The notes beneath the pieces are model-generated. The model ran no database searches, was not told where the DNA came from, and was given only the letters and a program-made list of their open reading frames with translations. 64,000 nucleotides of DNA from Polyangium spumosum (GTDB taxonomy: Bacteria > Myxococcota_A > Polyangia > Polyangiales > Polyangiaceae). The position numbers were made by a program, and so were the translations under genes. Shown here piece after piece: positions 1-64,000 of this stretch. Each line of letters starts with the position of its first letter. Within the stretch, counting starts at the first letter, position 1. The DNA is taken from NCBI RefSeq assembly GCF_009649845.1, contig NZ_WJIE01000007.1, positions 496,001 to 560,000 on the forward strand. The letters run 5' to 3'.

Positions 1-1161
1 GGGCGCGACGCCGAGCAAGCTCGCGCCGAGCACGCGCGGCGAGGGCACGACGGGCAGCACCGGCACGAGCGCGAGCAAGGATCCGAGCAAGAGCCACGCG
101 ATCCGCGGGCGACGCGTGTCGTCCTGCGCTTCGAACGCGCGCTTGAGCGGCACGAAGACCAGGGCCGCGGTGCCGAGCGCGAGCAGCACGGGCAGGGCGA
201 TCGAGGTGTTACCCGGCAGGAGCGTCTCGTCGTCGAGCGCGAGCCACGCGTCCGCGAGGAGCGTGAAGAACCGGCGCGGAACGGCGTACAAAAACGCGGT
301 CGTCTCGCGGAACGGGTCCGTGTAGAAGCCCGAGCCGAACGAGCCGTAGCCGCCCCGGTGCCGCAAGAAGAGGTAACCCGCCGCGGGCAAGACGAAGGTC
401 GAGACGAACGCCGCGCGCCGGAGGAGGCTCTCGCGGCTGCCCACGATCTCGAGGGCGAGCACGTAGCCGCCGAAGCAGACCGCGTACTCCCCGGAGAAGA
501 GCGAGAGCGTGAACAGCGAGGTCGCGAGCGCGGCGTCGCCGAGCCTCCGCCCCTCGCGCCATCGCACGTGCGCGGCGAGGCCCGCGATCCCGAACGTCAG
601 CGAGAGCAGCACCTCGCGGTTGGCGAGCCAAGCCAGCGGGATCGCGTGGGCGGGCGCGAGCGCGAAGACCGCCGTGGCGATCGCGGCGGCCCTCGGCGCG
701 AGCGCGCGCCGGAAGAGGGCACGCGCGCCGAGCACCATCGCCGCCCACCAGGCGAACGAGTGCAGGTGCATCAGGAGCGGGGCGCCGCCGAACGCTTTGT
801 GCTCAAAATATCGGAGCGCGCTCGCGAGAGGGCGAAAGAAGCGGATCTCGAGCTCGGGGTGCGCCCACCAGGGGAGCATGCCGCGCTCGACGAGGCTCGA
901 GCGATCCGCGTCGTTGATGAAGTCGTAGAGCTCGAACGGGCCACGCTCGCCGGGGAACGTGCCCTCGATCATCGACGCCTGGAGGTAATCGTCGAGCAGG
1001 TAGGGCGTACGAATCGCGGGCGCGTAGACGATGACGCCGAGCAGCAAAACGAGGGCGAGGCCGAGCCAGGCCGGGCGACGTTTCGTCACTTCTGACAACG
1101 CTGCAATTGTCGCACGGGGCTGCGGCGCGCGGGAAGGCCTGGGGGCCGCGTCGTTCGTCAT
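1..1161 (-). CDS. GT-C-like polytopic membrane protein (partial, C-terminus outside window)
   Basis: The minus-strand frame is open from an ATG at 1161 to the window edge, giving 387 visible residues and no stop. After a basic N-terminus (KRRPAW) comes a hydrophobic helix, then the loop TPYLLDDYLQAS. An acidic pair just after the first helix is typical of GT-C glycosyltransferases. Next comes RFFRPLASALRYFEHKAFGG followed by a His-rich stretch (MHLHSF), which resembles the 'RPL...G..P..H' signature of TMTC/O-mannosyltransferase-like bacterial proteins. Several more hydrophobic helices follow. The family-based inference is an inner-membrane lipid-linked sugar transferase; the substrate cannot be read. 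A plus-strand frame over the same DNA is Arg/Glu-rich and is a shadow. I am confident that the gene is real and only moderately confident of its family. Confidence 0.7.
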   Translation of the reverse strand, partial: MTNDAAPRPSRAPQPRATIAALSEVTKRRPAWLGLALVLLLGVIVYAPAIRTPYLLDDYLQASMIEGTFPGERGPFELYDFINDADRSSLVERGMLPWWAHPELEIRFFRPLASALRYFEHKAFGGAPLLMHLHSFAWWAAMVLGARALFRRALAPRAAAIATAVFALAPAHAIPLAWLANREVLLSLTFGIAGLAAHVRWREGRRLGDAALATSLFTLSLFSGEYAVCFGGYVLALEIVGSRESLLRRAAFVSTFVLPAAGYLFLRHRGGYGSFGSGFYTDPFRETTAFLYAVPRRFFTLLADAWLALDDETLLPGNTSIALPVLLALGTAALVFVPLKRAFEAQDDTRRPRIAWLLLGSLLALVPVLPVVPSPRVLGASLLGVAP

Positions 1162-1227
1162 TGTCGAGATCGGCGAAGAGGGAGTTGTGGACGGCCCGGC
1201 ATTCGGGTAACGTCAGACCACAAACTC

Positions 1228-1635
1228 GTGAAATACGCTAGCGTCACCTGGTTGGTCCTTGGTCTCTTCGCCGCGAGCTTCACGGCCTGCGCGACGGCCG
1301 AGCGGCCGGAGTTCGGCAACCAGCCTTCCGGCGGCGACGGCGGCTTCGGCGGAGAAGGCGGCGGATGGGGCGAGGGCGGCGGCGGCGAAGGCGGCTTCGG
1401 CGGGGCGGGACCCGCCAGCAGCTCGTCGAGCAGCTCGTCGAGCAGCTCCTCCAGCGGCGGCGGGCCGATGTGCACCTCGCAGTGCACCGCGGACTTCGAC
1501 TGCCAGAACACCTGCCCCGCGGCCCCGCAAGGCGCCTCCAACTGCTGCGACGTCCCGACCGGAAGCTGTTACACGGTCGGCTCGTTGACCTGCCCGACGG
1601 GGACGGGCGGCAGCGGCGGCACGCCAATGTATTGA
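1228..1635 (+). CDS. Small Gly/Ser-rich cysteine-containing lipoprotein, unknown function
   Basis: A 135-residue protein. It has a short signal (MKYASVTW...AASFTAC) with a plausible lipobox Cys at about residue 21. A Gly/Glu-rich linker (GGDGGFGGEGG) is followed by an uninterrupted run of 13 serines encoded by repeating agc/tcg codons. The C-terminal 60 residues contain eight cysteines (CTSQC, CQNTC, NCC and others), which suggests a small disulfide-bonded domain outside the cytoplasm. The low-complexity linker followed by a Cys-rich module is common in myxobacterial lipoproteins. The Ser run is microsatellite-like DNA and may vary in length between strains. It is divergent from the membrane protein at 1-1161 and convergent with the gene ending at 1649. 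No function is recognised. Confidence 0.65.
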   Translation: MKYASVTWLVLGLFAASFTACATAERPEFGNQPSGGDGGFGGEGGGWGEGGGGEGGFGGAGPASSSSSSSSSSSSSGGGPMCTSQCTADFDCQNTCPAAPQGASNCCDVPTGSCYTVGSLTCPTGTGGSGGTPMY

Positions 1636-1648
1636 CGGTTCGGCGCCC

Positions 1649-2437
1649 TCAGAAGCGCCGATCCACCCGGACGGCGATCGTCGGCCCGAGGCCCCAGGCG
1701 GCCCCGCGGCACGGCTCGATGTCGCCGTACTGGCAAGGAAACCGATCCACCACCCACACGAGGCCCGTCGACGCTCCGATCGCGAGTGATCCCGGCCCGC
1801 CGTTCCCCACGATCCATTGCCGCACGCCGAGGGTCGCATAGGCCCAGAGGTCGACGCCATATCCGCCGTCCAGGGTGATCGCGAGTCGCCGCGTCACGGG
1901 CACGTCGACGCCGCCCGTCAGGTGCGAGAGCGCGAATTGCGCCTGCTGCGTGTAGTAATTGCGGATGTAGGAGTAACCCATCTCCAGCCGCAGGTTCGCG
2001 CCGTCCAGGCTCCCGAGGCGCATCGCCGGGGCCACGGAGAGGCCGCTCGGGCCGAAATACTGCATTCGTCCGCCGACACCGAGGCCCACCTCGACGTAAT
2101 CGGAGGAGAAGGCCACGCGCGCGCGGGCGTGCACGATCGTGCCCGGCCCCTCGGGGACGAGGACGAACGCAAACGGAGAGAGCTCGACGCCGATCTTGAA
2201 GGGCCGCTGGAAATAATACTCGACCGAGAGGTCCCCGAGCGCGCCCCCGCCCGGCCCGAGCAGGTTGAAGAAGGGGCGCACGGTGCCCTGCACGCGCACC
2301 ATGTTCCGCGCGAGCGGCGGGAGCATCAGCGGGCGCTTGGCCTCGGGCGCGGCCGCCTGCTCGGCGGCGTCGGCCCGCGTCGCCCCCGCGGCGAGGGCGA
2401 ACACGAGGGCGGCGGCGTGGACGGCCGAGCGCCTCAT
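1649..2437 (-). CDS. Outer-membrane beta-barrel-like protein
   Basis: A 262-residue protein with a signal peptide (MRRSAVHAAALVFALAAG...ADA). The rest alternates polar and aromatic residues in short strands (LSVEYYFQRPFKIGVEL, VEVGLGVGGRMQYF, GYSYIRNYYTQQAQF) and ends in VRVDRRF. A terminal aromatic residue is a common signal for outer-membrane barrel insertion. The ATG overlaps the TGA of the upstream phosphoesterase (ATGA), so the two are probably translated together. No enzymatic motif is seen. It is likely an outer-membrane protein of unknown role, possibly linked to the phosphoesterase. Confidence 0.7.
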   Translation of the reverse strand: MRRSAVHAAALVFALAAGATRADAAEQAAAPEAKRPLMLPPLARNMVRVQGTVRPFFNLLGPGGGALGDLSVEYYFQRPFKIGVELSPFAFVLVPEGPGTIVHARARVAFSSDYVEVGLGVGGRMQYFGPSGLSVAPAMRLGSLDGANLRLEMGYSYIRNYYTQQAQFALSHLTGGVDVPVTRRLAITLDGGYGVDLWAYATLGVRQWIVGNGGPGSLAIGASTGLVWVVDRFPCQYGDIEPCRGAAWGLGPTIAVRVDRRF

Positions 2438-3906
2438 CCGTGGACCCTCGCCACCTCGAGCTCCTCGGCGTGACGGAGCAAGGAGCCGAGGCGCTCCTCG
2501 TGCGAGCGCGTGTCGATGCGGTCGAGGCCGATGGCGCCGGCGCGGATCGCCGCGTCGATACCCGGTTGGCTGGTAAAACGAAAGCTGACCGCCTCGACGC
2601 GCCTGCGATCGAGCTCGATACGCGGCAGCTTGCCCATGGGCCCCGGGGGGAAACCCACCCGCGCGGGGTCGATACACGAGGAGAGGTCGGCCGTCGCGTC
2701 CATGCGCGGCCCCAGGCTCTCGATGCCGAAGCGCGTGGCGAGCGTGGAGGCGATCGAGACGTGCTCGAGCACGGTGGAGACGACCTCGCCCCGGCGAACG
2801 GAGGGGCCGATCACGAGCGAGGGGACGCGGAAGCCGAGCTGGCGGAACGCCGGGCGCGGATCGACCGTCGTCGGCGGAGGGACGTGGTCGTAGAAGCCGC
2901 CGTATTCGTCGAACGTGACGAGGAGGAGCGAGCGGCCCCATTGCGGGCTCTCCTGCATCGAGCGCACGATGCTGCCGAGGAGCGCCTCGCCGAGGGCGAG
3001 GCTGTGCGGCGGGTGGAGATCGGACGACCAGAAATCGGGGTCGATGAGGCAAAAATTGGGCAGGTTGCCGGCGCGGGCCTCCTGGAAGAAGGCCTCGATC
3101 CGCGCGGAGACCATCGGCTCGTTGCCGCCGAGCGGCCGCCCCCGGAAACCCGCGTGGTACCAGAGCGCGGGCCCGGCGGTGTAGGCCTTCGCGGACCAGC
3201 AGCCCTTGCCGAGCTTCTCCCATAACGTCGCCGGCCCGTCCGTGATCGGGTCATTCGTGGTGAGGCCGTTCGACGTCGCGGCGTGGAGGAAAAACCGGTT
3301 CGGCCAGGTCGGCCCGAGCACGGACGAGAACCAGCGGTCGCAGACCACGTATTGGTCGGCCAGCGCGTAAAACAGCGGGATCTGGCTGCGATCGTGGTAC
3401 GTCATCGCGTCGCTCTGCCGCAACGCGGACCCGATGTTCGCCCGGACGAACCCGTCGTTTTTCCCCTCGGCGAAGGCCTGGTGCGCCGCGTCCCAGGAGT
3501 GCAGCGGGCCGTGATGCTCGCAGGCCACCTCCGGCCGGTGCATGGCGATGACGTTGCCCTCGTCGTCCTCGTTCGTCTCGTCGCCGAGGAGCCCGTCGAC
3601 GGCGTCGCGCGCCGGGTAATCGGGATCGAGCGCGAGCGCCCCGAAGAAGTGGTCGAAGGAGCGGTTCTCCAGCATCAGGACCACGAACGTGTCGATCCCG
3701 GCGAGCAATCGCTTCGCCGTCGGCGCGCCATGGGCGTCGAAATCGGGGACCACGTCCGGCGACGCGGGGCCGGTCTCGCAACGATCGGGCCCCGGCGCGC
3801 ACCCGCCCCCGAGCGCCGCGGCGCCGATCCCGGCCCCGAGCCCCTGCAGCGCCACGCGCCGCGAGACCTGCCCCGAGGGCCCTCGTGAAGAATTTCGTCG
3901 TGCCAT
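2434..3906 (-). CDS. Tat-exported phosphoesterase (phospholipase C / acid phosphatase family)
   Basis: A 490-residue protein of the bacterial phosphoesterase family that includes non-haemolytic phospholipase C and AcpA-type acid phosphatases. The N-terminus has a twin-arginine signal (SRRVALQGLGAG) followed by a lipobox-like LGGGC, so it may be a Tat-exported lipoprotein. The family signature ENRSFDHFFG lies near residue 80. ACEHHGPLHSW, GPTWPNRFFLHAATSNG and VTFDEYGGFYDHV are the other conserved metal and active-site blocks. These enzymes hydrolyse phosphodiesters or phosphomonoesters outside the cytoplasm, for example on phospholipid head groups. The exact substrate is not readable. The gene overlaps the downstream outer-membrane protein by ATGA. 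Confidence 0.9.
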   Translation of the reverse strand: MARRNSSRGPSGQVSRRVALQGLGAGIGAAALGGGCAPGPDRCETGPASPDVVPDFDAHGAPTAKRLLAGIDTFVVLMLENRSFDHFFGALALDPDYPARDAVDGLLGDETNEDDEGNVIAMHRPEVACEHHGPLHSWDAAHQAFAEGKNDGFVRANIGSALRQSDAMTYHDRSQIPLFYALADQYVVCDRWFSSVLGPTWPNRFFLHAATSNGLTTNDPITDGPATLWEKLGKGCWSAKAYTAGPALWYHAGFRGRPLGGNEPMVSARIEAFFQEARAGNLPNFCLIDPDFWSSDLHPPHSLALGEALLGSIVRSMQESPQWGRSLLLVTFDEYGGFYDHVPPPTTVDPRPAFRQLGFRVPSLVIGPSVRRGEVVSTVLEHVSIASTLATRFGIESLGPRMDATADLSSCIDPARVGFPPGPMGKLPRIELDRRRVEAVSFRFTSQPGIDAAIRAGAIGLDRIDTRSHEERLGSLLRHAEELEVARVHG

Positions 3907-4053
3907 ACCTGAGCTCGGTCAACATCAGCACGACTTCGAGGACGAGCAAGCTCGATCGTCCCGGAGGCACGATTTATGACGACGGGAATCCGCGGATCTT
4001 ACGTTACGGAGTGACAGGGAGTGATATCGCGCCGGGGGGCCTCGAACGCGCGC

Positions 4054-5232
4054 TCAGGTGGGGCCGCAGATTCCCGGAATGCCCGGGATGCTCGCCGGGG
4101 CCCTCGGGTTCGGCCGAGCGGCGCGCGCCGTCGGGGCCGCTGGGAGCCCGGTGAGCTTCGCGTGGAGCGTGAGCGCCTGCGCGACCACCTGATCCATGTT
4201 GTAATAGCGGTACGTCGCGAGCCTCCCGACGAAATGGACGTTGGGCGTGGCCGCGGCGAGCGCCTCGTATTTGCGGTAGAGCTCGACGTTCTCGGGCCGC
4301 GGGATCGGGTAGCAGGGGTCGCCCTCGGCGCGTGGGTATTCGTAGACGAGGCTCGTCTTCGGGTGCTCCTGCCCCGTGAGGTACTTGAACTCCGTCACGC
4401 GCGTGTACGGGTGCTCGTTCGGGTGGTTCACCACCGGCGCCGGCTGGAAGACCTCCACGCTTTTCGTCTCGAACCGGAACTCGAGGGAGCGGTACGGGAG
4501 CTTGCCGTAACAAAAATCGAAATAGGCGTCGACCGGCCCCGTGTAGATGACCCGGTCGTGGGGGATGTCCCTCTCGACCTCGCGAAAGTCCACGCCGAGC
4601 ATGATCTTGATGTTCGGGTGGTCGAGCATGCGCTCGAACATCCGCGTGTAGCCGTGGAGCGGCATCGACTGATAGGTGTCCGTGAAATACCGGTCGTCGC
4701 GGCTCGTGCGGACCGGGATGGGCGCGGTCACCGAGGCGTCGAGCTCGGAGGGATCCAGGCCCCATTGCTTGCGCGTGTAGCTCCGGAAGAACTTCTCGTA
4801 GAGCTCGCGACCGACCTTGCTGACGATGGCGTCCTCGCTCGTCCGGACCCGCTCGACCTTCTCCGCCCGCTCGGCGAAAAACGCCTCGAGCTCGAACGAC
4901 GTCAGGCGCAGGTTGTACAGGCGATTGATGGTATCGAGGTTGATCGGGATCGGGACGAGCTGCCCGTCGACGGACGCGAGCACCCGGTGCTGGTACGGCC
5001 TCCACGCGGTGAACTGCGAGAGGTAATCGAAGACCTCCTTCGAGCTCGTGTGGAAGATGTGGGGGCCGTACGCGTGGACGAGCAATCCATCGTCATTGTA
5101 ATGGTCATACGCGTTGCCCCCGATGTGGCGGCGCTTGTCGATGAGGAGGACCCTCTTGCCGGACCCACGCGCGAGCCGCTCGGCGAGCACGCTCCCCGAG
5201 AACCCTGCGCCCACGATCAGCCAGTCGAACAT
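4054..5232 (-). CDS. glf: UDP-galactopyranose mutase
   Basis: A 392-residue flavoprotein of the usual family length. It interconverts UDP-galactopyranose and UDP-galactofuranose for galactofuranose-containing glycans. The FAD-binding N-terminus MFDWLIVGAGFSGSV has GxGxxG at residues 9-14. It is followed by LLIDKRRHIGGNAYD, the typical GGN flavin loop, and YGPHIFHTSSKEV. Further family blocks are NRLYNLRLTSFE, YTGPVDAYFDFCYGKLPYRSL and FVGRLATYRYYNMDQVV. I chose the start at 5232 because GGAGG lies five bases before it and the flavin motif begins at once; an upstream in-frame ATG at 5283 has no comparable site. The gene stands alone. The last 25 or so residues are Pro/Ala-rich and not conserved. 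Confidence 0.93.
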   Translation of the reverse strand: MFDWLIVGAGFSGSVLAERLARGSGKRVLLIDKRRHIGGNAYDHYNDDGLLVHAYGPHIFHTSSKEVFDYLSQFTAWRPYQHRVLASVDGQLVPIPINLDTINRLYNLRLTSFELEAFFAERAEKVERVRTSEDAIVSKVGRELYEKFFRSYTRKQWGLDPSELDASVTAPIPVRTSRDDRYFTDTYQSMPLHGYTRMFERMLDHPNIKIMLGVDFREVERDIPHDRVIYTGPVDAYFDFCYGKLPYRSLEFRFETKSVEVFQPAPVVNHPNEHPYTRVTEFKYLTGQEHPKTSLVYEYPRAEGDPCYPIPRPENVELYRKYEALAAATPNVHFVGRLATYRYYNMDQVVAQALTLHAKLTGLPAAPTARAARPNPRAPASIPGIPGICGPT

Positions 5233-5358
5233 GCATCCTCCGCGGCCCTCCACGATCGACGAGCCGCCGGGCGGGCTCGGCATGCGAGCGACGAGGGCAT
5301 GCGTGTCCTCCTAGGGCTCGCGGCGCGGGCGGGAAGCCCCTTCCATCACGCTCGCGGC

Positions 5359-6702
5359 TCAGAGGCCGGTCGGATACGTCTCCGGCGCCTCGCCGGCTTC
5401 CCAGCGCGCTGTTTTCTCGAGCGGCTCGACCGCCCGCGTCACGTCGAAATGAATGACCGCGTCGAACTGGGCGGCGAGGTCGGCGTAGAAATAATGACTC
5501 GCCCGCTCGGTCGCCGGCATGTAGACGACCCCGATGGCCCGCTCGAGCCGCTCGACGTGGAGCGGCGAGAGCCTCGGATCCCGCAAGAGGAGCGCGAAGC
5601 GGTCGAGGCCCGTGGCGTGCAGGACCGCCTCGTAGCTGTCGGGGCGGGCCGGCCGCACGCGTTTTTGCTCCACCTCGGCGCCCCAGCCCGACGCGGCCGA
5701 GACCATCCCCGCATAGGTGGTGAATCCGATCGAAAATGCGTCCGGGTGTCGCTCCCGGACGAGCTGGCCCACGTTGAGCTCGCCCTCGCGGGACATCTCG
5801 GTCGCGCGCGCGTCGCCGAGGTGCGAGTTGTGCGCCCATACGACGATCTTCGCGGGGGCATCGTGGTGACGCCCGAGGTGCGCCCGCAGCGCGTCGAGGG
5901 TCTCGGCCATGTGCTCGTCGCGCAGGTTCCACGAGGCGGCGCCGCCCCGGAACATCGCGCGGTAATATCGCTCCGCGTTCTTCACGAGGCGCGCGTTCTG
6001 CTCGGCGAAGAACGCTTCGTCCTCGCCGTCCGCGTCCGGCGCGCGGCGGGCGTATTCGGGCGCGCGCCGCTGGAGCTCGAGGAGCTGCCGGACGACCTCG
6101 TCCTCGCACGACTCGGCCATCCCGAGGCTCGTCGCATACCCGTACGCCTGCGTGTCGTGCCCGAAGACCTCGAAGCAGCCGTAACGTCGCCGCGCGCGCT
6201 CGGCGCCTTCGGGGTCGATCCGATCGAGATAAGCGAGGACGGCCTCGATCGACGTGTTCAGGCTGTAGAGGTCGAGCCCGTAGAACCCGGCCGCGTGGTG
6301 GGGGTGGGCGTCGTTGTGCTCCCGGAGCCACCGCACGAAATCGAGCACGTCGGTGTTTCGCCACATCCAGGCGGGGAAACGCTCGAACCCGCCGAGCGCC
6401 TCGAGCGGCCCGGGATCCGGGCCCCTGCCTCGGACGAAACGATTGATACGATAGGCGTCGGGCCAGTCCGCCTCGACCGCGACGGCGCAGAAACCCTTCT
6501 CCTCGACGAGCCGGCGCGTCAGGCGCGCGCGCTCGCTGTAGAACTCGTGCGTCCCATGCGACGCCTCGCCGAGCAGCACGAGCGTCGAATCCCCGATCGC
6601 ATGGAGCAATGCATCATGATCGTGCCGCGCCCCCTCGAGCGGGAGCGCGCACGCCGCCACGGCGCGCGGCAGAGCCTCCTGGAACGACGCATGCGCAGCC
6701 AT
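5359..6702 (-). CDS. Erythromycin esterase family protein
   Basis: About 447 residues from the ATG at 6702; a GTG at 6723 would add seven. It carries the signatures of the erythromycin-esterase / succinoglycan-biosynthesis family: [63 protein letters not shown] and [14 protein letters not shown]. The family uses conserved His and Glu residues in the GEASHGT and EADWPDA blocks for hydrolysis. Members include macrolide esterases EreA/EreB, but most chromosomal members have no proven substrate. Antibiotic resistance is therefore possible but not shown. Neither start has a clear Shine-Dalgarno site. The gene is monocistronic between glf and the XRE regulator. Confidence 0.88.
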
Positions 6703-6941
6703 GGGCAAGTCATGGTCCGTCACGGTCGAAATTACAAGCCGTCATTGAAGCGCGCGTGCCCTTCGAGCGCGCGCCCCCGGGGTCGTGCACGCGCCCGCCG
6801 TCGCCCCTCGACGCCGCCCGCGCGCCCGCGATCCAGGCCGTGGATCCACGGTTCTGGCGCGCCCCCGTGTGAGAACGGAATGTTCGCCTAAGTAAAACTT
6901 CACATGAACGTGGCGGAATCATGTTTGGCTGGGCCCTCGGC

Positions 6942-6949
6942 TGTGGCAT
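6942..6949 (+). promoter_or_regulatory. TGTGGCAT element shared by the two XRE genes
   Basis: The octamer TGTGGCAT lies 17 bases before the ATG of the XRE gene at 6959. The same octamer stands at the same distance before the paralogous gene that starts at 27941 (27958-27951 on the minus strand). Six of the nine bases between octamer and ATG also match, and neither gene has a clear Shine-Dalgarno sequence. It could be an operator for autoregulation, part of a promoter for a near-leaderless transcript, or simply leftover similarity from the duplication. Confidence 0.4.
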
Positions 6950-6958
6950 AGTCACGGC

Positions 6959-7330
6959 ATGCCCAGAAGAAAGACGGCTGCTCCCTTCACTTCCAAGATT
7001 GGCGCTCGTATCCGCGCGCTTCGCGTCGAGCGGAACCTGTCCCTGGCCCAGCTCGCGGACGCGGGTGGCCTATCGAAGGGCCATCTCTCCAGCGTCGAGC
7101 ACGGGCTCGCGGCGATCACGGTCGAGACGCTCGAGCGCATCGCGCGCGCGCTCGAGGCCTTGCCGATGGATCTGGTGACGTTCCCCGAGGAGGACGATCG
7201 CGGCCGGATCGCCGACATCGTGCGCAGGTTGCCGAAGAAGGACCTGCCCAAGGTCCGGCGCGAGATGCTGGCGCGTGTCCCGGCGGAGGAGAAAGCGCCC
7301 ACGCGTCGACGCTCGAGCGCGCGCGCTTAG
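6959..7330 (+). CDS. XRE-family DNA-binding regulator (paralogue of the protein at 27603-27941)
   Basis: A 123-residue protein. Residues 12-70 form a Cro/CI-type helix-turn-helix (IGARIRALRVERNLSLAQLA, LSKGHLSSVEHG, TVETLERIARAL). A conserved C-terminal block follows, MDLVTFPEEDDRGRIADIV, then a basic tail. The same architecture and most residues recur in the protein at 27603-27941, so the two form a lineage-specific pair. Both genes also share an upstream TGTGGCAT exactly 17 bases before the ATG, which may be a promoter or operator. It is probably a soluble regulator; its targets are unknown. Confidence 0.85.
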   Translation: MPRRKTAAPFTSKIGARIRALRVERNLSLAQLADAGGLSKGHLSSVEHGLAAITVETLERIARALEALPMDLVTFPEEDDRGRIADIVRRLPKKDLPKVRREMLARVPAEEKAPTRRRSSARA

Positions 7331-7358
7331 AGCGAACGAGGCGCGGGGGCGCTTCGAC

Positions 7359-7553
7359 TCAGGGATCGCCCGGCAGCTTGGGTATTTTTTCGTAATATCT
7401 CGGGTCCGACGGCTGCGTCTCCGGGGGCGTCGGCGTGTGGAGCGAGTGCGGGGGGATATTCCCCTCGGCGTCCGCCGTCGGCGCCCGAGGCGGGCTGTTC
7501 GGCGGCACCTCGGGCTCGCTTCGATCGTCGGGCCTCGATTTTTCCTTCCGCAT
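7359..7553 (-). CDS. Small proline-rich hypothetical protein
   Basis: A 64-residue frame beginning MRKEKSRPDD and ending YYEKIPKLPGDP. It is highly charged at the N-terminus and Pro-rich after that. The support is a good Shine-Dalgarno sequence (AGGAGAG) about eight bases before the ATG and the placement in a gap not used by other genes. A longer version starting at 7790 would be 143 residues but has no better ribosome site. The composition suggests an unstructured peptide. No family is recognised, and it could be a chance frame. Confidence 0.45.
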   Translation of the reverse strand: MRKEKSRPDDRSEPEVPPNSPPRAPTADAEGNIPPHSLHTPTPPETQPSDPRYYEKIPKLPGDP

Positions 7554-7788
7554 CACGATTCTCTCCTGTCTGCCGCGGACGCGCCTCTCGCGCCTCGATG
7601 CGCTCGGGATGCATCGCGCATGCCCCCGGCGCTCGTGCCCGTCCGCCTCCCTGGCTGCGACCCGGCGCGAGGGTACGAACCTCGGTTTGTCGGAGAGCCG
7701 CCGACGAACGAAGAAGGGCGGCAGGTTCGTCGCGGAGAGGGCACGTTCGTCCAGGAACGTGTCCTGCATGCAGAACCGCCGCTCGAGC

Positions 7789-8067
7789 ATGGGTGATCAG
7801 GGTTTGCCCGCGGACTGGGTTCGTCCGTGTGAAACCGAGGCAGCCGAGGACTTCCCGCCGCGCGTCCCGGTGACGTCCACGAGCCTGCGCAGCGTCGGCT
7901 ACAACCCCGAGACGCGCGAGCTCGACCTGGAGTTCAAGGAGGGCAGGCTCTACCGCTACAGCGAGGTGCCTCCGGAGGTGCACGAGGGCCTCCTCCACGC
8001 GCCCTCGCTGGGGAGGTATTTCCTGGCGAACATCCGGGGGCAATACGCCTGCGAGCGGCTCTGCTGA
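7789..8067 (+). CDS. KTSC-domain protein
   Basis: A 92-residue protein. Residues 28-90 match the KTSC domain, a short all-beta domain first noted at the C-terminus of some lysyl-tRNA synthetases: VTSTSLRSVGYNPETRELDL, then FKEGRLYRYSEVPPEVHEGLL and SLGRYFLANIRGQY. Stand-alone KTSC proteins are common in bacteria and their role is unresolved. The start is the ATG at 7789; the frame stays open further upstream but loses similarity. It is convergent with the lipoprotein ending at 8077, with only nine bases between. Confidence 0.8.
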   Translation: MGDQGLPADWVRPCETEAAEDFPPRVPVTSTSLRSVGYNPETRELDLEFKEGRLYRYSEVPPEVHEGLLHAPSLGRYFLANIRGQYACERLC

Positions 8068-8076
8068 AGCGCTCGC

Positions 8077-9834
8077 TCAGCGCGGATCGAGCTTGAGCAG
8101 CGGCGCGCTCGCGATCGGGCTCCAGGTGAACTCGCCGGCGAGCGAGTACACGAGCGCGACCGGGATCTCGTACCGATCCAGCGTGTACGTGATCGTCACC
8201 TCGAGGTCGTCGCTGCCCGTGACGAGCGCCTTGCACGCCTCGCCCACGGCCTTTCCATTCGACGCGCTCTTCGTCCCGCGGTTCGTCGCGATCTTCACGT
8301 CGGCGCACGGGAAGGCCTTCGCGAGCTTCTCGCGCTCGCCCTTGAGGCCATTCTTGTATTTCGTCTCGGCGGCGCTCTTCGCGGCCTTCGCCTTCGCCTC
8401 GGCCGCCTTCGCCTCGGCCACCGCCGCGGCGTCGCCGCCGTCCACCTGCGAAAGGTCCGCGGACGCCTTCTCGTATTCGCTCGACGCGATGTCGAACGGC
8501 ACCCGCAGCCGCCTGTCGATGCCGTCGCCCTGCAGGTGCAGGTTCCACGTCACGCTGAGCTTGCGTTGCCCCTTGGAGAGCGCCGTGTCGTCCGCGTGCT
8601 CGGTGATCGAGGCGCTCTTCACCGACCCGGTGAGCTCGTTCTTGGTGAAGCTCACCTCCGGCATCGCCCCCGGCACGTCCTCTCGCGTGATCCCGAGCAG
8701 GCTGAGCTTCGCCTTCGCCATGTCCTGGTAGACGACCTTGTTCTCCTTGACGTACACGAGGACGTTGCCCGACGCGTGCACCGCCTCGCCGGACGGGAGT
8801 TTTACCATTTGCAGCGTCATCGACTGCGGCGGCAGATCGAATTCGAGCGGCGGGCTCTCGAGGATGTCGGCCCGCGTGTACCGGATCGGATACCGCAGCT
8901 CGAGGTGCGTGAGCGGCACGGCGGGCGCGTCCTTGCTGGCGTCCTTGGCCGCCGTCATCGAGAGGACGTTGTACCGCGCGCTCCGATTGCCCTCCGCCTC
9001 CTCGCGGACGGGCACGAACGCCACGTGCCCGGACGCCTTGTCCCGGATCCGCACGGCGTCGCCGACGAGCGCGAGATCGAAGTCCGCCTCGTCGAACGTG
9101 GAGGCGTACGATTTCACGAACACCTTGTTCGCCTTGACCAGGACGCGTCCCCGGATCTGCGAGGGCGGCATGTCCGCGAGCACGACCGACTCGCACTCGT
9201 TTTTCCGCGCCACGAACCGGATCCGCTCGCCCGGCCGCCATACCCGCTCGTTCGTGGAGCTGCTCTCGTTCTTCCAGGCGGTGGGCTTCTCTCCCGTGAA
9301 GGGATCGGCCTTCGCGCCCTCGGGGACGTTGTTGAAATGGAGCGTGTACGTCGTGTTGTAATAATCGCCCACCGAGTCGGGGCCGAACTTGCACTCGACC
9401 TCGCGGTCCCCATTGAGGAACCGCACGTTCCCCTCCAACCACGCGTCCGAGAGGACCTCCCCCGTGTCGTTCGTCGCCTCGACGATGACGCCCACGCCAT
9501 ACGCCGAGTTCTGGTCGCGGGTGCTGTAGGTGCCGTTGTCGCGCACGTTCGGCATGGCGCGCTCGGACGAGAACGGGTGGAAGAGCTGCAGGTCCTTCAC
9601 GCTGACCTGGATGGTCCCGGTCGAGGGGGGCGTCGTCGGCTGCGCGACCGCCCCGCCGCCGCTCTCCCCGGAAGGCGCGGCGCCGCTCCCCGCGGGCGCG
9701 GCGGCCGACGGAGCGCCGGAGGTCGCCGGCGTCGCGCTCCCCGCGGCGCCCTCCTTGTTGCCACAGCCCGAGCCGGCCCCGACGAGGGCGGCGAGGAGAA
9801 CCCAGCTCATGCAAAAATGATTGTCCGGACGCAT
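8077..9834 (-). CDS. Large lipoprotein of unknown function
   Basis: A 585-residue protein. The N-terminal signal ends in GAGSGC (lipobox Cys at about 24). A long Ala/Ser/Gly/Pro-rich linker runs to about residue 75. A globular region of predicted beta-strands follows (IQVSVKDLQLFHPFS, GVGVIVEATNDTGEVLSDAW). Near residues 460-510 is an Ala/Lys/Glu-rich helical segment (AEAKAAEAKAKAAKSAAE) that could form a coiled coil. The last 60 residues again look beta-rich. A second in-frame ATG at 9810 would leave no positive charge before the hydrophobic stretch, so I prefer 9834. It is likely anchored in the cell envelope. No known family is recognised. Confidence 0.75.
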   Translation of the reverse strand: MRPDNHFCMSWVLLAALVGAGSGCGNKEGAAGSATPATSGAPSAAAPAGSGAAPSGESGGGAVAQPTTPPSTGTIQVSVKDLQLFHPFSSERAMPNVRDNGTYSTRDQNSAYGVGVIVEATNDTGEVLSDAWLEGNVRFLNGDREVECKFGPDSVGDYYNTTYTLHFNNVPEGAKADPFTGEKPTAWKNESSSTNERVWRPGERIRFVARKNECESVVLADMPPSQIRGRVLVKANKVFVKSYASTFDEADFDLALVGDAVRIRDKASGHVAFVPVREEAEGNRSARYNVLSMTAAKDASKDAPAVPLTHLELRYPIRYTRADILESPPLEFDLPPQSMTLQMVKLPSGEAVHASGNVLVYVKENKVVYQDMAKAKLSLLGITREDVPGAMPEVSFTKNELTGSVKSASITEHADDTALSKGQRKLSVTWNLHLQGDGIDRRLRVPFDIASSEYEKASADLSQVDGGDAAAVAEAKAAEAKAKAAKSAAETKYKNGLKGEREKLAKAFPCADVKIATNRGTKSASNGKAVGEACKALVTGSDDLEVTITYTLDRYEIPVALVYSLAGEFTWSPIASAPLLKLDPR

Positions 9835-9914
9835 CGCGGGCCACGGTCTGCGAAGTGGCCAGGCCTTGTCAAGCGATTTTGCGCCCGGACACTACGCGCC
9901 GATACAGCGACGGT

Positions 9915-12413
<2,499 letters not shown>

Positions 12414-12618
12414 CACGGTGAAGCTCCTCGCGCGAGTAGGCAAGCGCGTCATCGAAGACCCGGGGACACGCGGCGTCAAGCCCCTCTCGTGTCAATGGGC
12501 GCGCCCGCTTTCGTGCCGCACGGAACCGACCTCGACGGCGCTTGACGGCTCGCATGAAACTCCGTGAGATTGAATCCCTCCCCGCCATCCCGGCGAGGGA
12601 CACGCGCTGGAGATTGTC

Positions 12619-14442
12619 ATGCTTGCCAGAATCTCTCGTTCGGCTTCATTCGCCGCCGCCCCTGTGATCCTCGGAGTCCTCGGGGCGTTCGCGCTCGCGC
12701 AGGGCTGCGGCTCCGAGCCCAACCCGAGCACGAGCGGACCGACCTCGACGGGCACCAACGTGGGCGGCGCGGGCGGCGCAGGCGGCGGCGTCGGGGGCGC
12801 GGGCGGCGTCGGAGGCGCCGGCGGCAGCGGCGGCGCCGACGCGGGCCCGATGTGGGATCCGACGGTGGGATGGACCAACTTCCAGGAGAGCGCCGACACG
12901 CAAAAGATTCACGTATCGAGCGCAGACGGCAACGACGAGAACGACGGCCTCACGCCGGAGACCGCCGTCAAGACCATCAACAAGGGCAAGCAGCTCTTGC
13001 GCGACGGATATCCCGATTGGCTGCTCTTGAAGCGCGGCGACGCCTGGAACGAGGGGCTCGGCACGTGGACGCTCTCGGGCCGGAGCGCCTCCGAGCCGAT
13101 GCTCGTCTCCACCTACGGCGAGGCCGAGGCGCGGCCCTTGCTGAAGACGGGCGCGAAGCGCGGGCTCTACGCCGACCCCGGCAGCACGCTCGGGCACCTC
13201 GCCTTCGTGGGCCTGCATTTTTACGCGCATACCCGCGACCCCGATGGCCCCGATTTCGTGGGCCCCGCGGGCGACGAGGGCGTGATGTGGCTGGCCCAGG
13301 GCGAGGACCTCCTCTTCGAGGATCTGATGGTCGAGGCCTACACGGGCAACGTCAGCATCCAGGGCATTCAAGGCAAGATCACGAACGTCCGGCTGCGCCG
13401 CTCGGTCATCGTCGACGCCTACGAGATCGAAGACCCCGATCCGGACGTCCAGCTCGACAACTCCGAGGGCCTCTATGCGCAGAACGTCGACGTGCTCGTG
13501 CTCGAGGGGAACATCTTCGATCACAATGGCTGGAGCTCGCTCGTCCCGGGGGCGAACGCGACGAACTTCAACCACAACATGTACATCCAGTCGTCGTGTT
13601 CGAAGGTGACGATCCGCGGCAACATCTCGACACGCGCGGCGAGCCACGGGTTCCAGGCGCGCGCGGGCGGCGTCGTCGAGGGCAACCTCGTCATCGACAA
13701 CCCGATCGGCTTCTCGTTCGGGCTCACGAACGGCTCGGCGACGCCGGTCCCCGGCGGCGTCACGGGCAGCGTGATCGGCAACGTCGTGCGCGACTCGGGC
13801 GACATCACGGCGGCCGAGCCTCGCGGGGTCGGGATCCAGATCGGCAACATCAAGTCGGCGGTCATCGAGGGCAACATCCTCGCGCACGACAAGACGGAGG
13901 GCGGAAATCACGTCGCGTTCGAGCTCACCCGCAAATACGACCCGATGCAGGTGCCGAACGAGGCGATCACGGAGCTCACGATCCGGGACAACGTCGTCTA
14001 CGACTGGCGCGGCGGGATCCGCTTCTCCACGACCGCCCTCGTCAACGTGAAGGTGGAGGGCAACGATTTCCAGTCGCCGCTCCGGGGCGAGGAGCTCGTG
14101 CGCTTCTTCAACCAGGGCTACAACGCGGGCGTGACCTTCGCGAAGAACCGCTGGTACTCGAGCGCGCCCGAGAAGGGCTGGTTCGAGCTCGGCGCGAACG
14201 CGACGGGCCAATCGTATAGCGAGTGGCTCACGACCTCGAGCGAGACCGAGTCCTCGAACACCGCCGCCTCGTACCTCGACCCGGAGCGCAAGCTCGGCAC
14301 GTACCACGCGTCGATCGGCGAGGAGGGCACGTTCGAGGCGTACCTGGCCGAGGCCCGCAAGCAATCCCGCAAGAATTATCGATACGCGTACACCGCGGCG
14401 GGGCCGATCGTTTACATCCGCGAGGGTTTCGGCAAGAACTAG
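12619..14442 (+). CDS. Right-handed parallel beta-helix lipoprotein
   Basis: A 607-residue protein. Its signal ends in ALAQGC (lipobox Cys at about 30), followed by a Gly/Ala linker (VGGAGGAGGG). The mature part begins with IHVSSADGNDENDGLTPETAVKTI, the typical opening of secreted pectate-lyase-like beta-helix proteins. Irregular strand repeats follow (VLEGNIFDHNGW, VTIRGNISTRAAS, VIEGNILAHDK, LTIRDNVVYDW). Such folds occur in polysaccharide lyases and epimerases and in adhesins; the catalytic residues cannot be assigned here. It is divergent from the kelch gene across 205 bases. Export to the cell envelope is likely, with a polysaccharide ligand as an inference. Confidence 0.8.
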   Translation: MLARISRSASFAAAPVILGVLGAFALAQGCGSEPNPSTSGPTSTGTNVGGAGGAGGGVGGAGGVGGAGGSGGADAGPMWDPTVGWTNFQESADTQKIHVSSADGNDENDGLTPETAVKTINKGKQLLRDGYPDWLLLKRGDAWNEGLGTWTLSGRSASEPMLVSTYGEAEARPLLKTGAKRGLYADPGSTLGHLAFVGLHFYAHTRDPDGPDFVGPAGDEGVMWLAQGEDLLFEDLMVEAYTGNVSIQGIQGKITNVRLRRSVIVDAYEIEDPDPDVQLDNSEGLYAQNVDVLVLEGNIFDHNGWSSLVPGANATNFNHNMYIQSSCSKVTIRGNISTRAASHGFQARAGGVVEGNLVIDNPIGFSFGLTNGSATPVPGGVTGSVIGNVVRDSGDITAAEPRGVGIQIGNIKSAVIEGNILAHDKTEGGNHVAFELTRKYDPMQVPNEAITELTIRDNVVYDWRGGIRFSTTALVNVKVEGNDFQSPLRGEELVRFFNQGYNAGVTFAKNRWYSSAPEKGWFELGANATGQSYSEWLTTSSETESSNTAASYLDPERKLGTYHASIGEEGTFEAYLAEARKQSRKNYRYAYTAAGPIVYIREGFGKN

Positions 14443-14452
14443 CCGCCCGCCT

Positions 14453-15547
14453 TCACGGCCGCGGCGGCGGCGCCTCGAACCCCATGGCCACGAGCAGGCG
14501 CTCGAAATCCTCGAAAGGCATACTCCCGCCCGTCGCGCCCGGGTGCCCGTGGCCCGAGTCTCCGGTGAGCGGCGCGCCGACGCCGTGCAAATACCGCAAG
14601 AGGTCCCGCTCGGCGCGGCTCCGCATCGCGAAGTTCACGCGGCCCGGCAAGTAATCGTAATTCGCCGCGATCACGATCCGATCCGCGAACCGCGCGGCCG
14701 CGCGCTGGGCCACGAGCGGGTGCACCCGCGCGCCCGAGCGGAAGGGCAAGACCACGACGTTTCCCCCGAAATAGGGCCTCGCGCGCGCACACCGGAGGAC
14801 CTCCGCCGCGACCTCGGCCCGCGCCTCCCGGAGCTTCTCCACCCCCGGCACGCGCCCCTTCGCCACGTCCGCCGGATCCCGCGCGCGGAGCAGCACCTCC
14901 CAGGCCGACGTGATGTCGTGCGCGGCCGAGCGCCGCGGCGCATTGAGCAGCACGATCGCCTCCCGCAGGCTCGTGCGTGAAACCCCGCCCATCATCCGCT
15001 TCACCACGTCCGGCATGGGCTCGGCCCCGAGGTCCGCGACCGCGCCGAGCAGGCCGAGCCAGGCGCAATCCTGCAATGCGGCGACCTCGCGGAAGAGGTG
15101 CCACGCGAGCAGGCTCGTCGCCGCCACGGGCGGGTGGCCAAAGGCGCTCACCACGGTCGCGCCCGGCGGAAAACCACGCAGAGGCGCGTGATGATCGACG
15201 AGCAAGGTCGGAAGCCCCGCGACGATCGGCTCGCCGCGGCTGCCCATGTCGAGCACCACGAGCACGTCCGGCCGCGCGGCCACGATACGCGCCCGCAGCG
15301 CGTCCGTATGCACGTGCTCCCCCTTGCCCGGCAAGACGGCCACCACCTCGGCCCCCAGCCTCTCGAGCGCTCGAAGCGCGATCGCCCCCGCGGACAAACC
15401 GTCCACGTCCCCGTCGGGCACGAGCACGAAGCGACCACGCGTGTTCGCGCGGAGGAGCGCGCGCCCGGCCTCCATCGCCGCGGGATCCGCGGGCCATGCC
15501 TCGGCTCGTTCGTCCCTCGCTTCCCTCGTCTCGGCCGCGGCTCCCAT
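14453..15547 (-). CDS. DHH-family phosphoesterase
   Basis: About 364 residues from the ATG at 15547 (a GTG at 15556 is possible). It shows the DHH motifs in order: VLVPDGDVDGLSAG near residue 42, VLVVLDMGSRGEP, LLVDHHAPLRGFPPG (the DHH itself) and a C-terminal GDSGHGHPGATGGSM typical of DHHA1 substrate-binding domains. The family hydrolyses phosphodiester or phosphoanhydride bonds in short oligonucleotides, cyclic dinucleotides or single-stranded DNA (NrnA, GdpP and RecJ relatives). The order and size are nearest to stand-alone nanoRNase or RecJ-like cytoplasmic enzymes, and the substrate is not determined. It is convergent with the beta-helix gene, ten bases apart. Confidence 0.85.
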   Translation of the reverse strand: MGAAAETREARDERAEAWPADPAAMEAGRALLRANTRGRFVLVPDGDVDGLSAGAIALRALERLGAEVVAVLPGKGEHVHTDALRARIVAARPDVLVVLDMGSRGEPIVAGLPTLLVDHHAPLRGFPPGATVVSAFGHPPVAATSLLAWHLFREVAALQDCAWLGLLGAVADLGAEPMPDVVKRMMGGVSRTSLREAIVLLNAPRRSAAHDITSAWEVLLRARDPADVAKGRVPGVEKLREARAEVAAEVLRCARARPYFGGNVVVLPFRSGARVHPLVAQRAAARFADRIVIAANYDYLPGRVNFAMRSRAERDLLRYLHGVGAPLTGDSGHGHPGATGGSMPFEDFERLLVAMGFEAPPPRP

Positions 15548-15624
15548 GAAAACCACATCGGGCCCGGCCCGCGACTCGAATAGGGCTCCCGGATCGGGGG
15601 CGCCGGCGCTAGACGCTCGCCTCC

Positions 15625-16554
15625 ATGGAAACGTTTCGCCTCGGCTACGTGGCCCAGAGTTTGTCCTTGAAGATCGGCGCGAGCCACACCTGCCGCGTCG
15701 CCAACGCCACGCCCGCGCGCCTGCTCGACCTCGTCGCCCAGAACCTCGCGGAGCTCGAGCAGATCCTCCTTTTCAACGAGAAACACGGGATCCAGGTCTT
15801 CCGCATCGGCTCGGGGCTCGTCCCGCTCGCCTCGCACCCCGTGAACGAGCTCCGCTGGTGGAGGCACTTCCCGCGGGATTTCGACCGCATCGGCGAGATC
15901 GCGAGGCGCTCGGGCCAGCGGCTCTCCCTCCACCCCTCCCCGGCCGGCGCCTCGCTCGCCTCGGCGCGCCCCGAGGTCCGGGAGGCCGCGGAGAAGGAGC
16001 TGCTTTATGCCACGCGGGTCCTCGACATGCTCGGCCAGGGCCCCGAGGCGCGTGTCGTGCTCCACGTCGGCGGGGCCGCGCCCGATCGGCTCACCGCAAT
16101 GGTCGCCGCGCACCGGATGCTCGACGCCTTGCCCGACGACGCCCGCCGCCGCATCGCCATCGAGCACGACGACCGCACCTGGAGCGCCCGCGAGGTCTTC
16201 CCGCTCGCCCGCGAGCACGGCCTGCCGTTCCTCGCGGATCCGCTGCACAACGCGGTGTTGCCCTCGGATCCCGTGGTCCCCATCGCCGAGCTCTTCCGGA
16301 TGGCCAATTCGACCTGGCTGCCGCTCGGCCTCAGGCCCAAGCACCACCTCGCCAGCCAGAGGCCGGACGGCCCGCCCGGCGCGCACGCCGATTACATCGA
16401 CCCCAAGGATTACCGCGATGCCGTGGCGGCGCTCGAGGTGCCGAGCGATTTCATGATCGAGGCCAAGCAGAAGGACCTCGCGCTCTTCGAGCTCCGGCGC
16501 ACGCGCCTCGAGCCGGCAAAGGTGAAGCCGAAGCGCGCCCGCGCCGCCGCTTGA
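15625..16554 (+). CDS. uvsE: UV damage endonuclease UvsE
   Basis: A 309-residue TIM-barrel endonuclease that nicks DNA 5' of UV photoproducts. The opening RLGYVAQSLSL and VFRIGSGLVPLASHP match the UVDE family. Metal-binding blocks are kept: RLSLHP, VVLHVGG, IAIEHDD, the D..H pair in FLADPLHNAV, the K.H pair in RPKHHLAS, and the Glu in FMIEAKQKDLAL. The usual double His of 'DxHH' is replaced by LHN, but the spacing of D and the first His is preserved. The C-terminus is a basic tail (KVKPKRARAAA). It gives an alternative to nucleotide excision repair for UV lesions. Translation starts at the ATG at 15625. Confidence 0.9.
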   Translation: METFRLGYVAQSLSLKIGASHTCRVANATPARLLDLVAQNLAELEQILLFNEKHGIQVFRIGSGLVPLASHPVNELRWWRHFPRDFDRIGEIARRSGQRLSLHPSPAGASLASARPEVREAAEKELLYATRVLDMLGQGPEARVVLHVGGAAPDRLTAMVAAHRMLDALPDDARRRIAIEHDDRTWSAREVFPLAREHGLPFLADPLHNAVLPSDPVVPIAELFRMANSTWLPLGLRPKHHLASQRPDGPPGAHADYIDPKDYRDAVAALEVPSDFMIEAKQKDLALFELRRTRLEPAKVKPKRARAAA

Positions 16555-16611
16555 CCGCCCTCCCGAGAGAAACGGCACCCACGCCCCGGGGCAGCCGTGT
16601 TATGGGACGGC

Positions 16612-18000
16612 ATGCTCCCCCTTCCTCCCGAGGACGCAGGGCTCCCCACGATTCACCGGCTGCTCGTCCGGTTCGACGATGCCCTCACGAAGCTCGGCGT
16701 TCGCCCGAACGCCATGGAGCTCGAGCGCCCCACGTTCCTCGTGCACGAGGCCCTCTCCGGGCAGTCCCGCGAATTCCACAGCCACGAGCACGTCCTCACG
16801 ATCACGGAGGGGACGGGCCCCATCGAGACCCTCGCCGGCATCTTCCACGACGTCGTGTACGTGCAGGTGGATCAGGGGTTTCCGCGGATGGTGAACGACC
16901 TGCTCCGCCCCCTGCTCACGCCCGTCGACGGGACCGGTTATCGGCTCGGCCTCGGCGTGCTGGAGGATCCGACCACGGAGCTCGTGGCCCGGGTCTTCGG
17001 CCGCGAGCCCGGCGACGAGCTCACCCCGTACTCGGGCCTGAACGAGCTCGCGAGCGCCTTCGTCGCCGCCAAGTGCCTCTCGCCGCTGCTCTCGCCTCGC
17101 CACATCGCCGAGATCGCCGCGGGGATCGAGGCGACGATCCCGTTCCGCGAGGCGGCGGCCTTCGACCGCCTGGTCGGGCGCCTGCGCGACCTCGGGATCC
17201 CCGCGCTCGACGCGAATGCCTGCGAGGACGCGGTGCGCACGGCGGTGCGGCTCGCGAACCGCGACGTCGAGAACTTCGCCGAGGCCGATCCGGCGCGGTT
17301 CCTCGACAACACCTGGCGTCTCTTGCCCGAGACGAACCCCGCCCTCCACATGCCGAACGCCTATCGCAACGGCGAGTATCGCCTCGCCTTGCAGCGCATG
17401 GAGGGCTTCCTCGCGTCCCTCGAGGCAGAGCGGGTCTTCCATTCGTTCCGCGGCGAACCCTCGCCCGAGGTGCACGCCAGGAGGATCGCCCAGGCCCGCC
17501 GCAACATGACGCTCGCCGTACGATACCTCCGGGCCAAGCTCTACACGATCGCGCTCGTGGAGGCGTTTGCCTGCGCGACGGGCGGCGACGCGCCGATCGA
17601 GCTCTTCCTCGGGGGCCTGCCCGACGAGCACAACACGAACCCCCTGCGGGCCGAGCTCTTCCTGCAGCGGGCCCCGGGCGCCGCCGAGGACCTCGATCCC
17701 GTCCTGCTCCGCCTGCTCGAGGAGGGCCGCGCGAGCCCTTCGAGCTTCGACCTCGGCGCCTCCCCGTACACGGCGTTCCTCTACCGGGCGTTCGGCGAGC
17801 GCGCGCTCATGGAGCGGCTCGAATCCACGCGGCCGTGGATCCGGGGCAGGGTGCCGGCGAGTCATTGGCTGGCGAACCAGGCGTGCCCTCCGGTGGCCGC
17901 GCTCGCCCGCGCCATCGCCCGCGTGACCATGACGAGGCGCGAGGCGCTCGAAAAACTCGCCGACGAGATGAGCGCGGCCGTGGGCCGAGAACACCATTGA
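16612..18000 (+). CDS. HD-superfamily-like protein, possible metal-dependent hydrolase
   Basis: About 462 residues from the ATG at 16612; a GTG at 16597 is the alternative. Near residues 55-85 it has REFHSHEHVLTI and ETLAGIFHDVVYVQVD. An early His followed by a hydrophobic 'FHD' pair is the layout of bacterial metal-dependent HD phosphohydrolases. Later parts (LNELASAFVAAKCL, IAEIAAGIEATIPF, RRNMTLAVRYLRAKLY) are mostly helical, as expected for an HD fold, but the protein is longer than typical members. The substrate is unknown. It lies 57 bases after uvsE on the same strand, so co-transcription is possible. Confidence 0.6.
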   Translation: MLPLPPEDAGLPTIHRLLVRFDDALTKLGVRPNAMELERPTFLVHEALSGQSREFHSHEHVLTITEGTGPIETLAGIFHDVVYVQVDQGFPRMVNDLLRPLLTPVDGTGYRLGLGVLEDPTTELVARVFGREPGDELTPYSGLNELASAFVAAKCLSPLLSPRHIAEIAAGIEATIPFREAAAFDRLVGRLRDLGIPALDANACEDAVRTAVRLANRDVENFAEADPARFLDNTWRLLPETNPALHMPNAYRNGEYRLALQRMEGFLASLEAERVFHSFRGEPSPEVHARRIAQARRNMTLAVRYLRAKLYTIALVEAFACATGGDAPIELFLGGLPDEHNTNPLRAELFLQRAPGAAEDLDPVLLRLLEEGRASPSSFDLGASPYTAFLYRAFGERALMERLESTRPWIRGRVPASHWLANQACPPVAALARAIARVTMTRREALEKLADEMSAAVGREHH

Positions 18001-18089
18001 CGTCGCTCCCGGGGGACGCGTAGCCTGCTTATACGGAGCGGGATCCCGGGTTTTCCTCGGCAGAGCCCCCGCGAAGGACGAGACGTCCC

Positions 18090-21005
18090 ATGAGGTTTCG
18101 CACGATTCGACGGCTGCTCGCGGCGACGGTTCTGGTGGGTGGCCTCGCTGCGGTCGCCGCCGCCCCCATCCGGCGCGCGCACGCGGCCGTTCCGCTGACG
18201 ATCACCAACCAGGGACGCCTCTTCGACGCGAACGACACGCCGATCAACGGCCCGCTCACCGTGAGGTTCGCGATCTACGACGCGCCGGACGCGCAGGCGC
18301 CGCTGTGGAGCGAGGAGCACACGATCGAGTTCGACGAGGGGTTCTACTCGGTGTCCCTCGGCTCGCTCGTGCCCTTCGACAAGGTGTTCGACGGCTCGGT
18401 CCGGTACCTCGGGATCACGATCGAGAGCGACCCCGAGCTCTTGCCGCGCGCGCCCATCCAGAGCGTGCCCTATGCATTGCTCGCGAACGACGTCAACGGG
18501 GACATCCACCCGACGACCGTCACGATCAACGGCACCGAGGTCATCAATAACAACGGCGAGTGGGTCGGCCCGCCGACGGGCCTCGTCGGGCCGACGGGGC
18601 CGATGGGGCCGACGGGCGCCGACGGGCCCGTGGGTCCGGTGGGCGCGACGGGCGTGATGGGTCCGGTGGGCCCCGAGGGTCCGATGGGTCCGGTCGGGCC
18701 GATGGGGCCGACGGGCGCGATGGGGCCGATCGGGCCGATCGGTCCGATCGGGCCGGTGGGCGCGACCGGCGCGACCGGCGCGACGGGCGTGACGGGTGCG
18801 GTGGGTCCGATGGGGCCGATGGGCGCGACGGGGCCGATGGGTCCGCAAGGAGATGTAGGCCCCACCGGGCCGGTTGGACCCATGGGGCCACAGGGTATCA
18901 CCGGTCCTCAGGGTGAGATCGGACCCATGGGACCGACCGGGCCGATGGGCCCGCAGGGGGCCGTGGGCCCCACCGGGCCGGTTGGACCCATGGGGCCACA
19001 GGGTATCACCGGTCCTCAAGGTGAGATCGGACCCATGGGACCGACCGGGCCGATGGGCCCGCAGGGGGACGTAGGCCCCACGGGGCCGGTTGGACCCATG
19101 GGGCCACAGGGTATCACCGGTCCTCAAGGTGAGATCGGACCCATGGGGCCCACCGGTCCCATGGGCCCGCAGGGGGCCGTGGGCCCCACCGGGCCGGTTG
19201 GACCCATGGGGCCACAGGGTATCACCGGTCCTCAGGGTGAGATCGGACCCATGGGGCCCACCGGTCCGATGGGCCCGCAGGGGGACGTAGGCCCCACCGG
19301 GCCGGTTGGACCCATGGGGCCACAGGGTATCACCGGTCCTCAAGGAGAGATCGGACCCATGGGCCCGACCGGTCCGATGGGCCCGCAGGGCGCGACCGGC
19401 GCGATGGGTCCCCAGGGGCCCATCGGTCCGCAAGGCGCCACCGGCGCGCAAGGCCCCATCGGTCCGCAAGGCGCCACCGGCGCGCAAGGCCCCATCGGTC
19501 CGCAAGGCGCCACCGGCGCGCAAGGCCCCCAGGGCGCCACCGGCGCACAGGGCCCCATCGGTCCGCAAGGCGCCACCGGCGCGCAAGGCCCGCAAGGCCC
19601 CCAGGGTCCCGTCGGCGCCACCGGCGCGCAGGGCCCCCAGGGCATCCAGGGCCCGATCGGCCCCACCGGGGCGCAAGGTCCCGCGGGTCCGGCCGGCGCC
19701 ACCGGCGCGCAGGGCCCGCAAGGCTCCCAGGGTCCCGTCGGCCCCCAGGGCCCCGCCGGCTCGGCCAACATCAATGGCACGACCAATACCATCGTCAAAT
19801 TCACCGGCCCCACGACGGGCGGCAACTCGAGCATCACCGACGACGCCACCACGGTGACCACCACCGGCCGGTTCGACGTCACGGGCGGCGCCGGCACGGG
19901 TTACGACGCCGCCTCCATCGAGGTCCGCACGACGAACACGCCGAGGATCGCCTTCCACTGGCCAGGCGTCGTCGCCTCGCAGCTCGGCATGGGCAACGAC
20001 GGCGTCGTGCGCACGTACAACAACCCCGGCACGGGTTACGAGCAGTTCGCCGCCTCGAACATCCACGCGAACGGTTATCTGCGCGTGAACTCGGCCGCCG
20101 ACACCGGCGGGAACCTGCGCTTCACCGCGGCGAACCCGTACATCGTCGCGAGCTCGTACGTCGTCGTCCCAGGCGGCGCCTATTTCAATTCGGGCACCGT
20201 CTACTTCCAGGCGCAGGCCCAGTTCCGCGGCGGCATCCACAACGACAATGGCCCGTACCTGCAATACGACGGCGGCACCTCGAACATCAACTACTTCCCC
20301 GGCGTCATCGGCGTCGGCACCGCGAGCCCGGCCGAGCAGATCCACGCGACCGGCAACATCCGGGCCGACGGGATCGTCTACTGGGGCAATGGCCTCACGC
20401 GCACCGAGACGAAAAACAACGCCGACGCGACGGGCTCCCGGAGCGGCTTCTTCGAGACCTCGGCCCCCGTGAACTACTACCCGAACGCCTCCGGGTGGCA
20501 GCACCTCATCGACGTGCGCCATTCGAATGGCGGCAACAACCACGCATTGCAGATCGGCGGCAGCTTCTTCGACCAGGACCTCTGGTATCGCAAGACGAAC
20601 AACGCCGGCAACACGACCTGGCTGCAGCTCATCGGCCGCGGCCCGCGGCAATGCACCGCGCCATTCAACGCGATCGGCGCGACCACGACGACGACCCTCG
20701 GCGGCATCGCCCGCTCGAACACCATCTGCGCCACCACCTGGTTCGCCGCGCAGACCTTCAACAACGCGCAGAACGTCTGCGCCGCGCTCGGCGGGCACAT
20801 CTCGACCTACAACGACCTCTACCGGCTCGCCCAGGCGAACGGCACGGGCTCCGTCCTCTTCAACGGCGACTGGATCGGCAACCGCTCCGGCGACGACGAC
20901 GCGTACTGCATCAACTCGACGAACCTGACGAACTTCGAAGGGAACTGCGACAAGAACAACAGTCGCATCTTCCGCTGCGTCAACAGCTCCAATTACAATG
21001 AGTAA
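18090..21005 (+). CDS. Collagen-like surface fibre protein with tail-fibre/lectin-like C-terminus
   Basis: A 971-residue secreted protein. A signal peptide ([19 protein letters not shown]) is followed by a beta-rich head ([32 protein letters not shown]) often seen at the N-terminus of bacterial fibre proteins. About residues 166-560 are an unbroken run of some 130 Gly-X-Y triplets, rich in GPT, GPM, GPQ and GAT, predicted to form a triple helix. Residues 254-433 are five exact-length 36-residue repeats. The C-terminal 400 residues look like phage tail-fibre or pilus-tip modules ([36 protein letters not shown]). It ends in a Cys-containing C-type-lectin-like block ([25 protein letters not shown]). 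A trimeric adhesin is the likely role. A Shine-Dalgarno AAGGACGAG precedes the ATG. Confidence 0.85.
18849..19388 (+). repeat. Five 108-bp tandem repeats coding 36 residues (12 collagen triplets)
   Basis: The block GGTATCACCGG recurs at 18893, 19001, 19109, 19217 and 19325, always 108 bases apart and without indels. Each unit encodes G-(D/A)[17 protein letters not shown] and a second half ending GPTGPMGPQ. Units alternate GDVG, GAVG, GDVG, GAVG, GDVG, which implies a 216-bp higher-order unit. Differences between units are nearly all synonymous (for example cctcagggt against cctcaaggt). The array is prone to expansion or contraction in whole collagen triplets, so fibre length may vary. Confidence 0.95.
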
Positions 21006-21462
21006 AGGCGCCGGGCGCGCGAAGATCCCGATCCTCGTCGCGCTCGGAGGCCTCGTCGCGGCGGGCGCGGCGCTCCTGCTCCGGAACGGGCAGGGCGCGC
21101 CTCCCGAGCCCCCGGCGGCGAGACCCGTGACCGTCGATCAAGCGTTCGTCCCGGAGCGCCCCCGGAGCCCGACGCCGCCGCCGCCCGCGCCCCCCGCGGC
21201 CCCGACCCCCGCGGGCGCAGGCGTGGAAACCACGCGGCGGGTCATCGATCCGGCGCAGGTCTTCAACGAGCCCGGCGAGCCCCTCACGCCGCCCGAGATT
21301 CGTGTCGACGTCGAGGTCGACCCCCGCGGCGCCATGACCGCCGAGCCGCTGATCCCTCCCGTTCTCCAGGCCGACGTGGAGGTCGACCCCCGCGGCGCCA
21401 TGACCGCCGAGCCGCTCACGCCGCCGGTCCTGGAAAACCCGGCCGAGCCCGCGCGCCGCTGA
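20998..21462 (+). CDS. Small membrane-anchored proline-rich protein
   Basis: A 154-residue protein whose ATG lies inside the last codons of the collagen-like gene (ATGAGTAA, 8-base overlap), so translation is probably coupled. Residues 10-27 form one hydrophobic helix ([19 protein letters not shown]) with no lipobox. A Pro/Ala-rich stalk follows. Near the C-terminus a 23-residue segment is repeated twice: [18 protein letters not shown] and [18 protein letters not shown]. It could anchor or help export the fibre protein, but this rests only on gene order. Confidence 0.7.
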
Positions 21463-21518
21463 CAGGCCCCGCCGAGCGGGCTTTCCTCGCGACCGACACG
21501 AGCGTAAAACGCCGCCCG

Positions 21519-22712
21519 ATGATCCCGAGGCCCCTCGCCCGTGCCCGCCGCCTGCCCGCGCTCGTCCTCTGCGCCGCGCTGGCCTGGGGCTGCGACCGCA
21601 CCCCCGAGCTCGCGCGTGAGCACCTCGCGCGGGGCGACGCGGCCCTCGGCGCCGGCCGCTTCGCGCAGGCCCTCGCGGCGTACGGACACGCGCGCGAGCT
21701 CGCGCCCACGGATCCGGACGTGCAACGCGCCCTCATGCGCGCCAGGCTCCACCTCATCGCCGAGAGCGCCGCGCGGATCGCCCCCGAGGCCATCGAGGAC
21801 GCGCGTTACGAGGCCGAGCTGCTCTTCGAGACCGACAAACCTCGCGCGCCCGTGTACCTGACCGCGCTCGGCAACATCCTGGCCCGGCAGGGCGACGCCG
21901 AGGGGGCGAAGATGAAGTTCGCCGAGGCGCTCGTGATCGACCCGAAATCGCCGCTCGCGCACACGGCGCTCGGGCTCGTGCTCATGAGCCGCAAGGAGGA
22001 CGCCGCGCGCGGGAAGGCCGAGTTCCAGGCCGCGCTCGCCGTGAAGCCGGACGCCGCCGGGGCGCTCGTGGGCCTCGGGCAGCTCGAGCTCGCCGACGGC
22101 GATTTCGCGGGCGCCGCGGGGCACCTCGAGGCGGCGCTCCAGGTCGCGGAGAGCTTCGAGGCGCGCCTCGCCCTCGGCAGCGCGCGGGCGAAGCAGGGCA
22201 AGCCCATGGACGCCATCCGGCATTTCCAGCGCGCCGCCGAGCTCGACCCGAAGAGCGCCGAGGCCGTTGGTTCGCTCGGACAGGCGCTGCTCGGCGCGGG
22301 CAAGGTCGAGGAGGCGGAGCGCGCGCTCCGGGCCGCCGCGCAGATGCGGCCGGATCCGGAGACACGAAATGCGCTCGGCTTCGCGCTCGTGCGGCAAAAG
22401 AAGGCGGCGGCCGCGCTCGACGTCTTCCGCGGCGTGCTCGGGGACGAGCCCGCCTCGGCGCCCGCGCTGCTCGGCGCGGGCGTCGCGAGCGAGGAGCTCG
22501 GGCAAAAGGAGCAGGCCCTCGCCCATTATCAGAGGCTGCTCGCGCTCCCGCCGGGCGGCCTCGACGGGCGCATGCTCGCCGACCTGCAAAGACAAGCGCA
22601 GAGCCGCGTCGCGGAGCTCTCGGCCACGCCGCCGGCCGCCGCCGGATCGGCCTCGGCGGGCTTGGCGCCATTGCGACTGGATGCAAAGCGGAGCCTGGAG
22701 AGGCCTTTCTAA
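21519..22712 (+). CDS. TPR-repeat lipoprotein
   Basis: A 397-residue protein. The signal ends in ALAWGC (Cys at about 25). From residue 30 to 350 it is a chain of helical 34-residue units with TPR character: ARGDAALGAGRFAQALAAY, LTALGNILARQGDAEGAKM, HTALGLVLMSRK and ALGSARAKQGKPMDAIRHF. TPR arrays bind peptides or scaffold complexes, so this may be an outer- or inner-membrane assembly factor. It sits third in the run collagen-like protein, anchored protein, TPR lipoprotein, selenoprotein, with short gaps (56 and 48 bases). A role in handling the fibre protein is a guess from context. Confidence 0.8.
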   Translation: MIPRPLARARRLPALVLCAALAWGCDRTPELAREHLARGDAALGAGRFAQALAAYGHARELAPTDPDVQRALMRARLHLIAESAARIAPEAIEDARYEAELLFETDKPRAPVYLTALGNILARQGDAEGAKMKFAEALVIDPKSPLAHTALGLVLMSRKEDAARGKAEFQAALAVKPDAAGALVGLGQLELADGDFAGAAGHLEAALQVAESFEARLALGSARAKQGKPMDAIRHFQRAAELDPKSAEAVGSLGQALLGAGKVEEAERALRAAAQMRPDPETRNALGFALVRQKKAAAALDVFRGVLGDEPASAPALLGAGVASEELGQKEQALAHYQRLLALPPGGLDGRMLADLQRQAQSRVAELSATPPAAAGSASAGLAPLRLDAKRSLERPF

Positions 22713-22760
22713 ACGAAAAGGGATCGACGGCAGGGTCGCGAACATGGTAAGCAACCCGGC

Positions 22761-23411
22761 ATGTCCCGAACGAAGAAGGTCCTGGTTTCGGTCGCAGCGC
22801 TCCTCGTGGCGGCGGGCGCGGTCGTCGTGGGGTGGATCGGGCCGCGCAACGTCATTGGCATGTTGCGGTACGACCAGCGTGAAGAGGGGCGGCTCGCGGT
22901 CGGCGACGCGGCCCCCGACGTGGAGCTCGTCTCGCTCGGCGAGGGGCGGCGGGAGAAGCTCTCCGCGTACATCGGGGAGAAGCCGCTCGTCCTGATCTTC
23001 GGCAGCTTCACATGACCGCCCTTCCGGCGCTCGGTCGAGCGCCTCGAGGCGATGTTCGGGCGATATGGCAAGAGCGCCCGTTTCCTCACGGTCTACATCA
23101 AGGAGGCCCACCCGACCGACGAATGGCAGATGGACGTGAACGAGAAACACAACGTCTGCTACCCGCAGCCGCGGAGCACCGAGAGCCGCGTGGCCATCGC
23201 CGCCGACTTCGTGAAGCGCTTCGAATACGACATTCCGCTCCTCGTGGATCCGATCGAGAACCCCGCGAACGCGGCCTATGCGGCCTGGCCGGAGCGGCTC
23301 TACGTGATCGACGAGAAGGGGGCCATCGTTTACAAGGGCGGGATGGGGCCGTTCGAGTTTCACCCGGAGGAGGTGGAGACCTGGCTCGCCCGGCGGTTCC
23401 CGGGGGATTGA
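22761..23411 (+). CDS. Iodothyronine-deiodinase-like selenoprotein (in-frame TGA = selenocysteine 85)
   Basis: Read through one TGA (23013-23015), this is a single 216-residue protein; a standard caller would give false pieces of 84 and 119 residues. Residues 8-26 are a membrane anchor. From residue 27 it matches the deiodinase family of thioredoxin-fold proteins: PRNVIGMLRYDQREEG, VGDAAPDVELVSL, then PLVLIFGSFT-U-PPFRRSVE. Known deiodinases read GSCTU at the same point, so U85 is the expected redox residue. The downstream half keeps the family blocks FLTVYIKEAHPTDEWQM and RLYVIDEKGAIVYKGG. The frame is unchanged across the TGA, which argues against a frameshift. Bacterial members have no proven thyroid-hormone-like substrate; a membrane-attached selenol reductase or peroxidase is the inference. 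No strong Shine-Dalgarno site is seen. Confidence 0.9.
23026..23043 (+). promoter_or_regulatory. Candidate bacterial SECIS hairpin
   Basis: Ten bases after the TGA at 23013-23015 stands a perfect 7-bp inverted repeat: GGCGCTC (23026-23032), loop GGTC (23033-23036), GAGCGCC (23037-23043). Bacterial SECIS elements are hairpins inside the coding region just 3' of the UGA, with a G in the first two loop bases and the loop roughly 16-37 bases from the UGA. Here the loop starts 18 bases after it. This element would recruit SelB with Sec-tRNA. The match is to the general model only; no folding program was run. Confidence 0.75.
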
Positions 23412-23439
23412 TTCCAGCTCACCGGCGTCGAGATAGGTC

Positions 23440-23640
23440 TCAGAGCTCGGAGAGCTTTTTCCCGCCCGAGGCCTGCTCCTCGATCGCGGGAGGCGGCGGC
23501 GGTGGCGGCGGCGGCATACCGGGGAACATGCCCGCGCCGAGCACGAGGGCAATCCGGCCCATGGAACGGAACGAATACAAAAGGCGACGGACGAAGCGTC
23601 GCCAGGCCCTCCTGCGAGGGCTGGGGTCCCGAGGCGACAT
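23440..23640 (-). CDS. Small Arg-rich and polyproline protein
   Basis: A 66-residue protein with a strong start: AAGGAG seven bases before the ATG at 23640. The first 25 residues are very basic (RRRAWRRFVRRLLYSF), then comes a short hydrophobic stretch (IALVLGAGMFPGM), nine consecutive prolines and an acidic-to-basic tail (AIEEQASGGKKLSEL). The amphipathic basic part could bind membrane or nucleic acid. No family is recognised. It follows a secreted small protein on the same strand, with a long inverted repeat between them that reaches the ribosome site. Confidence 0.6.
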   Translation of the reverse strand: MSPRDPSPRRRAWRRFVRRLLYSFRSMGRIALVLGAGMFPGMPPPPPPPPPAIEEQASGGKKLSEL

Positions 23641-23650
23641 CGCTTTCTCC

Positions 23651-23700
23651 TTTGCTGATGAATCGAGAGGCCACGCGAGAGGGCCCTCGAATTCAGCAAA
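23651..23700. repeat. Inverted repeat between two small minus-strand genes
   Basis: TTTGCTGA (23651-23658) and its complement TCAGCAAA (23693-23700) flank 34 bases. Inside, AATCGAG and CTCGAAT extend the pairing, giving a stem of about 13 bp with a small internal mismatch. On the minus strand the structure starts at the stop codon of the upstream gene (23693-23695), and its second arm touches the AAGGAG of the gene starting at 23640. It might be a terminator or attenuator, or it might control ribosome access. It lacks a T-tract. Confidence 0.55.
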
Positions 23701-24025
23701 GGAGCGCGCAATGCAAAAGCCAGCGTTCGGCGGGGACGGGGACGGACGAGGCGTCCGGAGCGGTCGCGGCGAGCGGCTCTGTCCGGACGAACGAGGGCAC
23801 CTTCCTGGGCGGGGCTTCGACCTCGGCCCGGGGCGCCTCGACGTGTCTCGGCGCGACCTCGGGCGCGGCTCGGGCGACCTGCGCGGCGGCCCTCGTGTAC
23901 GCGACGACGAGCACCGTGTCGACCACGGCCGGCGCAGAACGCGCCGGCGCGGCCGGGAGCAGCAGCACGAGGCAGGCGAGCAGCACGCGGAGCGCGCGCA
24001 CGATTCGCCAGGGGTGCCGATGCAT
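23693..24025 (-). CDS. Small secreted Ala/Pro/Val-rich protein
   Basis: A 110-residue frame from the ATG at 24025 (longer in-frame starts exist up to 24082). It has a classic signal peptide: basic RHPWRIVRALR, then LLACLVLLLPAAPARSA. The mature part is about 80 residues, rich in Ala, Val, Pro and Glu (VARAAPEVAPRHVEAPRAEV), and ends in WLLHCALLC. No Shine-Dalgarno site is evident. No family is recognised. It is followed by the 66-residue gene on the same strand, 52 bases later. Confidence 0.5.
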   Translation of the reverse strand: MHRHPWRIVRALRVLLACLVLLLPAAPARSAPAVVDTVLVVAYTRAAAQVARAAPEVAPRHVEAPRAEVEAPPRKVPSFVRTEPLAATAPDASSVPVPAERWLLHCALLC

Positions 24026-24117
24026 GGGCCGCAGCCTAAGGCGCGCGCCGGCCCCGCGCAATGCCGGCCGCGCACGAGCCATGGACAGCCGGGCGCGGGA
24101 GGGCTACGAGGTTCCGC

Positions 24118-24966
24118 ATGCCCCGGCCCATCGCCCCCTCCGAGCGCCGTGACGCCTTCGAGCGCGACGGTTTCCTCGTCCTGCCCGGGTTCGTCTCGGT
24201 CGACGCGTGTGAGGCCCTCCGGCGCCGCGTCGAGGAGATGGTCCGAGACTTCGACCCGGAGGCGCACCGCTCGGTCTTCAGCACCCACGAGCAGACGCGC
24301 ACCTCCGACGCGTATTTCCTCGAATCGGGCGGCGAGATCCGCTTCTTCTTCGAGGAGGGCGCGCTCGATCCGGAGGGCCGCCTGCGCGTGCCCAGGGACC
24401 GGGCGCTCAACAAGATCGGCCACGCGATGCACGACCTCGATCCGGTCTTCGATCGATTCTCGCGCACGCCCGCCCTCGCGGCGCTCTCGGCCGAGCTCGG
24501 CCTCGCGCGACCGGTCCTAATTCAATCGATGTACATCTTCAAGCAGCCCCACATCGGCGGCGAGGTGGTCTGTCACCAGGACGCGACGTTCCTCTACACC
24601 GATCCCGTCACCGTCACCGGCTTCTGGTTCGCGCTGGAGGACGCCACGATCGAGAATGGCTGCTTGTGGGCCGTGCCCGGCGGACACCGGCAGGGGCTCA
24701 AGAAGCGTTTCTTGCGGGACGGGCGCGGAGGGACGCGCTTCGAGGTGCTCGACGAGGCGCCGCTCGTCGAGGACGGCGCGACTCCTCTGGAGGTCCCGGC
24801 CGGCACGCTGGTCGTGCTCCACGGCCTGCTCCCGCATCGAAGCGCGGAGAACCGCTCGGGGCGGTCGAGGCACGCCTACGCCGTGCACGTCGTCGATGCG
24901 GACGCGTATTACCCCGAGGACAACTGGCTCCTGCGCCCCGACCTGCCTTTGCGTGGTTTTTCCTGA
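24118..24966 (+). CDS. Phytanoyl-CoA dioxygenase (PhyH) family protein
   Basis: A 282-residue Fe(II)/2-oxoglutarate oxygenase-like protein. The start at 24118 has GAGG six bases upstream; an earlier ATG at 24061 would add 19 unconserved residues. Near the N-terminus is FERDGFLVLPGFVSVDACEAL, typical of PhyH proteins. The iron triad is visible as H153-Q-D155 (VVCHQDATF) and H240 (LLPHRSAENRS), with a nearby Arg for 2-oxoglutarate. The MYIFKQPHIGGEV and ENGCLWAVPGGH blocks resemble the PHYHD1 branch rather than true phytanoyl-CoA hydroxylases. It is a cytoplasmic hydroxylase of unknown substrate. It is convergent with the SGNH lipoprotein, four bases apart. Confidence 0.85.
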   Translation: MPRPIAPSERRDAFERDGFLVLPGFVSVDACEALRRRVEEMVRDFDPEAHRSVFSTHEQTRTSDAYFLESGGEIRFFFEEGALDPEGRLRVPRDRALNKIGHAMHDLDPVFDRFSRTPALAALSAELGLARPVLIQSMYIFKQPHIGGEVVCHQDATFLYTDPVTVTGFWFALEDATIENGCLWAVPGGHRQGLKKRFLRDGRGGTRFEVLDEAPLVEDGATPLEVPAGTLVVLHGLLPHRSAENRSGRSRHAYAVHVVDADAYYPEDNWLLRPDLPLRGFS

Positions 24967-24970
24967 TGGA

Positions 24971-26224
24971 TCAGGGATCCGGCCACAGATTCAACTGCGG
25001 ATCCGGCCAGCGGAACGGGTTCTGCGTCGCGTTCGCGTTCGCGAAATCGTTCTGGCACGAGGTGATGTTGTTCGGCTGGTTCAGCAGCGTCCAGAACGAG
25101 GCGCAGACGTTCTGCGAGATGAAGGACCGGCACTCCTCCATCGTGTGCTCGCCCGGCTTCGGCTTGCCGTAGTAGGCTTGCACGAAATTCCAGGCGATCT
25201 CCTGCATGTCGGCCGCAGGCTCGGCAGCGACGCCCGCGGGGACGGCCGCGCCGACCGGCGAGGCGCGGAAGATCGACGCGTACGTGACGAGCGAGAGGTA
25301 ATACACGCCGAGCGGCGTCATGTGCACGTTGTCGCTGAAGATCATGTCGAGCTTCTGCGACGTCCCGCCCGTGATGCCAGCCACCTCGTCGTTCAGGATG
25401 CGCTCCACGAGGTCCACGAGCGCCGCGCCCGCGGGCAACGTCTCCACGCGATCGGCCCGCCCCTCGGCCTCGAGCGAGAGGTTCACCTTCGTCGCCACGC
25501 ACTCCCACGCGTAGAGCGCGTTCTTCTCGTGGCCGATCCACGTCTGCGGGGCATTCTTGTCGACGTCGAGCCAGCTATGGTAAAAGAGCGTGCGCCCGGC
25601 CGGGTTCCCGTCGATCAGCCGATCGTGGTAATGGCGCAGGAAGCCGAACGTGTCCTCCCACCAGATCGTGCCGAGGACGTCGTGCCGCTCCGTGATCACG
25701 AGGGTATCGTAGAGCTCGCCGGGCCCGAGCGTCTTCGGGGAGAGCAGCTCCTCGATCACGTTCATGTCGCTGCCGTCGCGGTTCTTCCCGGTCGAGTATC
25801 CGGGCCAGCCCGGCGCGTCGAAGCTCCCGCCCTTGGTCCGCACCCGGATGGGCGAGCCGATCCCGATCTGCTCGTTGAAATTGAAATCCTTCCCGAGGCT
25901 CTGCGCGATGCTCAGCACGTAGTCGGGCAAGGGATTGTCCGTGAGGCTGTGCCCGGAGAGGAACATCCGCGCCGACGCGCGCCCCTCGAGGCCCACGCCG
26001 CCGCCCACGCCGCCCACGCCGCCCACGCCGCCCGCGCCGCCCGCGCCGCCGCCGCCCACGCCGCCGCTGCCGCCCGCGCCGCCATTACCTCCGGCGCCCG
26101 TGCCGCCCGCGCCGCCGGGATTCGACGACGACGCATCATCCGAGCATCCGGACGCGGCGCACACCGCCGCCATGCCCGAAAGCACGAGCGGCATCCAAAG
26201 GCTCCTCCACCCACGCTGATTCAT
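24971..26224 (-). CDS. SGNH-hydrolase-like lipoprotein
   Basis: A 417-residue protein. The ATG at 26224 has GGAGG five bases upstream and is preferred to the in-frame start at 26245. The signal ends in CAASGC. A Gly/Ala/Val linker about 50 residues long (GGVGGGGAGGAGG) follows. The catalytic-type region starts RMFLSGHSLTDNPLPDY, where the Ser in GHSL fits the SGNH nucleophile. A distal DNVHMTPLGVYYLSL fits the terminal D..H block. The YDTLVITERHDVLG block in the middle could supply the N and H positions loosely. Esterase or carbohydrate deacetylase activity on the cell surface is the inference. Confidence 0.75.
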   Translation of the reverse strand: MNQRGWRSLWMPLVLSGMAAVCAASGCSDDASSSNPGGAGGTGAGGNGGAGGSGGVGGGGAGGAGGVGGVGGVGGGVGLEGRASARMFLSGHSLTDNPLPDYVLSIAQSLGKDFNFNEQIGIGSPIRVRTKGGSFDAPGWPGYSTGKNRDGSDMNVIEELLSPKTLGPGELYDTLVITERHDVLGTIWWEDTFGFLRHYHDRLIDGNPAGRTLFYHSWLDVDKNAPQTWIGHEKNALYAWECVATKVNLSLEAEGRADRVETLPAGAALVDLVERILNDEVAGITGGTSQKLDMIFSDNVHMTPLGVYYLSLVTYASIFRASPVGAAVPAGVAAEPAADMQEIAWNFVQAYYGKPKPGEHTMEECRSFISQNVCASFWTLLNQPNNITSCQNDFANANATQNPFRWPDPQLNLWPDP

Positions 26225-26317
26225 GACTTCCTCCAGGAAAAGCAAGCTCCGTAGCGACCCGTACGAGTCCTAACGGCGATTGCCATTCCCTGTCAAGGAG
26301 CAGCGAAGGCGGGGCGC

Positions 26318-26896
26318 CTACCGCTTTCGTTTTCGCTTCTCGCCGAGCACCACGCGCTTCGTGGCGAGGTACGCCTCCGCGTCCACCTTCTCGCCGTGCG
26401 CCCAGCTCGTCATGAGCGGCACCACCTCGTCGTCCCAGGGATCGGCGAGCCTCAGGCGCACGAAATCGGCATACAGCGCCGACAGGGACGTCTCCAGGTC
26501 CTCGAGCAGCATCATGCGCTCGTAGAAGACCTCGTGTTTCTCGTCGTTCTTCTTGAGCTGCGTGGGCAACTTGAGGCCCGAGAGCGCCAGCGAATCGGCC
26601 TTGAGGGTCCAGGTGAACTCGCGATCCCCGCGCACGAGGCGCATCTTGGCCTCCTTCGGCAGCTTGCCCTGCCGCAGCGCCTCCTTCGCCTCGGGCGACG
26701 AGGCCGGGATCGCCCCCTTGAGCCGGCTCTCCTCTTTCTCCAGCACCAGCGTGATCTGCGCCTCCAGCCACATCGAGACCGGATCGGCGCCCGTCGGCTC
26801 GAGGTTCGTCTCCTGCACCTCGCTCTCGAACCAGAGCCAAACCACGAATTCACGCCCCATGAAGCGGCGCCCTTCGATGACGTCCAGGAGCTCCAT
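26318..26896 (-). CDS. RdgC-associated hypothetical protein
   Basis: A 192-residue soluble protein starting MELLDVIEGRRFMGREFVVW, with a charged helical middle (LVLEKEESRLKG, EALRQGKLPKEAKMRLV) and a basic C-terminus (LGEKRKRKR). Its ATG overlaps the stop of the RdgC-like gene (TGATG), so the pair is translationally coupled. The GREFVVWLWF segment resembles parts of the C-terminal region of longer RdgC proteins, so the two genes may be halves of an RdgC-type protein or form a fixed partner pair. This link is an inference from order and weak similarity. Confidence 0.65.
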   Translation of the reverse strand: MELLDVIEGRRFMGREFVVWLWFESEVQETNLEPTGADPVSMWLEAQITLVLEKEESRLKGAIPASSPEAKEALRQGKLPKEAKMRLVRGDREFTWTLKADSLALSGLKLPTQLKKNDEKHEVFYERMMLLEDLETSLSALYADFVRLRLADPWDDEVVPLMTSWAHGEKVDAEAYLATKRVVLGEKRKRKR

Positions 26897-27540
26897 CAGC
26901 GCGCCTCCTCTTCCAATCGGGCGAGGGTCATCGGCTCGAGCCCGGCGAACGCCCGCACCTCCTTGGCGTCGAGGCCGAGGCGCTCGGCGGCCGTGCCCGG
27001 GCTCTCGGGCACGAGGTCGACCTTGAACGTCCTCTTGAAGAGATCGTCGAGCAGGGCCGCGATACGCTCGGATTGGCTGTACAGGTGGAGCACGTTCGTC
27101 CGCAGGTTCCAGACGACGTCGTAACTCTTCAAGGAAGGCACGAGCTGGCGGCGGAGCTTGCGCACCACCATCGTCTTCAAATCGGCCTTCGCCTGCCGGC
27201 CGAGGCGCTCGAGCCCCTTCTTCGCGAGCAGCGCCTGCTCGGCGTCGCGCAGGTGCGTCTTCAAGAGCGGACCGGGGATGACCCAGCGATCGAGGCGCAG
27301 GCCGAGACAAACGTACTCGTTGTAAAAGACCTTCTCGTGATCGAGGTCCGTGTCGAAAGGATCCTCGATGCTGGCCCAGCCCGCGCCCTCGTTTTTCTCG
27401 TCGTCCGGCGAGAGGGGCTGGAAGGCGTTGGCACGGATGCGCTTCAACGTCGTCCCGGGAACATCGTCGGGGATGTCACCGGTGACGTAGAAGCGCGAGA
27501 ACGTGAGGCTACCGCGGAGCGCACCCAAGGTGGCGCCCAT
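26896..27540 (-). CDS. RdgC-like recombination-associated protein
   Basis: A 214-residue protein. The opening LRGSLTFSRFYVTGDIPDDV, then EKVFYNEYVCLGLRLDRWVI, LKTHLRDAEQALLAKKG and DLKTMVVRKLRRQLVPSLKS are characteristic of the deltaproteobacterial RdgC branch. SQSERIAALLDDLFKRTF near the end fits the family pattern '.QS..a..l..lF'. RdgC forms DNA-encircling rings that limit RecA activity in better-studied bacteria. Here it is shorter than the roughly 300 residues of enterobacterial RdgC, and the missing part may be the adjacent overlapping gene. The start codon has no clear ribosome site. Confidence 0.7.
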   Translation of the reverse strand: MGATLGALRGSLTFSRFYVTGDIPDDVPGTTLKRIRANAFQPLSPDDEKNEGAGWASIEDPFDTDLDHEKVFYNEYVCLGLRLDRWVIPGPLLKTHLRDAEQALLAKKGLERLGRQAKADLKTMVVRKLRRQLVPSLKSYDVVWNLRTNVLHLYSQSERIAALLDDLFKRTFKVDLVPESPGTAAERLGLDAKEVRAFAGLEPMTLARLEEEAR

Positions 27541-27602
27541 CTACGAAATTCACCGCGCGGACGCAAGAAATTCTTCCGTCCCGCCCCCCCCGGGACGGCT
27601 TC

Positions 27603-27941
27603 TCAGGCCTTGCCGGCGCCCCGCGCCGTGAGCTCGCGCCGGAGCTTGGGCAGCTCCTTCTTTCCGATCTTGGTGCGGATGATGTCGGCGATGCGACCCC
27701 GCTCGTCGTCCTCGGGGAACGTGAGCAGATCCATCGGCAATAGATCCAGGCCCTGCGCGATACGCACGAGCGTCTCGATCGTGATCGCGGCGAGCCCGTG
27801 CTCGATGCTGGAGAGGTGGCCCTTCGACAGTTGACCGACATCGGCAACGTGCTGGAGGGACAGACCCCGTTCGAGGCGGAGCGCGCGGATGCGCGCGCCG
27901 ACCTTCGCGGCGGCAGGTGAAGGAGTGGTTCGTCTGGGCAT
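27603..27941 (-). CDS. XRE-family regulator (paralogue of 6959-7330)
   Basis: A 112-residue protein. The helix-turn-helix at residues 12-68 contains VGARIRALRLERGLSLQHVA, LSKGHLSSIEHG and TIETLVRIAQGL. The conserved tail block is MDLLTFPEDDERGRIADIIR followed by KKELPKLRREL. The paralogue 20 kb away has the same blocks with mostly conservative changes, plus the same upstream TGTGGCAT at 17 bases. The gene ends 62 bases before the start of the RdgC-like gene on the same strand, so it could be co-transcribed with that pair. Confidence 0.85.
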   Translation of the reverse strand: MPRRTTPSPAAAKVGARIRALRLERGLSLQHVADVGQLSKGHLSSIEHGLAAITIETLVRIAQGLDLLPMDLLTFPEDDERGRIADIIRTKIGKKELPKLRRELTARGAGKA

Positions 27942-28211
27942 GACGTTACGATGCCACAACCCCGCTCCTGCGACAAACGAAAGTTCGACCCCGGGGTGGC
28001 GTGGCCCACGCCGGACCTCCCCGCGTGCGCCGTCGCTCGCAGGGGCGCGTCGAATCGAACAAATTCGCGGGCGCGTGTCGCTCTCCCATTCGGCCGCCCC
28101 GAGCACGTCCGCCTGCGCCCTCGAGACGGCGAGCCTGGGCTTCTGATCGTACGTCCAGGGGCCACCTTCCTGGCCCGGCTCGTGCACCGCTCCCCGCGGG
28201 GAGAGATCACC

Positions 28212-28916
28212 ATGACGCTCGCTGCACGAAAGCTCGATCCGCGCGACCTCGGCCGATTGGAAGCCCGCCCCACGCCCGGCCCACGCGAGCACGCCCAGCG
28301 AGGCGATCGGCCGCTCGGCCTGGGCGACAAACGCGACGGCATCCTCTTCATCCCGTCGAGCTACGATCCCGCCCGCCCTGCCCCGCTGATGCTTTGCCTG
28401 CACGGCGCCGGCGGCGAGGCCCGTCATCGGATCGATCCCATTCGCCCGGAGGCCGAGCGCGACGGCGTCATCCTCGTCGCCCCGGATTCGGTGGGGGCGA
28501 GCTGGGATCTGCTCCGCGGCGGATACGGGCACGACATCAACCGCATCGATCGCGCGCTCACCGCGGCCTTCCATTGCCTCGCCGTGGACCCCACGCGTGT
28601 CGCCATCGAGGGTTTCTCCGACGGGGCCTCGTATGCCCTCTCCCTCGGCCTCACGAACGGCGACCTCTTCCGCTTCGTCTTCGCCTTCTCCCCGGGGTTC
28701 ATGCGGCCGATGACCCAGGTGGGCGCGCCGGAGGTCTTCATCAGCCACGGCGTCGAGGACGCGGTCCTGCCCATTCGATGCAGCCGGACCATCGTCCCCG
28801 CCCTCGAATCCGCGGGGTACGCCGTGACGTACCGCGAGTTCGACGGAGGCCATTACGTCCCGCAGGGCATGCTCCGCGAGGCCATGGATATCCTGACCAA
28901 CGCGCAGACGACCTGA
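28212..28916 (+). CDS. Alpha/beta-hydrolase (PHB-depolymerase / carboxylesterase type)
   Basis: A 234-residue cytoplasmic enzyme. GGGGAGAG stands before the ATG at 28212; the frame is open further upstream but reads as Arg/Pro shadow. The oxyanion block LMLCLHGAGGEARH is at about 60. The nucleophile elbow is GFSDGAS (Ser136), the acid is D183 in HGVEDAVLP, and the His is H214 in FDGGHYVP. This layout belongs to the LpqC/feruloyl-esterase-like or phospholipase/carboxylesterase group. With no signal peptide it probably acts on small intracellular esters; the substrate is unknown. Confidence 0.85.
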   Translation: MTLAARKLDPRDLGRLEARPTPGPREHAQRGDRPLGLGDKRDGILFIPSSYDPARPAPLMLCLHGAGGEARHRIDPIRPEAERDGVILVAPDSVGASWDLLRGGYGHDINRIDRALTAAFHCLAVDPTRVAIEGFSDGASYALSLGLTNGDLFRFVFAFSPGFMRPMTQVGAPEVFISHGVEDAVLPIRCSRTIVPALESAGYAVTYREFDGGHYVPQGMLREAMDILTNAQTT

Positions 28917-28925
28917 AGGCTCTCT

Positions 28926-29300
28926 TCAATGCCTGCGGCGGTTCGTCTCGAACCCGCCGACCATGATGGCGTGGTCGAGCGGCTCGGGGCGGCCGAACGT
29001 CGCGTCGCGGGCCTTGTCGGCGCAATCGCCGCAGAGCGGCACCTTGCCGAGGTCGATGGCCTCGTACAGGCGCACCTCCGCCAGCGTCGCGCAGGCGTAA
29101 CAAGCGGAGACGCCGCGGACGGCGCCGCTCCTCCGGGAGGCGAGCGCGGGCAAGGAATGGCGCTCGGCGGGCGGGCGACTCCGAGCGACGGACGGCCTCT
29201 CGGGCATGGGCGCGACGCGAGCTCTCCCGTTCGGACCCACCCTCACGAGTTTCCGCGTCTTGCCCTCTCCGGCGCCGCTCGTGGGTGCATGCCGCTTCAT
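28926..29300 (-). CDS. Small zinc-ribbon-like protein
   Basis: A 124-residue protein from the ATG at 29300. The first 60 residues are basic and low-complexity (GKTRKLVRVGPNGRARV). The C-terminal half has SACYACATLAEVRLYEAI followed by KVPLCGDCADKARD, two CxxC pairs 22 residues apart, as in a small zinc ribbon. Such modules bind DNA, RNA or protein. The last residues (FETNRRRH) are basic again. It lies downstream of the DUF423 gene on the same strand but beyond a strong hairpin, so it probably has its own promoter. Confidence 0.6.
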   Translation of the reverse strand: MKRHAPTSGAGEGKTRKLVRVGPNGRARVAPMPERPSVARSRPPAERHSLPALASRRSGAVRGVSACYACATLAEVRLYEAIDLGKVPLCGDCADKARDATFGRPEPLDHAIMVGGFETNRRRH

Positions 29301-29327
29301 CCGTTCCCGCCACGGATATACAGAAGA

Positions 29328-29360
29328 CCCCGGGGCCTGTCCAGACCGGACGCCCCGGGG
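29328..29360 (-). terminator. Strong hairpin downstream of the DUF423 gene
   Basis: The arms CCCCGGGGC (29328-29336) and GCCCCGGGG (29352-29360) pair perfectly over 9 bp. After a two-base bulge, GTCC and GGAC pair over a further 4 bp around an AGACC loop. The hairpin starts six bases beyond the DUF423 stop at 29366 on the minus strand and is followed by TCTTCTGT. It is a likely terminator for that gene, although the T-tract is weak. Confidence 0.65.
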
Positions 29361-29365
29361 CTCTC

Positions 29366-29752
29366 TCACGCCGTCGCGAAGAGCGCGTTCAAAGCAATGG
29401 CGAGCCAGCCCGCGAGGAGCAACAGGCCGCCGATCGGCGTGATCGCGCCGAGCGCGCGGCGGCCGGTCAGCGTCATCACGTAGAGGCTGCCGGAGAAGAG
29501 AAAAATACCGCCGAGGAAAAACCAGGGGGCGAGCGCGCTGCCCTCCTTCGTGGGCGTGGGGTGGAGGGCGCCGAGCCCGATCGCGAGCGCATGCAGCAGG
29601 TGATATTGCGAGCCGGTCTGCCACCACGCGAGGCGCTGCTCGGCGTCCGGGAACTGGACGACCCATTTCTTGAGCCCGTGCGCGCCGAAGGCGCCAAACG
29701 CGACCCCGAGAAACCCGAGCACGCCGGCGAGCAGGAGGGAGAGACGTTCCAT
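29366..29752 (-). CDS. DUF423 (YgdD/TMEM256-like) inner-membrane protein
   Basis: A 128-residue protein with four hydrophobic helices. The opening LSLLLAGVLGFLGVAFGAFGAHGLK contains the FGAFGAHGL signature of DUF423. WWQTGSQYHLLHALAIGL and FSGSLYVMTLTG are the next conserved blocks, and GGLLLLAGWLAIAL closes it. Its length matches the family. The function of the family is not known. The start codon is ATG at 29752 with GGAGGGAGAG about eight bases before it. Confidence 0.9.
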   Translation of the reverse strand: MERLSLLLAGVLGFLGVAFGAFGAHGLKKWVVQFPDAEQRLAWWQTGSQYHLLHALAIGLGALHPTPTKEGSALAPWFFLGGIFLFSGSLYVMTLTGRRALGAITPIGGLLLLAGWLAIALNALFATA

Positions 29753-29851
29753 GCGAGGAGCGTGACGCGCCCGCGGCGCTCATGCACGAAGCCGCAGGCG
29801 CGAAAGTATCCGGGACGGAGCCCCGTCTGTCGCGGTAGGGTGTCCGGGCCG

Positions 29852-31645
29852 ATGAAGCGCACGACCGCCCTGCCCTTCGCCCTCGCCCTTTTGCTGTCCG
29901 CGTGCACGCCCACGCAGTGGAGGAGCGCTCCGCCGTGCCTCCGCGGCGCAGTCCCCGAGGTAGGCCGTCCCGTCCCCGACGAGATGTTCGCCCTGATGCG
30001 GCGCGAGGCCGATCGCGCCGCGCGCGCGCCGACGCTCGTCGGGGCGCGTATCCTCGAGAGAATCCCCTCGCTTTTCCCCGACGTCAGCGATCTGCTCCTC
30101 GCCCCTCCTTGCGACGCGGAGCTCGAACGCGCGGGCGCGGCGATGTTCGACGACGAGCCCCTCGTGTTCTCGCGCGAGCTCGTCGCACGCATCCGCACCG
30201 TACACGACGCGGAGGCGCTCATGACGCTCGTCCGGCGGGACGAGTCGACGATCACCCATTACGAGCTCTCCCCGGGCGAGAGCGGGCCCCGGCCGCCGCG
30301 ATCCCTCGTCCGGTACCTCGCGCTCGCCAGCATCCCGACCTACTGGGTGGTCGACAATGTCGCGGAGGGCAGGCGCCTCTTGCTCGAACGTCTACGCACG
30401 AGCAAGGACGCGCGTGAGCAGCTCCTCTTGCATGGCGCGGCCTCGGCGGTCTACGCGCAAATGCTCTGGGGACACCCCGAGCGCGCTCGAGGCGCGGAGG
30501 GGCCGGCGCTGCTTCGTGGGGTGCTCGCAGGGATGAAGCAGAGGCTCGACGGGCCTCCGGATCCTGCGACGCTCGAGCTCGTGCTCTTGCAGGTCGCCGA
30601 CGCGGGCGTGTTCGGCGTGCGCTTCGGCCTCGAGCGCGAGGCGCGGGCGCTCGTCGGCGGGATCCTCGCGGCGAAAGGCGAGCTCCCGCTCACGCGAGGC
30701 GTCCCCGGCGCGGCGCGGGACCTCGTGGAGATCACGCGTGGTGCGCTCTTCGACCTCGACACGCCGCAGAAATCGGTCGGCGTGCGTGATCGGCCCCGTC
30801 CGCGGCGAAGGCGATTCGATCCGCGCAAGGATTGGCTCGACGCGGAGCCCGCGGGCGGGAAGGTCCCGGAGGCCGCCGCGCTCGCCCGCGTCCGGGACCT
30901 CGACGGCGAGCTCGCGACGTTACGCTTCAATGCCCCGCGCTGCTACGTCCTCGGCGAGCTCGGTCGGTGGATGCCGCCCGCGGAGGCGTCGCGGCGCTTC
31001 GACGCGTTCGTCGCGCCCATCTTCGAGGGGGATCGAATTCGCCTCGACACGGAGACCGTGTGCCGCATGCGCGTCGCGCTCGACTTCGAGGGCGTGGAGG
31101 AGGCGCGCCGCGTGAAGCTGCTCGTCCGGCTCCTCACCGCCAAACCTGAAGAGGTCCTCCCGCGTGATCGGAGCCGCGACGAACATGGCCCGGCCATTGG
31201 TTATCCGGTCTACGAGCAGCCGCTCTGGTCGGTCGCCGCGCGTGCGCTGCTCGAGCACCCGGAGTGGATCGAGCGCCACGCCGAGGTGCGCGCCTGGCTC
31301 GAAGAGAAGGCCCTCGCGCCGATCCCGATCGACGCCGCCACGGCGGAGGTGTGGAGCCATTTCCAGCCCTCGTTCGACCGTGTGATCACGTTCCACGCCT
31401 CCGGCGCGCCGGGCGCGTCGATGGAAACGGCGCGCGCCCTTTTGCGCGCGTACATGCGGCCCGTGGACCCGGCGGACCTGAAGAAGGTGAGCCATATCTA
31501 TTTCGGCGAGGTGGTGGCGGCCCGCCTGCGCGCGCTCGGCGAATACGGGCGACGTGTCGAGCTCGTCCCCGAGGTCACGGCGTACCTCGAAGAACGAAAG
31601 ACGAATCGCACGGCGGCGATCGCGCTGTATATGCTGAACCTCTAG
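29852..31645 (+). CDS. Large lipoprotein of unknown function
   Basis: A 597-residue protein starting at the ATG at 29852. The signal MKRTTALPFALALLLSAC has a clear lipobox (LLSAC, Cys18). The rest is mostly helical and charged with no Gly linker, unlike other lipoproteins here. Segments such as LVRYLALASIPTYWVVDNVAEG, LLLERLRTSKDAREQLLLH and GLEREARALVGGILAAKG suggest alpha-solenoid-like packing. Near residue 320 is an Arg-rich patch (RDRPRPRRRRFDPRKDW). No known family is recognised. The next gene (cupin) begins 33 bases later on the same strand. Confidence 0.75.
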   Translation: MKRTTALPFALALLLSACTPTQWRSAPPCLRGAVPEVGRPVPDEMFALMRREADRAARAPTLVGARILERIPSLFPDVSDLLLAPPCDAELERAGAAMFDDEPLVFSRELVARIRTVHDAEALMTLVRRDESTITHYELSPGESGPRPPRSLVRYLALASIPTYWVVDNVAEGRRLLLERLRTSKDAREQLLLHGAASAVYAQMLWGHPERARGAEGPALLRGVLAGMKQRLDGPPDPATLELVLLQVADAGVFGVRFGLEREARALVGGILAAKGELPLTRGVPGAARDLVEITRGALFDLDTPQKSVGVRDRPRPRRRRFDPRKDWLDAEPAGGKVPEAAALARVRDLDGELATLRFNAPRCYVLGELGRWMPPAEASRRFDAFVAPIFEGDRIRLDTETVCRMRVALDFEGVEEARRVKLLVRLLTAKPEEVLPRDRSRDEHGPAIGYPVYEQPLWSVAARALLEHPEWIERHAEVRAWLEEKALAPIPIDAATAEVWSHFQPSFDRVITFHASGAPGASMETARALLRAYMRPVDPADLKKVSHIYFGEVVAARLRALGEYGRRVELVPEVTAYLEERKTNRTAAIALYMLNL

Positions 31646-31678
31646 CCGCGCCGGAAAAACGGCGGTAACCTCCGCGGC

Positions 31679-32053
31679 ATGAACGACCCCGCGAAGTACA
31701 ACATCGACCTCGACGTCCAGTTCCGGCACCTCGAGCGCATCGACGTCCCCGCCGTCGTCGCCGCGTGCACGGAGACGTGGCAGAACCGGACGTTGACGCA
31801 GGTCAATGGCAGCGTGGTGCGGCTCGGGGTGGTCGAGGGAGACTTCCACTGGCACAAGCACGACGAGGACGACGAGTTTTTTTTCGTCCTCGAAGGCAAG
31901 CTGCTCATCGACCTGGAAGATCGGACGATCGAGCTCGGGCCGCAGCAGGGGGTGACGATCACGAAGGGCGTGATGCATCGACCGAGGGCCCCGGAGAGGA
32001 CCGTCATGCTCATGGTGGAGACGACGGCCATTCAGCCGACCGGCGACCCGTGA
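31679..32053 (+). CDS. Single-domain cupin protein
   Basis: A 124-residue protein. The metal-binding cupin motif 1 is GDFHWHKHDEDDEFFFVLEG, with His57, His59, His61 and Glu66 available as ligands; motif 2 is GVTITKGVMHRP with His100. This is the size of small mannose-6-phosphate-isomerase-like or storage-type cupins, which bind Mn, Fe or Zn and act as isomerases, dioxygenases or ligand sensors. The specific role is not readable. It is convergent with the MDR gene. Confidence 0.88.
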   Translation: MNDPAKYNIDLDVQFRHLERIDVPAVVAACTETWQNRTLTQVNGSVVRLGVVEGDFHWHKHDEDDEFFFVLEGKLLIDLEDRTIELGPQQGVTITKGVMHRPRAPERTVMLMVETTAIQPTGDP

Positions 32054-32078
32054 TGTGACGCCTCGCTGAACCGCAACC

Positions 32079-33032
32079 TCAAGGGACGAGCAGGAGCTTG
32101 CCGACGACCTTGCCGGCGCGGGACCGAGCGTGCGCCTCCTCGGCCTCCGCGAGCGGGAACGTGGCCTCGATGATGGCCTCGATCTCGCGCTTCACGAGCG
32201 CGGCGACGAGCGGCTCGAGGATCTCGCGCGTGGGTTTGCCGAGGAGCGTCTTCGTCCGGCGTGACGTGACGAGCGCAGGGTAATCGGCCGGCCGGACGAC
32301 CACGAGCCCGAGCAGCCCCGTCGCGCAGAGCAGGCTCCGGCACGAGGCAGACGGGTACACCGCCGAGCCCACGGCGTTGAGCACGAGGTCGAAGGGGCCG
32401 AGGCGCGCGGCGGCTTCGAGCGGGTCTCCCTGATTGTAATCGAGGGCCGTGGCGCCGAGCCTCGTCACGAGCGGCGCATTACGCGCCGAACACACGCCCA
32501 CCACGGTCGCGCCGTACGAGCGGGCGAGCTGCAAGGCAAAGAGGCCCACGCCGCCCGAGGCGCCGAGCACGAGCACGCGCGCGCCGGGCTTTGAAGCGAT
32601 ATCGGCCTCGTCGAGCCAGCGCCACGCGGTCACGCCGGCGACGGGCAGGCACGCGGCCTCCTCGAAGGAGACCGACGCGGGCAGCTCGGCGCATTGATCG
32701 GGGCGCACGATGACCTCGTCGGCGTAACTGCCGCGCTGCTTGCGCGAGAAATCGGTGCCGCCCACGACGCGATCGCCGGGCCTCGGCCTCTCGACGGCGC
32801 TGCCCACCTCCACGACCTCGCCGGCGAAATCGATGCCGACGACGAGAGGCCCCGGCGGGCCGATGAGGCGCTGCGCCGTGCCGAGGGGGCCCCCCTCGCG
32901 CATTTTCCAGTCGACGGGGTTGACGCCGATGGCGCGGACGCGGACGCGCAGCTCGTCGGCGCGCAAGGGGCGGGACGGCAGCTCGACGAGGCGCAGGCTT
33001 TCGCGGGACGAGCGGGAGGTCGCGACGATCAT
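32079..33032 (-). CDS. Zinc-independent MDR oxidoreductase (quinone-reductase-like)
   Basis: A 317-residue NAD(P)H-dependent medium-chain oxidoreductase. IGVNPVDWKMREG and GIDFAGEVVEVG are the catalytic-domain hallmarks of quinone-reductase/enoyl-reductase members that lack catalytic zinc. LPVAGVTAWRWL and the nucleotide-binding VLVLGASGGVGLFALQLAR (GxxGGVG at about 153-159) follow. The C-terminus EEAHARSRAGKVVGKLLLVP is typical. It reduces quinones, enones or similar carbonyl compounds. Its ATG overlaps the stop of the PAS-STAS gene (ATGA), which implies translational coupling and so a possible link between redox chemistry and that sensor. Confidence 0.88.
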   Translation of the reverse strand: MIVATSRSSRESLRLVELPSRPLRADELRVRVRAIGVNPVDWKMREGGPLGTAQRLIGPPGPLVVGIDFAGEVVEVGSAVERPRPGDRVVGGTDFSRKQRGSYADEVIVRPDQCAELPASVSFEEAACLPVAGVTAWRWLDEADIASKPGARVLVLGASGGVGLFALQLARSYGATVVGVCSARNAPLVTRLGATALDYNQGDPLEAAARLGPFDLVLNAVGSAVYPSASCRSLLCATGLLGLVVVRPADYPALVTSRRTKTLLGKPTREILEPLVAALVKREIEAIIEATFPLAEAEEAHARSRAGKVVGKLLLVP

Positions 33033-34396
33033 GGCCGCGCCGTGGGCTTGCGCGCGGCGCCTGCCTCTTCCGTGAGCTTTCGAATCGTGAACGAGAGCCC
33101 GTCCCGCAGCGTCGCGAGCGTGCGCACGCGTGACAGATCGAGGCCGAGGGAGACCATCGTCTGGGCCACGTTCGGGCGGATCCCCGTGATGATCCCCTCC
33201 GCGCCGAGCAGGCGCACGGCATTGATGATATTGAGCATGTGGCCCGCCGTCGCCGTGTCGACGATATCGACGCCCGTCAAATCGAGGATCGCGAAGCGCG
33301 CCTGCGTCCGGGTGACCTGCTCGAGCAGATCGTCGGTGACACGCGCGGCGCGCTTGCTGTCGACGACGCCCACCATCGGGAGCGTGAGGACGTGGTCCCA
33401 GACCTGGATCACCGGCGTCTCCAGGTTGAAGATGACCTCCTGCTGCCGTTGGATGACCGCGAGCTTCGACTCGAGCTCCGCCCTCGCCTGGGCCGCCTCC
33501 GTGACGTTCAGGCTCATGCCGATCACGCCCGTGACCTTGCCGCCTTGCCCGAGGACGGGGACGGCCCAGTGCTCCCAGACGACGCCAAACGCCTCCGCGC
33601 GCCCGTGCCCCGGGACGCCCGTGAGCGCCGTACGCACGAGCTTTTCGTCGTCGGAGAGCTCGAGCGCGTTCTGCCCGACGAGCGCGCCGCGCGTGAGCCC
33701 GGCCGACTCGGCGCCGCGTCCATCGTGGAAGGTGAAGGTCCCTTTCTCGTCGGTCGACCAGACCACGATGTCGAGGTGGTCGAGCAGGGTCTCGAGCATC
33801 CGCGCCATTCGGAGCCTCTCCTGCTCGGCGGCGACCCGCTCCGCCTCGGCGCGCAGGCGTTGCTCGCGCTCGGCTTCGAAGCGCCTCCGCTCGCCGAGAT
33901 CCCGGCACACGACCACCGCGCCGGTGATCGCGCCGTCGACGTCTCGGATGCAGCGGGCCGAGCATTCGATGTACGTCCCCGCCGGGATCTGCGCGGACCG
34001 TATGAAGAGCTCGACGCCGTCGAGGTCCTCCCCGTGCAAGGCGCGGTAGAGCGGGATCTGGTTCGGCTGGACGGCCGTCACGCCATCCGGGAGGAAAATA
34101 CCGAACCGCGCCGCCCACTCCGCGGGGGGCACCTCGCTCGACCGCTCGCCGAACATCGCCGTCGCGGCCGCGTTGAAGTGCAGGAGCCGGCCCTCGCGAT
34201 CGCAGATCACCACGCCGTCGGCCAGGCTGTGCAGCGCCGCCCTGAGGAGCCGCGCCTCGCCTCGCTGGTCGGAGGGCACGCCCTCGAGGCGATCCCCTTG
34301 GCCCACGATCGACGCTCGTTCGGCGAGGCGCGCTTCCAGCTCGGCGACCCGCTCGCGGAGCGCCGCGCACTCCTGTTCCAACGCAAGATGCGACAC
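33029..34396 (-). CDS. PAS-PAS-STAS RsbR-like regulator
   Basis: About 455 residues from the GTG at 34396. The GTG aligns with the start of the paralogue next door and has GGGAG six bases before it; an ATG at 34402 has its site too close. Residues 5-30 are a coiled coil (ECAALRERVAELEARLAE). Two PAS-like domains follow (LADGVVICDREGRLLHFN; LDIVVWSTDEKGTFTFHD), separated by a Glu/Arg-rich helix. The C-terminal 120 residues are a STAS domain of the RsbR type: VWDHVLTLPMVGVVDSKRA, ILDLTGVDIVDTATAGHM and IITGIRPNVAQTMVSLGLD. RsbR proteins act in stressosomes; the Thr in DLTGV is where such proteins are phosphorylated. It overlaps the MDR gene. Confidence 0.88.
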   Translation of the reverse strand: MSHLALEQECAALRERVAELEARLAERASIVGQGDRLEGVPSDQRGEARLLRAALHSLADGVVICDREGRLLHFNAAATAMFGERSSEVPPAEWAARFGIFLPDGVTAVQPNQIPLYRALHGEDLDGVELFIRSAQIPAGTYIECSARCIRDVDGAITGAVVVCRDLGERRRFEAEREQRLRAEAERVAAEQERLRMARMLETLLDHLDIVVWSTDEKGTFTFHDGRGAESAGLTRGALVGQNALELSDDEKLVRTALTGVPGHGRAEAFGVVWEHWAVPVLGQGGKVTGVIGMSLNVTEAAQARAELESKLAVIQRQQEVIFNLETPVIQVWDHVLTLPMVGVVDSKRAARVTDDLLEQVTRTQARFAILDLTGVDIVDTATAGHMLNIINAVRLLGAEGIITGIRPNVAQTMVSLGLDLSRVRTLATLRDGLSFTIRKLTEEAGAARKPTARP

Positions 34397-34566
34397 ACTC
34401 ATCTCCCAGGATCACGCCGGCACGACGTGTGAACTCAATCGATCACCGTACCCGAAGAACATTCGCTTGCCAACGGAGGGATGAGTGACCTCCCGAAATT
34501 CGGCACGAGCGACGTGCCGGAATTCACAAGCGGAACGCCGGCAATTCGGGTGACCGGGGTGTTGAC

Positions 34567-35955
34567 CTACGTGTGTCTCCTCGGAGGGGACAAGGCCGCG
34601 GCCCGGCGCGGCGAGCCGCGGTCCTCGGGCAGGCTTCGAATGGCGAACGACAGCCCGTCCCGCAGCGTCGCCAGCGTACGCACCTGCGACAGATCGAGGC
34701 CGAGCGAGACCATGGTCTGCGCGACGTTCGGGCGAATCCCCGTGATGATCCCCTCCGCGCCGAGCAGGCGCACGGCGCTGATGATATTCAGCATGTGCCC
34801 CGCCGTCGCCGTGTCGACGACGTCGACGCCCGTCAAATCGAGGATCGCGAAGCGCGCCTGCGTGCGCGAGACCTGGGCGAGCAGATCGTCCGTGACGCGG
34901 GCGGCGCGCTTGCTATCGACGACGCCCACCATCGGGAGCGTGAGGACGTGGTCCCAGACCTGGATCACCGGCGTCTCCAGGTTGAAGATGACCTCCTGCT
35001 GCCGTTGAATGACCGCGAGCTTCGCCTCGAGCTCGAGCTTGGCCTGGTGCGCCTCGGTGACGTTCAGGCTCATGCCGATGACGCCCGAGACCATGCCGTC
35101 GCTCGTCACCGGAATGGCCCAATGCTCCCAGCAGACCCCGTGCGAGCAGCTACGCTCGTGCCCCGCGACGCCCGCGAGCGCGCGGCTCAGGAACGCGTCG
35201 TCGCCGTAGACCTCGCGGGATTTCTTCCCGACGAGCGCGCCCCGCGAGAGGCCCGCCGATTCGGCGCCGCGGCCGTCGTGGAACGTGAACGTGGACTGCG
35301 CATCCATCTCCCAGACCACGATGTCGAGGTGATCGAGCAGGCATTTCAGGATCCGCGCCATGCGGCCCCGCTCCTGCTCGGCGGCGAGCCGCTCCTGCTC
35401 GGCGCGTAGCCTCCGCTCGCGCTCGGCCTCGTACCGCCTCCGCTCGCCCAGATCGCGGCAGACGACCACCGCGCCGAAGACCTTGCCCTCGGCGTCACGA
35501 ATCACGCGCGCCGAGCACTCGACGTGTTTGCCCGCCGGCAGCGCCTCGCTCCGCACGAAGAGCTCGACGCCGTCGACCGCCTCGCCCCGGAGGGCGCGAT
35601 TGGCGGGCAGCTCCTCGAGCGGCACGTGGTTCACGCCGTCCAGATAAAAAATGCCGTGTCGCCTCGATATATCCTCGACGGCGACCTCGCTCGACGGCTC
35701 GCCGAAGATCAACGTCGCGGCGACGTTGAGGTACAAGGGTCGGCCCTCGTGGTCGCAGATCACCACGCCGTCGGCCAGGCTCTGGATCGCGGCCCGGAGG
35801 AGCCGCGCCTCGCTGTCCGGGCTCGAGGCGGCCGGCTCGCGGCGGCGGCCATTGCCATTCGTCCCGGTGGGCGCTCCGGAGGCGAGCCGAGCTTCGAGCT
35901 CGGCGACCCGCGCGCGTAACACCGCACACTCCTGCTCGTAGGCGATCAATGACAC
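34567..35955 (-). CDS. PAS-PAS-STAS RsbR-like regulator (tandem paralogue)
   Basis: About 462 residues from the GTG at 35955, which has GGAGGA five bases upstream; the ATG at 36003 would add 16 unconserved residues. It matches the neighbour at 33029-34396 from end to end: coiled coil, PAS (LADGVVICDHEGRPLYLN), PAS (LDIVVWEMDAQSTFTFHD) and STAS. In the STAS linker about 45 residues are identical (VIQRQQEVIFNLETPVIQVW and onward). The PAS domains differ more, which suggests different signals feeding the same output. The C-terminus is Pro/Arg-rich. The gap of 170 bases to the downstream copy may hold a separate promoter. Confidence 0.87.
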   Translation of the reverse strand: MSLIAYEQECAVLRARVAELEARLASGAPTGTNGNGRRREPAASSPDSEARLLRAAIQSLADGVVICDHEGRPLYLNVAATLIFGEPSSEVAVEDISRRHGIFYLDGVNHVPLEELPANRALRGEAVDGVELFVRSEALPAGKHVECSARVIRDAEGKVFGAVVVCRDLGERRRYEAERERRLRAEQERLAAEQERGRMARILKCLLDHLDIVVWEMDAQSTFTFHDGRGAESAGLSRGALVGKKSREVYGDDAFLSRALAGVAGHERSCSHGVCWEHWAIPVTSDGMVSGVIGMSLNVTEAHQAKLELEAKLAVIQRQQEVIFNLETPVIQVWDHVLTLPMVGVVDSKRAARVTDDLLAQVSRTQARFAILDLTGVDVVDTATAGHMLNIISAVRLLGAEGIITGIRPNVAQTMVSLGLDLSQVRTLATLRDGLSFAIRSLPEDRGSPRRAAALSPPRRHT

Positions 35956-36212
35956 GTGCTCCTCCCCCCGCTCGGGCCGGCATGGAAGCGTTCGTGGACG
36001 CAATGGATGACCGTACCCGAGGCCGTCGACTCGTCAACGGATTGACGTGCCAAGCACGGATTCGTCGGAATGCCGTGTGTCGCTCCACCGACACGACTTC
36101 AACCCATACGCGTTGGCGACAGCACAGTTCGACCCGGCCTCCGGGTGAGAATCGTCACGTCTGGCATCGATGGGCTTGGACGCGGGCCTCGGTTTCGGGC
36201 AAAAGCACCGCC

Positions 36213-38669
36213 ATGTCCGTACCGGTACTGCCGAAACGCGCGCGTGTCGTCGTCGTCGGCGGCGGGGTCATCGGTTGCTCCGTCGCTTACCATCTCGCTC
36301 ACATGGGCTGGAAGGACGTGGTCCTCCTCGAGCGGGACCGCCTCACTTCGGGGACGACCTGGCACGCCGCCGGGCTCATCGTCACGTTCGGCTCGACGTC
36401 GGAGACGTCGACCGAGATGCGCAAGTACACGCGGGACCTGTACACGCGCCTCGAGGCGGAGACGGGCCTCGGCACCGGGTTCAAGCCGGTCGGGTTCATC
36501 GAGGTCGCGGCGGATCCGGACCGGCTCGAGGAGTACCGGCGCGTCTCGGCGTTCAACCGCCACTGCGGCGTCGACGTGCACGAGATCTCGCCCTCCGAGG
36601 TGAAGGAGCTCTTCCCGCTCGCGCGGACCGACGACCTCCTCGCTGGCTTCTACGTGAAGGAAGACGGCCAGGCGAACCCGGTCGACATCACGATGGCGCT
36701 CGCGAAGGGCGCGAAGATGCAGGGCGCGACGATCCTCGAGAACGTGCCCTGCACGGGCGTCCTCACGAAGCGCGGCGCGGTCGCGGGCGTCCGGACGCCG
36801 TTCGGGGACATCGAGGCCGAGTACGTGGTGAACTGCGCGGGCATGTGGGCGCGGCAGCTCGGCGCGAGATCGGGCGTCAACATCCCGCTGCAATCGGCCG
36901 AGCATTATTACCTCATCACGGCGAAGATCCCCGATCTGCCGAAGGCGATGCCCGTGCTCGAGGATCCGGGCTCGTACGGTTATTATCGCGAGGAGGTCGG
37001 CGGCCTGATGGTGGGCCTCTTCGAGCCCGTCTGCGCGCCGTGGAAAATCGAGGGCGTGCCGGACGATTTCTCCTTCGGCGAGATCACGCCGGACTGGGAT
37101 CGCATGGGCCCGTACGTCGAGAAGGCGATGCGGCGCGTGCCGGTGACGCTCGAGGTCGGCGTTCGCAAGTTCTTCTGCGGCCCCGAGAGCTTCACGCCCG
37201 ACCTCGCGCCCGTGGTCGGCGAGGCGCCGGAGGTGAAGAACTACTTCGTGGCCGCGGGCATGAACTCGATCGGCATTCTCACGGGCGGCGGCCTCGGCCG
37301 CGTGCTCGCGCACTGGATCATCAACGGGCGGCCCGACGTGGACGTCACGGGGATGAACATCGACCGGCTGCACACGTACCAGGCGAACCCCGAATACCGC
37401 AGGACACGCACCGTCGAGTCGCTCGGGATGGTGTACCAGTGCCATTACCCGACGCGCTCGATGCAGACGGCGCGCGGCGCGAAGACCGCGGCCATTCACG
37501 ACAGGCTCGCGGCCGCGGGCGCTCATTTCAAGGACGTGAGCGGCTGGGAGGGCGCGGACTGGTACGCGCCGCCGGGCGTGGCGCCCAAGGTGGAGCGCCT
37601 GTCCTGGGGCCGTCAGAACTGGTTCCCGTACTGGGAAGCCGAGCACAAAGCCTGCCGCGAAGGCGTGATCCTCATGGACATGTCGTTCATGGCGAAGTTC
37701 CTGGTGCAGGGCCGGGACGCGGGGAAGCTGCTCGATCACATCTCGGCGAACCGCGTCGACGGCGCGCCGGGCGTGATCACGTACACGCAATGGCTGAACG
37801 AGGGCGGCACGATCGAGGCGGACCTGACGGTCACGAAGCTCGACGACGAGCGCTACTGGGTCGTCGCCTCGGACACGGCGCACCGCCACGTGCTCACGTG
37901 GATGCGGCGGCATACGCGGGACGACATGCACGCGTTCGTCACGGACGTCACCTCGGGTCACGCGCAGATCAACATCCAGGGGCCGCGGTCGCGCGAGCTC
38001 ATGCAGCTCGTGACGAGCGAGGACATGTCGAACGAGGCCTTCCCGTTCCGCGCCGCGCGGGAGATCGACATCGGCTTCGCCCGCGCGCTCTGCGTCCGCA
38101 TCACCTACCTCGGCGAGCTCGGCTACGAGCTCTACATCCCCACGGAGCAGGCCACGCACGTCTACGATCGCCTCGTCGAGGCGGGAAAACGCGTCGATTT
38201 GAAGCACGCCGGCCTCAAGGCGCTGGCGAGCCTGCGCATGGAGAAGGGCTACCGCGATTACGGTCACGACATCGACAACACCGATTCGGTGCTGGAGGCG
38301 GGGCTCGGCTTCGCGGTGGACCTGAAGAAGCCGAGCTTCCTCGGCCGCGAGGCGGTGCTCGCGAAGAAGGCGCAGGGGCCCTTGAAGCGCAGGATCGTGC
38401 AGGTCCTCGTGAAGGATCCGGAGCCCTTGATGTTCCACGCGGAGATCGTGCGTCGCAATGGCAAGCCCGTCGGGTACGTGCGCGCGGCGTCGTACGGCCA
38501 CACGCTGGGCGGGGCCGTGGGCCTCGCCATGGTGGAGGCCGGCGAGCCGATCGACACGAGCTGGCTGGAGAAGGGGACGTGGGAGGTGGAGATCGCCGGC
38601 AAGGTGGTTCCGGCGATCGCCTCGATCAGGCCGCTCTACGATCCCGAGGCGAAACGCGTGAAGGCGTAG
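36213..38669 (+). CDS. FAD-dependent dimethylglycine/sarcosine dehydrogenase-like protein
   Basis: An 818-residue protein; the ATG at 36213 begins the conserved part. The FAD Rossmann motif VVVGGGVIGCSVAYHL has GxGxxG at 16-21. TSGTTWHAAGL follows at about 45; in dimethylglycine dehydrogenase the His of TWHAAG carries covalent FAD, so His51 may do so here. FFCGPESFTPDLAPVVGE and YFVAAGMNSIGILTGGGLG complete the oxidase domain. From residue 440 a GcvT-type folate-binding domain follows (SFMAKFLVQGRDAGKLLDHI, INIQGPRSRELM, LGELGYELYIP, then a C-terminal barrel). It should demethylate N-methylated glycines, passing the C1 unit to tetrahydrofolate. Confidence 0.92.
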   Translation: MSVPVLPKRARVVVVGGGVIGCSVAYHLAHMGWKDVVLLERDRLTSGTTWHAAGLIVTFGSTSETSTEMRKYTRDLYTRLEAETGLGTGFKPVGFIEVAADPDRLEEYRRVSAFNRHCGVDVHEISPSEVKELFPLARTDDLLAGFYVKEDGQANPVDITMALAKGAKMQGATILENVPCTGVLTKRGAVAGVRTPFGDIEAEYVVNCAGMWARQLGARSGVNIPLQSAEHYYLITAKIPDLPKAMPVLEDPGSYGYYREEVGGLMVGLFEPVCAPWKIEGVPDDFSFGEITPDWDRMGPYVEKAMRRVPVTLEVGVRKFFCGPESFTPDLAPVVGEAPEVKNYFVAAGMNSIGILTGGGLGRVLAHWIINGRPDVDVTGMNIDRLHTYQANPEYRRTRTVESLGMVYQCHYPTRSMQTARGAKTAAIHDRLAAAGAHFKDVSGWEGADWYAPPGVAPKVERLSWGRQNWFPYWEAEHKACREGVILMDMSFMAKFLVQGRDAGKLLDHISANRVDGAPGVITYTQWLNEGGTIEADLTVTKLDDERYWVVASDTAHRHVLTWMRRHTRDDMHAFVTDVTSGHAQINIQGPRSRELMQLVTSEDMSNEAFPFRAAREIDIGFARALCVRITYLGELGYELYIPTEQATHVYDRLVEAGKRVDLKHAGLKALASLRMEKGYRDYGHDIDNTDSVLEAGLGFAVDLKKPSFLGREAVLAKKAQGPLKRRIVQVLVKDPEPLMFHAEIVRRNGKPVGYVRAASYGHTLGGAVGLAMVEAGEPIDTSWLEKGTWEVEIAGKVVPAIASIRPLYDPEAKRVKA

Positions 38670-38719
38670 GCCTCGTCAGGGCCCGCGGCGCACGTGTATC
38701 GCCACGCGAGAAGGCATCC

Positions 38720-39040
38720 ATGACCGACGACGAAGCCCCCCCGCCGTCCGAGTTCCTGCTGTACCAGACCGAGGACGGCCGCACGCGGATCCAGTGCCGG
38801 CTGGAGGAGGAGACGATCTGGCTGACGCAGCTACAGCTTGCAGAGCTCTTCCAGACCACCGTCGCCAACATCAACATGCACCTCAAGGCCATCTACGCCG
38901 AGGGGGAGCTGACAGAGGCGGCAACGATTAAGCCGTACTTAATAGTTCGAACCGAGGGGACACGACAGGTCTCTCGTGAGGTGATGCACTACAGCCTGCC
39001 CGCCATCCTCGCCGTCGGTTACCGCGTCCGCAGCCATCGC
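38720..39040 (+). pseudogene. Truncated RhuM-family (virulence protein) fragment
   Basis: From the ATG at 38720, about 107 residues match the N-terminal half of RhuM/DUF-type 'virulence' proteins: SEFLLYQTEDGRTRIQCRLE, EETIWLTQLQLAELFQTT, NINMHLKAIYAEGEL and SLPAILAVGYRVRSHR. The intact family continues right after VRSHR with a GTQFR.WA block, but here the sequence turns into the complement of the kinase gene end (from 39064). The frame stays open to 39277 only by chance. Codons such as tta, ata and att in PYLIVRTE are unusual for this genome. It looks like a horizontally acquired gene cut off by a rearrangement. Confidence 0.75.
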
Positions 39041-39063
39041 CATGACGAAGCCGCCACCGCGCC

Positions 39064-42000
39064 TCACTCCGCCGCCTCCTCCAGCACCCGCTCCGCCTCC
39101 CGGAGCGCTGCTGCCCTCTCCCGCGTGAGCAGCGGATTCTCCCGCAGCGCTGCTTCGAGTGACGCCTTCGCCTCGCGCGCGGCCTGCGCCCGCGTCCGCG
39201 AGCCTCCCGCGGCGGCGCGGGCTCGCGTGAGCAGGAGCGCGCCCTTCGACGCGAGCGCCGTCGCCATCTTCGGGTGAATGGCGAGCGCCTTGTCGGCCAT
39301 CACGAGCCCCGCGGCGACGTCCTCGTCCGCGGGGCGCTTCCGCCCGGCGAGCCAGCCGGCGCGTAATTCGTGGACCTCGGCCAGCGATTGATACACGTGT
39401 GGATTCGCGCGCTCCTTGTCGAGCACACGCGTGAGCGGGGCGGAGGCCGCCTCGAACATCGCGGCATCGGCCTTCCCTTTCGCGAGCGCAAAACGCAGGG
39501 CGAGGAGCTCGGCGCGCGCCTGGTCGACCCTGTAGTCCACGTCCCACGGCGACGCCTCCGCGCTGCTCCGGAAAAACGACCGCGCCGCCTCGATCGCCGC
39601 CGTCGGGTCGTCCCCTCGGCGCAGCAGGTGGAGCCCCCGCGTCATCGCGAGCAAACCTCGGATCTCGTCGTTCGTCGAGGAGGGCGCGTGTTTCTCCTTT
39701 TCGCGGAGGAAGTCCTCCGCGCGCTCCAGGGAGCCGCTCGGATCCTCTCCCGCGTCGCAGGCGTGCGAGGCCTCGAGCCAGAGCGCCCAGGCCGAGATGT
39801 GCGCCGCGTCCAGGGCATTGGACGCCTTGACGACGGCGACCGCCTCGAGCGCGCTCGTGACGGAGGCGGCCGGCGAGAGACCCCTCTCCACGAGGTATTG
39901 CCCTTGTCGAAAATGGGCGTACGCCTTGTAGATGGCCGGATACGTGAAGCTCGGGTTCTGCGCGATGGCTTGATCGCAGCGTGAGACCGCGCGCTCGACC
40001 GAAGGGGTCGGATCGACGCCTCGCCAGGTCTCGCTCCGGGCGCGCTCCAGGTACGACGCGCAGACCTCGTTGTACGGCCAGAGGAAGCCGGGATCGAGCC
40101 GGATCGCCTCCTCGTACGCGGCGATGGCGCGGTCGCCCACGGCCCGCGCATCGAGCCCCCGGTTCATGTGATGCATGAGCTCCATCCGATACGCGGCGCC
40201 GACCAGGAAAAACGCCATCGCGTCGTCCGCGCGGAGGCGCGCCGCCTCCTCCGCCCGCTCGATGGCGGCCAGGAGGATCGGCTCCGCGTCCTGCCCCCCG
40301 GGGGCGTTCACCATTCGCCACGCAAATGCGTTGTGCGCGAACGCCATCGTCCGGCGCGCCGAGCCCCGCTGCGGATCCGCCACGAGCGCCTTTCCGCAGG
40401 CGCTCGTTGCTCTCTCGAAGCTCGGGCGCAACTGCTCGGGCCTCGCGTCCGACGCGATGACGACCTGGGTCCAGAGCTCGCATTCCGCCTCGTGCACGGC
40501 CGGATCACTACGCGCGATGGAAGCGGCCTCCGCGTAGGCGGCGGCGGCCGGCTCGAAGGCGCGCATCATTTTTTCGTGGTCGAACGCGGCGTCCCGCCCG
40601 AAGCGCTTTCCTTCGGCGAAATGGGCGTCTCCTTCGAGCTTCTTCGCCTCGTGGAGCCACGGGGCCCGCGCGAACGCCTCCCGCGCCTTCTCCCGCGCGG
40701 CGTCGGTTCGCCCCTCCTGCAGCGCGATGAGCCCCTCCACGTAGGCCGGCGACGAGAGCCTGGCGCCGAGCGCCGCGCGCAGGTGGGCGAGCGCGGGCGC
40801 CTTGTATTCGGCGTCGAGCGCCTCGATCCTCGCCTTCTTGCGCGCCTCGTCCTGGATACGCTTCGTCTCGTCGAGCGCCCCTCGATAAAGCTCCACGAGG
40901 GCGAGCCCCATCGCATACCGGCTCTCCGGCGTCGCGTACCCGGCCGCCTCGGCCCGGCGCAGGTGGGCGAGCGCCTGCGCGGGCTCGTGGAGCGCGAGGT
41001 ACCCCCGCCCGAGCGCGTAATGCCCCGGCCCCTCCCCGGCCCGCCCGAGCGTGGCCATCCGCGCCTCGATGTCCCGCAATTGCTCCCGCACGAGGCTCCG
41101 CTCCCGCTCGATGTCGTGCAGCGGGAGGCCGTAGGCCCGCGAGAGGAAGACCTCCATCTCCTTCACGTCCTCGCCGAGCTCGCGCGAAATCGCCGCCTGC
41201 TCGGCCAGGGCCTGCCGCTCCCGGATCCAGAGCGACCCGAACACCACGACGGCCACGAGGAGCGAGAGCGCGACCGCCACGCGCAGCTTGTGCCGCCGCG
41301 CGGCCTTGTAAAGGACGTAACCGAGCGACGCCCGGCGCGCCATCACGGGGACACCGTCGAGGAACCGCCCGAGGTCCTCGCCGAGGGCGAGGGCCGACTC
41401 GTACCGCCGCCCCTGCTCCTTTTCGAGGCATTTCATCACGATGGCCTCGAGGTCCTCCGGCACGTCGGGCCGGACCTTCCGCAGCGGCGCCGGCTCCTCG
41501 GTGAGGAGCTTTCGCAGGACCACGAGCGCGTGGGCCCCCTCGAAGGGGGGGCGACCCGCGAGCAGGTCGTACAGCGTCGCGCCGAGCGAATACACGTCGC
41601 TCCGCCGGTCGAGCCTCTCGACGTCCCCGTTCGCCTGCTCGGGCGCCATGTACGCGGGTGTCCCGGCGAACGACGACGTCACCTGGGTCGAGGTGCCGAT
41701 CTCGCGGGCGATGCCGAAATCCATGATGTACGGCTTGTGCGCGCCGTCCTCGCCCTCCTCGACCATGATGTTGGCGGGCTTCACGTCGCGGTGGATGATC
41801 CCGAGCCGGTGCGCCTCGTGCAGCGCCAGGGCCACCTGCTTCACGACGCGCACCTTCTGCTCGCGTGTCATTCGCTCGGCGGCGACGTCGAGTGGCTCAC
41901 CCGCGATGTATTGCATCACGATATAGGGGCGCTCGCCGTCGGCCCCGACCTCGTGCACCTTGCACACGTGCTCGTGCTCGATCCGCGCCTGCGCCCGCGC

Positions 42001-42246
42001 CTCGCGCAGCAGCGTCCGGTTCGTCTCCGCGTCGGCCTGGTGCAAGAATTTGATGGCGACATCCCGGCCGAGGTGCCGATCCTTGGCGCGGTAGACCGAG
42101 CCCATCCCCCCGGCGCCCAGGAAGGCGAGCTCGTCGAAGCGTGAGATCAACGCCTGCGGGAGGCTCGGCGGCCCCGAGGGCGTGCTCCGGCGCGGGGCGT
42201 CCTGATCCAGTGTCGTTGTTGAAGTCACAGGGGCAACAGAACGCAC
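39064..42246 (-). CDS. Membrane Ser/Thr protein kinase with long C-terminal TPR-like region
   Basis: About 1060 residues from the GTG at 42246, which follows AAGGTGA. Kinase domain: Gly-loop LGAGGMGSVY (43-52), Lys66 in VAIK, catalytic HRD at 152-154 with KPAN, DFG at 176-178, and APEQ at 201-204. All residues needed for activity are present. A single membrane helix lies at about 321-340 (LRVAVALSLLVAVVVFGSLW). The 700-residue C-terminal part is helical, with repeats such as HYALGRGYLALHEPAQALAHL and AIAAYEEAIRLDPGFLW, and probably binds ligand or partner proteins. It is divergent from the lipoprotein at 42361 and paralogous to the kinase at 48016-51264. Confidence 0.9.
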   Translation of the reverse strand: MRSVAPVTSTTTLDQDAPRRSTPSGPPSLPQALISRFDELAFLGAGGMGSVYRAKDRHLGRDVAIKFLHQADAETNRTLLREARAQARIEHEHVCKVHEVGADGERPYIVMQYIAGEPLDVAAERMTREQKVRVVKQVALALHEAHRLGIIHRDVKPANIMVEEGEDGAHKPYIMDFGIAREIGTSTQVTSSFAGTPAYMAPEQANGDVERLDRRSDVYSLGATLYDLLAGRPPFEGAHALVVLRKLLTEEPAPLRKVRPDVPEDLEAIVMKCLEKEQGRRYESALALGEDLGRFLDGVPVMARRASLGYVLYKAARRHKLRVAVALSLLVAVVVFGSLWIRERQALAEQAAISRELGEDVKEMEVFLSRAYGLPLHDIERERSLVREQLRDIEARMATLGRAGEGPGHYALGRGYLALHEPAQALAHLRRAEAAGYATPESRYAMGLALVELYRGALDETKRIQDEARKKARIEALDAEYKAPALAHLRAALGARLSSPAYVEGLIALQEGRTDAAREKAREAFARAPWLHEAKKLEGDAHFAEGKRFGRDAAFDHEKMMRAFEPAAAAYAEAASIARSDPAVHEAECELWTQVVIASDARPEQLRPSFERATSACGKALVADPQRGSARRTMAFAHNAFAWRMVNAPGGQDAEPILLAAIERAEEAARLRADDAMAFFLVGAAYRMELMHHMNRGLDARAVGDRAIAAYEEAIRLDPGFLWPYNEVCASYLERARSETWRGVDPTPSVERAVSRCDQAIAQNPSFTYPAIYKAYAHFRQGQYLVERGLSPAASVTSALEAVAVVKASNALDAAHISAWALWLEASHACDAGEDPSGSLERAEDFLREKEKHAPSSTNDEIRGLLAMTRGLHLLRRGDDPTAAIEAARSFFRSSAEASPWDVDYRVDQARAELLALRFALAKGKADAAMFEAASAPLTRVLDKERANPHVYQSLAEVHELRAGWLAGRKRPADEDVAAGLVMADKALAIHPKMATALASKGALLLTRARAAAGGSRTRAQAAREAKASLEAALRENPLLTRERAAALREAERVLEEAAE

Positions 42247-42301
42247 GAGATCACCTTCATAAAGCGCACGAAAGACCAGGCACCATGAGACCAAGGTCCC
42301 A

Positions 42302-42317
42302 TGGCGCTCGGTTTGCA
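42302..42317 (+). promoter_or_regulatory. Sigma-54-like -24/-12 promoter before the lipoprotein gene at 42361
   Basis: TGGCGCTCGGTTTGCA fits the sigma-54 consensus TGGCAC-N5-TTGC, with exactly the required spacing between the GG and GC pairs and the T-T-G-C-A of the -12 element complete. The transcript would start near 42328 and the ribosome site (GAGGGA) lies at about 42345, giving a short leader. Two FHA-containing enhancer-binding proteins that could drive such promoters are encoded 9-14 kb away. Assigned by eye only. Confidence 0.6.
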
Positions 42318-42360
42318 AGAAGTCTACCTTCGAGGTCACACAGTGAGGGAGATGAACTTC

Positions 42361-43194
42361 ATGTCGTTCCGGTCGCTTACGGGGGTTGTCTTGGGAGCGC
42401 TCTTCCTGGTCGCGGGCTGCGTCTCCGCGGAGGCGCCGGTGAGCGTCGAGGAGGCCGCGGATCTCGCGCCGCTGGGGGGCCCAAGCACGGGCATGGGAGG
42501 TTACAACGGCCTCTCCCCCCTCGCCTACCACGCGAACGTGAACCGACTGCTCGCGGCGCTGGGCGTCGCCGCCGCGGATCCGAACGATCCTTCGGCCGTC
42601 AGCCCCGCCCTCGTGGCGACGGGCCTGCTCGACACCACCGCCGGCCGTGACGTGTTCTCGTATGCCGCGCGTTGCGCGCTCCCGGCGGGTACGCAGCTCG
42701 CGAGCGGCGGCCGCGTCTACACGGGCGGCGGGATCCTCACGACCACCGGCGCCTGGGCCACGGCCGGCCTCTCCACCTCCCAGAAGGAGGACGCGCTCAC
42801 CTGCATGGTGACGCACCTGAACCCGTTCAGCGCCAGCGTGCCCATCTTCCTCTCGGGACCCAGCGTCGCCGGGACGCAGAGCTCCGAGCCGCAGGGCTTC
42901 GAAGTCGAGGAGGCGATCTGGCAGGTGCGGCTCGAAGGTCCGAACCAGACCCCGGCCTACTACGCCTGGCCCCGCGTGAACCTGCTCGACACGTGTGGAC
43001 TGCTCACGACCGTATCCTGGATCACCCGCATCTGTGGTTCACCTCTGAACACGTGTGGTGTGCAGGTTCGTTACGATCGCGGGAGCGCGTGTGCCGGATC
43101 GGATGGTGTCTTCTCCTGCAACGGTGCGCCTGCGATCCAGACCACGCTGGAGGAGAGCGACCTCTGCATCCTCCACGTCGACCTCAGCCTGTAG
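42361..43194 (+). CDS. Cys-rich lipoprotein, paralogue of 47176-48012
   Basis: About 277 residues from the ATG at 42361 (an ATG at 42352 adds three). The signal is VLGALFLVAGC (Cys at about 18). The mature protein has paired Cys blocks: YAARCALPAGT, LTCMVTHLNPFSASV, VEEAIWQVRL, YYAWPRVNLLDTC and SCNGAPAIQTTL. The same blocks recur in the lipoprotein at 47176-48012, so they define one family. Each gene borders a kinase-TPR gene of one paralogous pair. A role as envelope ligand or partner of the kinase is inferred from this repeated context. Confidence 0.75.
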   Translation: MSFRSLTGVVLGALFLVAGCVSAEAPVSVEEAADLAPLGGPSTGMGGYNGLSPLAYHANVNRLLAALGVAAADPNDPSAVSPALVATGLLDTTAGRDVFSYAARCALPAGTQLASGGRVYTGGGILTTTGAWATAGLSTSQKEDALTCMVTHLNPFSASVPIFLSGPSVAGTQSSEPQGFEVEEAIWQVRLEGPNQTPAYYAWPRVNLLDTCGLLTTVSWITRICGSPLNTCGVQVRYDRGSACAGSDGVFSCNGAPAIQTTLEESDLCILHVDLSL

Positions 43195-43201
43195 GTCACG
43201 C

Positions 43202-43229
43202 GCGCGCAGGCGAGAGACCTGCTGCCTGC
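43202..43229 (+). terminator. Hairpin after the lipoprotein gene
   Basis: GCGCAGGC (43202-43209) and GCCTGCGC (43222-43229) form a perfect 8-bp stem with a 12-base loop, seven bases after the stop codon of the lipoprotein gene. No T-tract follows, which is common in GC-rich genomes. It is a candidate terminator separating the gene from the 21-bp repeat array. Confidence 0.45.
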
Positions 43230-43282
43230 GCCCCTCGACGATCGCGGACGGCAGTCCTCACCCGAGCACGCTCGCCGAGCGT

Positions 43283-43660
43283 GCCTTCGGACGCCGCGAG
43301 CCTGATCACGGGCTCCGCGACCACGCCTTCGGACCCCGCGCGCACGTGCACGGACCCCGCGAGCGCGAAGACACACGCCCCGAGCATGACGACGGACCTC
43401 GCCACCACGTCCTCGAACGCCACGCGCGCGCCTTCGGACCCCACGCGTACGATCACGAACGCCACGCGCGCGATCACGGACCCCACGAGCGCGATCACGG
43501 ACACCACGAGCACGAGCACGGACCCCACGCGCGCGATCACGGACCCGACGCGCGCGCCTTCGGACCCCGCGAGCACGATCTCGGACCCCAGGAGCACGAT
43601 CACAGACCCCACGAGCACGATCACGGACCCGACGCGCGCGCCTTCGGACCCCGCGCGCGT
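43283..43660. repeat. 18-copy 21-bp tandem repeat array (intergenic)
   Basis: The gap from 43195 to 43767 is mainly an array of 18 units, each exactly 21 bases, with no indels. Most units have the form GATCACGGACC-CCACG-MGCRC or GCCTTCGGACC-CCGCG-MGCRC; the first eight are more divergent than the last ten. Because 21 is divisible by three and the units lack stops, several frames are open on both strands. They give seven-residue periodic peptides (for instance RARGVRD or ITDPTRA). None has a clear start, ribosome site or signal sequence, so I treat the array as non-coding. Confidence 0.85.
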
Positions 43661-43767
43661 GTCCTCGCGCTACCCACACGCCAAGATTGTGCTCCAGGCG
43701 GATGATGAATCCCCGCGCTTCGTCGAACGCGCATACAGGGCAAGCTCCCCTGCACAAGGAGGATCCC

Positions 43768-44274
43768 ATGTCGGAGAACGCGATCGGGAAGTATACGGGC
43801 ACGGGTATCGCCAGCGCGATGCCGTTCAAGCACAAGCTCGTCGACGTCAAGCAAGGCGACCTGCCCAAGCTCAAGCGCTCGAAGCCGGGCTGCGCGGCCG
43901 TGCTCGGCGACCTGGCCGCCGCGATGCCCGTCCACGGAGACGAGGCGCGCATCCACCCCGACTTCTACGCCGAGATCGTCGAGACCCAGGAGCTCCTCCA
44001 GGCGATCCGCGCCCAGCGCCCCGAGGCCGACAAGCTCGCCGAGGTCCTGCGCGAGAGCGAAGCGTTTTACGAGGACAAGCTCGAAGGGCTGCTCAGCCGG
44101 CTCGCGAAGATCGTCCTCGACACCGCGAAGGACGAGAACAAGCCCGGCCTGCTCGCCACGTTCGAATCGACGATCCAGTATCGCGGGCTCTACGCGAACA
44201 GGAGCGCCGCCACCCGGCGCAAGAACCAGGAAAACACAGCCACGCCGACCCCGGAGCCCACAAGCGAAGGGTAG
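43768..44274 (+). CDS. Hypothetical cytoplasmic protein
   Basis: A 168-residue protein with an excellent start: AAGGAGG five bases before the ATG at 43768. It is soluble and mostly helical, with LRESEAFYEDKLEGLLSRLAKIVL and IVETQELLQAIRAQRPEADK as likely helices and a Thr/Pro tail (ATPTPEPTSEG). No signal peptide, Cys or enzyme motif is seen, and no family is recognised. It lies between the 21-bp array and two STAS proteins on the same strand (107 bases to the next). Confidence 0.7.
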   Translation: MSENAIGKYTGTGIASAMPFKHKLVDVKQGDLPKLKRSKPGCAAVLGDLAAAMPVHGDEARIHPDFYAEIVETQELLQAIRAQRPEADKLAEVLRESEAFYEDKLEGLLSRLAKIVLDTAKDENKPGLLATFESTIQYRGLYANRSAATRRKNQENTATPTPEPTSEG

Positions 44275-44380
44275 GTCGCGGACGTTGGTGCTTTGACGCT
44301 GCTGCGGCGCGGCGCGCCCGATAAGATTCCTTCCCACCTCCGCCCCGGACGATGTAGGGTCTCCGCTGGAGACCTATCCC

Positions 44381-45472
44381 ATGATCGAACGCGCAACCCT
44401 GGGGGGGTTGGAATTCGAATACGATACCGAGACGAAGACGATACGCATGGCGGGCAACCCCGCCATATTCATCTGGGTCGAGAGCACCCTGGCGGGGCTC
44501 ATCTCGGGGCTGCAGCGCAGCGTGGGCACCGAGCGGATCCGGCTCTCCCTCCACGGCGGCGGGCGCGACGGCGTCGATCAGGACTGGGCGTACATCTGCC
44601 AGTTCCCCACCTTCGAACAGGGCTTCGCCGAGCTCACCAAGGTGGCCGCGGTCTTCGGCTGGGGCGGCTGGGAGCTCGTCTCGCTCGATTCGAAGGCCCA
44701 GGTGGCGCGCGTGCGCGCCCGGAACCACTGGGAGGCCGATTGCCAGAAGGCGCTCGGCGTGAGCTGGGGCTCGAGTTACCTCGGCGGCAAGTTCGCGGGG
44801 ATCTTCCAGCGTCACTTCGGGGTCCCGCAATGCTGGGCCGAGCAAACCGCGTTCGCGTCGAAGGGCGACGAATACGACGAGTTCGTCATCCGGCCCTCGG
44901 ACGCGAGCCTGGAGGACCGCGTCGAGCGCCTGCTCGCGACCGACGAGGCGACCAAGGCCGACCTGGCCGTCGCCCTCGAGCGCGTGCGTAAAGAGGTCGA
45001 GGAGCGCGCCGAGACCGAAAAAGAGCTACGAGAGAAGCTCGACCTCATCGCGCGCCAGGAGGAGGCCATCCGCGCCCTGTCCACCCCGATCATCGAGGTC
45101 TGGGACGGCGTGATCACCCTGCCGCTGATGGGCGTCATCGATAGCCAGCGCGCCGCCGAGACCATGACGCGTTTGCTCGACGCGATCGTGCACAAGAACG
45201 CGCGCCACGCGCTCATCGATCTGACGGGCGTGGAGGTGATCGACACGTCCACCGCCGATCACATCCTGCGGCTCGTCCGCGCCGCCGAGCTGCTCGGCGC
45301 GCAATGCGTGATCACCGGCATCCGCCCCGCGGTCGCCCAGACGATGGTGTCGATCGGTATCGATCTCTCGAAGCTCGTGACGCTCGCCAGCCTGCGCGAC
45401 GGCCTGCTGCGCTGCATGGGCGGGGCGCGCGCGGGCGGCGCGAGACCACGCTCCGTGGACCGCGGCGTCTAG
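44381..45472 (+). CDS. V4R-like sensor with C-terminal STAS domain
   Basis: A 363-residue protein. Residues 1-190 contain a V4R/heme-NO-binding-like pattern: GSSYLGGKFAGIFQRHFG, then a Cys and EQTAFASKGDEYDEFVI (the 'G..aG....fg...c....G' arrangement). A coiled coil (LERVRKEVEERAETEKELRE) leads to an RsbR-type STAS domain with VWDGVITLPLMGVIDSQRA, LIDLTGVEVIDTSTADHI and CVITGIRPAVAQTMVSIGID. Small-molecule sensing coupled to a stressosome-like output is the inference. The STAS half is close to those of the proteins at 33-36 kb. The N-terminal assignment is tentative. Confidence 0.75.
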   Translation: MIERATLGGLEFEYDTETKTIRMAGNPAIFIWVESTLAGLISGLQRSVGTERIRLSLHGGGRDGVDQDWAYICQFPTFEQGFAELTKVAAVFGWGGWELVSLDSKAQVARVRARNHWEADCQKALGVSWGSSYLGGKFAGIFQRHFGVPQCWAEQTAFASKGDEYDEFVIRPSDASLEDRVERLLATDEATKADLAVALERVRKEVEERAETEKELREKLDLIARQEEAIRALSTPIIEVWDGVITLPLMGVIDSQRAAETMTRLLDAIVHKNARHALIDLTGVEVIDTSTADHILRLVRAAELLGAQCVITGIRPAVAQTMVSIGIDLSKLVTLASLRDGLLRCMGGARAGGARPRSVDRGV

Positions 45473-45517
45473 GACCGCCTTGGCATCCCGGGCGGAGGGG
45501 TGCGATAAGGGCGCATC

Positions 45518-46795
45518 ATGCGGGAGGCCGAACAGACCCAGGACACCCTCACGGCCGAGGACGAGATCGAGCGGCTGCGCCGGCGCGACGTGGAGCGCGA
45601 GGCCGAGATGGAGCGGCTCCGCGGCCGGCTCGATCTGCTCGAAGGCATCGTGGGGAAGATGGCGAACCTCGTGTACGTCCACGATTCCTCGACGGACTGC
45701 AACGTCTTCGCCAATCGAGAGCTCGCGCAGATGCTCGGCTACGACGAGGAAGAGATACACGCGATGGGCGCGGACCTCTTGCCGAGCATCTTCCACCCCG
45801 AGGACGCCGCCCGCATCCCGGCGCTGCGCGCCCTCTTCGCGACGGCGAACGACGGGGACGTCGTCCCGCTGGAGTACCGGCTGCGCGGCGCAGACGGGCA
45901 ATACCGGTGGATGGAGGACCGCTGCGTCGTCTTCACGCGAAACCCCGACGGATCGGTGCGACAGACCCTCGGCACGCTCCAGGACATCACCGAACGCAAG
46001 CGGCGCGAGGCCGACGAGCGGCTCGCCAATCAAGCGGTGCTGCGCGCGTTCCTCGACCACACGCCCGCGCTGATGTTCGTCAAGGACCTCGAAGGGCGCT
46101 TCCTCCTCGTGAACAGGGAGATGGAGCGCTTCACGGGGCGATCCCGGGAGGAGATCCTCGGAAAAAAGGCCGACGCGTTCCTGCCGCCGCAAGGCGTACG
46201 CAACAGCGAGGACGCCGAGCGCCGCGCCCTCGCCGAGGGGCGCGCGCAACACCTGCAGATCGTCCCGCGCCCGGACGGGCCCGTGTATTACCAGAGCATC
46301 AAGTTCCGCGTCGAAGACGACGAGGGCGCGGTCCGCGGGATCGGGACGGTGGCCATCGACATCACCGCCGAGCAACAACACCTCGAGGAGCGCGCCGAAC
46401 ACGAAGCGCAAAACCTCGCCCGGCAGGCCGCGCTGATCCGCGAGCTCGCGTCGCCCCTGCTCCCGATCGCCGAGCACGTCGTGGCGATGCCCCTCATCGG
46501 CTCCATCGACGAGGCGCGCGCCGGGCAAATCACCGAGGCGCTCCTCCTGGGTGTGTCCGGGCACGGAGCCCGGGTGGCGATCCTCGACGTCACGGGCCTG
46601 CGGCAGGTGGACACGCACGTCGCGAGCGCGCTCGTGAATGCAGCGAGGGCCGTGAAGCTGCTCGGGGCCGAGGTGGTCGTGACCGGAATGCGGCCGGCCG
46701 TGGCGCAGGCGCTCGTGGAGACGGGCGCGGATCTGCAAGGCATCACGACGCTGGCGACGCTGCGGGCGGGGATCGCCTGGGCGATGCGCCGGTAG
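45518..46795 (+). CDS. PAS-PAS-STAS regulator
   Basis: A 425-residue protein. After a short coiled coil come PAS1 (MANLVYVHDSSTDCNVFANR, MLGYDEEEIHAMG, YRWMEDRCVVFTRNPDGS, TLQDITERKR), with its C-terminal PAC motif, and PAS2 (MFVKDLEGRFLLVNREME, FTGRSREEILGKKADAF). The C-terminal STAS domain is more divergent than in the other three (VVAMPLIGSIDEARAGQ, ILDVTGLRQVDTHVASAL, VVTGMRPAVAQALVETGAD), with a Thr retained in DVTGL. It starts 45 bases after the V4R-STAS gene and is probably in the same transcript. Confidence 0.85.
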   Translation: MREAEQTQDTLTAEDEIERLRRRDVEREAEMERLRGRLDLLEGIVGKMANLVYVHDSSTDCNVFANRELAQMLGYDEEEIHAMGADLLPSIFHPEDAARIPALRALFATANDGDVVPLEYRLRGADGQYRWMEDRCVVFTRNPDGSVRQTLGTLQDITERKRREADERLANQAVLRAFLDHTPALMFVKDLEGRFLLVNREMERFTGRSREEILGKKADAFLPPQGVRNSEDAERRALAEGRAQHLQIVPRPDGPVYYQSIKFRVEDDEGAVRGIGTVAIDITAEQQHLEERAEHEAQNLARQAALIRELASPLLPIAEHVVAMPLIGSIDEARAGQITEALLLGVSGHGARVAILDVTGLRQVDTHVASALVNAARAVKLLGAEVVVTGMRPAVAQALVETGADLQGITTLATLRAGIAWAMRR

Positions 46796-46862
46796 CCGAA
46801 CCCGCGCGCGACGTCTGCGGCGCAGGAGGTCAGCCCCCGCCGCCTCTGTTTCTCCCCGGCTT

Positions 46863-46878
46863 TGGCACGAGCGCTGCA
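46863..46878 (+). promoter_or_regulatory. Sigma-54-like sequence, distal
   Basis: TGGCACGAGCGCTGCA matches the -24 element TGGCACG perfectly and the -12 element at TGCA; only the first T of TTGC differs, and the spacing is exact. It points towards the lipoprotein gene but lies about 300 bases before its start, so either the leader is long or the match is fortuitous. Confidence 0.35.
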
Positions 46879-47096
46879 ATGGCTCCGCCCCCTCCGCACC
46901 TGCGGAGATTCGCCAATCACCTACGACATCACGGTCGCACCATGACGTAACGCGCCACGCGCTCGAAGCCCCGCCGTCACGCCGACGGAACAGCCGCTGT
47001 CACCCCGCCGTGACAGTGTTACGGCGTCGTGTCACCTGCGTCCGGCCCGAGGCGCGTCTTCCGTGACGTCGATCACGCCTTGGACGCTGTTCACGG

Positions 47097-47112
47097 TGGC
47101 ATGGGTCTTGTT
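47097..47112 (+). promoter_or_regulatory. Sigma-54-like sequence, proximal
   Basis: TGGCATGGGTCTTGTT has the sigma-54 spacing, with GG of the -24 element and TTG of the -12 element; the key -12 C is a T. Transcription would start about 50 bases before the ATG at 47176, similar to the layout before the paralogue at 42361. Confidence 0.35.
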
Positions 47113-47175
47113 ATGATGGGTCGTATCCACGCGACGAAAAAAGACGTCGCTCGAACCCAGAAAGGACTCGACCCC

Positions 47176-48012
47176 ATGACACTCCACCGCTCGCTCTTCA
47201 TTGCTCTCGCCGCCGGCCTTGGTCTCCTCCAGGCGGGGTGCCTCGCCGAGGGGCCCGAGGTCGCGGAGATCGGGGGCGTCGGATACGAGACGCTCGAGGG
47301 CGGTGATCACGGAACCAACGGGCTCGACACCTGGGATCTCGCCGCGAACGAGGCGATGCTCTGGGCGGCGACGAACGACGGGATCAACGATCTGGACAAC
47401 TTCGCCGTGGCCCAGCTCCAGGCCGCCCCGAATAGCGAGACGCTCGACTATGCCGTCCGTTGCGCGGTGCCGCAGGGGGTGTCCGGTCCCGGCAATTACA
47501 CGGGGCGAGGCCACCTGTCGACCACGAGCGATTGGCTGGACCCGGACGGATTCCTGGCCCTCCCCGAGAAGCTCGACCTCTTCACGTGCATGATCGCGCA
47601 CGTGAACCCCTTCAACGTCGACGTGAACCTCATGCTCACGGGTGACACCATCAGCGACGGTGGAATGGGCCCCGGCCAGGTCGCCACGTACAACATCGAA
47701 GAGGCCCTCTGGATCGCGCGCCTGGACTCCGTGAACGGCCTCGAATACATCGTCTGGCCCCTGGACTTCCTGGAGCTGCAATGCCCGAACACGCAGAACG
47801 CGCTGCTGACGCGGACCTGCGGCGGGCTCCAGGCCGGCGGGGTGGACACGGATTGCCGCGTGGAGGTGCGGACCGGTGGCCCGCGTCCCGATTGCACGAA
47901 AAACTCCACGACGGGGAACTGGACCTGCCTCGGCCGCCCCGCCATCAAGACCTGGCTGAGCTCGATCAGCTACCTCACCCTGTACCCCGGTTGTTATCCC
48001 CTCGCGCAGTGA
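47176..48012 (+). CDS. Cys-rich lipoprotein, paralogue of 42361-43194
   Basis: A 278-residue protein from the ATG at 47176, with AAAGGA about ten bases upstream. The signal is LAAGLGLLQAGC. It shares with the lipoprotein at 42361 the blocks YAVRCAVPQG, HLSTTSDW, LFTCMIAHVNPFNVDV, IEEALWIARL, YIVWPLDFLELQC, LTRTCGG and a closing WTCLGRPAIKTWL. The Cys positions match, which suggests a conserved disulfide-stabilised fold. It is convergent with the kinase gene at 48016 with three bases between, whereas its paralogue is divergent from its kinase. It may be an envelope partner of the kinase, by context only. Confidence 0.75.
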   Translation: MTLHRSLFIALAAGLGLLQAGCLAEGPEVAEIGGVGYETLEGGDHGTNGLDTWDLAANEAMLWAATNDGINDLDNFAVAQLQAAPNSETLDYAVRCAVPQGVSGPGNYTGRGHLSTTSDWLDPDGFLALPEKLDLFTCMIAHVNPFNVDVNLMLTGDTISDGGMGPGQVATYNIEEALWIARLDSVNGLEYIVWPLDFLELQCPNTQNALLTRTCGGLQAGGVDTDCRVEVRTGGPRPDCTKNSTTGNWTCLGRPAIKTWLSSISYLTLYPGCYPLAQ

Positions 48013-48015
48013 CCC

Positions 48016-51000
48016 TCAGCGGCCGAGCGGCGCCTCCCGCGCGAGGCGCCGCGCTTCCTCGAGGGCCTGCCGCTCCCTCCTCTCGACGAGGGGATTCTCC
48101 CGGATGGCCGCGGAGAGCGCCTCGATCGACATGCTCGCGGCCTTTCGGGCCTCCCGCTCGTCCTTCGTCCTCTTCGCTCGCAGGAGCAGGAGCCTGCCCT
48201 TGCACGCGAGGGCGGCGGCCATGCGAGGATGAAGGGCGAGCGCCTCCGCGATGCGGGCGAGCCCTCGCGTGATTTCACGGTCGGCGTCGCGCCCGCCCCG
48301 GAGCCGGCTGCCGAGCTCGTGGATCTCGCCGAGCAGGAGATAAAGTCGGGGCTCGGCGCGCTCGACGTCGAGGAGCGGCGCCACCGGAGCGAGCGCCGCT
48401 TCGAGCTGGGCCTCGGTGGCCTCGCCCTGCCGGATCGCAAAACGCAGGGCGAGCGTCTCCGCCATGGCGCTCCCGAGCCGATACTCGAGAGCGGCCGGCT
48501 TCGCCTTCATGGCCTCGCCGAAGGCGCCCCTCGCCTCGAGGATCCGGGCGGAGGGGTCCTCACCACGCTCGAGGTGGAGGCGCCCGCGAATCGTGGCCAC
48601 CTTGCCGCGGAGGTTGTGCGTGAGGCTGGAGGTCGGCGCGAGGCGGGCGTGCTCCTCGGTGCCTGCGTCGGCGCGAAGCAATGCTCCGGTCGGATCGCCG
48701 CCCGACTCGAGCAGGTAGGTCGCTTCCATGAGCGCCAGCATGGCGCGAAATCGATGCGCCACGGCGGAGCGCGGTGATTGCTGCTGGAAAGCCGCGATGA
48801 GCCCCTCCGCTTCCCGCACCACGTCCCCCGGGGATTGCCCGGCCGAGACCCTGTGCTCCGCGAGGAGCAAGCGATGATCGATCGCCGTGATCTTCGCGTA
48901 CGTGAAGCTCGGGTCGACCTCGACGGCCTTGTCGCAGCGCGCGAGCCCCGCCTCGACGGAGCGGCGGGGGTCGATGCCGTGCGCGATCTCGTGTGCTGCA
49001 CGGAAATAATACGCGGAGCAGCTCTCGTTCAGCGCCCACACGAAGACGGGATCCCGCTCGAGGGCCGCGTCATACGCCGTGATGGCGTGGTCGACCGCAG
49101 GCACGACGTCGAACCCGCGGACGCTCGCGTGAAGGACGCGTGTCCGGAAGATCGCCGCCTCGACGTACCACGCCATCGGCTCCTCGGCGCTCATCCGCAC
49201 CGCCTTCTCCGCGTGCTCGATGGCCTTCGCGATGGCGACCTCCGGCTCCTCGTCGGCCGCGTCCCCGACGGCGACGTGCCAGGCGAAATGCGAATGGAGC
49301 TGCGCCAACCGCAGGTGCCCGACGCCGTCCGCGGGGCTCGCTTCGACGGCCCTCGCGCAGGCTCCCTTCGCCGCCTCGAAGCTCGGCCGAAGGGGCCTCG
49401 TCGCCGCGCGCGCGCCATTCATCTCCTGCGTGTGGAGCTCGCACGTCGCGACGAGCACCGCCGGATCGCTGCTCCCGATCTCGGCAGCGGTTCGATATGC
49501 CTCCCCCGCCCGGGCGAACCAGTGGGACATCTTCTCGAAATCGAACGCGGCGTCGTGCCCGTATCTCCTCCCCATCGCGAAGAGCACGTCCCCCTCGAGC
49601 TTCTTCGCCTCGTAGAGCCACGGCGCCTTTTCGAAAGCCTCCCGCGCCTTCACGAGCGCCTCGTCGTGCCGCCCCTCGTACAGCGCGATGAGCCCCTCCG
49701 CGTACGCCGGCGCCTCGATCGTCCCCCCGAGCGCCGCCCGGAGGTGCACGAGCGCCGGGGCCTTGTACTCCGCCTCGATCGCCGCGATGCGCTGCTTCTT
49801 GCCCTCCCCCTCCATCCGCTTCGTGTCCGCGAGCTCTCGCTTGTACATCTCGGAGAGCGCCATCCCCAATGCATCATCGAGCCCCGCCGCTCGATACCCC
49901 GCCGCCTGCGCCCGCCGGAGGTGCCCGAGCGCCTCGGCGGGCTCCTGCAGCGCGAGGTAGCCCCGCCCGAGCGCGTAATGCCCCGGCCCCACGCCGATGT
50001 CCCCCGCGGCCTCGATCACCGACGCGATCGCCCGGAGCTTCTCCCGCACGATGCGGCGCTCCCGGTCGATGTCGTGGAGCGGCAGGCCATGCGCATTGCG
50101 GAGGAAAAACTCCATCTCCTTCACGCTCTCGCCGAGCTCACGCGCGAGCTCGGCCTGCTTCGCGGCCCGCGCCCGCTCGCTCATCCACCCGCCCACGAAC
50201 ACCGCCGCGACCACGAGCACGACGCTCGTGATCGACAGCTTCACCTTGTGCCTCTTCGCGCGCCGGACCAGCGCATACAGGCGCGCCCGCGCGAGCGCCG
50301 AGACCGGCTCGCCGTCGAGGAACCGCTGGAGATCGTCGCCCAGCGCCTTGGCCGACTCGTAACGCGCCGCGGGCTGCTTCTCGAGGCATTTCATCACGAT
50401 CGCGTCGAGGTCGAGCGGCAGCTCGCGCTCGATTTGCCGGGGCGAAAGGGGCTCCTCGTGCATGATGGCGTGGAGCAGGGCCGAGAGGCTCTCGGCGACG
50501 CTCGGCGGGCGACCGACGAGGACGTCGTACAGCGTCGCGCCGAGGCAATACACGTCCGTGCGCCGATCGAGCGAGCGCACCTTCCCCGCCGCCTGCTCGG
50601 GCGCCATGAACGAGGGCGTCCCCATCAATGCGCCCGACACCGTCGCGCCCGAGTCCCCCATCTCCCGCGCGAGGCCGAAATCCATGATGTAGGGCTTGAA
50701 GGCCCCATCCTCGCCGCGCTCCACCATGATGTTCGCGGGCTTGACGTCGCGGTGCACGAGCCCGAGCCTGTGCGCCTCGTGCAGCGCCGAGGCGACGAGC
50801 CGGACGACGCGCACCTTCTCTTCGAGGGACATCGCCGATTTCGCCTTGTCGAGCGGCTCGCCATGAATGAGCTGCATGACGATGAACCGCACGTGATCGG
50901 CCGTGCCCGCCTCGTAGACCTCGCACACGTTCTCGTGCTTGATGCGCGCCTGCGAGCGCGCCTCACGCAGCACGCTCCCGAACGCCTCGTGCTCGGCGCC

Positions 51001-51264
51001 GAAGAGCAGCTTGATCGCGACCTCGCGGCCGAGGCGCAGATCACGGGCCTTGTACACCGTGCCCATCCCACCCCGGCCGAGGAACTCGAACGCCTCGAAT
51101 CGCGCGTGAAGCGAGGGCGGGATGTCCGAGACCTCCGACGTCGAGGGCCCCGGGGCCTCTGGCGCCGCCGCTGCATTCGCAGGCTCGCGGGGCGCCTCGT
51201 CCTGCGTGACGGTCGTCTCCTGCGTTTGCCCCGGATCGTCCCGTCGCTTGCCGCGGTATCTCAT
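48016..51264 (-). CDS. Membrane Ser/Thr protein kinase with long TPR-like region (paralogue of 39064-42246)
   Basis: About 1082 residues from the ATG at 51264. The kinase has Gly-loop FLGRGGMGTVY (61-71), Lys85, HRD 171-173, DFG 195-197 and APEQ 221-224, so it should be active. A membrane helix is at about 342-360 (VKLSITSVVLVVAAVFVGGW). The remaining 700 residues mirror those of the 39-42 kb kinase (MEFFLRNAHGLPLHDIDRER, HYALGRGYLALQEPAEALGHL, AITAYDAALERDPVFVW). The ATG lies seven bases after the FHA-AAA+ gene, so both are probably co-transcribed; an FHA domain binds phosphothreonine, making kinase and regulator plausible partners. Confidence 0.9.
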   Translation of the reverse strand: MRYRGKRRDDPGQTQETTVTQDEAPREPANAAAAPEAPGPSTSEVSDIPPSLHARFEAFEFLGRGGMGTVYKARDLRLGREVAIKLLFGAEHEAFGSVLREARSQARIKHENVCEVYEAGTADHVRFIVMQLIHGEPLDKAKSAMSLEEKVRVVRLVASALHEAHRLGLVHRDVKPANIMVERGEDGAFKPYIMDFGLAREMGDSGATVSGALMGTPSFMAPEQAAGKVRSLDRRTDVYCLGATLYDVLVGRPPSVAESLSALLHAIMHEEPLSPRQIERELPLDLDAIVMKCLEKQPAARYESAKALGDDLQRFLDGEPVSALARARLYALVRRAKRHKVKLSITSVVLVVAAVFVGGWMSERARAAKQAELARELGESVKEMEFFLRNAHGLPLHDIDRERRIVREKLRAIASVIEAAGDIGVGPGHYALGRGYLALQEPAEALGHLRRAQAAGYRAAGLDDALGMALSEMYKRELADTKRMEGEGKKQRIAAIEAEYKAPALVHLRAALGGTIEAPAYAEGLIALYEGRHDEALVKAREAFEKAPWLYEAKKLEGDVLFAMGRRYGHDAAFDFEKMSHWFARAGEAYRTAAEIGSSDPAVLVATCELHTQEMNGARAATRPLRPSFEAAKGACARAVEASPADGVGHLRLAQLHSHFAWHVAVGDAADEEPEVAIAKAIEHAEKAVRMSAEEPMAWYVEAAIFRTRVLHASVRGFDVVPAVDHAITAYDAALERDPVFVWALNESCSAYYFRAAHEIAHGIDPRRSVEAGLARCDKAVEVDPSFTYAKITAIDHRLLLAEHRVSAGQSPGDVVREAEGLIAAFQQQSPRSAVAHRFRAMLALMEATYLLESGGDPTGALLRADAGTEEHARLAPTSSLTHNLRGKVATIRGRLHLERGEDPSARILEARGAFGEAMKAKPAALEYRLGSAMAETLALRFAIRQGEATEAQLEAALAPVAPLLDVERAEPRLYLLLGEIHELGSRLRGGRDADREITRGLARIAEALALHPRMAAALACKGRLLLLRAKRTKDEREARKAASMSIEALSAAIRENPLVERRERQALEEARRLAREAPLGR

Positions 51265-51271
51265 GCGCCGG

Positions 51272-52708
51272 TCAGCCTCGCTTCGAGGCGGCGTGGTCCG
51301 GCGCGCCGTCCTTGGCGCGAATGCCGTGCCGATCGAGCAGCCGATGCAAGAGCTGCCGCGACACGCCCATGGCCTCGGCCGCGCGGGAGATGTTCCCGTC
51401 GTACCGGCGGAGCTTCGCCGTCGCATATTTGCGTTCGAGCTCCGCCAGCACGGCCTCGCGCGCCTCGGGCAACGAGAGCTCGAGCAATTTGCCGAGCTTC
51501 TCCTCCGCCTCCTCCGGGTTCACCTTCGCCGCCTCGTCGACGGGCGGCGAGGCGGCGCGGGCGGCGGGAGCGCCCCCCGCCTCCGGGCCCAGGATTTCGT
51601 GGAGCAGCTCGGGGAAGAGCACGAGCCGCGTGATCACGTTCCGGAGCTCGCGCACGTTGCCCGGCCAATCGTATCCGAGGAGCATCGGGATCGTCTCGGG
51701 CGGCAGATCCGAGGCCCTCAGCGGGGGATTGCGGCTCGAGAGGAATCGCTCGACGAGGAGCGGGATGTCCTCCCTGCGCTCACGCAGCGGCGGGACCTGG
51801 AGCTCGAGCACCGAGAGGCGGAAATAAAGATCCTGCCGGAACTTGCCCTCCGCCACCATGGACCGGAGGTTCCGATGGGTGGCCGCGACGATACGCACGT
51901 CGATGGCTCGCTCCTGCGTCGAGCCGAGCCTGCGCACGGTCCGCGCCTCGATCACGCGGAGCAATTTCTGCTGCGCCTCGAGCGGCAGCTCGCCGATCTC
52001 GTCGATGAAGATCGTCCCGTGGTGCGCGGCCTCGAAGAAGCCCGCCCGGTTCACCGCGCCCGTCGCCGCGCCCACGACCATGCCGAAGAGCTCGGACTCG
52101 ATCGTATTCGACGGGACGGCCCCACAATCGACGATGACGTAGGGCCCGCTCGCGCGCCGGCTCTCCTGGTGAATGGAGCGCGCCAGCACCTCCTTGCCCG
52201 TGCCGGACTCGCCGAGCAAGAGAATGGTCTCCTCCGTCTTCGCGATGCGCTCGAGCTTGGCGAAGAGGGCCCGCATCGCGAGGCTCTCGCCGAGGGCGGA
52301 GCCGAAGGCGCTGCGCGCGGAGAGCGGCAGGACGGCGGCGCCGCCGGACGGCTGCACGACGAGCGTCGAATCACCGACGGTGACGGGCACGCCCGGCGGG
52401 ACGAAGGCCTCGACGATGCGGACATCACGAATGAACGTGCCATTCCGGCTGTCCGTGTCCCTCACGAGCACGCCCTTCTCGGTGAGGCGCACCTCGCAAT
52501 GCACCCGCGATACCTTGGGGTCGTGGACGACCAGGTCGCATTCGGGGCTCTTGCCGAGCAGGAGCGGGCCGAGCCCGAGGGGCGCCGTGAGGGTCTGCCG
52601 ATCCGGCAGCGTGACGATTGCCCGAAGGTTCGGCAGCCGGAGGGATCGCCCCTCGTCAATGCTCGTCAGCGTGAAAGACAGGTCCTGCATGCTCGCCACA
52701 GGCGTCAT
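51272..52708 (-). CDS. FHA-AAA+ enhancer-binding-type regulator with altered GAFTGA loop
   Basis: About 478 residues from the ATG at 52708 (52690 or 52780 are alternatives). The FHA domain spans about 50-105 (LLLGKSPECDLVVHD, KVSRVHCEVRL, SRNGTFI). The AAA+ domain has Walker A GESGTGKE (166-173) and Walker B TIFIDEIGE (232-240). The sigma-54 contact loop reads GAATGA (213-218) instead of GAFTGA. Loss of the Phe usually abolishes sigma-54 activation, so this protein may use a different output or none. A Fis-type helix-turn-helix closes it (ISRAAEAMGVSRQLLHRLLD). It precedes the kinase gene, which suggests a kinase-FHA pair. Confidence 0.88.
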   Translation of the reverse strand: MTPVASMQDLSFTLTSIDEGRSLRLPNLRAIVTLPDRQTLTAPLGLGPLLLGKSPECDLVVHDPKVSRVHCEVRLTEKGVLVRDTDSRNGTFIRDVRIVEAFVPPGVPVTVGDSTLVVQPSGGAAVLPLSARSAFGSALGESLAMRALFAKLERIAKTEETILLLGESGTGKEVLARSIHQESRRASGPYVIVDCGAVPSNTIESELFGMVVGAATGAVNRAGFFEAAHHGTIFIDEIGELPLEAQQKLLRVIEARTVRRLGSTQERAIDVRIVAATHRNLRSMVAEGKFRQDLYFRLSVLELQVPPLRERREDIPLLVERFLSSRNPPLRASDLPPETIPMLLGYDWPGNVRELRNVITRLVLFPELLHEILGPEAGGAPAARAASPPVDEAAKVNPEEAEEKLGKLLELSLPEAREAVLAELERKYATAKLRRYDGNISRAAEAMGVSRQLLHRLLDRHGIRAKDGAPDHAASKRG

Positions 52709-52809
52709 CGTATCGCCGACCACGAAGGCCTTGTCAACGCTCCCCGAACACCGGCCCCCTCCCCGGCCGCCGTGGTTCATGGCATGCTCGCGGAGGGAGG
52801 GTCGAGAAA

Positions 52810-53682
52810 ATGGCCGCGCCGGACGTCTTGCTCATCGGGCACGTCGCTCGTGATCTGTTAAGCACGGATCCGACGGGCGGCTACCGCCTCGGAGGCACGG
52901 TCAGCTTCGCCGCGGTCACGGCGGCGGCGCTCGGGCGGCGCCCCACGATCCTCACCTGCGCCGCGCCCGATATCGATTTCGCCGAGCTGCCGGCCGAGGT
53001 GGAGCTTTACGTCCTGCCTTCCGAGGCCACCACCACGTTCACGAACGTTTATACCGAGGAGGGTCGTATCCAGTATTGCTCCACGCGGGCGCGCCCGATC
53101 ACCGCCGCCGATATCGATGCCTCGTTGCACCACCCGCGGGCGGCGCTGCTCGGGCCGATCGCCGACGAGATAAGCCCCGACGTGGCGTCCGTCTTCGACG
53201 AGGAGACGCTGGTCGTGGCCACACCCCAGGGGTGGATGCGTCACTTCGACGAGAACGGACGTGTTCATGGCAAACCCTGGGAGAGCGCAGACGAGGTCCT
53301 TCCTCACGTGGACGCGGTCGTGCTCTCGCTGGAGGACATCAACTCGGATCTCCAGCGCCTCACGGCGATGGTGGAGCGCGTGCCCCTCCTGGTCCTCACC
53401 GAATACCGCGACGGGAGCACGCTGTACCGACGGGAGGGCGACGGCACGACCCGCGTGACGCGTATCCCACCCCGCCCGGCGAGGGAGGTCGATCCCACCG
53501 GCGCCGGAGACATCTTCGCGACAGCATTCATGATTCGTTTTCAGGAGACCCGCGATCCGGTGGAGGCGGCGCGCTTCGCCAACGTCACCGCCTCGTTCGG
53601 CGTGGAGGCGGTCGGCGTGGCCGGGATCCCGAGCCGGGAGCAGGTGCTCGCTTATATGCAGGAGCACCCAGCGCGGACATAA
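52810..53682 (+). CDS. PfkB-family carbohydrate kinase
   Basis: A 290-residue protein with GGAGGGAGGG about 11 bases upstream of the ATG. The family signature near the end is REVDPTGAGDIFATAFMIRF, with Asp as catalytic base, and the N-terminal YRLGGTVSFAAVTAAALG fits the substrate side. The middle (LLGPIADEISPDVASVF, VVLSLEDINSDLQRL) matches the 'kinase with unknown sugar' group seen in proteobacteria. It phosphorylates a sugar or nucleoside-like alcohol; which one is not readable. It is divergent from the FHA-AAA+ gene. Confidence 0.85.
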   Translation: MAAPDVLLIGHVARDLLSTDPTGGYRLGGTVSFAAVTAAALGRRPTILTCAAPDIDFAELPAEVELYVLPSEATTTFTNVYTEEGRIQYCSTRARPITAADIDASLHHPRAALLGPIADEISPDVASVFDEETLVVATPQGWMRHFDENGRVHGKPWESADEVLPHVDAVVLSLEDINSDLQRLTAMVERVPLLVLTEYRDGSTLYRREGDGTTRVTRIPPRPAREVDPTGAGDIFATAFMIRFQETRDPVEAARFANVTASFGVEAVGVAGIPSREQVLAYMQEHPART

Positions 53683-53747
53683 CGATGCCACCAAAGTAGC
53701 ATCGGGCCCTTATTGACAGGCGAGGGGTGGTGGTGTGATCTGGAGCA

Positions 53748-54191
53748 ATGGGGGACAAGTCGCGTATTCTTCTGGTCGACGACGATCCGGTCTTCGGGAA
53801 GGAGGCGGTCGGTCGGCTCCGGGCCGCAGGGCTCGACGTCTCGTTCCATCGAGGGCCCCTCGGGACACTCCGAGCGGTGCGAGCCTCGGGCTGCGAGCTC
53901 GTCGTCATCGACGTCAACATGCCGAAGATCGACGCCGGTCTGCTCGTGCGTATGATCCGCGATGCCTTCGGCTTCGGGCATAACCGCGTGATCCTCTACT
54001 CCGACCTCGCGCCGGACATGCTCACGACGCTCGCCAAGGCCCTGCAGGTGACGACCATCCCGAAGAGCGCGGGCCTCGCCGTGCTGACCACGACCATCCG
54101 CGCCGCCCTCGAGAGCCCCGCCGCCACCGCGGCGCCGCAGCGCTCGAAGAAGACCACCACGCGGAGCCGGCGGGTCGCCGCGAGCCGGTGA
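53748..54191 (+). CDS. Single-domain response regulator
   Basis: A 147-residue receiver protein. Acidic pocket D11-D13 (LLVDDDP), phosphoacceptor D55 (LVVIDVNMPK), Ser85 (ILYSD) in the Thr position and Lys106 are present, so phosphorylation is possible. The usual KP pair reads KS. The last 30 residues are basic and low-complexity (QRSKKTTTRSRRVAASR). There is no output domain and no histidine kinase in the window; it probably serves a distant kinase or a scaffold. It follows the PfkB gene by 65 bases. Confidence 0.85.
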   Translation: MGDKSRILLVDDDPVFGKEAVGRLRAAGLDVSFHRGPLGTLRAVRASGCELVVIDVNMPKIDAGLLVRMIRDAFGFGHNRVILYSDLAPDMLTTLAKALQVTTIPKSAGLAVLTTTIRAALESPAATAAPQRSKKTTTRSRRVAASR

Positions 54192-54403
54192 GGCCGGCTC
54201 CGCTCGGCTCCGGTCGCTCGCCACGTCGCGCGCTTGCGTGATCACGCAACGGCTCGCCCTCCGCGGGCGACGCGCCGCCGCAGGTACCCCCGACATCCCG
54301 GCCCGAACGACCCTGATTCGGCGATGTGACGGCTGGCATCGACGTTGCTCACGCGCGGCGCGGGCGCGCGGTCCGGGACGCGGATCGCGGGAGGAGAGGA
54401 TGA

Positions 54404-54814
54404 ATGAAATCGATTCCGCTGGGGGCATCGGCCGAGCTGCGTCACGTCGTGAGGGACGATGACAGCGCCGCGCGATGGGGCCATGGCGTGGCCGTGCTCG
54501 CGACGCCGGTCCTCCTGGGGCTCGTGGAGCTCGCCGCGATGAAGGTCATCGAAGGTGAGCTCGAGGAGGGCGAGATGACCGTGGGCACCGCGCACGAGTC
54601 CGCGGCGCTCCTCGCCCCCACGCCCGTGGGTTGCCCGCTCGTCATGATGGCCCGCCTCGTCTCGGCGTCCGGCGAGACGATGCAATTCGAGGTCGAGGCC
54701 TTCGACGAAGAGGAGGTCGTCTACCGCGGCGTCCACAGGCGCGCCGTCGTCTCTGCCTCGCGCTTCGCGGAGCGCGCCGCCAGGAAAGCCAGGCGGCTCG
54801 CGCGCGCCACTTGA
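54404..54814 (+). CDS. Hotdog-fold thioesterase-like (FlK-type) protein with altered active site
   Basis: A 136-residue hotdog protein; the ATG at 54404 follows GAGGAGAGG. VAVLATPVLLGLVELAAMKV and EMTVGTAHES, APTPVGCPLVMMARLV and MQFEVEAFDEEEVVYRGVHRR match the fluoroacetyl-CoA-thioesterase-like family. Thr and Glu of the active site (ATP.....E) are kept. The position usually held by the catalytic His before the 'TPVG' block reads Leu (ALLAPTPVG), so catalysis is doubtful. It may bind an acyl-CoA rather than hydrolyse it. The alignment is by eye. Confidence 0.7.
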   Translation: MKSIPLGASAELRHVVRDDDSAARWGHGVAVLATPVLLGLVELAAMKVIEGELEEGEMTVGTAHESAALLAPTPVGCPLVMMARLVSASGETMQFEVEAFDEEEVVYRGVHRRAVVSASRFAERAARKARRLARAT

Positions 54815-54821
54815 ACGAACC

Positions 54822-54840
54822 GGCCGAGCTCGGCTCGGCC
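54822..54840 (+). terminator. Hairpin downstream of the hotdog gene
   Basis: GGCCGAG (54822-54828), loop CTCGG and CTCGGCC (54834-54840) form a perfect 7-bp stem eight bases after the hotdog stop codon. There is no T-tract. It is a possible terminator, but stems of this size can arise by chance at this GC content. Confidence 0.4.
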
Positions 54841-55003
54841 TCGCAAAGGGGCACTCCCCATCGATGGGACAGCTCGTACGTCCGTATCCAGAAGATGAAG
54901 AGCAGACGAGCGCGGGGCGCTTTTCGACGATCCCCCTCCCCGGCGCGTGGCGTGGCCCGGCCTCCGGCGCCATGACATGGTGACCTCCGGGGGGGAGGAG
55001 ACG

Positions 55004-56917
55004 ATGTCGGCACGTAAATCGGAAATCGTCCAGACCGTGCCCCTGCCGTCGAGCGCCGTGGACGCGCTCCGGCAGGCCCGGCGCGGGGGTTTGCCGATTG
55101 CGCTGCTCGCCTACCACCGAGACGGCACGGAGCTCGTCGAGCTCCCGCTCGGCGGCTCGCTGGTCATCGGGCGCGCGCACCCGGCCGACGTGCAATTCGA
55201 CGACGATAGCCTGTCGCGCGAGCACGCCCGCTTCACGCGTATCGAGGACGGGGTCGTGCGCGTGGAGGATCTCGGCTCGCTCAATGGCACGTGGGTGCGG
55301 GGCGAACGCGTGACGCAGGGAGAGGCGCGGGTCGGCGACGAGGTGGTGCTCGGGCGGGTGATCGTGAACGTCTGCGAGCGCGCGCCCGAGGCGGGGGTCC
55401 TCTCCGGCCTGGTGAGCCACGAGCGTTTTCGGGTCGCGCTCGAGGAGGAAGTGGTCCGCGCGCGGTTCTTCGGGCGCAGCGCGGCGGTCCTGCTCGTGCG
55501 CGCCGGGCGCGGCGAGCGCGTCCACGTGAGCCGCTGGGCGCCGCGGGTGCGGGACACGTTGCGCCCGGTCGACAAGATGGCGCTTTATAGCCTGGACGCG
55601 GTCGCCATTCTCCTGCCGGAGGCCACGCTCGCGACCGCGCTCGAGGTCGCCCGCGCGATCACGACGCCGCGCCCGGGGGACGTGCCGCTGTTCGCGGGCG
55701 TGGCCGCTTCGCCGGAGACGGCGACGTCCGCCGAGAAGCTGCTCGAGGGGTGCTGGGCCGCGGCGCAGGGCGCATTGCCCGGAAGACCGGTGCAGGCGGC
55801 GCCGTGCGGGCCCTGGACCTGGGGCGGCGCTTCCGAGGAAAAACCCATGAACGAGCGGGAGGTGGTGGTGAGCCCCGCGATGAAGAAGATTCACGCCTCG
55901 GTCGCGCGGCTCGCGCGTTCGTCGATCCCCATTCTGATCCAGGGCGAGACGGGGACGGGCAAGGAGGTCCTGGCCCGGGCGCTGCACGAGCAGGGCCCGA
56001 GGCGGGGTCGGCCGATGGTTTGTCTCAATTGCGGCGCCGTCCCGCCGCAGCTCGTCGAGAGCACGCTCTTCGGGCACGAGCGCGGCGCGTTCACCGGGGC
56101 CAGCCAGCAGCAAAAAGGCATCTTCGAGGCCGCGGACGGCGGGACGGTGTTCCTCGACGAGATCGGCGAGCTGCCCTTCCCGGCGCAGGCCGCGCTCCTG
56201 CGCGTGCTCGAGGAGAAACGGGTGACGCGTGTCGGCTCGAACAAGGCCATCGAGGTCGACGTGCGGCTCATCGCGGCCACGCACCGCGATCTGGAGGCGA
56301 TGTGCGAGGCGGGCACGTTCCGCCTGGATCTGGTCTACCGCCTCAACACGATGACGCTCACCCTGCCGCCGCTGCGGGAGCGCGTGGAGGAGATCGAGCC
56401 GCTGGCCATGCATTTCCTGGATCAGGCGAACCGCGCGAACGAGCGCCATATCCGGGGAATCGAGCCCGCGGCGCTCGCGCTCATGCAGAGTTATTCGTGG
56501 GCGGGCAACGTGCGGGAGCTCAGGAACGCGATCGAGCGCGCCGTGGTCATCGCCGAGGGGGAATGGATCTCGGTGCAGGACCTGCCCGAGCGCGTCCGCG
56601 CGGCGTCGAGGAGCGCGGCACCGGCGGAGCGCGCCGCCGAGGCGGATGTGGGTCCGCCGAGCGGGGCCGCGTCGAGCGACGCCGGCAGCATCCGGGCGCG
56701 CCTGCAGCAATACGAGGCGCATCTCATCGTGGAGGCGCTGCGGGAGGCGCAATGGAACCAGACGGAGGCGGCGCGCAAGCTCGAGATGCCGCTCCGGACG
56801 CTGGTGCACCGCATGAAGGTGCTCGGCATCAAGAAGCTCGGTTACGGCCCCGCGGGGCCGTCCTCCGGGGTGTACGCGATCGACGCGGGCGCGAGCGACG
56901 ATTCGAGCGACGATTGA
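55004..56917 (+). CDS. Sigma-54-dependent FHA-AAA+-Fis activator
   Basis: A 637-residue protein; the ATG at 55004 follows GGGGGAGGAG. Residues 52-105 are FHA (SLVIGRAHPADVQFD, SLSREHARFTRI, SLNGTWV). Residues 135-260 resemble a degenerate GGDEF/cyclase-like domain (RFRVALEEEVVRARFFGRSA, VAILLPEATLATALEVA) without catalytic motifs. The AAA+ domain has Walker A GETGTGKE (314-321), an intact GAFTGA loop (361-366) and Walker B VFLDEIGEL. A Fis-type helix-turn-helix is at the C-terminus (NQTEAARKLEMPLRTLVHRM). This one should activate sigma-54 promoters once a phosphothreonine partner binds the FHA domain. Nearby TPR kinases are natural candidates. Confidence 0.92.
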   Translation: MSARKSEIVQTVPLPSSAVDALRQARRGGLPIALLAYHRDGTELVELPLGGSLVIGRAHPADVQFDDDSLSREHARFTRIEDGVVRVEDLGSLNGTWVRGERVTQGEARVGDEVVLGRVIVNVCERAPEAGVLSGLVSHERFRVALEEEVVRARFFGRSAAVLLVRAGRGERVHVSRWAPRVRDTLRPVDKMALYSLDAVAILLPEATLATALEVARAITTPRPGDVPLFAGVAASPETATSAEKLLEGCWAAAQGALPGRPVQAAPCGPWTWGGASEEKPMNEREVVVSPAMKKIHASVARLARSSIPILIQGETGTGKEVLARALHEQGPRRGRPMVCLNCGAVPPQLVESTLFGHERGAFTGASQQQKGIFEAADGGTVFLDEIGELPFPAQAALLRVLEEKRVTRVGSNKAIEVDVRLIAATHRDLEAMCEAGTFRLDLVYRLNTMTLTLPPLRERVEEIEPLAMHFLDQANRANERHIRGIEPAALALMQSYSWAGNVRELRNAIERAVVIAEGEWISVQDLPERVRAASRSAAPAERAAEADVGPPSGAASSDAGSIRARLQQYEAHLIVEALREAQWNQTEAARKLEMPLRTLVHRMKVLGIKKLGYGPAGPSSGVYAIDAGASDDSSDD

Positions 56918-56924
56918 CGCACCT

Positions 56925-57950
56925 TCAGCCGAAGAGCGGCAAGCTGGGGGCGAACCCGAGGTACACCTTGGCCTCGGGAGGCTCGTCGGGCCGCACGACG
57001 AGCTTGAGGGAGAGCCAGCCATTGATCCGGCTGGGCCAGCGGTGGTTTGGCAAGGCAACTTGGGCTTCTCTCGGCCAGAGCGGGAGCGCTTCGCGCTTGG
57101 CCGGCGTGCAGAGGCCCCGCGCGGAGAGCGCGTCGAGGAGCGGCGCGAAGCTTCGATCACCCGGAGTGCATTCGATCTCCAGGCCGAGGATGGGCAAGAC
57201 GTCGGCGCCGACATCGAGCTGAACGCTGATCCGGCTCGCATACGGCGCCAGCATCGAGGCGGCCTCCTCGGCCTGCCGCGTGGGGCCGGGCCAGCCAATT
57301 CGATCGAGATAACCCGAGATGGCGCCGCTCGGCAGGGCCGCCCCCAATCGAATCGCTTCTCGCCCGCGCGGCGCGAGCGGTCCCAGGTAACTCACGTGGG
57401 CCCTCTGCGGCAAGAGCGCGACGCAACGAGCGAGCGCGGCGTCGACGGCAGGGTCGAGCTCGCTCCCGAGCAGGAGCGGGAGGGCGCGGGTGATCACCTG
57501 CGCGCACGCCGCCCGGTGGGCCTCGTCGGTCTCGCCCGGCGGGCGCGCGCCGAACATGTGCCGATCCACGCAGGGGAACACGAGCGGCGGCGGGGCGTGC
57601 CGCTCCCCCACGACGTCGAATTCGAGCCAGACGGCGGGCACCTCGACGCCGAGGAGTGATCCCGGCCGCGCCCATTCCGCGCAAAAATCGAGGACGCGTC
57701 GCCACACCGGCGACACGAGCTCGCCGCGCCGACGCAGGAGGGCGCGGTGCCCTCCCGCATGGCCGCTCACGGCCATCACGAGATCGACGCGCTCGCTCGA
57801 ACCCAGGCGACATTCGAGGGCAGCGCCGGAGGCCACCGGAGGCAGCTCGGACGCGGTCGCCATGAGCGCGCGGAGCGCGCCCGGACAAACGAGCGCGGAA
57901 GGCAAGAGCGGCGCGACGAGCGCGAGGGATGGGTCGAGAGCGACGAGCAC
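56925..57950 (-). CDS. Hypothetical protein, last gene of the 57-64 kb operon
   Basis: A 341-residue protein from a GTG at 57950 with GGAGG directly upstream (GGAGGCCAAG). It is soluble, with no signal, and mixes helices (HRAACAQVITRALPLLLG, DAALARCVALLPQ) and strands (RISVQLDVGADVLPILGLEI, GWLSLKLVVRPDE). No known motif was found. It follows the two IPT proteins by 34 bases and closes the operon, with seven bases to the convergent sigma-54 activator gene. Its function is unknown; context suggests it belongs with the small IPT proteins. Confidence 0.7.
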   Translation of the reverse strand: MLVALDPSLALVAPLLPSALVCPGALRALMATASELPPVASGAALECRLGSSERVDLVMAVSGHAGGHRALLRRRGELVSPVWRRVLDFCAEWARPGSLLGVEVPAVWLEFDVVGERHAPPPLVFPCVDRHMFGARPPGETDEAHRAACAQVITRALPLLLGSELDPAVDAALARCVALLPQRAHVSYLGPLAPRGREAIRLGAALPSGAISGYLDRIGWPGPTRQAEEAASMLAPYASRISVQLDVGADVLPILGLEIECTPGDRSFAPLLDALSARGLCTPAKREALPLWPREAQVALPNHRWPSRINGWLSLKLVVRPDEPPEAKVYLGFAPSLPLFG

Positions 57951-57984
57951 CTTGGCCTCCGTCTTTCACCCGGGAGCGCTCGCG

Positions 57985-58500
57985 TCATTCGTGGACCGTG
58001 AAGGCACCGGCGAGCGTCCCCGCTCGCGCCTCCGACGCGTCCTCCCCGTCGTGGACGACCACGTCGTAGAGCCCGAGGGGGGTCTGCTCGCCGAGCGTGA
58101 ATCGCGCGGTGATACGTGCCTGACGGCCGATCGCGACGCTCTCCACCGCCCCGACGACGCGCACGTCCCCGCGCCGGAGCTCGGCGCGGGCGTCGACCGG
58201 GAAGAATACTCCGTAAATGGTCACGAGCACCTCCTCGCCCGCGCGCCCGCTCCTCGGCGAGATGGACGTGATACGTGGTCGGGGCGGGAACCAGGGTACC
58301 CATGACCGAAGGTCCACTGCGGCGACGGACCCGAGCTCCCGCGCGACCGCATCGGTGAGGCGCTGGAAGTCGCGGGCCCGGATCGTCTCCTTCTCCTCCT
58401 CGGTGAGGCCTTCTCGGCTCATGACTCCCTCCGGATCCGCGAGAAACTCCTCCCGGAGACCGCGGTTCCTCCGGAGCTCGGCGATGAAATCGAATAACAC
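57985..58500 (-). CDS. LigA-like N-terminus plus IPT/TIG domain protein (paralogue A)
   Basis: A 171-residue protein from a GTG at 58500 that follows GGGGAGGTCC. The start aligns with that of the next paralogue. Residues 1-50 (VLFDFIAELRRNRGLREEFL, DPEGVMSREGLTEEEKETI, RARD) resemble the small LigA-type helical domain ('F..DPE....+GLT.EE..+...RD'). Residues 75-165 form an IPT/TIG immunoglobulin-like fold (PRITSISPRSGRAGEEVLVT, ARITARFTLG, GLYDVVVHDG). There is no signal peptide, which is odd for an IPT protein. The IPT half is similar to that of its paralogue. Confidence 0.75.
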   Translation of the reverse strand: MLFDFIAELRRNRGLREEFLADPEGVMSREGLTEEEKETIRARDFQRLTDAVARELGSVAAVDLRSWVPWFPPRPRITSISPRSGRAGEEVLVTIYGVFFPVDARAELRRGDVRVVGAVESVAIGRQARITARFTLGEQTPLGLYDVVVHDGEDASEARAGTLAGAFTVHE

Positions 58501-58531
58501 CCGGACCTCCCCTAGTTCCCGGCCAAACACG

Positions 58532-59038
58532 TCACTTGCGGACCGTGAAGCCCCCCGGGAGCGTCGCGGCCTCGTCCGCCGCCGCTTGCGCCGGGCCGTA
58601 GACGAGCACGTCGTACGGGCCGACGGGGATGTCCGCGCCGAGCGAGAATCGTGCGGTGATGCGCGCGTTCGGCTCGGTCTCGACGCTCTGCACGGCACCG
58701 ACGATACGGACGTCGCCGCTCCGGAGCTCGGCGCGGGAGCCCTCCGAGAAGAAGACGCCCTGGATGGTCACGACCACCTCTTTGCCTCTGCGCCCGCTGT
58801 TCGGCGAGATGGACGTGATACGGGGCTCGGGGGGGAACCACTTGAGCTGCGGCTCCTTCAGGGCGATCCCGAGCTGCCGGACGACCGCATCCATGATGCG
58901 CCGCTCGTCGCGGGACCGCACGATCTCCTTCTCCTCGTCGGTCAGCCCCTCCCGGCACATCACGCCCTCCGGGTCCGCGAGGAAATCGGCCTGGAGCTTG
59001 GGGTTCTTCCGGAGTTCGGCGACGAAATCGAATAACAT
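58532..59038 (-). CDS. LigA-like N-terminus plus IPT/TIG domain protein (paralogue B)
   Basis: A 168-residue protein; the ATG at 59038 follows GGGAGGTC. It matches the neighbour at 57985-58500 across its length: MLFDFVAELRKNPKLQADFL, DPEGVMCREGLTDEEKEIV, then PRITSISPNSGRRGKEVVVT, ARITARFSLG and a closing GFTVRK. The tandem duplication has kept start, size and domain order. Both lack an export signal. The N-terminal domain is known from LigAB dioxygenase small subunits, but no large subunit is present here, so it may be used as a docking or carrier element. Confidence 0.75.
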   Translation of the reverse strand: MLFDFVAELRKNPKLQADFLADPEGVMCREGLTDEEKEIVRSRDERRIMDAVVRQLGIALKEPQLKWFPPEPRITSISPNSGRRGKEVVVTIQGVFFSEGSRAELRSGDVRIVGAVQSVETEPNARITARFSLGADIPVGPYDVLVYGPAQAAADEAATLPGGFTVRK

Positions 59039-59075
59039 CCTGACCTCCCGTGCTCCCTCCGAAGACGTACCTGCG

Positions 59076-60635
59076 TCAACGGGACGAGCGGCGGTAAAAT
59101 ACGTGGTTTGGCGCGAAGGTGCTGGTGAGGACGATGTCCGGCTGGCTGGAGACGAGGTAACGGACGGTCACCTGGTCGCCGGGCAACAAGCGCTGCCCGA
59201 ACGAAACCCAGTTGCCACCCGGCACCACGACATACTCCCCGCGCCCGAGCGCGACGCCATTGCGACGCACCTCGACGATACCTTCGGTGACCTGATGCAA
59301 GAGGGTGACCACCGCCCGAGGTCGCTCGATCGACAGGGAGATCGAGGCCTCCTCCAGGCTGTCCCGGGAGAGGTCGGCGACCAGGATCGTCTCGCCGACC
59401 GTGCACGTACGCGACACCCACGCGGGTTTCGCGCCGAACACCCCGGCGCCACCCAGGTAGATCTCGAGAGGCGCGCCCATACCGAGGACGGCGGGGCCCC
59501 AGCGGGTCGCGAGCAGATCGAGCACATCGTCGCCGCTCACGTCCGCGAGCAATACGCCGGATCCCCAGCCGACGCTCTCCGCGCTCCAGATCGGCGCCTC
59601 GTCCACGAAGGGCGCATACACCATCAAGCGCGAGAGGCTGCCGAGGCCCGGCGCGCAGGGCGTATTCTCCGTCTCGGGCCAGCCCCCGGGCGGGGGCTCG
59701 GACGGAGGATCCCAGAAATCGTTGTACGAGGTGACGAGGCGGGGCGATCCCCCGACGATCCCCACGTCGACGAAGAACGGCAAGCCATCCTCGGCGCGCG
59801 CCGTCCAGTACGGCGCGGCCGGGAGCGTCACGGAACCATTCGGGTCGAGGCGAGCGCGGTAGATCGGCAAGGACGGCGCCGCCACGGCCATGTCGAGCAG
59901 GCCGTCCCCGTCGATGTCCGCGAACTTCATGTTGAAGCTGGTCATCGGCGTGTCGGATTGCCAGGTGGGGCTCGGCGAGAGGCGCCCGCCCTCATTTCCG
60001 TAAATCCGCACCCGCCCCGGCGCGCGGCCCTCCTCGAAGACGACGGCGACGGCGAGGTCGAGATCCCCGTCGCCGTCGTAATCGCCGAGCGCGCCTCCCG
60101 TGCTCCTGTAACGATCCTCCGTGCGATAACTCGGCGAAGGCTCGAGGGCGCCGCCGCGATTGAAGTACACCTTCGCGTACCCTTCGGCGGCCGTGTTCTC
60201 GGGCGCGGGCGCCACCGTGATCGCCACGTCGACCCAGCCGTCGAGGTCGATGTCACCGACGGCCACGCCGGTGTGATGGTCCTCGTCATTCGAGGACCAG
60301 CTCGGCGTCGTCGGGAAACGACCTCGCCCGTCGTTGTAGAAGACCGTGACCGGGTTTTCGGCCAGGTCGTTCCCGTTCGCCACGATGAGATCCTTGAAGC
60401 CGTCGCCGTTGATGTCGGCGAGCGCAGCGCCCAGCGAATGGGCCTCGGCGTCAGCCGAGCTCCAGCCCGGCTGCGGGGCGTAGGGCAACCTCGAGGGGGC
60501 CCGCGACGCCGCGTCGGCCTCGCCGTGGAGCTCGTCCACGCCGCAGCCGGTCAGAGCCACGGCGAGCGCGCCGAGGGTGACGGCCGCCCATTGCGCAGCC
60601 AAACCACACCGCCGCATTTCCATTGTCGAACCCAT
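59076..60635 (-). CDS. FG-GAP/VCBS-repeat lipoprotein
   Basis: A 519-residue protein. The signal ends in AVALTGC (Cys at about 31). FG-GAP type calcium-binding repeats are visible: AALADINGDGFKDLIVAN, AVGDIDLDGWVDVAIT, ALGDYDGDGDLDLAVAV, KFADIDGDGLLDMAVA and a divergent LLADVSGDDVLDLLAT. These build a propeller like the integrin-alpha N-terminus. The C-terminal 110 residues are beta-rich and may be another Ig-like domain. It is expected on the outer cell surface as a binding protein. It follows the kinase-ATPase gene by 15 bases. Confidence 0.85.
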   Translation of the reverse strand: MGSTMEMRRCGLAAQWAAVTLGALAVALTGCGVDELHGEADAASRAPSRLPYAPQPGWSSADAEAHSLGAALADINGDGFKDLIVANGNDLAENPVTVFYNDGRGRFPTTPSWSSNDEDHHTGVAVGDIDLDGWVDVAITVAPAPENTAAEGYAKVYFNRGGALEPSPSYRTEDRYRSTGGALGDYDGDGDLDLAVAVVFEEGRAPGRVRIYGNEGGRLSPSPTWQSDTPMTSFNMKFADIDGDGLLDMAVAAPSLPIYRARLDPNGSVTLPAAPYWTARAEDGLPFFVDVGIVGGSPRLVTSYNDFWDPPSEPPPGGWPETENTPCAPGLGSLSRLMVYAPFVDEAPIWSAESVGWGSGVLLADVSGDDVLDLLATRWGPAVLGMGAPLEIYLGGAGVFGAKPAWVSRTCTVGETILVADLSRDSLEEASISLSIERPRAVVTLLHQVTEGIVEVRRNGVALGRGEYVVVPGGNWVSFGQRLLPGDQVTVRYLVSSQPDIVLTSTFAPNHVFYRRSSR

Positions 60636-60650
60636 CTGTCCCGCCCCCCT

Positions 60651-63600
60651 TCACGCAGCTCTCGCGTACGCCTCTTCCACGCCGAAGCCCGGAGCGAAGA
60701 TCACGAGCCACCGCTCGGGCCGCTGGATCCCCTGCTTCCGCATGACCTCGTGGGCCTCGGCGACCAGCACGGCGCCCGCCTCGCCGCCGAGCAGCTCTCC
60801 CATGCGATGACGCGCGCAAGCGGCCGAGAGGCTCATCTCGGCGGCGTCGAAGCCGCGGACCGCGGTGTCGAGGTGCGCGAGCGCGAGGTCCCTCCGGCCG
60901 CGGAGAAGCGCGACGGCAGCGCGGAGCAGCGCCGCGGTGGGCCGGGCATCCCTGCGGAGCTCCCGCTCGAGCCGCTCCGCGATACGCGTCGCCTCCCGCA
61001 AGAGCCGCGGCCGCCGGCGATCTCCGGCCGCCGCGCACGCGATCGCCGTGCGCCCGCGCAGGGTCAGCACGTCGATACGCGACGGCTGGGGGCGGAGGAG
61101 CTGCGACTTCACGATGGCGCGCCACAGCCCCTCGAGCCGCGCGCGCGCCACGTCGGCGCGGCCGGCATAGAGGTCCGCATATATCTCCACACGAAGCGCA
61201 TACACGTGCTGCACGTGCATGCCATGGGTCCACCTGGAGATACCCTCCCGGACGCGCCTGCGCGCGCCCTCCGGGTCGTCCGCTGCGATGAGCGTGTGCG
61301 CCGACGCGATCGAGGCGACGATCGCCGCGAAGAGATTGCCGACGGAGGCCGCCTTGCGGTGCCACGCCGCCGTCCGCTCCGCGAGCTCCGGGAGGCGGCC
61401 CATCGCGTCGAGCGCGACCACCGAGATGACCTCCGCGAGGTTCGGATCCATCACCGGGCTCACGCCGCGCTCCCGCAGGTAGCGGCCAATCTCGTCGTAG
61501 CGGGCGAGCGCCTCGCTCCACCGCCCCTCGATGAGGAGCATGGCGGCCTTGAACACGCCGACCGACGCGCGCAGCTCCTCGTTCCCGCGCTCCGCTGCGA
61601 TCCTCTCGGCCTGCGCGAGCAGCCGCATCCCTTCGTCGACCGCGCCTTTTGTCCCCCGCAGCAACGTGAGCTGGGCGAACGCGCTGAGCCCCAGCGCGAT
61701 CCGGCGGGGCTCGCCGGCCTCGATGGCCATGCGGAGCCCGCGAATCTGAAAGCCGAACGAGCGGACCGGGTCGACGTCCGTCAGCGCCAGGCTCACGGCC
61801 CAGCAAACATCGACGCGCGTGAGGACCTCGGGGGGTATCTCGGGCGTGGAGCGAGCCTCGAAATGGTACCCTCGCACGCGCAGGCTCGCGAGCTGGGCCA
61901 GGGCCTCGAGCACCGCGCGGGCGGTCGTGACGCGATAAGGCAGGCCGACCTCGGAGAGGAAGGGGGCGAGGACGCGATTGCCCTCGTCCAGGTGGCCACC
62001 CACGAAGAGCTGCTGAATGGCGCGTCGGCGCAGATCGAGCGCCTCGGCGCGGGGCGCCTCCTCCGCGCCGACGAGGTAGAGCTCCGCGGCTTCGCGGCAG
62101 CGCCCGGCGTTCGCCAGCGCGTGCGCGCGCCGGACCAGGAGATCGTGGCGCTCCTCCGGCGTCTCGAAGGGACCGTCGGCCCCCCATTCGAGGGCGAGCG
62201 CATAAAGATCGGCCGCGCGATCGAAGGCGAGCGCGTCGTTCGCCCTGTCCCCAGCCAGCGCCGCGTACGCGGCGGCCCGTCGTCGCTCTCCAGCGCCATG
62301 GTAATGCATTGCGAGCTCTTCCGGTTCTGGCTGGTCCGAGGCCTCGAGGGCCGTCGCCAGCCGGTGGTGGCGCGCCGCGAGCGCCTCCGGGCCGAGCCCG
62401 GAGAGCACGGCGTCGCGAATCCGAGCATGCACGACCTCACAGGCGAGTCGCTCGCGTACGCTCGCGACCCGGAGCAGCTTGGCGGAGCGGAGCGGCGTCA
62501 AAAAGAGGAGCGCGCCGTCCCCGAGCTCGGCCGCCTCGAATGCGACCTCCTGCTCGAGCGGGCGCCCCGCGACCGCCACGACCTCGAGCAGGCGGCGCGA
62601 CGACGGCGGCGCCGCGTCGAGCCTCGCCCGAAGGGCGGAGCGCAGGGTCAGCCCGCCGCTCGCGAGCGCGCGCCTGCCTGGATCGCCGGAGACGCCCGCC
62701 GCGACGTACCGGCAGAGCTCCTCGATCGCGAATGGATTGCCCTCGGATTCCCGGGCGATCGTCGCCGCGAGCTCCACGTCGACGACGGGCGCGAGCCGCT
62801 CGGTCGCGAGGCTCCGCGCCTGCTCGGGCGGCAAGGGCGAGACCGGCACGGCGCGGATCTCGACCCCCGCCGAGAGCAGCCGCCCGAGCTCCCGCAGGCA
62901 CGCGCTCCGCTCCGCGTCGTCGCTGCGATAACAGGCGACGACGAGGAGCGGCGGCGCCTCGGGAGGCGAGAGCAGCTCGGCGAGCAGGTGCGCGCTGTCG
63001 ACGTCGCCCCAATGCAGATCGTCGATGCAGATGACGACCGGGCGCGCCCGGGCGAGGTTGCCGAGGAGCTGCTTCAAGACGTGGAAGGCGCGCCTGCGCT
63101 CGAGCTGCGGATCGTGCCCCCGCGGCGTCGAAGGCCCGGTCCCGGCGACGATCTGGAGCACCGGAAAGAGCCGCGTGAGCTCGTGAACGTCCTTCGGGAG
63201 CAGCGCCGCGACCTCGGCCGGCGGGAGCCGCTTCAGGTAGCGGGCGAGGGCGTCCACCACGCTGTCGAGCGCCTTGTACGGCACCGATTCTCGGTCGTGG
63301 CAAGCGCCCATCAGGACGATGACCGATTCGCGCCGATGAAGGGACTCGGCGAACGCCGACGCGAGCGCGCTCTTGCCCATCCCGGAGCCGCCGGCGACGC
63401 GGGCGAGCACGGCGCGCCCCTCGCGGCTCGCCTCGAACGCCGAATGCAGCGCGCTCATCTCGCGCGCTCGCCCGAGCAGCGCGCACCCGGGCCCCGCCTC
63501 GTGTCGCCGCTCGGGGATCGCCGTCACCCGAGGCGGGCCTTCCCCGCGTAAACACCGCTCGATCTCCTCGCCCGCGGGCCGCGCGCGGCGATCGCGGCGG

Positions 63601-64000
63601 AGCAGGCCCATGCAAAGGAGCGCGAGATCCTCGGGCACGTCGTCCGCGAGCAACAAGGGGGACGTCGGCGCGGCGTAGAGTTTGTCGCGGAGCACCTTCT
63701 CCGTGTTGCCCTGGAAGGGGAGCTGCCCGGTCAGCCCCTCGTAGAGCATCGTGCCGACGCTGTACCAATCGCTGGCCTCGGACGTCGTCTCGCCGAGGAT
63801 CTGCTCGGGCGCGATATAAGCGGGCGTGCCCGTGGTGCAGGCCTCGTCCCAGGGCAGCTCGCAGGGCCGGCGCGGCAAGAGCTCCTTCGCCAGCCCGAAA
63901 TCGAGCAGGACCACCCGCCCTCCCGGGGTCACGAGCACGTTCGAGGGCTTGAGATCGGCGTGGAGGACGTTGGCCGCGTGCAACGCGCGGACCCCATGGA
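60651..64000 (-). CDS. PknK-like Ser/Thr kinase with AAA ATPase and helical repeats (partial, N-terminus outside window)
   Basis: The minus-strand frame is open from the window edge to a TGA at 60651, with about 1115 residues visible. The first visible part is the end of the kinase catalytic loop: LHAANVLHADLKPSNVLV (HxDLKxxN) and LLDFGLAKE (DFG), then YIAPEQILGE. From about visible residue 185 an ATPase domain follows, with Walker A GGSGMGKSALASAF and Walker B VVICIDDLHWGD. The C-terminal half is helical, with TPR-like units (ALEWGADGPFETPEERHDLL, EGMRLLAQAERIAAER). In PknK-type proteins the kinase phosphorylates itself and partners and the ATPase part senses ligands. It is the head of the operon that continues to 56925, as far as visible. 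Confidence 0.9.
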   Translation of the reverse strand, partial: HGVRALHAANVLHADLKPSNVLVTPGGRVVLLDFGLAKELLPRRPCELPWDEACTTGTPAYIAPEQILGETTSEASDWYSVGTMLYEGLTGQLPFQGNTEKVLRDKLYAAPTSPLLLADDVPEDLALLCMGLLRRDRRARPAGEEIERCLRGEGPPRVTAIPERRHEAGPGCALLGRAREMSALHSAFEASREGRAVLARVAGGSGMGKSALASAFAESLHRRESVIVLMGACHDRESVPYKALDSVVDALARYLKRLPPAEVAALLPKDVHELTRLFPVLQIVAGTGPSTPRGHDPQLERRRAFHVLKQLLGNLARARPVVICIDDLHWGDVDSAHLLAELLSPPEAPPLLVVACYRSDDAERSACLRELGRLLSAGVEIRAVPVSPLPPEQARSLATERLAPVVDVELAATIARESEGNPFAIEELCRYVAAGVSGDPGRRALASGGLTLRSALRARLDAAPPSSRRLLEVVAVAGRPLEQEVAFEAAELGDGALLFLTPLRSAKLLRVASVRERLACEVVHARIRDAVLSGLGPEALAARHHRLATALEASDQPEPEELAMHYHGAGERRRAAAYAALAGDRANDALAFDRAADLYALALEWGADGPFETPEERHDLLVRRAHALANAGRCREAAELYLVGAEEAPRAEALDLRRRAIQQLFVGGHLDEGNRVLAPFLSEVGLPYRVTTARAVLEALAQLASLRVRGYHFEARSTPEIPPEVLTRVDVCWAVSLALTDVDPVRSFGFQIRGLRMAIEAGEPRRIALGLSAFAQLTLLRGTKGAVDEGMRLLAQAERIAAERGNEELRASVGVFKAAMLLIEGRWSEALARYDEIGRYLRERGVSPVMDPNLAEVISVVALDAMGRLPELAERTAAWHRKAASVGNLFAAIVASIASAHTLIAADDPEGARRRVREGISRWTHGMHVQHVYALRVEIYADLYAGRADVARARLEGLWRAIVKSQLLRPQPSRIDVLTLRGRTAIACAAAGDRRRPRLLREATRIAERLERELRRDARPTAALLRAAVALLRGRRDLALAHLDTAVRGFDAAEMSLSAACARHRMGELLGGEAGAVLVAEAHEVMRKQGIQRPERWLVIFAPGFGVEEAYARAA

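Follow-up and report, generated by a model that had tools for sequence, protein, structure and literature searches.

How should a bacterial gene be read when a single in-frame TGA divides it, and what would the full-length product do? The question is raised by a locus of Polyangium spumosum on contig NZ_WJIE01000007.1, where positions 496,001 to 560,000 of the forward strand were analysed. This whole stretch of 64,000 nucleotides is called the window here, and coordinates refer to it unless another locus is named. The gene lies on the plus strand at 22761-23411. The frame starts with ATG, passes through GSFT-TGA-PPF and ends with a second TGA. The sole internal TGA is at 23013-23015, and when it is read through, the frame encodes 216 amino acids with selenocysteine (Sec, U) at residue 85. 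A mechanical listing of open reading frames splits the gene into 22761-23015 (84 aa) and 23052-23411 (119 aa). A preliminary description of the window had noted two same-frame pieces parted by one TGA, and both the reading of the frame and the listing confirm this. It had also claimed that the joined pieces form a continuous deiodinase-family protein and that a frameshift is unlikely, and this is borne out by the Pfam model T4_deiodinase (PF00837), which matches residues 39-212 as one stretch (1.8e-38, 132.6 bits, above the curated cut-off of 27). The motif GSFT-U-PPF is also as described; in detail, the known enzymes have SCTU (Dio3) or SATU (Dio2), and the protein studied here has SFTU.

The TGA could be a true stop, in which case the gene would be a broken pseudogene or the product of a sequencing error, and the two pieces given by ordinary listing agree with this. 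The gene was found in five of the six Polyangium genomes searched, including its own, and all five keep both the TGA and the frame. The sixth genome, G377, has no deiodinase match at 1e-10. Copies in named Polyangium contigs are 89-90% identical to the window gene. Because the identical TGA is present in four other Polyangium genome assemblies, a sequencing error at 23013-23015, a concern raised in the preliminary description, is very unlikely. A comparison of the five Polyangium copies gives a pN/pS of 0.23 for the part before the TGA and 0.13 for the part after it, both far under 1, which indicates purifying selection on both sides, and the ten codons following the UGA show no amino-acid change. 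The gene thus has an in-frame UGA with conserved coding sequence on either side, as is looked for in bacterial selenoproteins. Together with the U found at this site in most aligned relatives (see below), these observations make a stop or an error extremely improbable. Just before the ATG, a purine-rich AAGAGG occurs in the four other Polyangium copies compared and is missing from the P. spumosum copy (22719-22760).

Deiodinase-family matches at 1e-5 were found in 48 of 377 Myxococcota genomes surveyed. There are 61 such matches, of which 51 contain TGA, one of these also having TAA. The family is probably under-annotated in Myxococcota, because ordinary listing breaks the gene and so large a share of the survey matches carry UGA. 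The aligned set was made up of the 61 survey matches and three loci from named Polyangium contigs. In the 61 aligned rows that hold the Sec-site column the residue is U in 54, C in seven and any other in none; six more aligned pieces without this column are not among these rows. The 54 U rows include L052 and L053, which are the contigs of L087 and L088 recorded again and already counted, and L082, which possibly belongs to the same gene as L042, as another piece of it. The homologue check at position 85 that had been proposed therefore finds only U or Cys and no other sense codon. Several loci differ in arrangement. L036 (G280) has two convergent TGA-type deiodinase genes of different subtypes at 1456-2662, and in L039 (G005) a fragment of the second subtype, cut before the Sec site, lies beside the first subtype on the opposite strand. 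In L084 (G372, 6278-8866) an 862-aa frame contains the Cys form, with EF-hand matches ahead of the deiodinase domain; this genome has selA and tRNA-Sec.

Can P. spumosum insert selenocysteine? The preliminary description had called for a search for selA, selB, selC (tRNA-Sec) and selD, and all four are present in the genome. The tRNA-Sec scores 69.7 bits, has a TCA anticodon and is adjoined by selB (287.9 bits); selA and selD score 490 and 390.3 bits. A tRNA gene search of the window itself found none. Four further frames with one in-frame TGA each (L115-L118, at C5:326889, C14:141758, C39:15808 and C30:1907) are selenoprotein candidates, with the motifs TSGU, GHWULYC, HPTUSAC and CHVU. The TSGU, GHWULYC and HPTUSAC proteins match the AhpC-TSA model. 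We take the TGAs in all four frames to be likely redox sites, with the TSGU protein presumably peroxiredoxin-like and the CHVU protein SelW-like. None of the seven formate-dehydrogenase-model matches in the genome has a stop inside it. Among the survey genomes, 39 have a TGA-type match; selA was found in 38 of them (1e-60) and tRNA-Sec in 36 (1e-8), and matching by hand showed that each has one or both. G191 has no selA at 1e-60, and G203, G243 and G344 have no tRNA-Sec at 1e-8. In the other genomes selA occurs in 202 of 338, a lower frequency than in TGA-type genomes (Fisher p 1.8e-7, with kinship ignored).

A SECIS-like hairpin on the plus strand at 23026-23043 starts ten bases 3' of the UGA. 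It has seven pairs, with arms at 23026-23032 and 23037-23043 and the loop GGUC at 23033-23036. In contrast to the SECIS of the animal deiodinases, it lies inside the reading frame. In this copy the 53 nt starting at the UGA are no more stably folded than shuffled sequences (z -0.73), and the apical 26 nt compared with synonymous recodings gives z -2.08 (p 0.048). The same synonymous-codon test on 50 distinct Sec stretches gives a mean z of -1.70, with p<0.05 in 26 and not in 24, compared with a mean of +0.40 and p<0.05 in none of seven Cys genes (Mann-Whitney p 5e-5, for rows that are related and counts that are not independent). Covariation was examined in 23 relatives taken from 29 aligned rows plus L055 and chosen for one register. 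Both sides have changed in two of six pairs and the score was reached by none of 500 shuffles; the third pair is not formed as written in 15 of the 23 rows. The window copy, L051, L024 and L025, in which the hairpin sits one base off this register, lie outside this set, as do L056, L054 and L070, and other subtypes were not in the starting rows. Rfam gave no match in the window at gathering scores. The hairpin fits a bacterial SECIS, and the folding signal is marginal for this copy alone and clear family-wide.

The overall identity of the protein was examined with further models and with a predicted structure. The NCBIfam model NF038285 (deiodinase_rel) scores 196 bits, under its cut-off of 250, and AhpC-TSA (PF00578), of the same fold superfamily, scores 31.5 bits, above its cut-off of 26. 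The peroxiredoxin motif, which we take to be P-x-x-x-T/S-x-x-C, is broken at its Pro, where the protein has Leu78; Ser82 agrees with the T/S position. The AlphaFold model was built from 35 aligned sequences and has a mean pLDDT of 86. From residue 51 on, ten-residue blocks lie at 90-98, except for 82 at residues 191-200, and residues 5-23 are under 50. The best Foldseek matches are mouse Dio3 (4tr3, 2.9e-17) and Dio2 (9h48, 2.3e-16); in a structure comparison both have Z 24.5, and the next match has 17.2. Peroxiredoxins, Tpx and ResA-like thioredoxins resemble it in the core of the fold, with Z about 15-17 (16.0 for 3hvv, the Tpx of E. coli), but the deiodinase model scores far above the AhpC-TSA model and the protein has no CxxC. 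Sec machinery, a site that holds only U or Cys, the SECIS-like hairpin and the fold all agree with the deiodinase-family selenoprotein first proposed. As judged from sequence, the UGA is very probably read as selenocysteine, and we are confident that the gene truly encodes a Sec protein and that this protein belongs to the deiodinase-like branch of thioredoxin-fold proteins.

How closely does the protein resemble an iodothyronine deiodinase, of the kind with which animals process thyroid hormone? It shares with mouse Dio3 and Dio2 the fold, the position of Sec, the Ser and Thr before Sec, the PPF after it, the Tyr-Glu-His relay and the omega-loop Trp. In a pairwise comparison Ser82, Thr84, Sec85, Pro86, Pro87, Phe88, Tyr112, Glu115, His117 and Trp122 are equal to Dio3, and so are Arg143, Glu178 and Arg179. 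The catalytic Sec and the Ser/Thr/Tyr/Glu/His relay of the iodothyronine deiodinases are therefore present. Tyr112, Glu115, His117 and Trp122, encoded on the plus strand within 23094-23126, are the counterparts of the Dio3 proton-relay and omega-loop residues Tyr197, Glu200, His202 and Trp207, and these four and Arg143 are invariant in the 35 aligned sequences, two of which are Cys forms. The roles of the Dio residues have been described (PMC7506546, PMC11592359, PMC9141512). However, several residues of the thyroxine site and both Dio cysteines are lost. Dio3 Arg275, His219 and Arg176 are replaced by Met195, Pro137 and Ser91, the proximal Cys168 by Phe83, the distal Cys239 by Ile158 and Phe258 by Pro177; Asp211 aligns with a loop that contains gaps, and its counterpart is uncertain. 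A His is kept at position 137 in 21 of 54 Sec relatives. Since Dio2 also has no proximal Cys according to the portion of PMC11592359 available, and mouse Dio1 has Pro at the Phe258 site, neither of these differences distinguishes the protein from the animal enzymes as a group. Pro177 was once considered as an argument against deiodination, and this was dropped because of the Pro in Dio1.

The protein had been described as membrane-anchored. One N-terminal hydrophobic segment (residues ~7-26, plus strand, 22779-22838) follows a positively charged start, with best 19-residue Kyte-Doolittle means of 2.51 from residue 8 and 2.49 from residue 7; the segment is there, and the anchor itself is a prediction. 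A course of events may be proposed from these features. The hairpin that directly follows the UGA would recruit SelB and tRNA-Sec, which would insert Sec at residue 85, and a single N-terminal helix would tether the protein in the inner membrane with the catalytic domain outside the cytoplasm. The selenolate of Sec85 may then attack an electrophilic atom of a small substrate, assisted by Ser82, Thr84, Tyr112, Glu115 and His117 if these residues act as they do in Dio3. Cys133 would resolve the oxidised Sec85, a part that in most of the other Sec copies would fall to a Cys where this protein has Phe150, after which a thioredoxin-like protein or a small thiol could reduce the bond. A peroxide or a similar oxidised molecule would be the likeliest substrate, with reductive dehalogenation as the main alternative.

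The case for a resolving cysteine depends on the relatives. Cys133 (plus strand, 23157-23159) is the only cysteine besides Sec85 and is the candidate partner. Eight of the 54 Sec rows, those from Polyangium and G254, have a Cys at this position. Where the window protein has Phe150 (plus strand, 23208-23210), 39 of the 54 have Cys, and none has Cys at both places. Of the remaining Sec rows, four include column 150 and show Cys at neither position, and three are without this column. Cys at 133 or 150 is thus found in 47 of the 51 Sec rows with column 150, compared with none of six Cys-type rows (p 5.8e-6, with kinship ignored). None of the seven Cys-type rows, which are mostly distant relatives, has Cys at either position; one is without column 150 and three are without column 133. 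A reading in which the family has no conserved resolving cysteine was abandoned on this count. In the AlphaFold model position 150 lies in the helix of residues 140-154, which Cys133 precedes. PtGPX5 and E. coli thiol peroxidase have a resolving Cys in a similarly placed helix, about 11.5 Å from the reactive Cys in the E. coli enzyme, according to the sections of PMC7506546 available. The Cys150 helix of most relatives may therefore correspond, in the model, to the resolving-Cys helix of Tpx. The distribution suggests that the resolving cysteine has swapped place in the Polyangium lineage, as a trait of one lineage. The assignment of Cys133 as the resolving residue is tentative, with the chances somewhat against it. 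The cysteine count slightly raised the share given to peroxidase-like chemistry.

The preliminary description had placed the gene last in a run with a collagen-like protein and a TPR protein. The plus-strand collagen-like gene (18090-21005, Pfam Collagen 5.1e-57) is followed by a short protein gene (20998-21462, no Pfam match) and a plus-strand TPR gene (21519-22712, Pfam TPR); the collagen-like and TPR genes are given as context only. Downstream, at 24061-24966, is a gene for a PhyH-family dioxygenase, and the Polyangium contigs compared likewise have it close to their deiodinase gene. No promoter-like sites and four terminator-like sites were found (shuffle mean 2.7), and a plasmid search gave one weak Mycolicibacterium match. 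In L083 (G254) a sigma-54 activator with XylR_N and V4R domains is encoded on the minus strand at 4204-5814, and roughly 0.6 kb separates it from the deiodinase gene. Could the protein be a redox helper for the adjoining collagen-like and TPR proteins of a surface-fibre run? The order collagen-like, short protein, TPR, deiodinase recurs in four other Polyangium genomes (L051, L085, L087, L088), as such a role would lead one to expect, although in L088 the TPR frame is about 250 bases further from the deiodinase gene than in L085 or L087. Neighbours were clustered at 26 loci, each covered by roughly 9.5-20 kb of sequence; 23 of the loci lie beyond Polyangium. At these 23 the 40 largest clusters show no neighbour that keeps a constant position, and the clusters with at least four loci are deiodinase pieces, frames that overlap them or one four-locus cluster at scattered positions. 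In the Polyangium contigs examined the gene is last in the run; a search of the other deiodinase loci did not find the run there, so it says little on function. Since no neighbour in these clusters keeps its place outside the genus, context does not reveal a substrate. A function based on an operon was set aside since the run was not seen beyond the genus at the loci compared, and a helper role for the fibre proteins is quite unlikely.

The more serious question is whether Sec85 reduces peroxides or strips I, Br or Cl from aromatic compounds, environmental or self-made. The residues linked to deiodination among those listed above (Ser82 to Trp122) are kept and are invariant or nearly so in the 35 relatives, the Pro-Pro after Sec is that of Dio2 and Dio3, and Pro177 equals the Pro of mouse Dio1. 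The XylR_N regulator in G254, of a kind linked to aromatic catabolism, points in the same direction as one case. Against dehalogenation, Dio3 Arg275, His219 and Arg176 are replaced, though some Sec relatives keep the His. At the proximal-Cys position 53 of the 54 Sec rows carry Phe or Tyr and the remaining one carries Ile, and Dio1 needs its proximal Cys for glutathione reduction (PMC9141512, in the part available). The authors of PMC1088965, in the sections available, expect no thyroid hormones in the organisms they studied, and no halogen-related gene was recognised among the few neighbours checked by Pfam. Reductive dehalogenation is possible and rather unlikely. The presence of a second Cys, the folds that come nearest after the deiodinases and the thyroxine contacts that are missing lead to a moderate preference for peroxide reduction. 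The reading we favour, by a slight balance of probability, is a Sec enzyme that is exported, tethered to the membrane and peroxidase-like in its chemistry.

Bacterial deiodinase-like selenoproteins have been in print since 2005, when they were described from the Sargasso Sea (PMC1088965), and the window gene is therefore an addition to a described group. In the portion of that paper available there are four Sec sequences, a table gives six beside them that are taken here as Cys homologues, and the authors anticipate that these proteins do not share the function of the animal enzymes. The Sargasso proteins are like the window protein in belonging to Pfam00837, in having Sec with a bacterial SECIS and in having known Cys forms. 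However, the motif given for that family is UxxC in the available text of two reviews (PMC9312934, PMC13188914), and the window protein has UPPF. Among the aligned Sec rows only L075 (G014), a distant Sec copy with UPYC, has the motif listed for bacterial deiodinase-like proteins. The main text of the two reviews, as available, holds no word beginning "myxococc", and the word "deiodinase" is absent from the part of PMC4807772 available. Among the matches listed from the open-licence literature there is no paper on a myxobacterial deiodinase-like selenoprotein. A Dictyostelium deiodinase homologue has been reported (PMC2375036, in the part available).

What might the family tell about the animal enzymes? 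In a tree of 57 rows the Polyangium copies group with G254 at a support of 99/100. The mouse enzymes Dio2 and Dio3 are placed within the SxTUPPF clades, whose order the tree leaves open, and not with the outer group, which holds six of the seven Cys rows. The tree is midpoint-rooted, its long branches meet and its bacterial sampling is of Myxococcota only. It is conceivable, and quite improbable, that a broad Myxococcota SxTUPPF radiation includes the animal deiodinases, with enzymes that still dehalogenate reductively outside the cytoplasm and are recycled by a cysteine, in a helix or a loop, that has shifted between lineages. If this were true, a bacterial dehalogenase would be the source of thyroid-hormone chemistry. 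The Polyangium-group gene, with its Sec machinery and SECIS-like hairpin, offers a place to test what bacterial deiodinase-like proteins do, and Cys133 is a specific residue with which such tests could be made.
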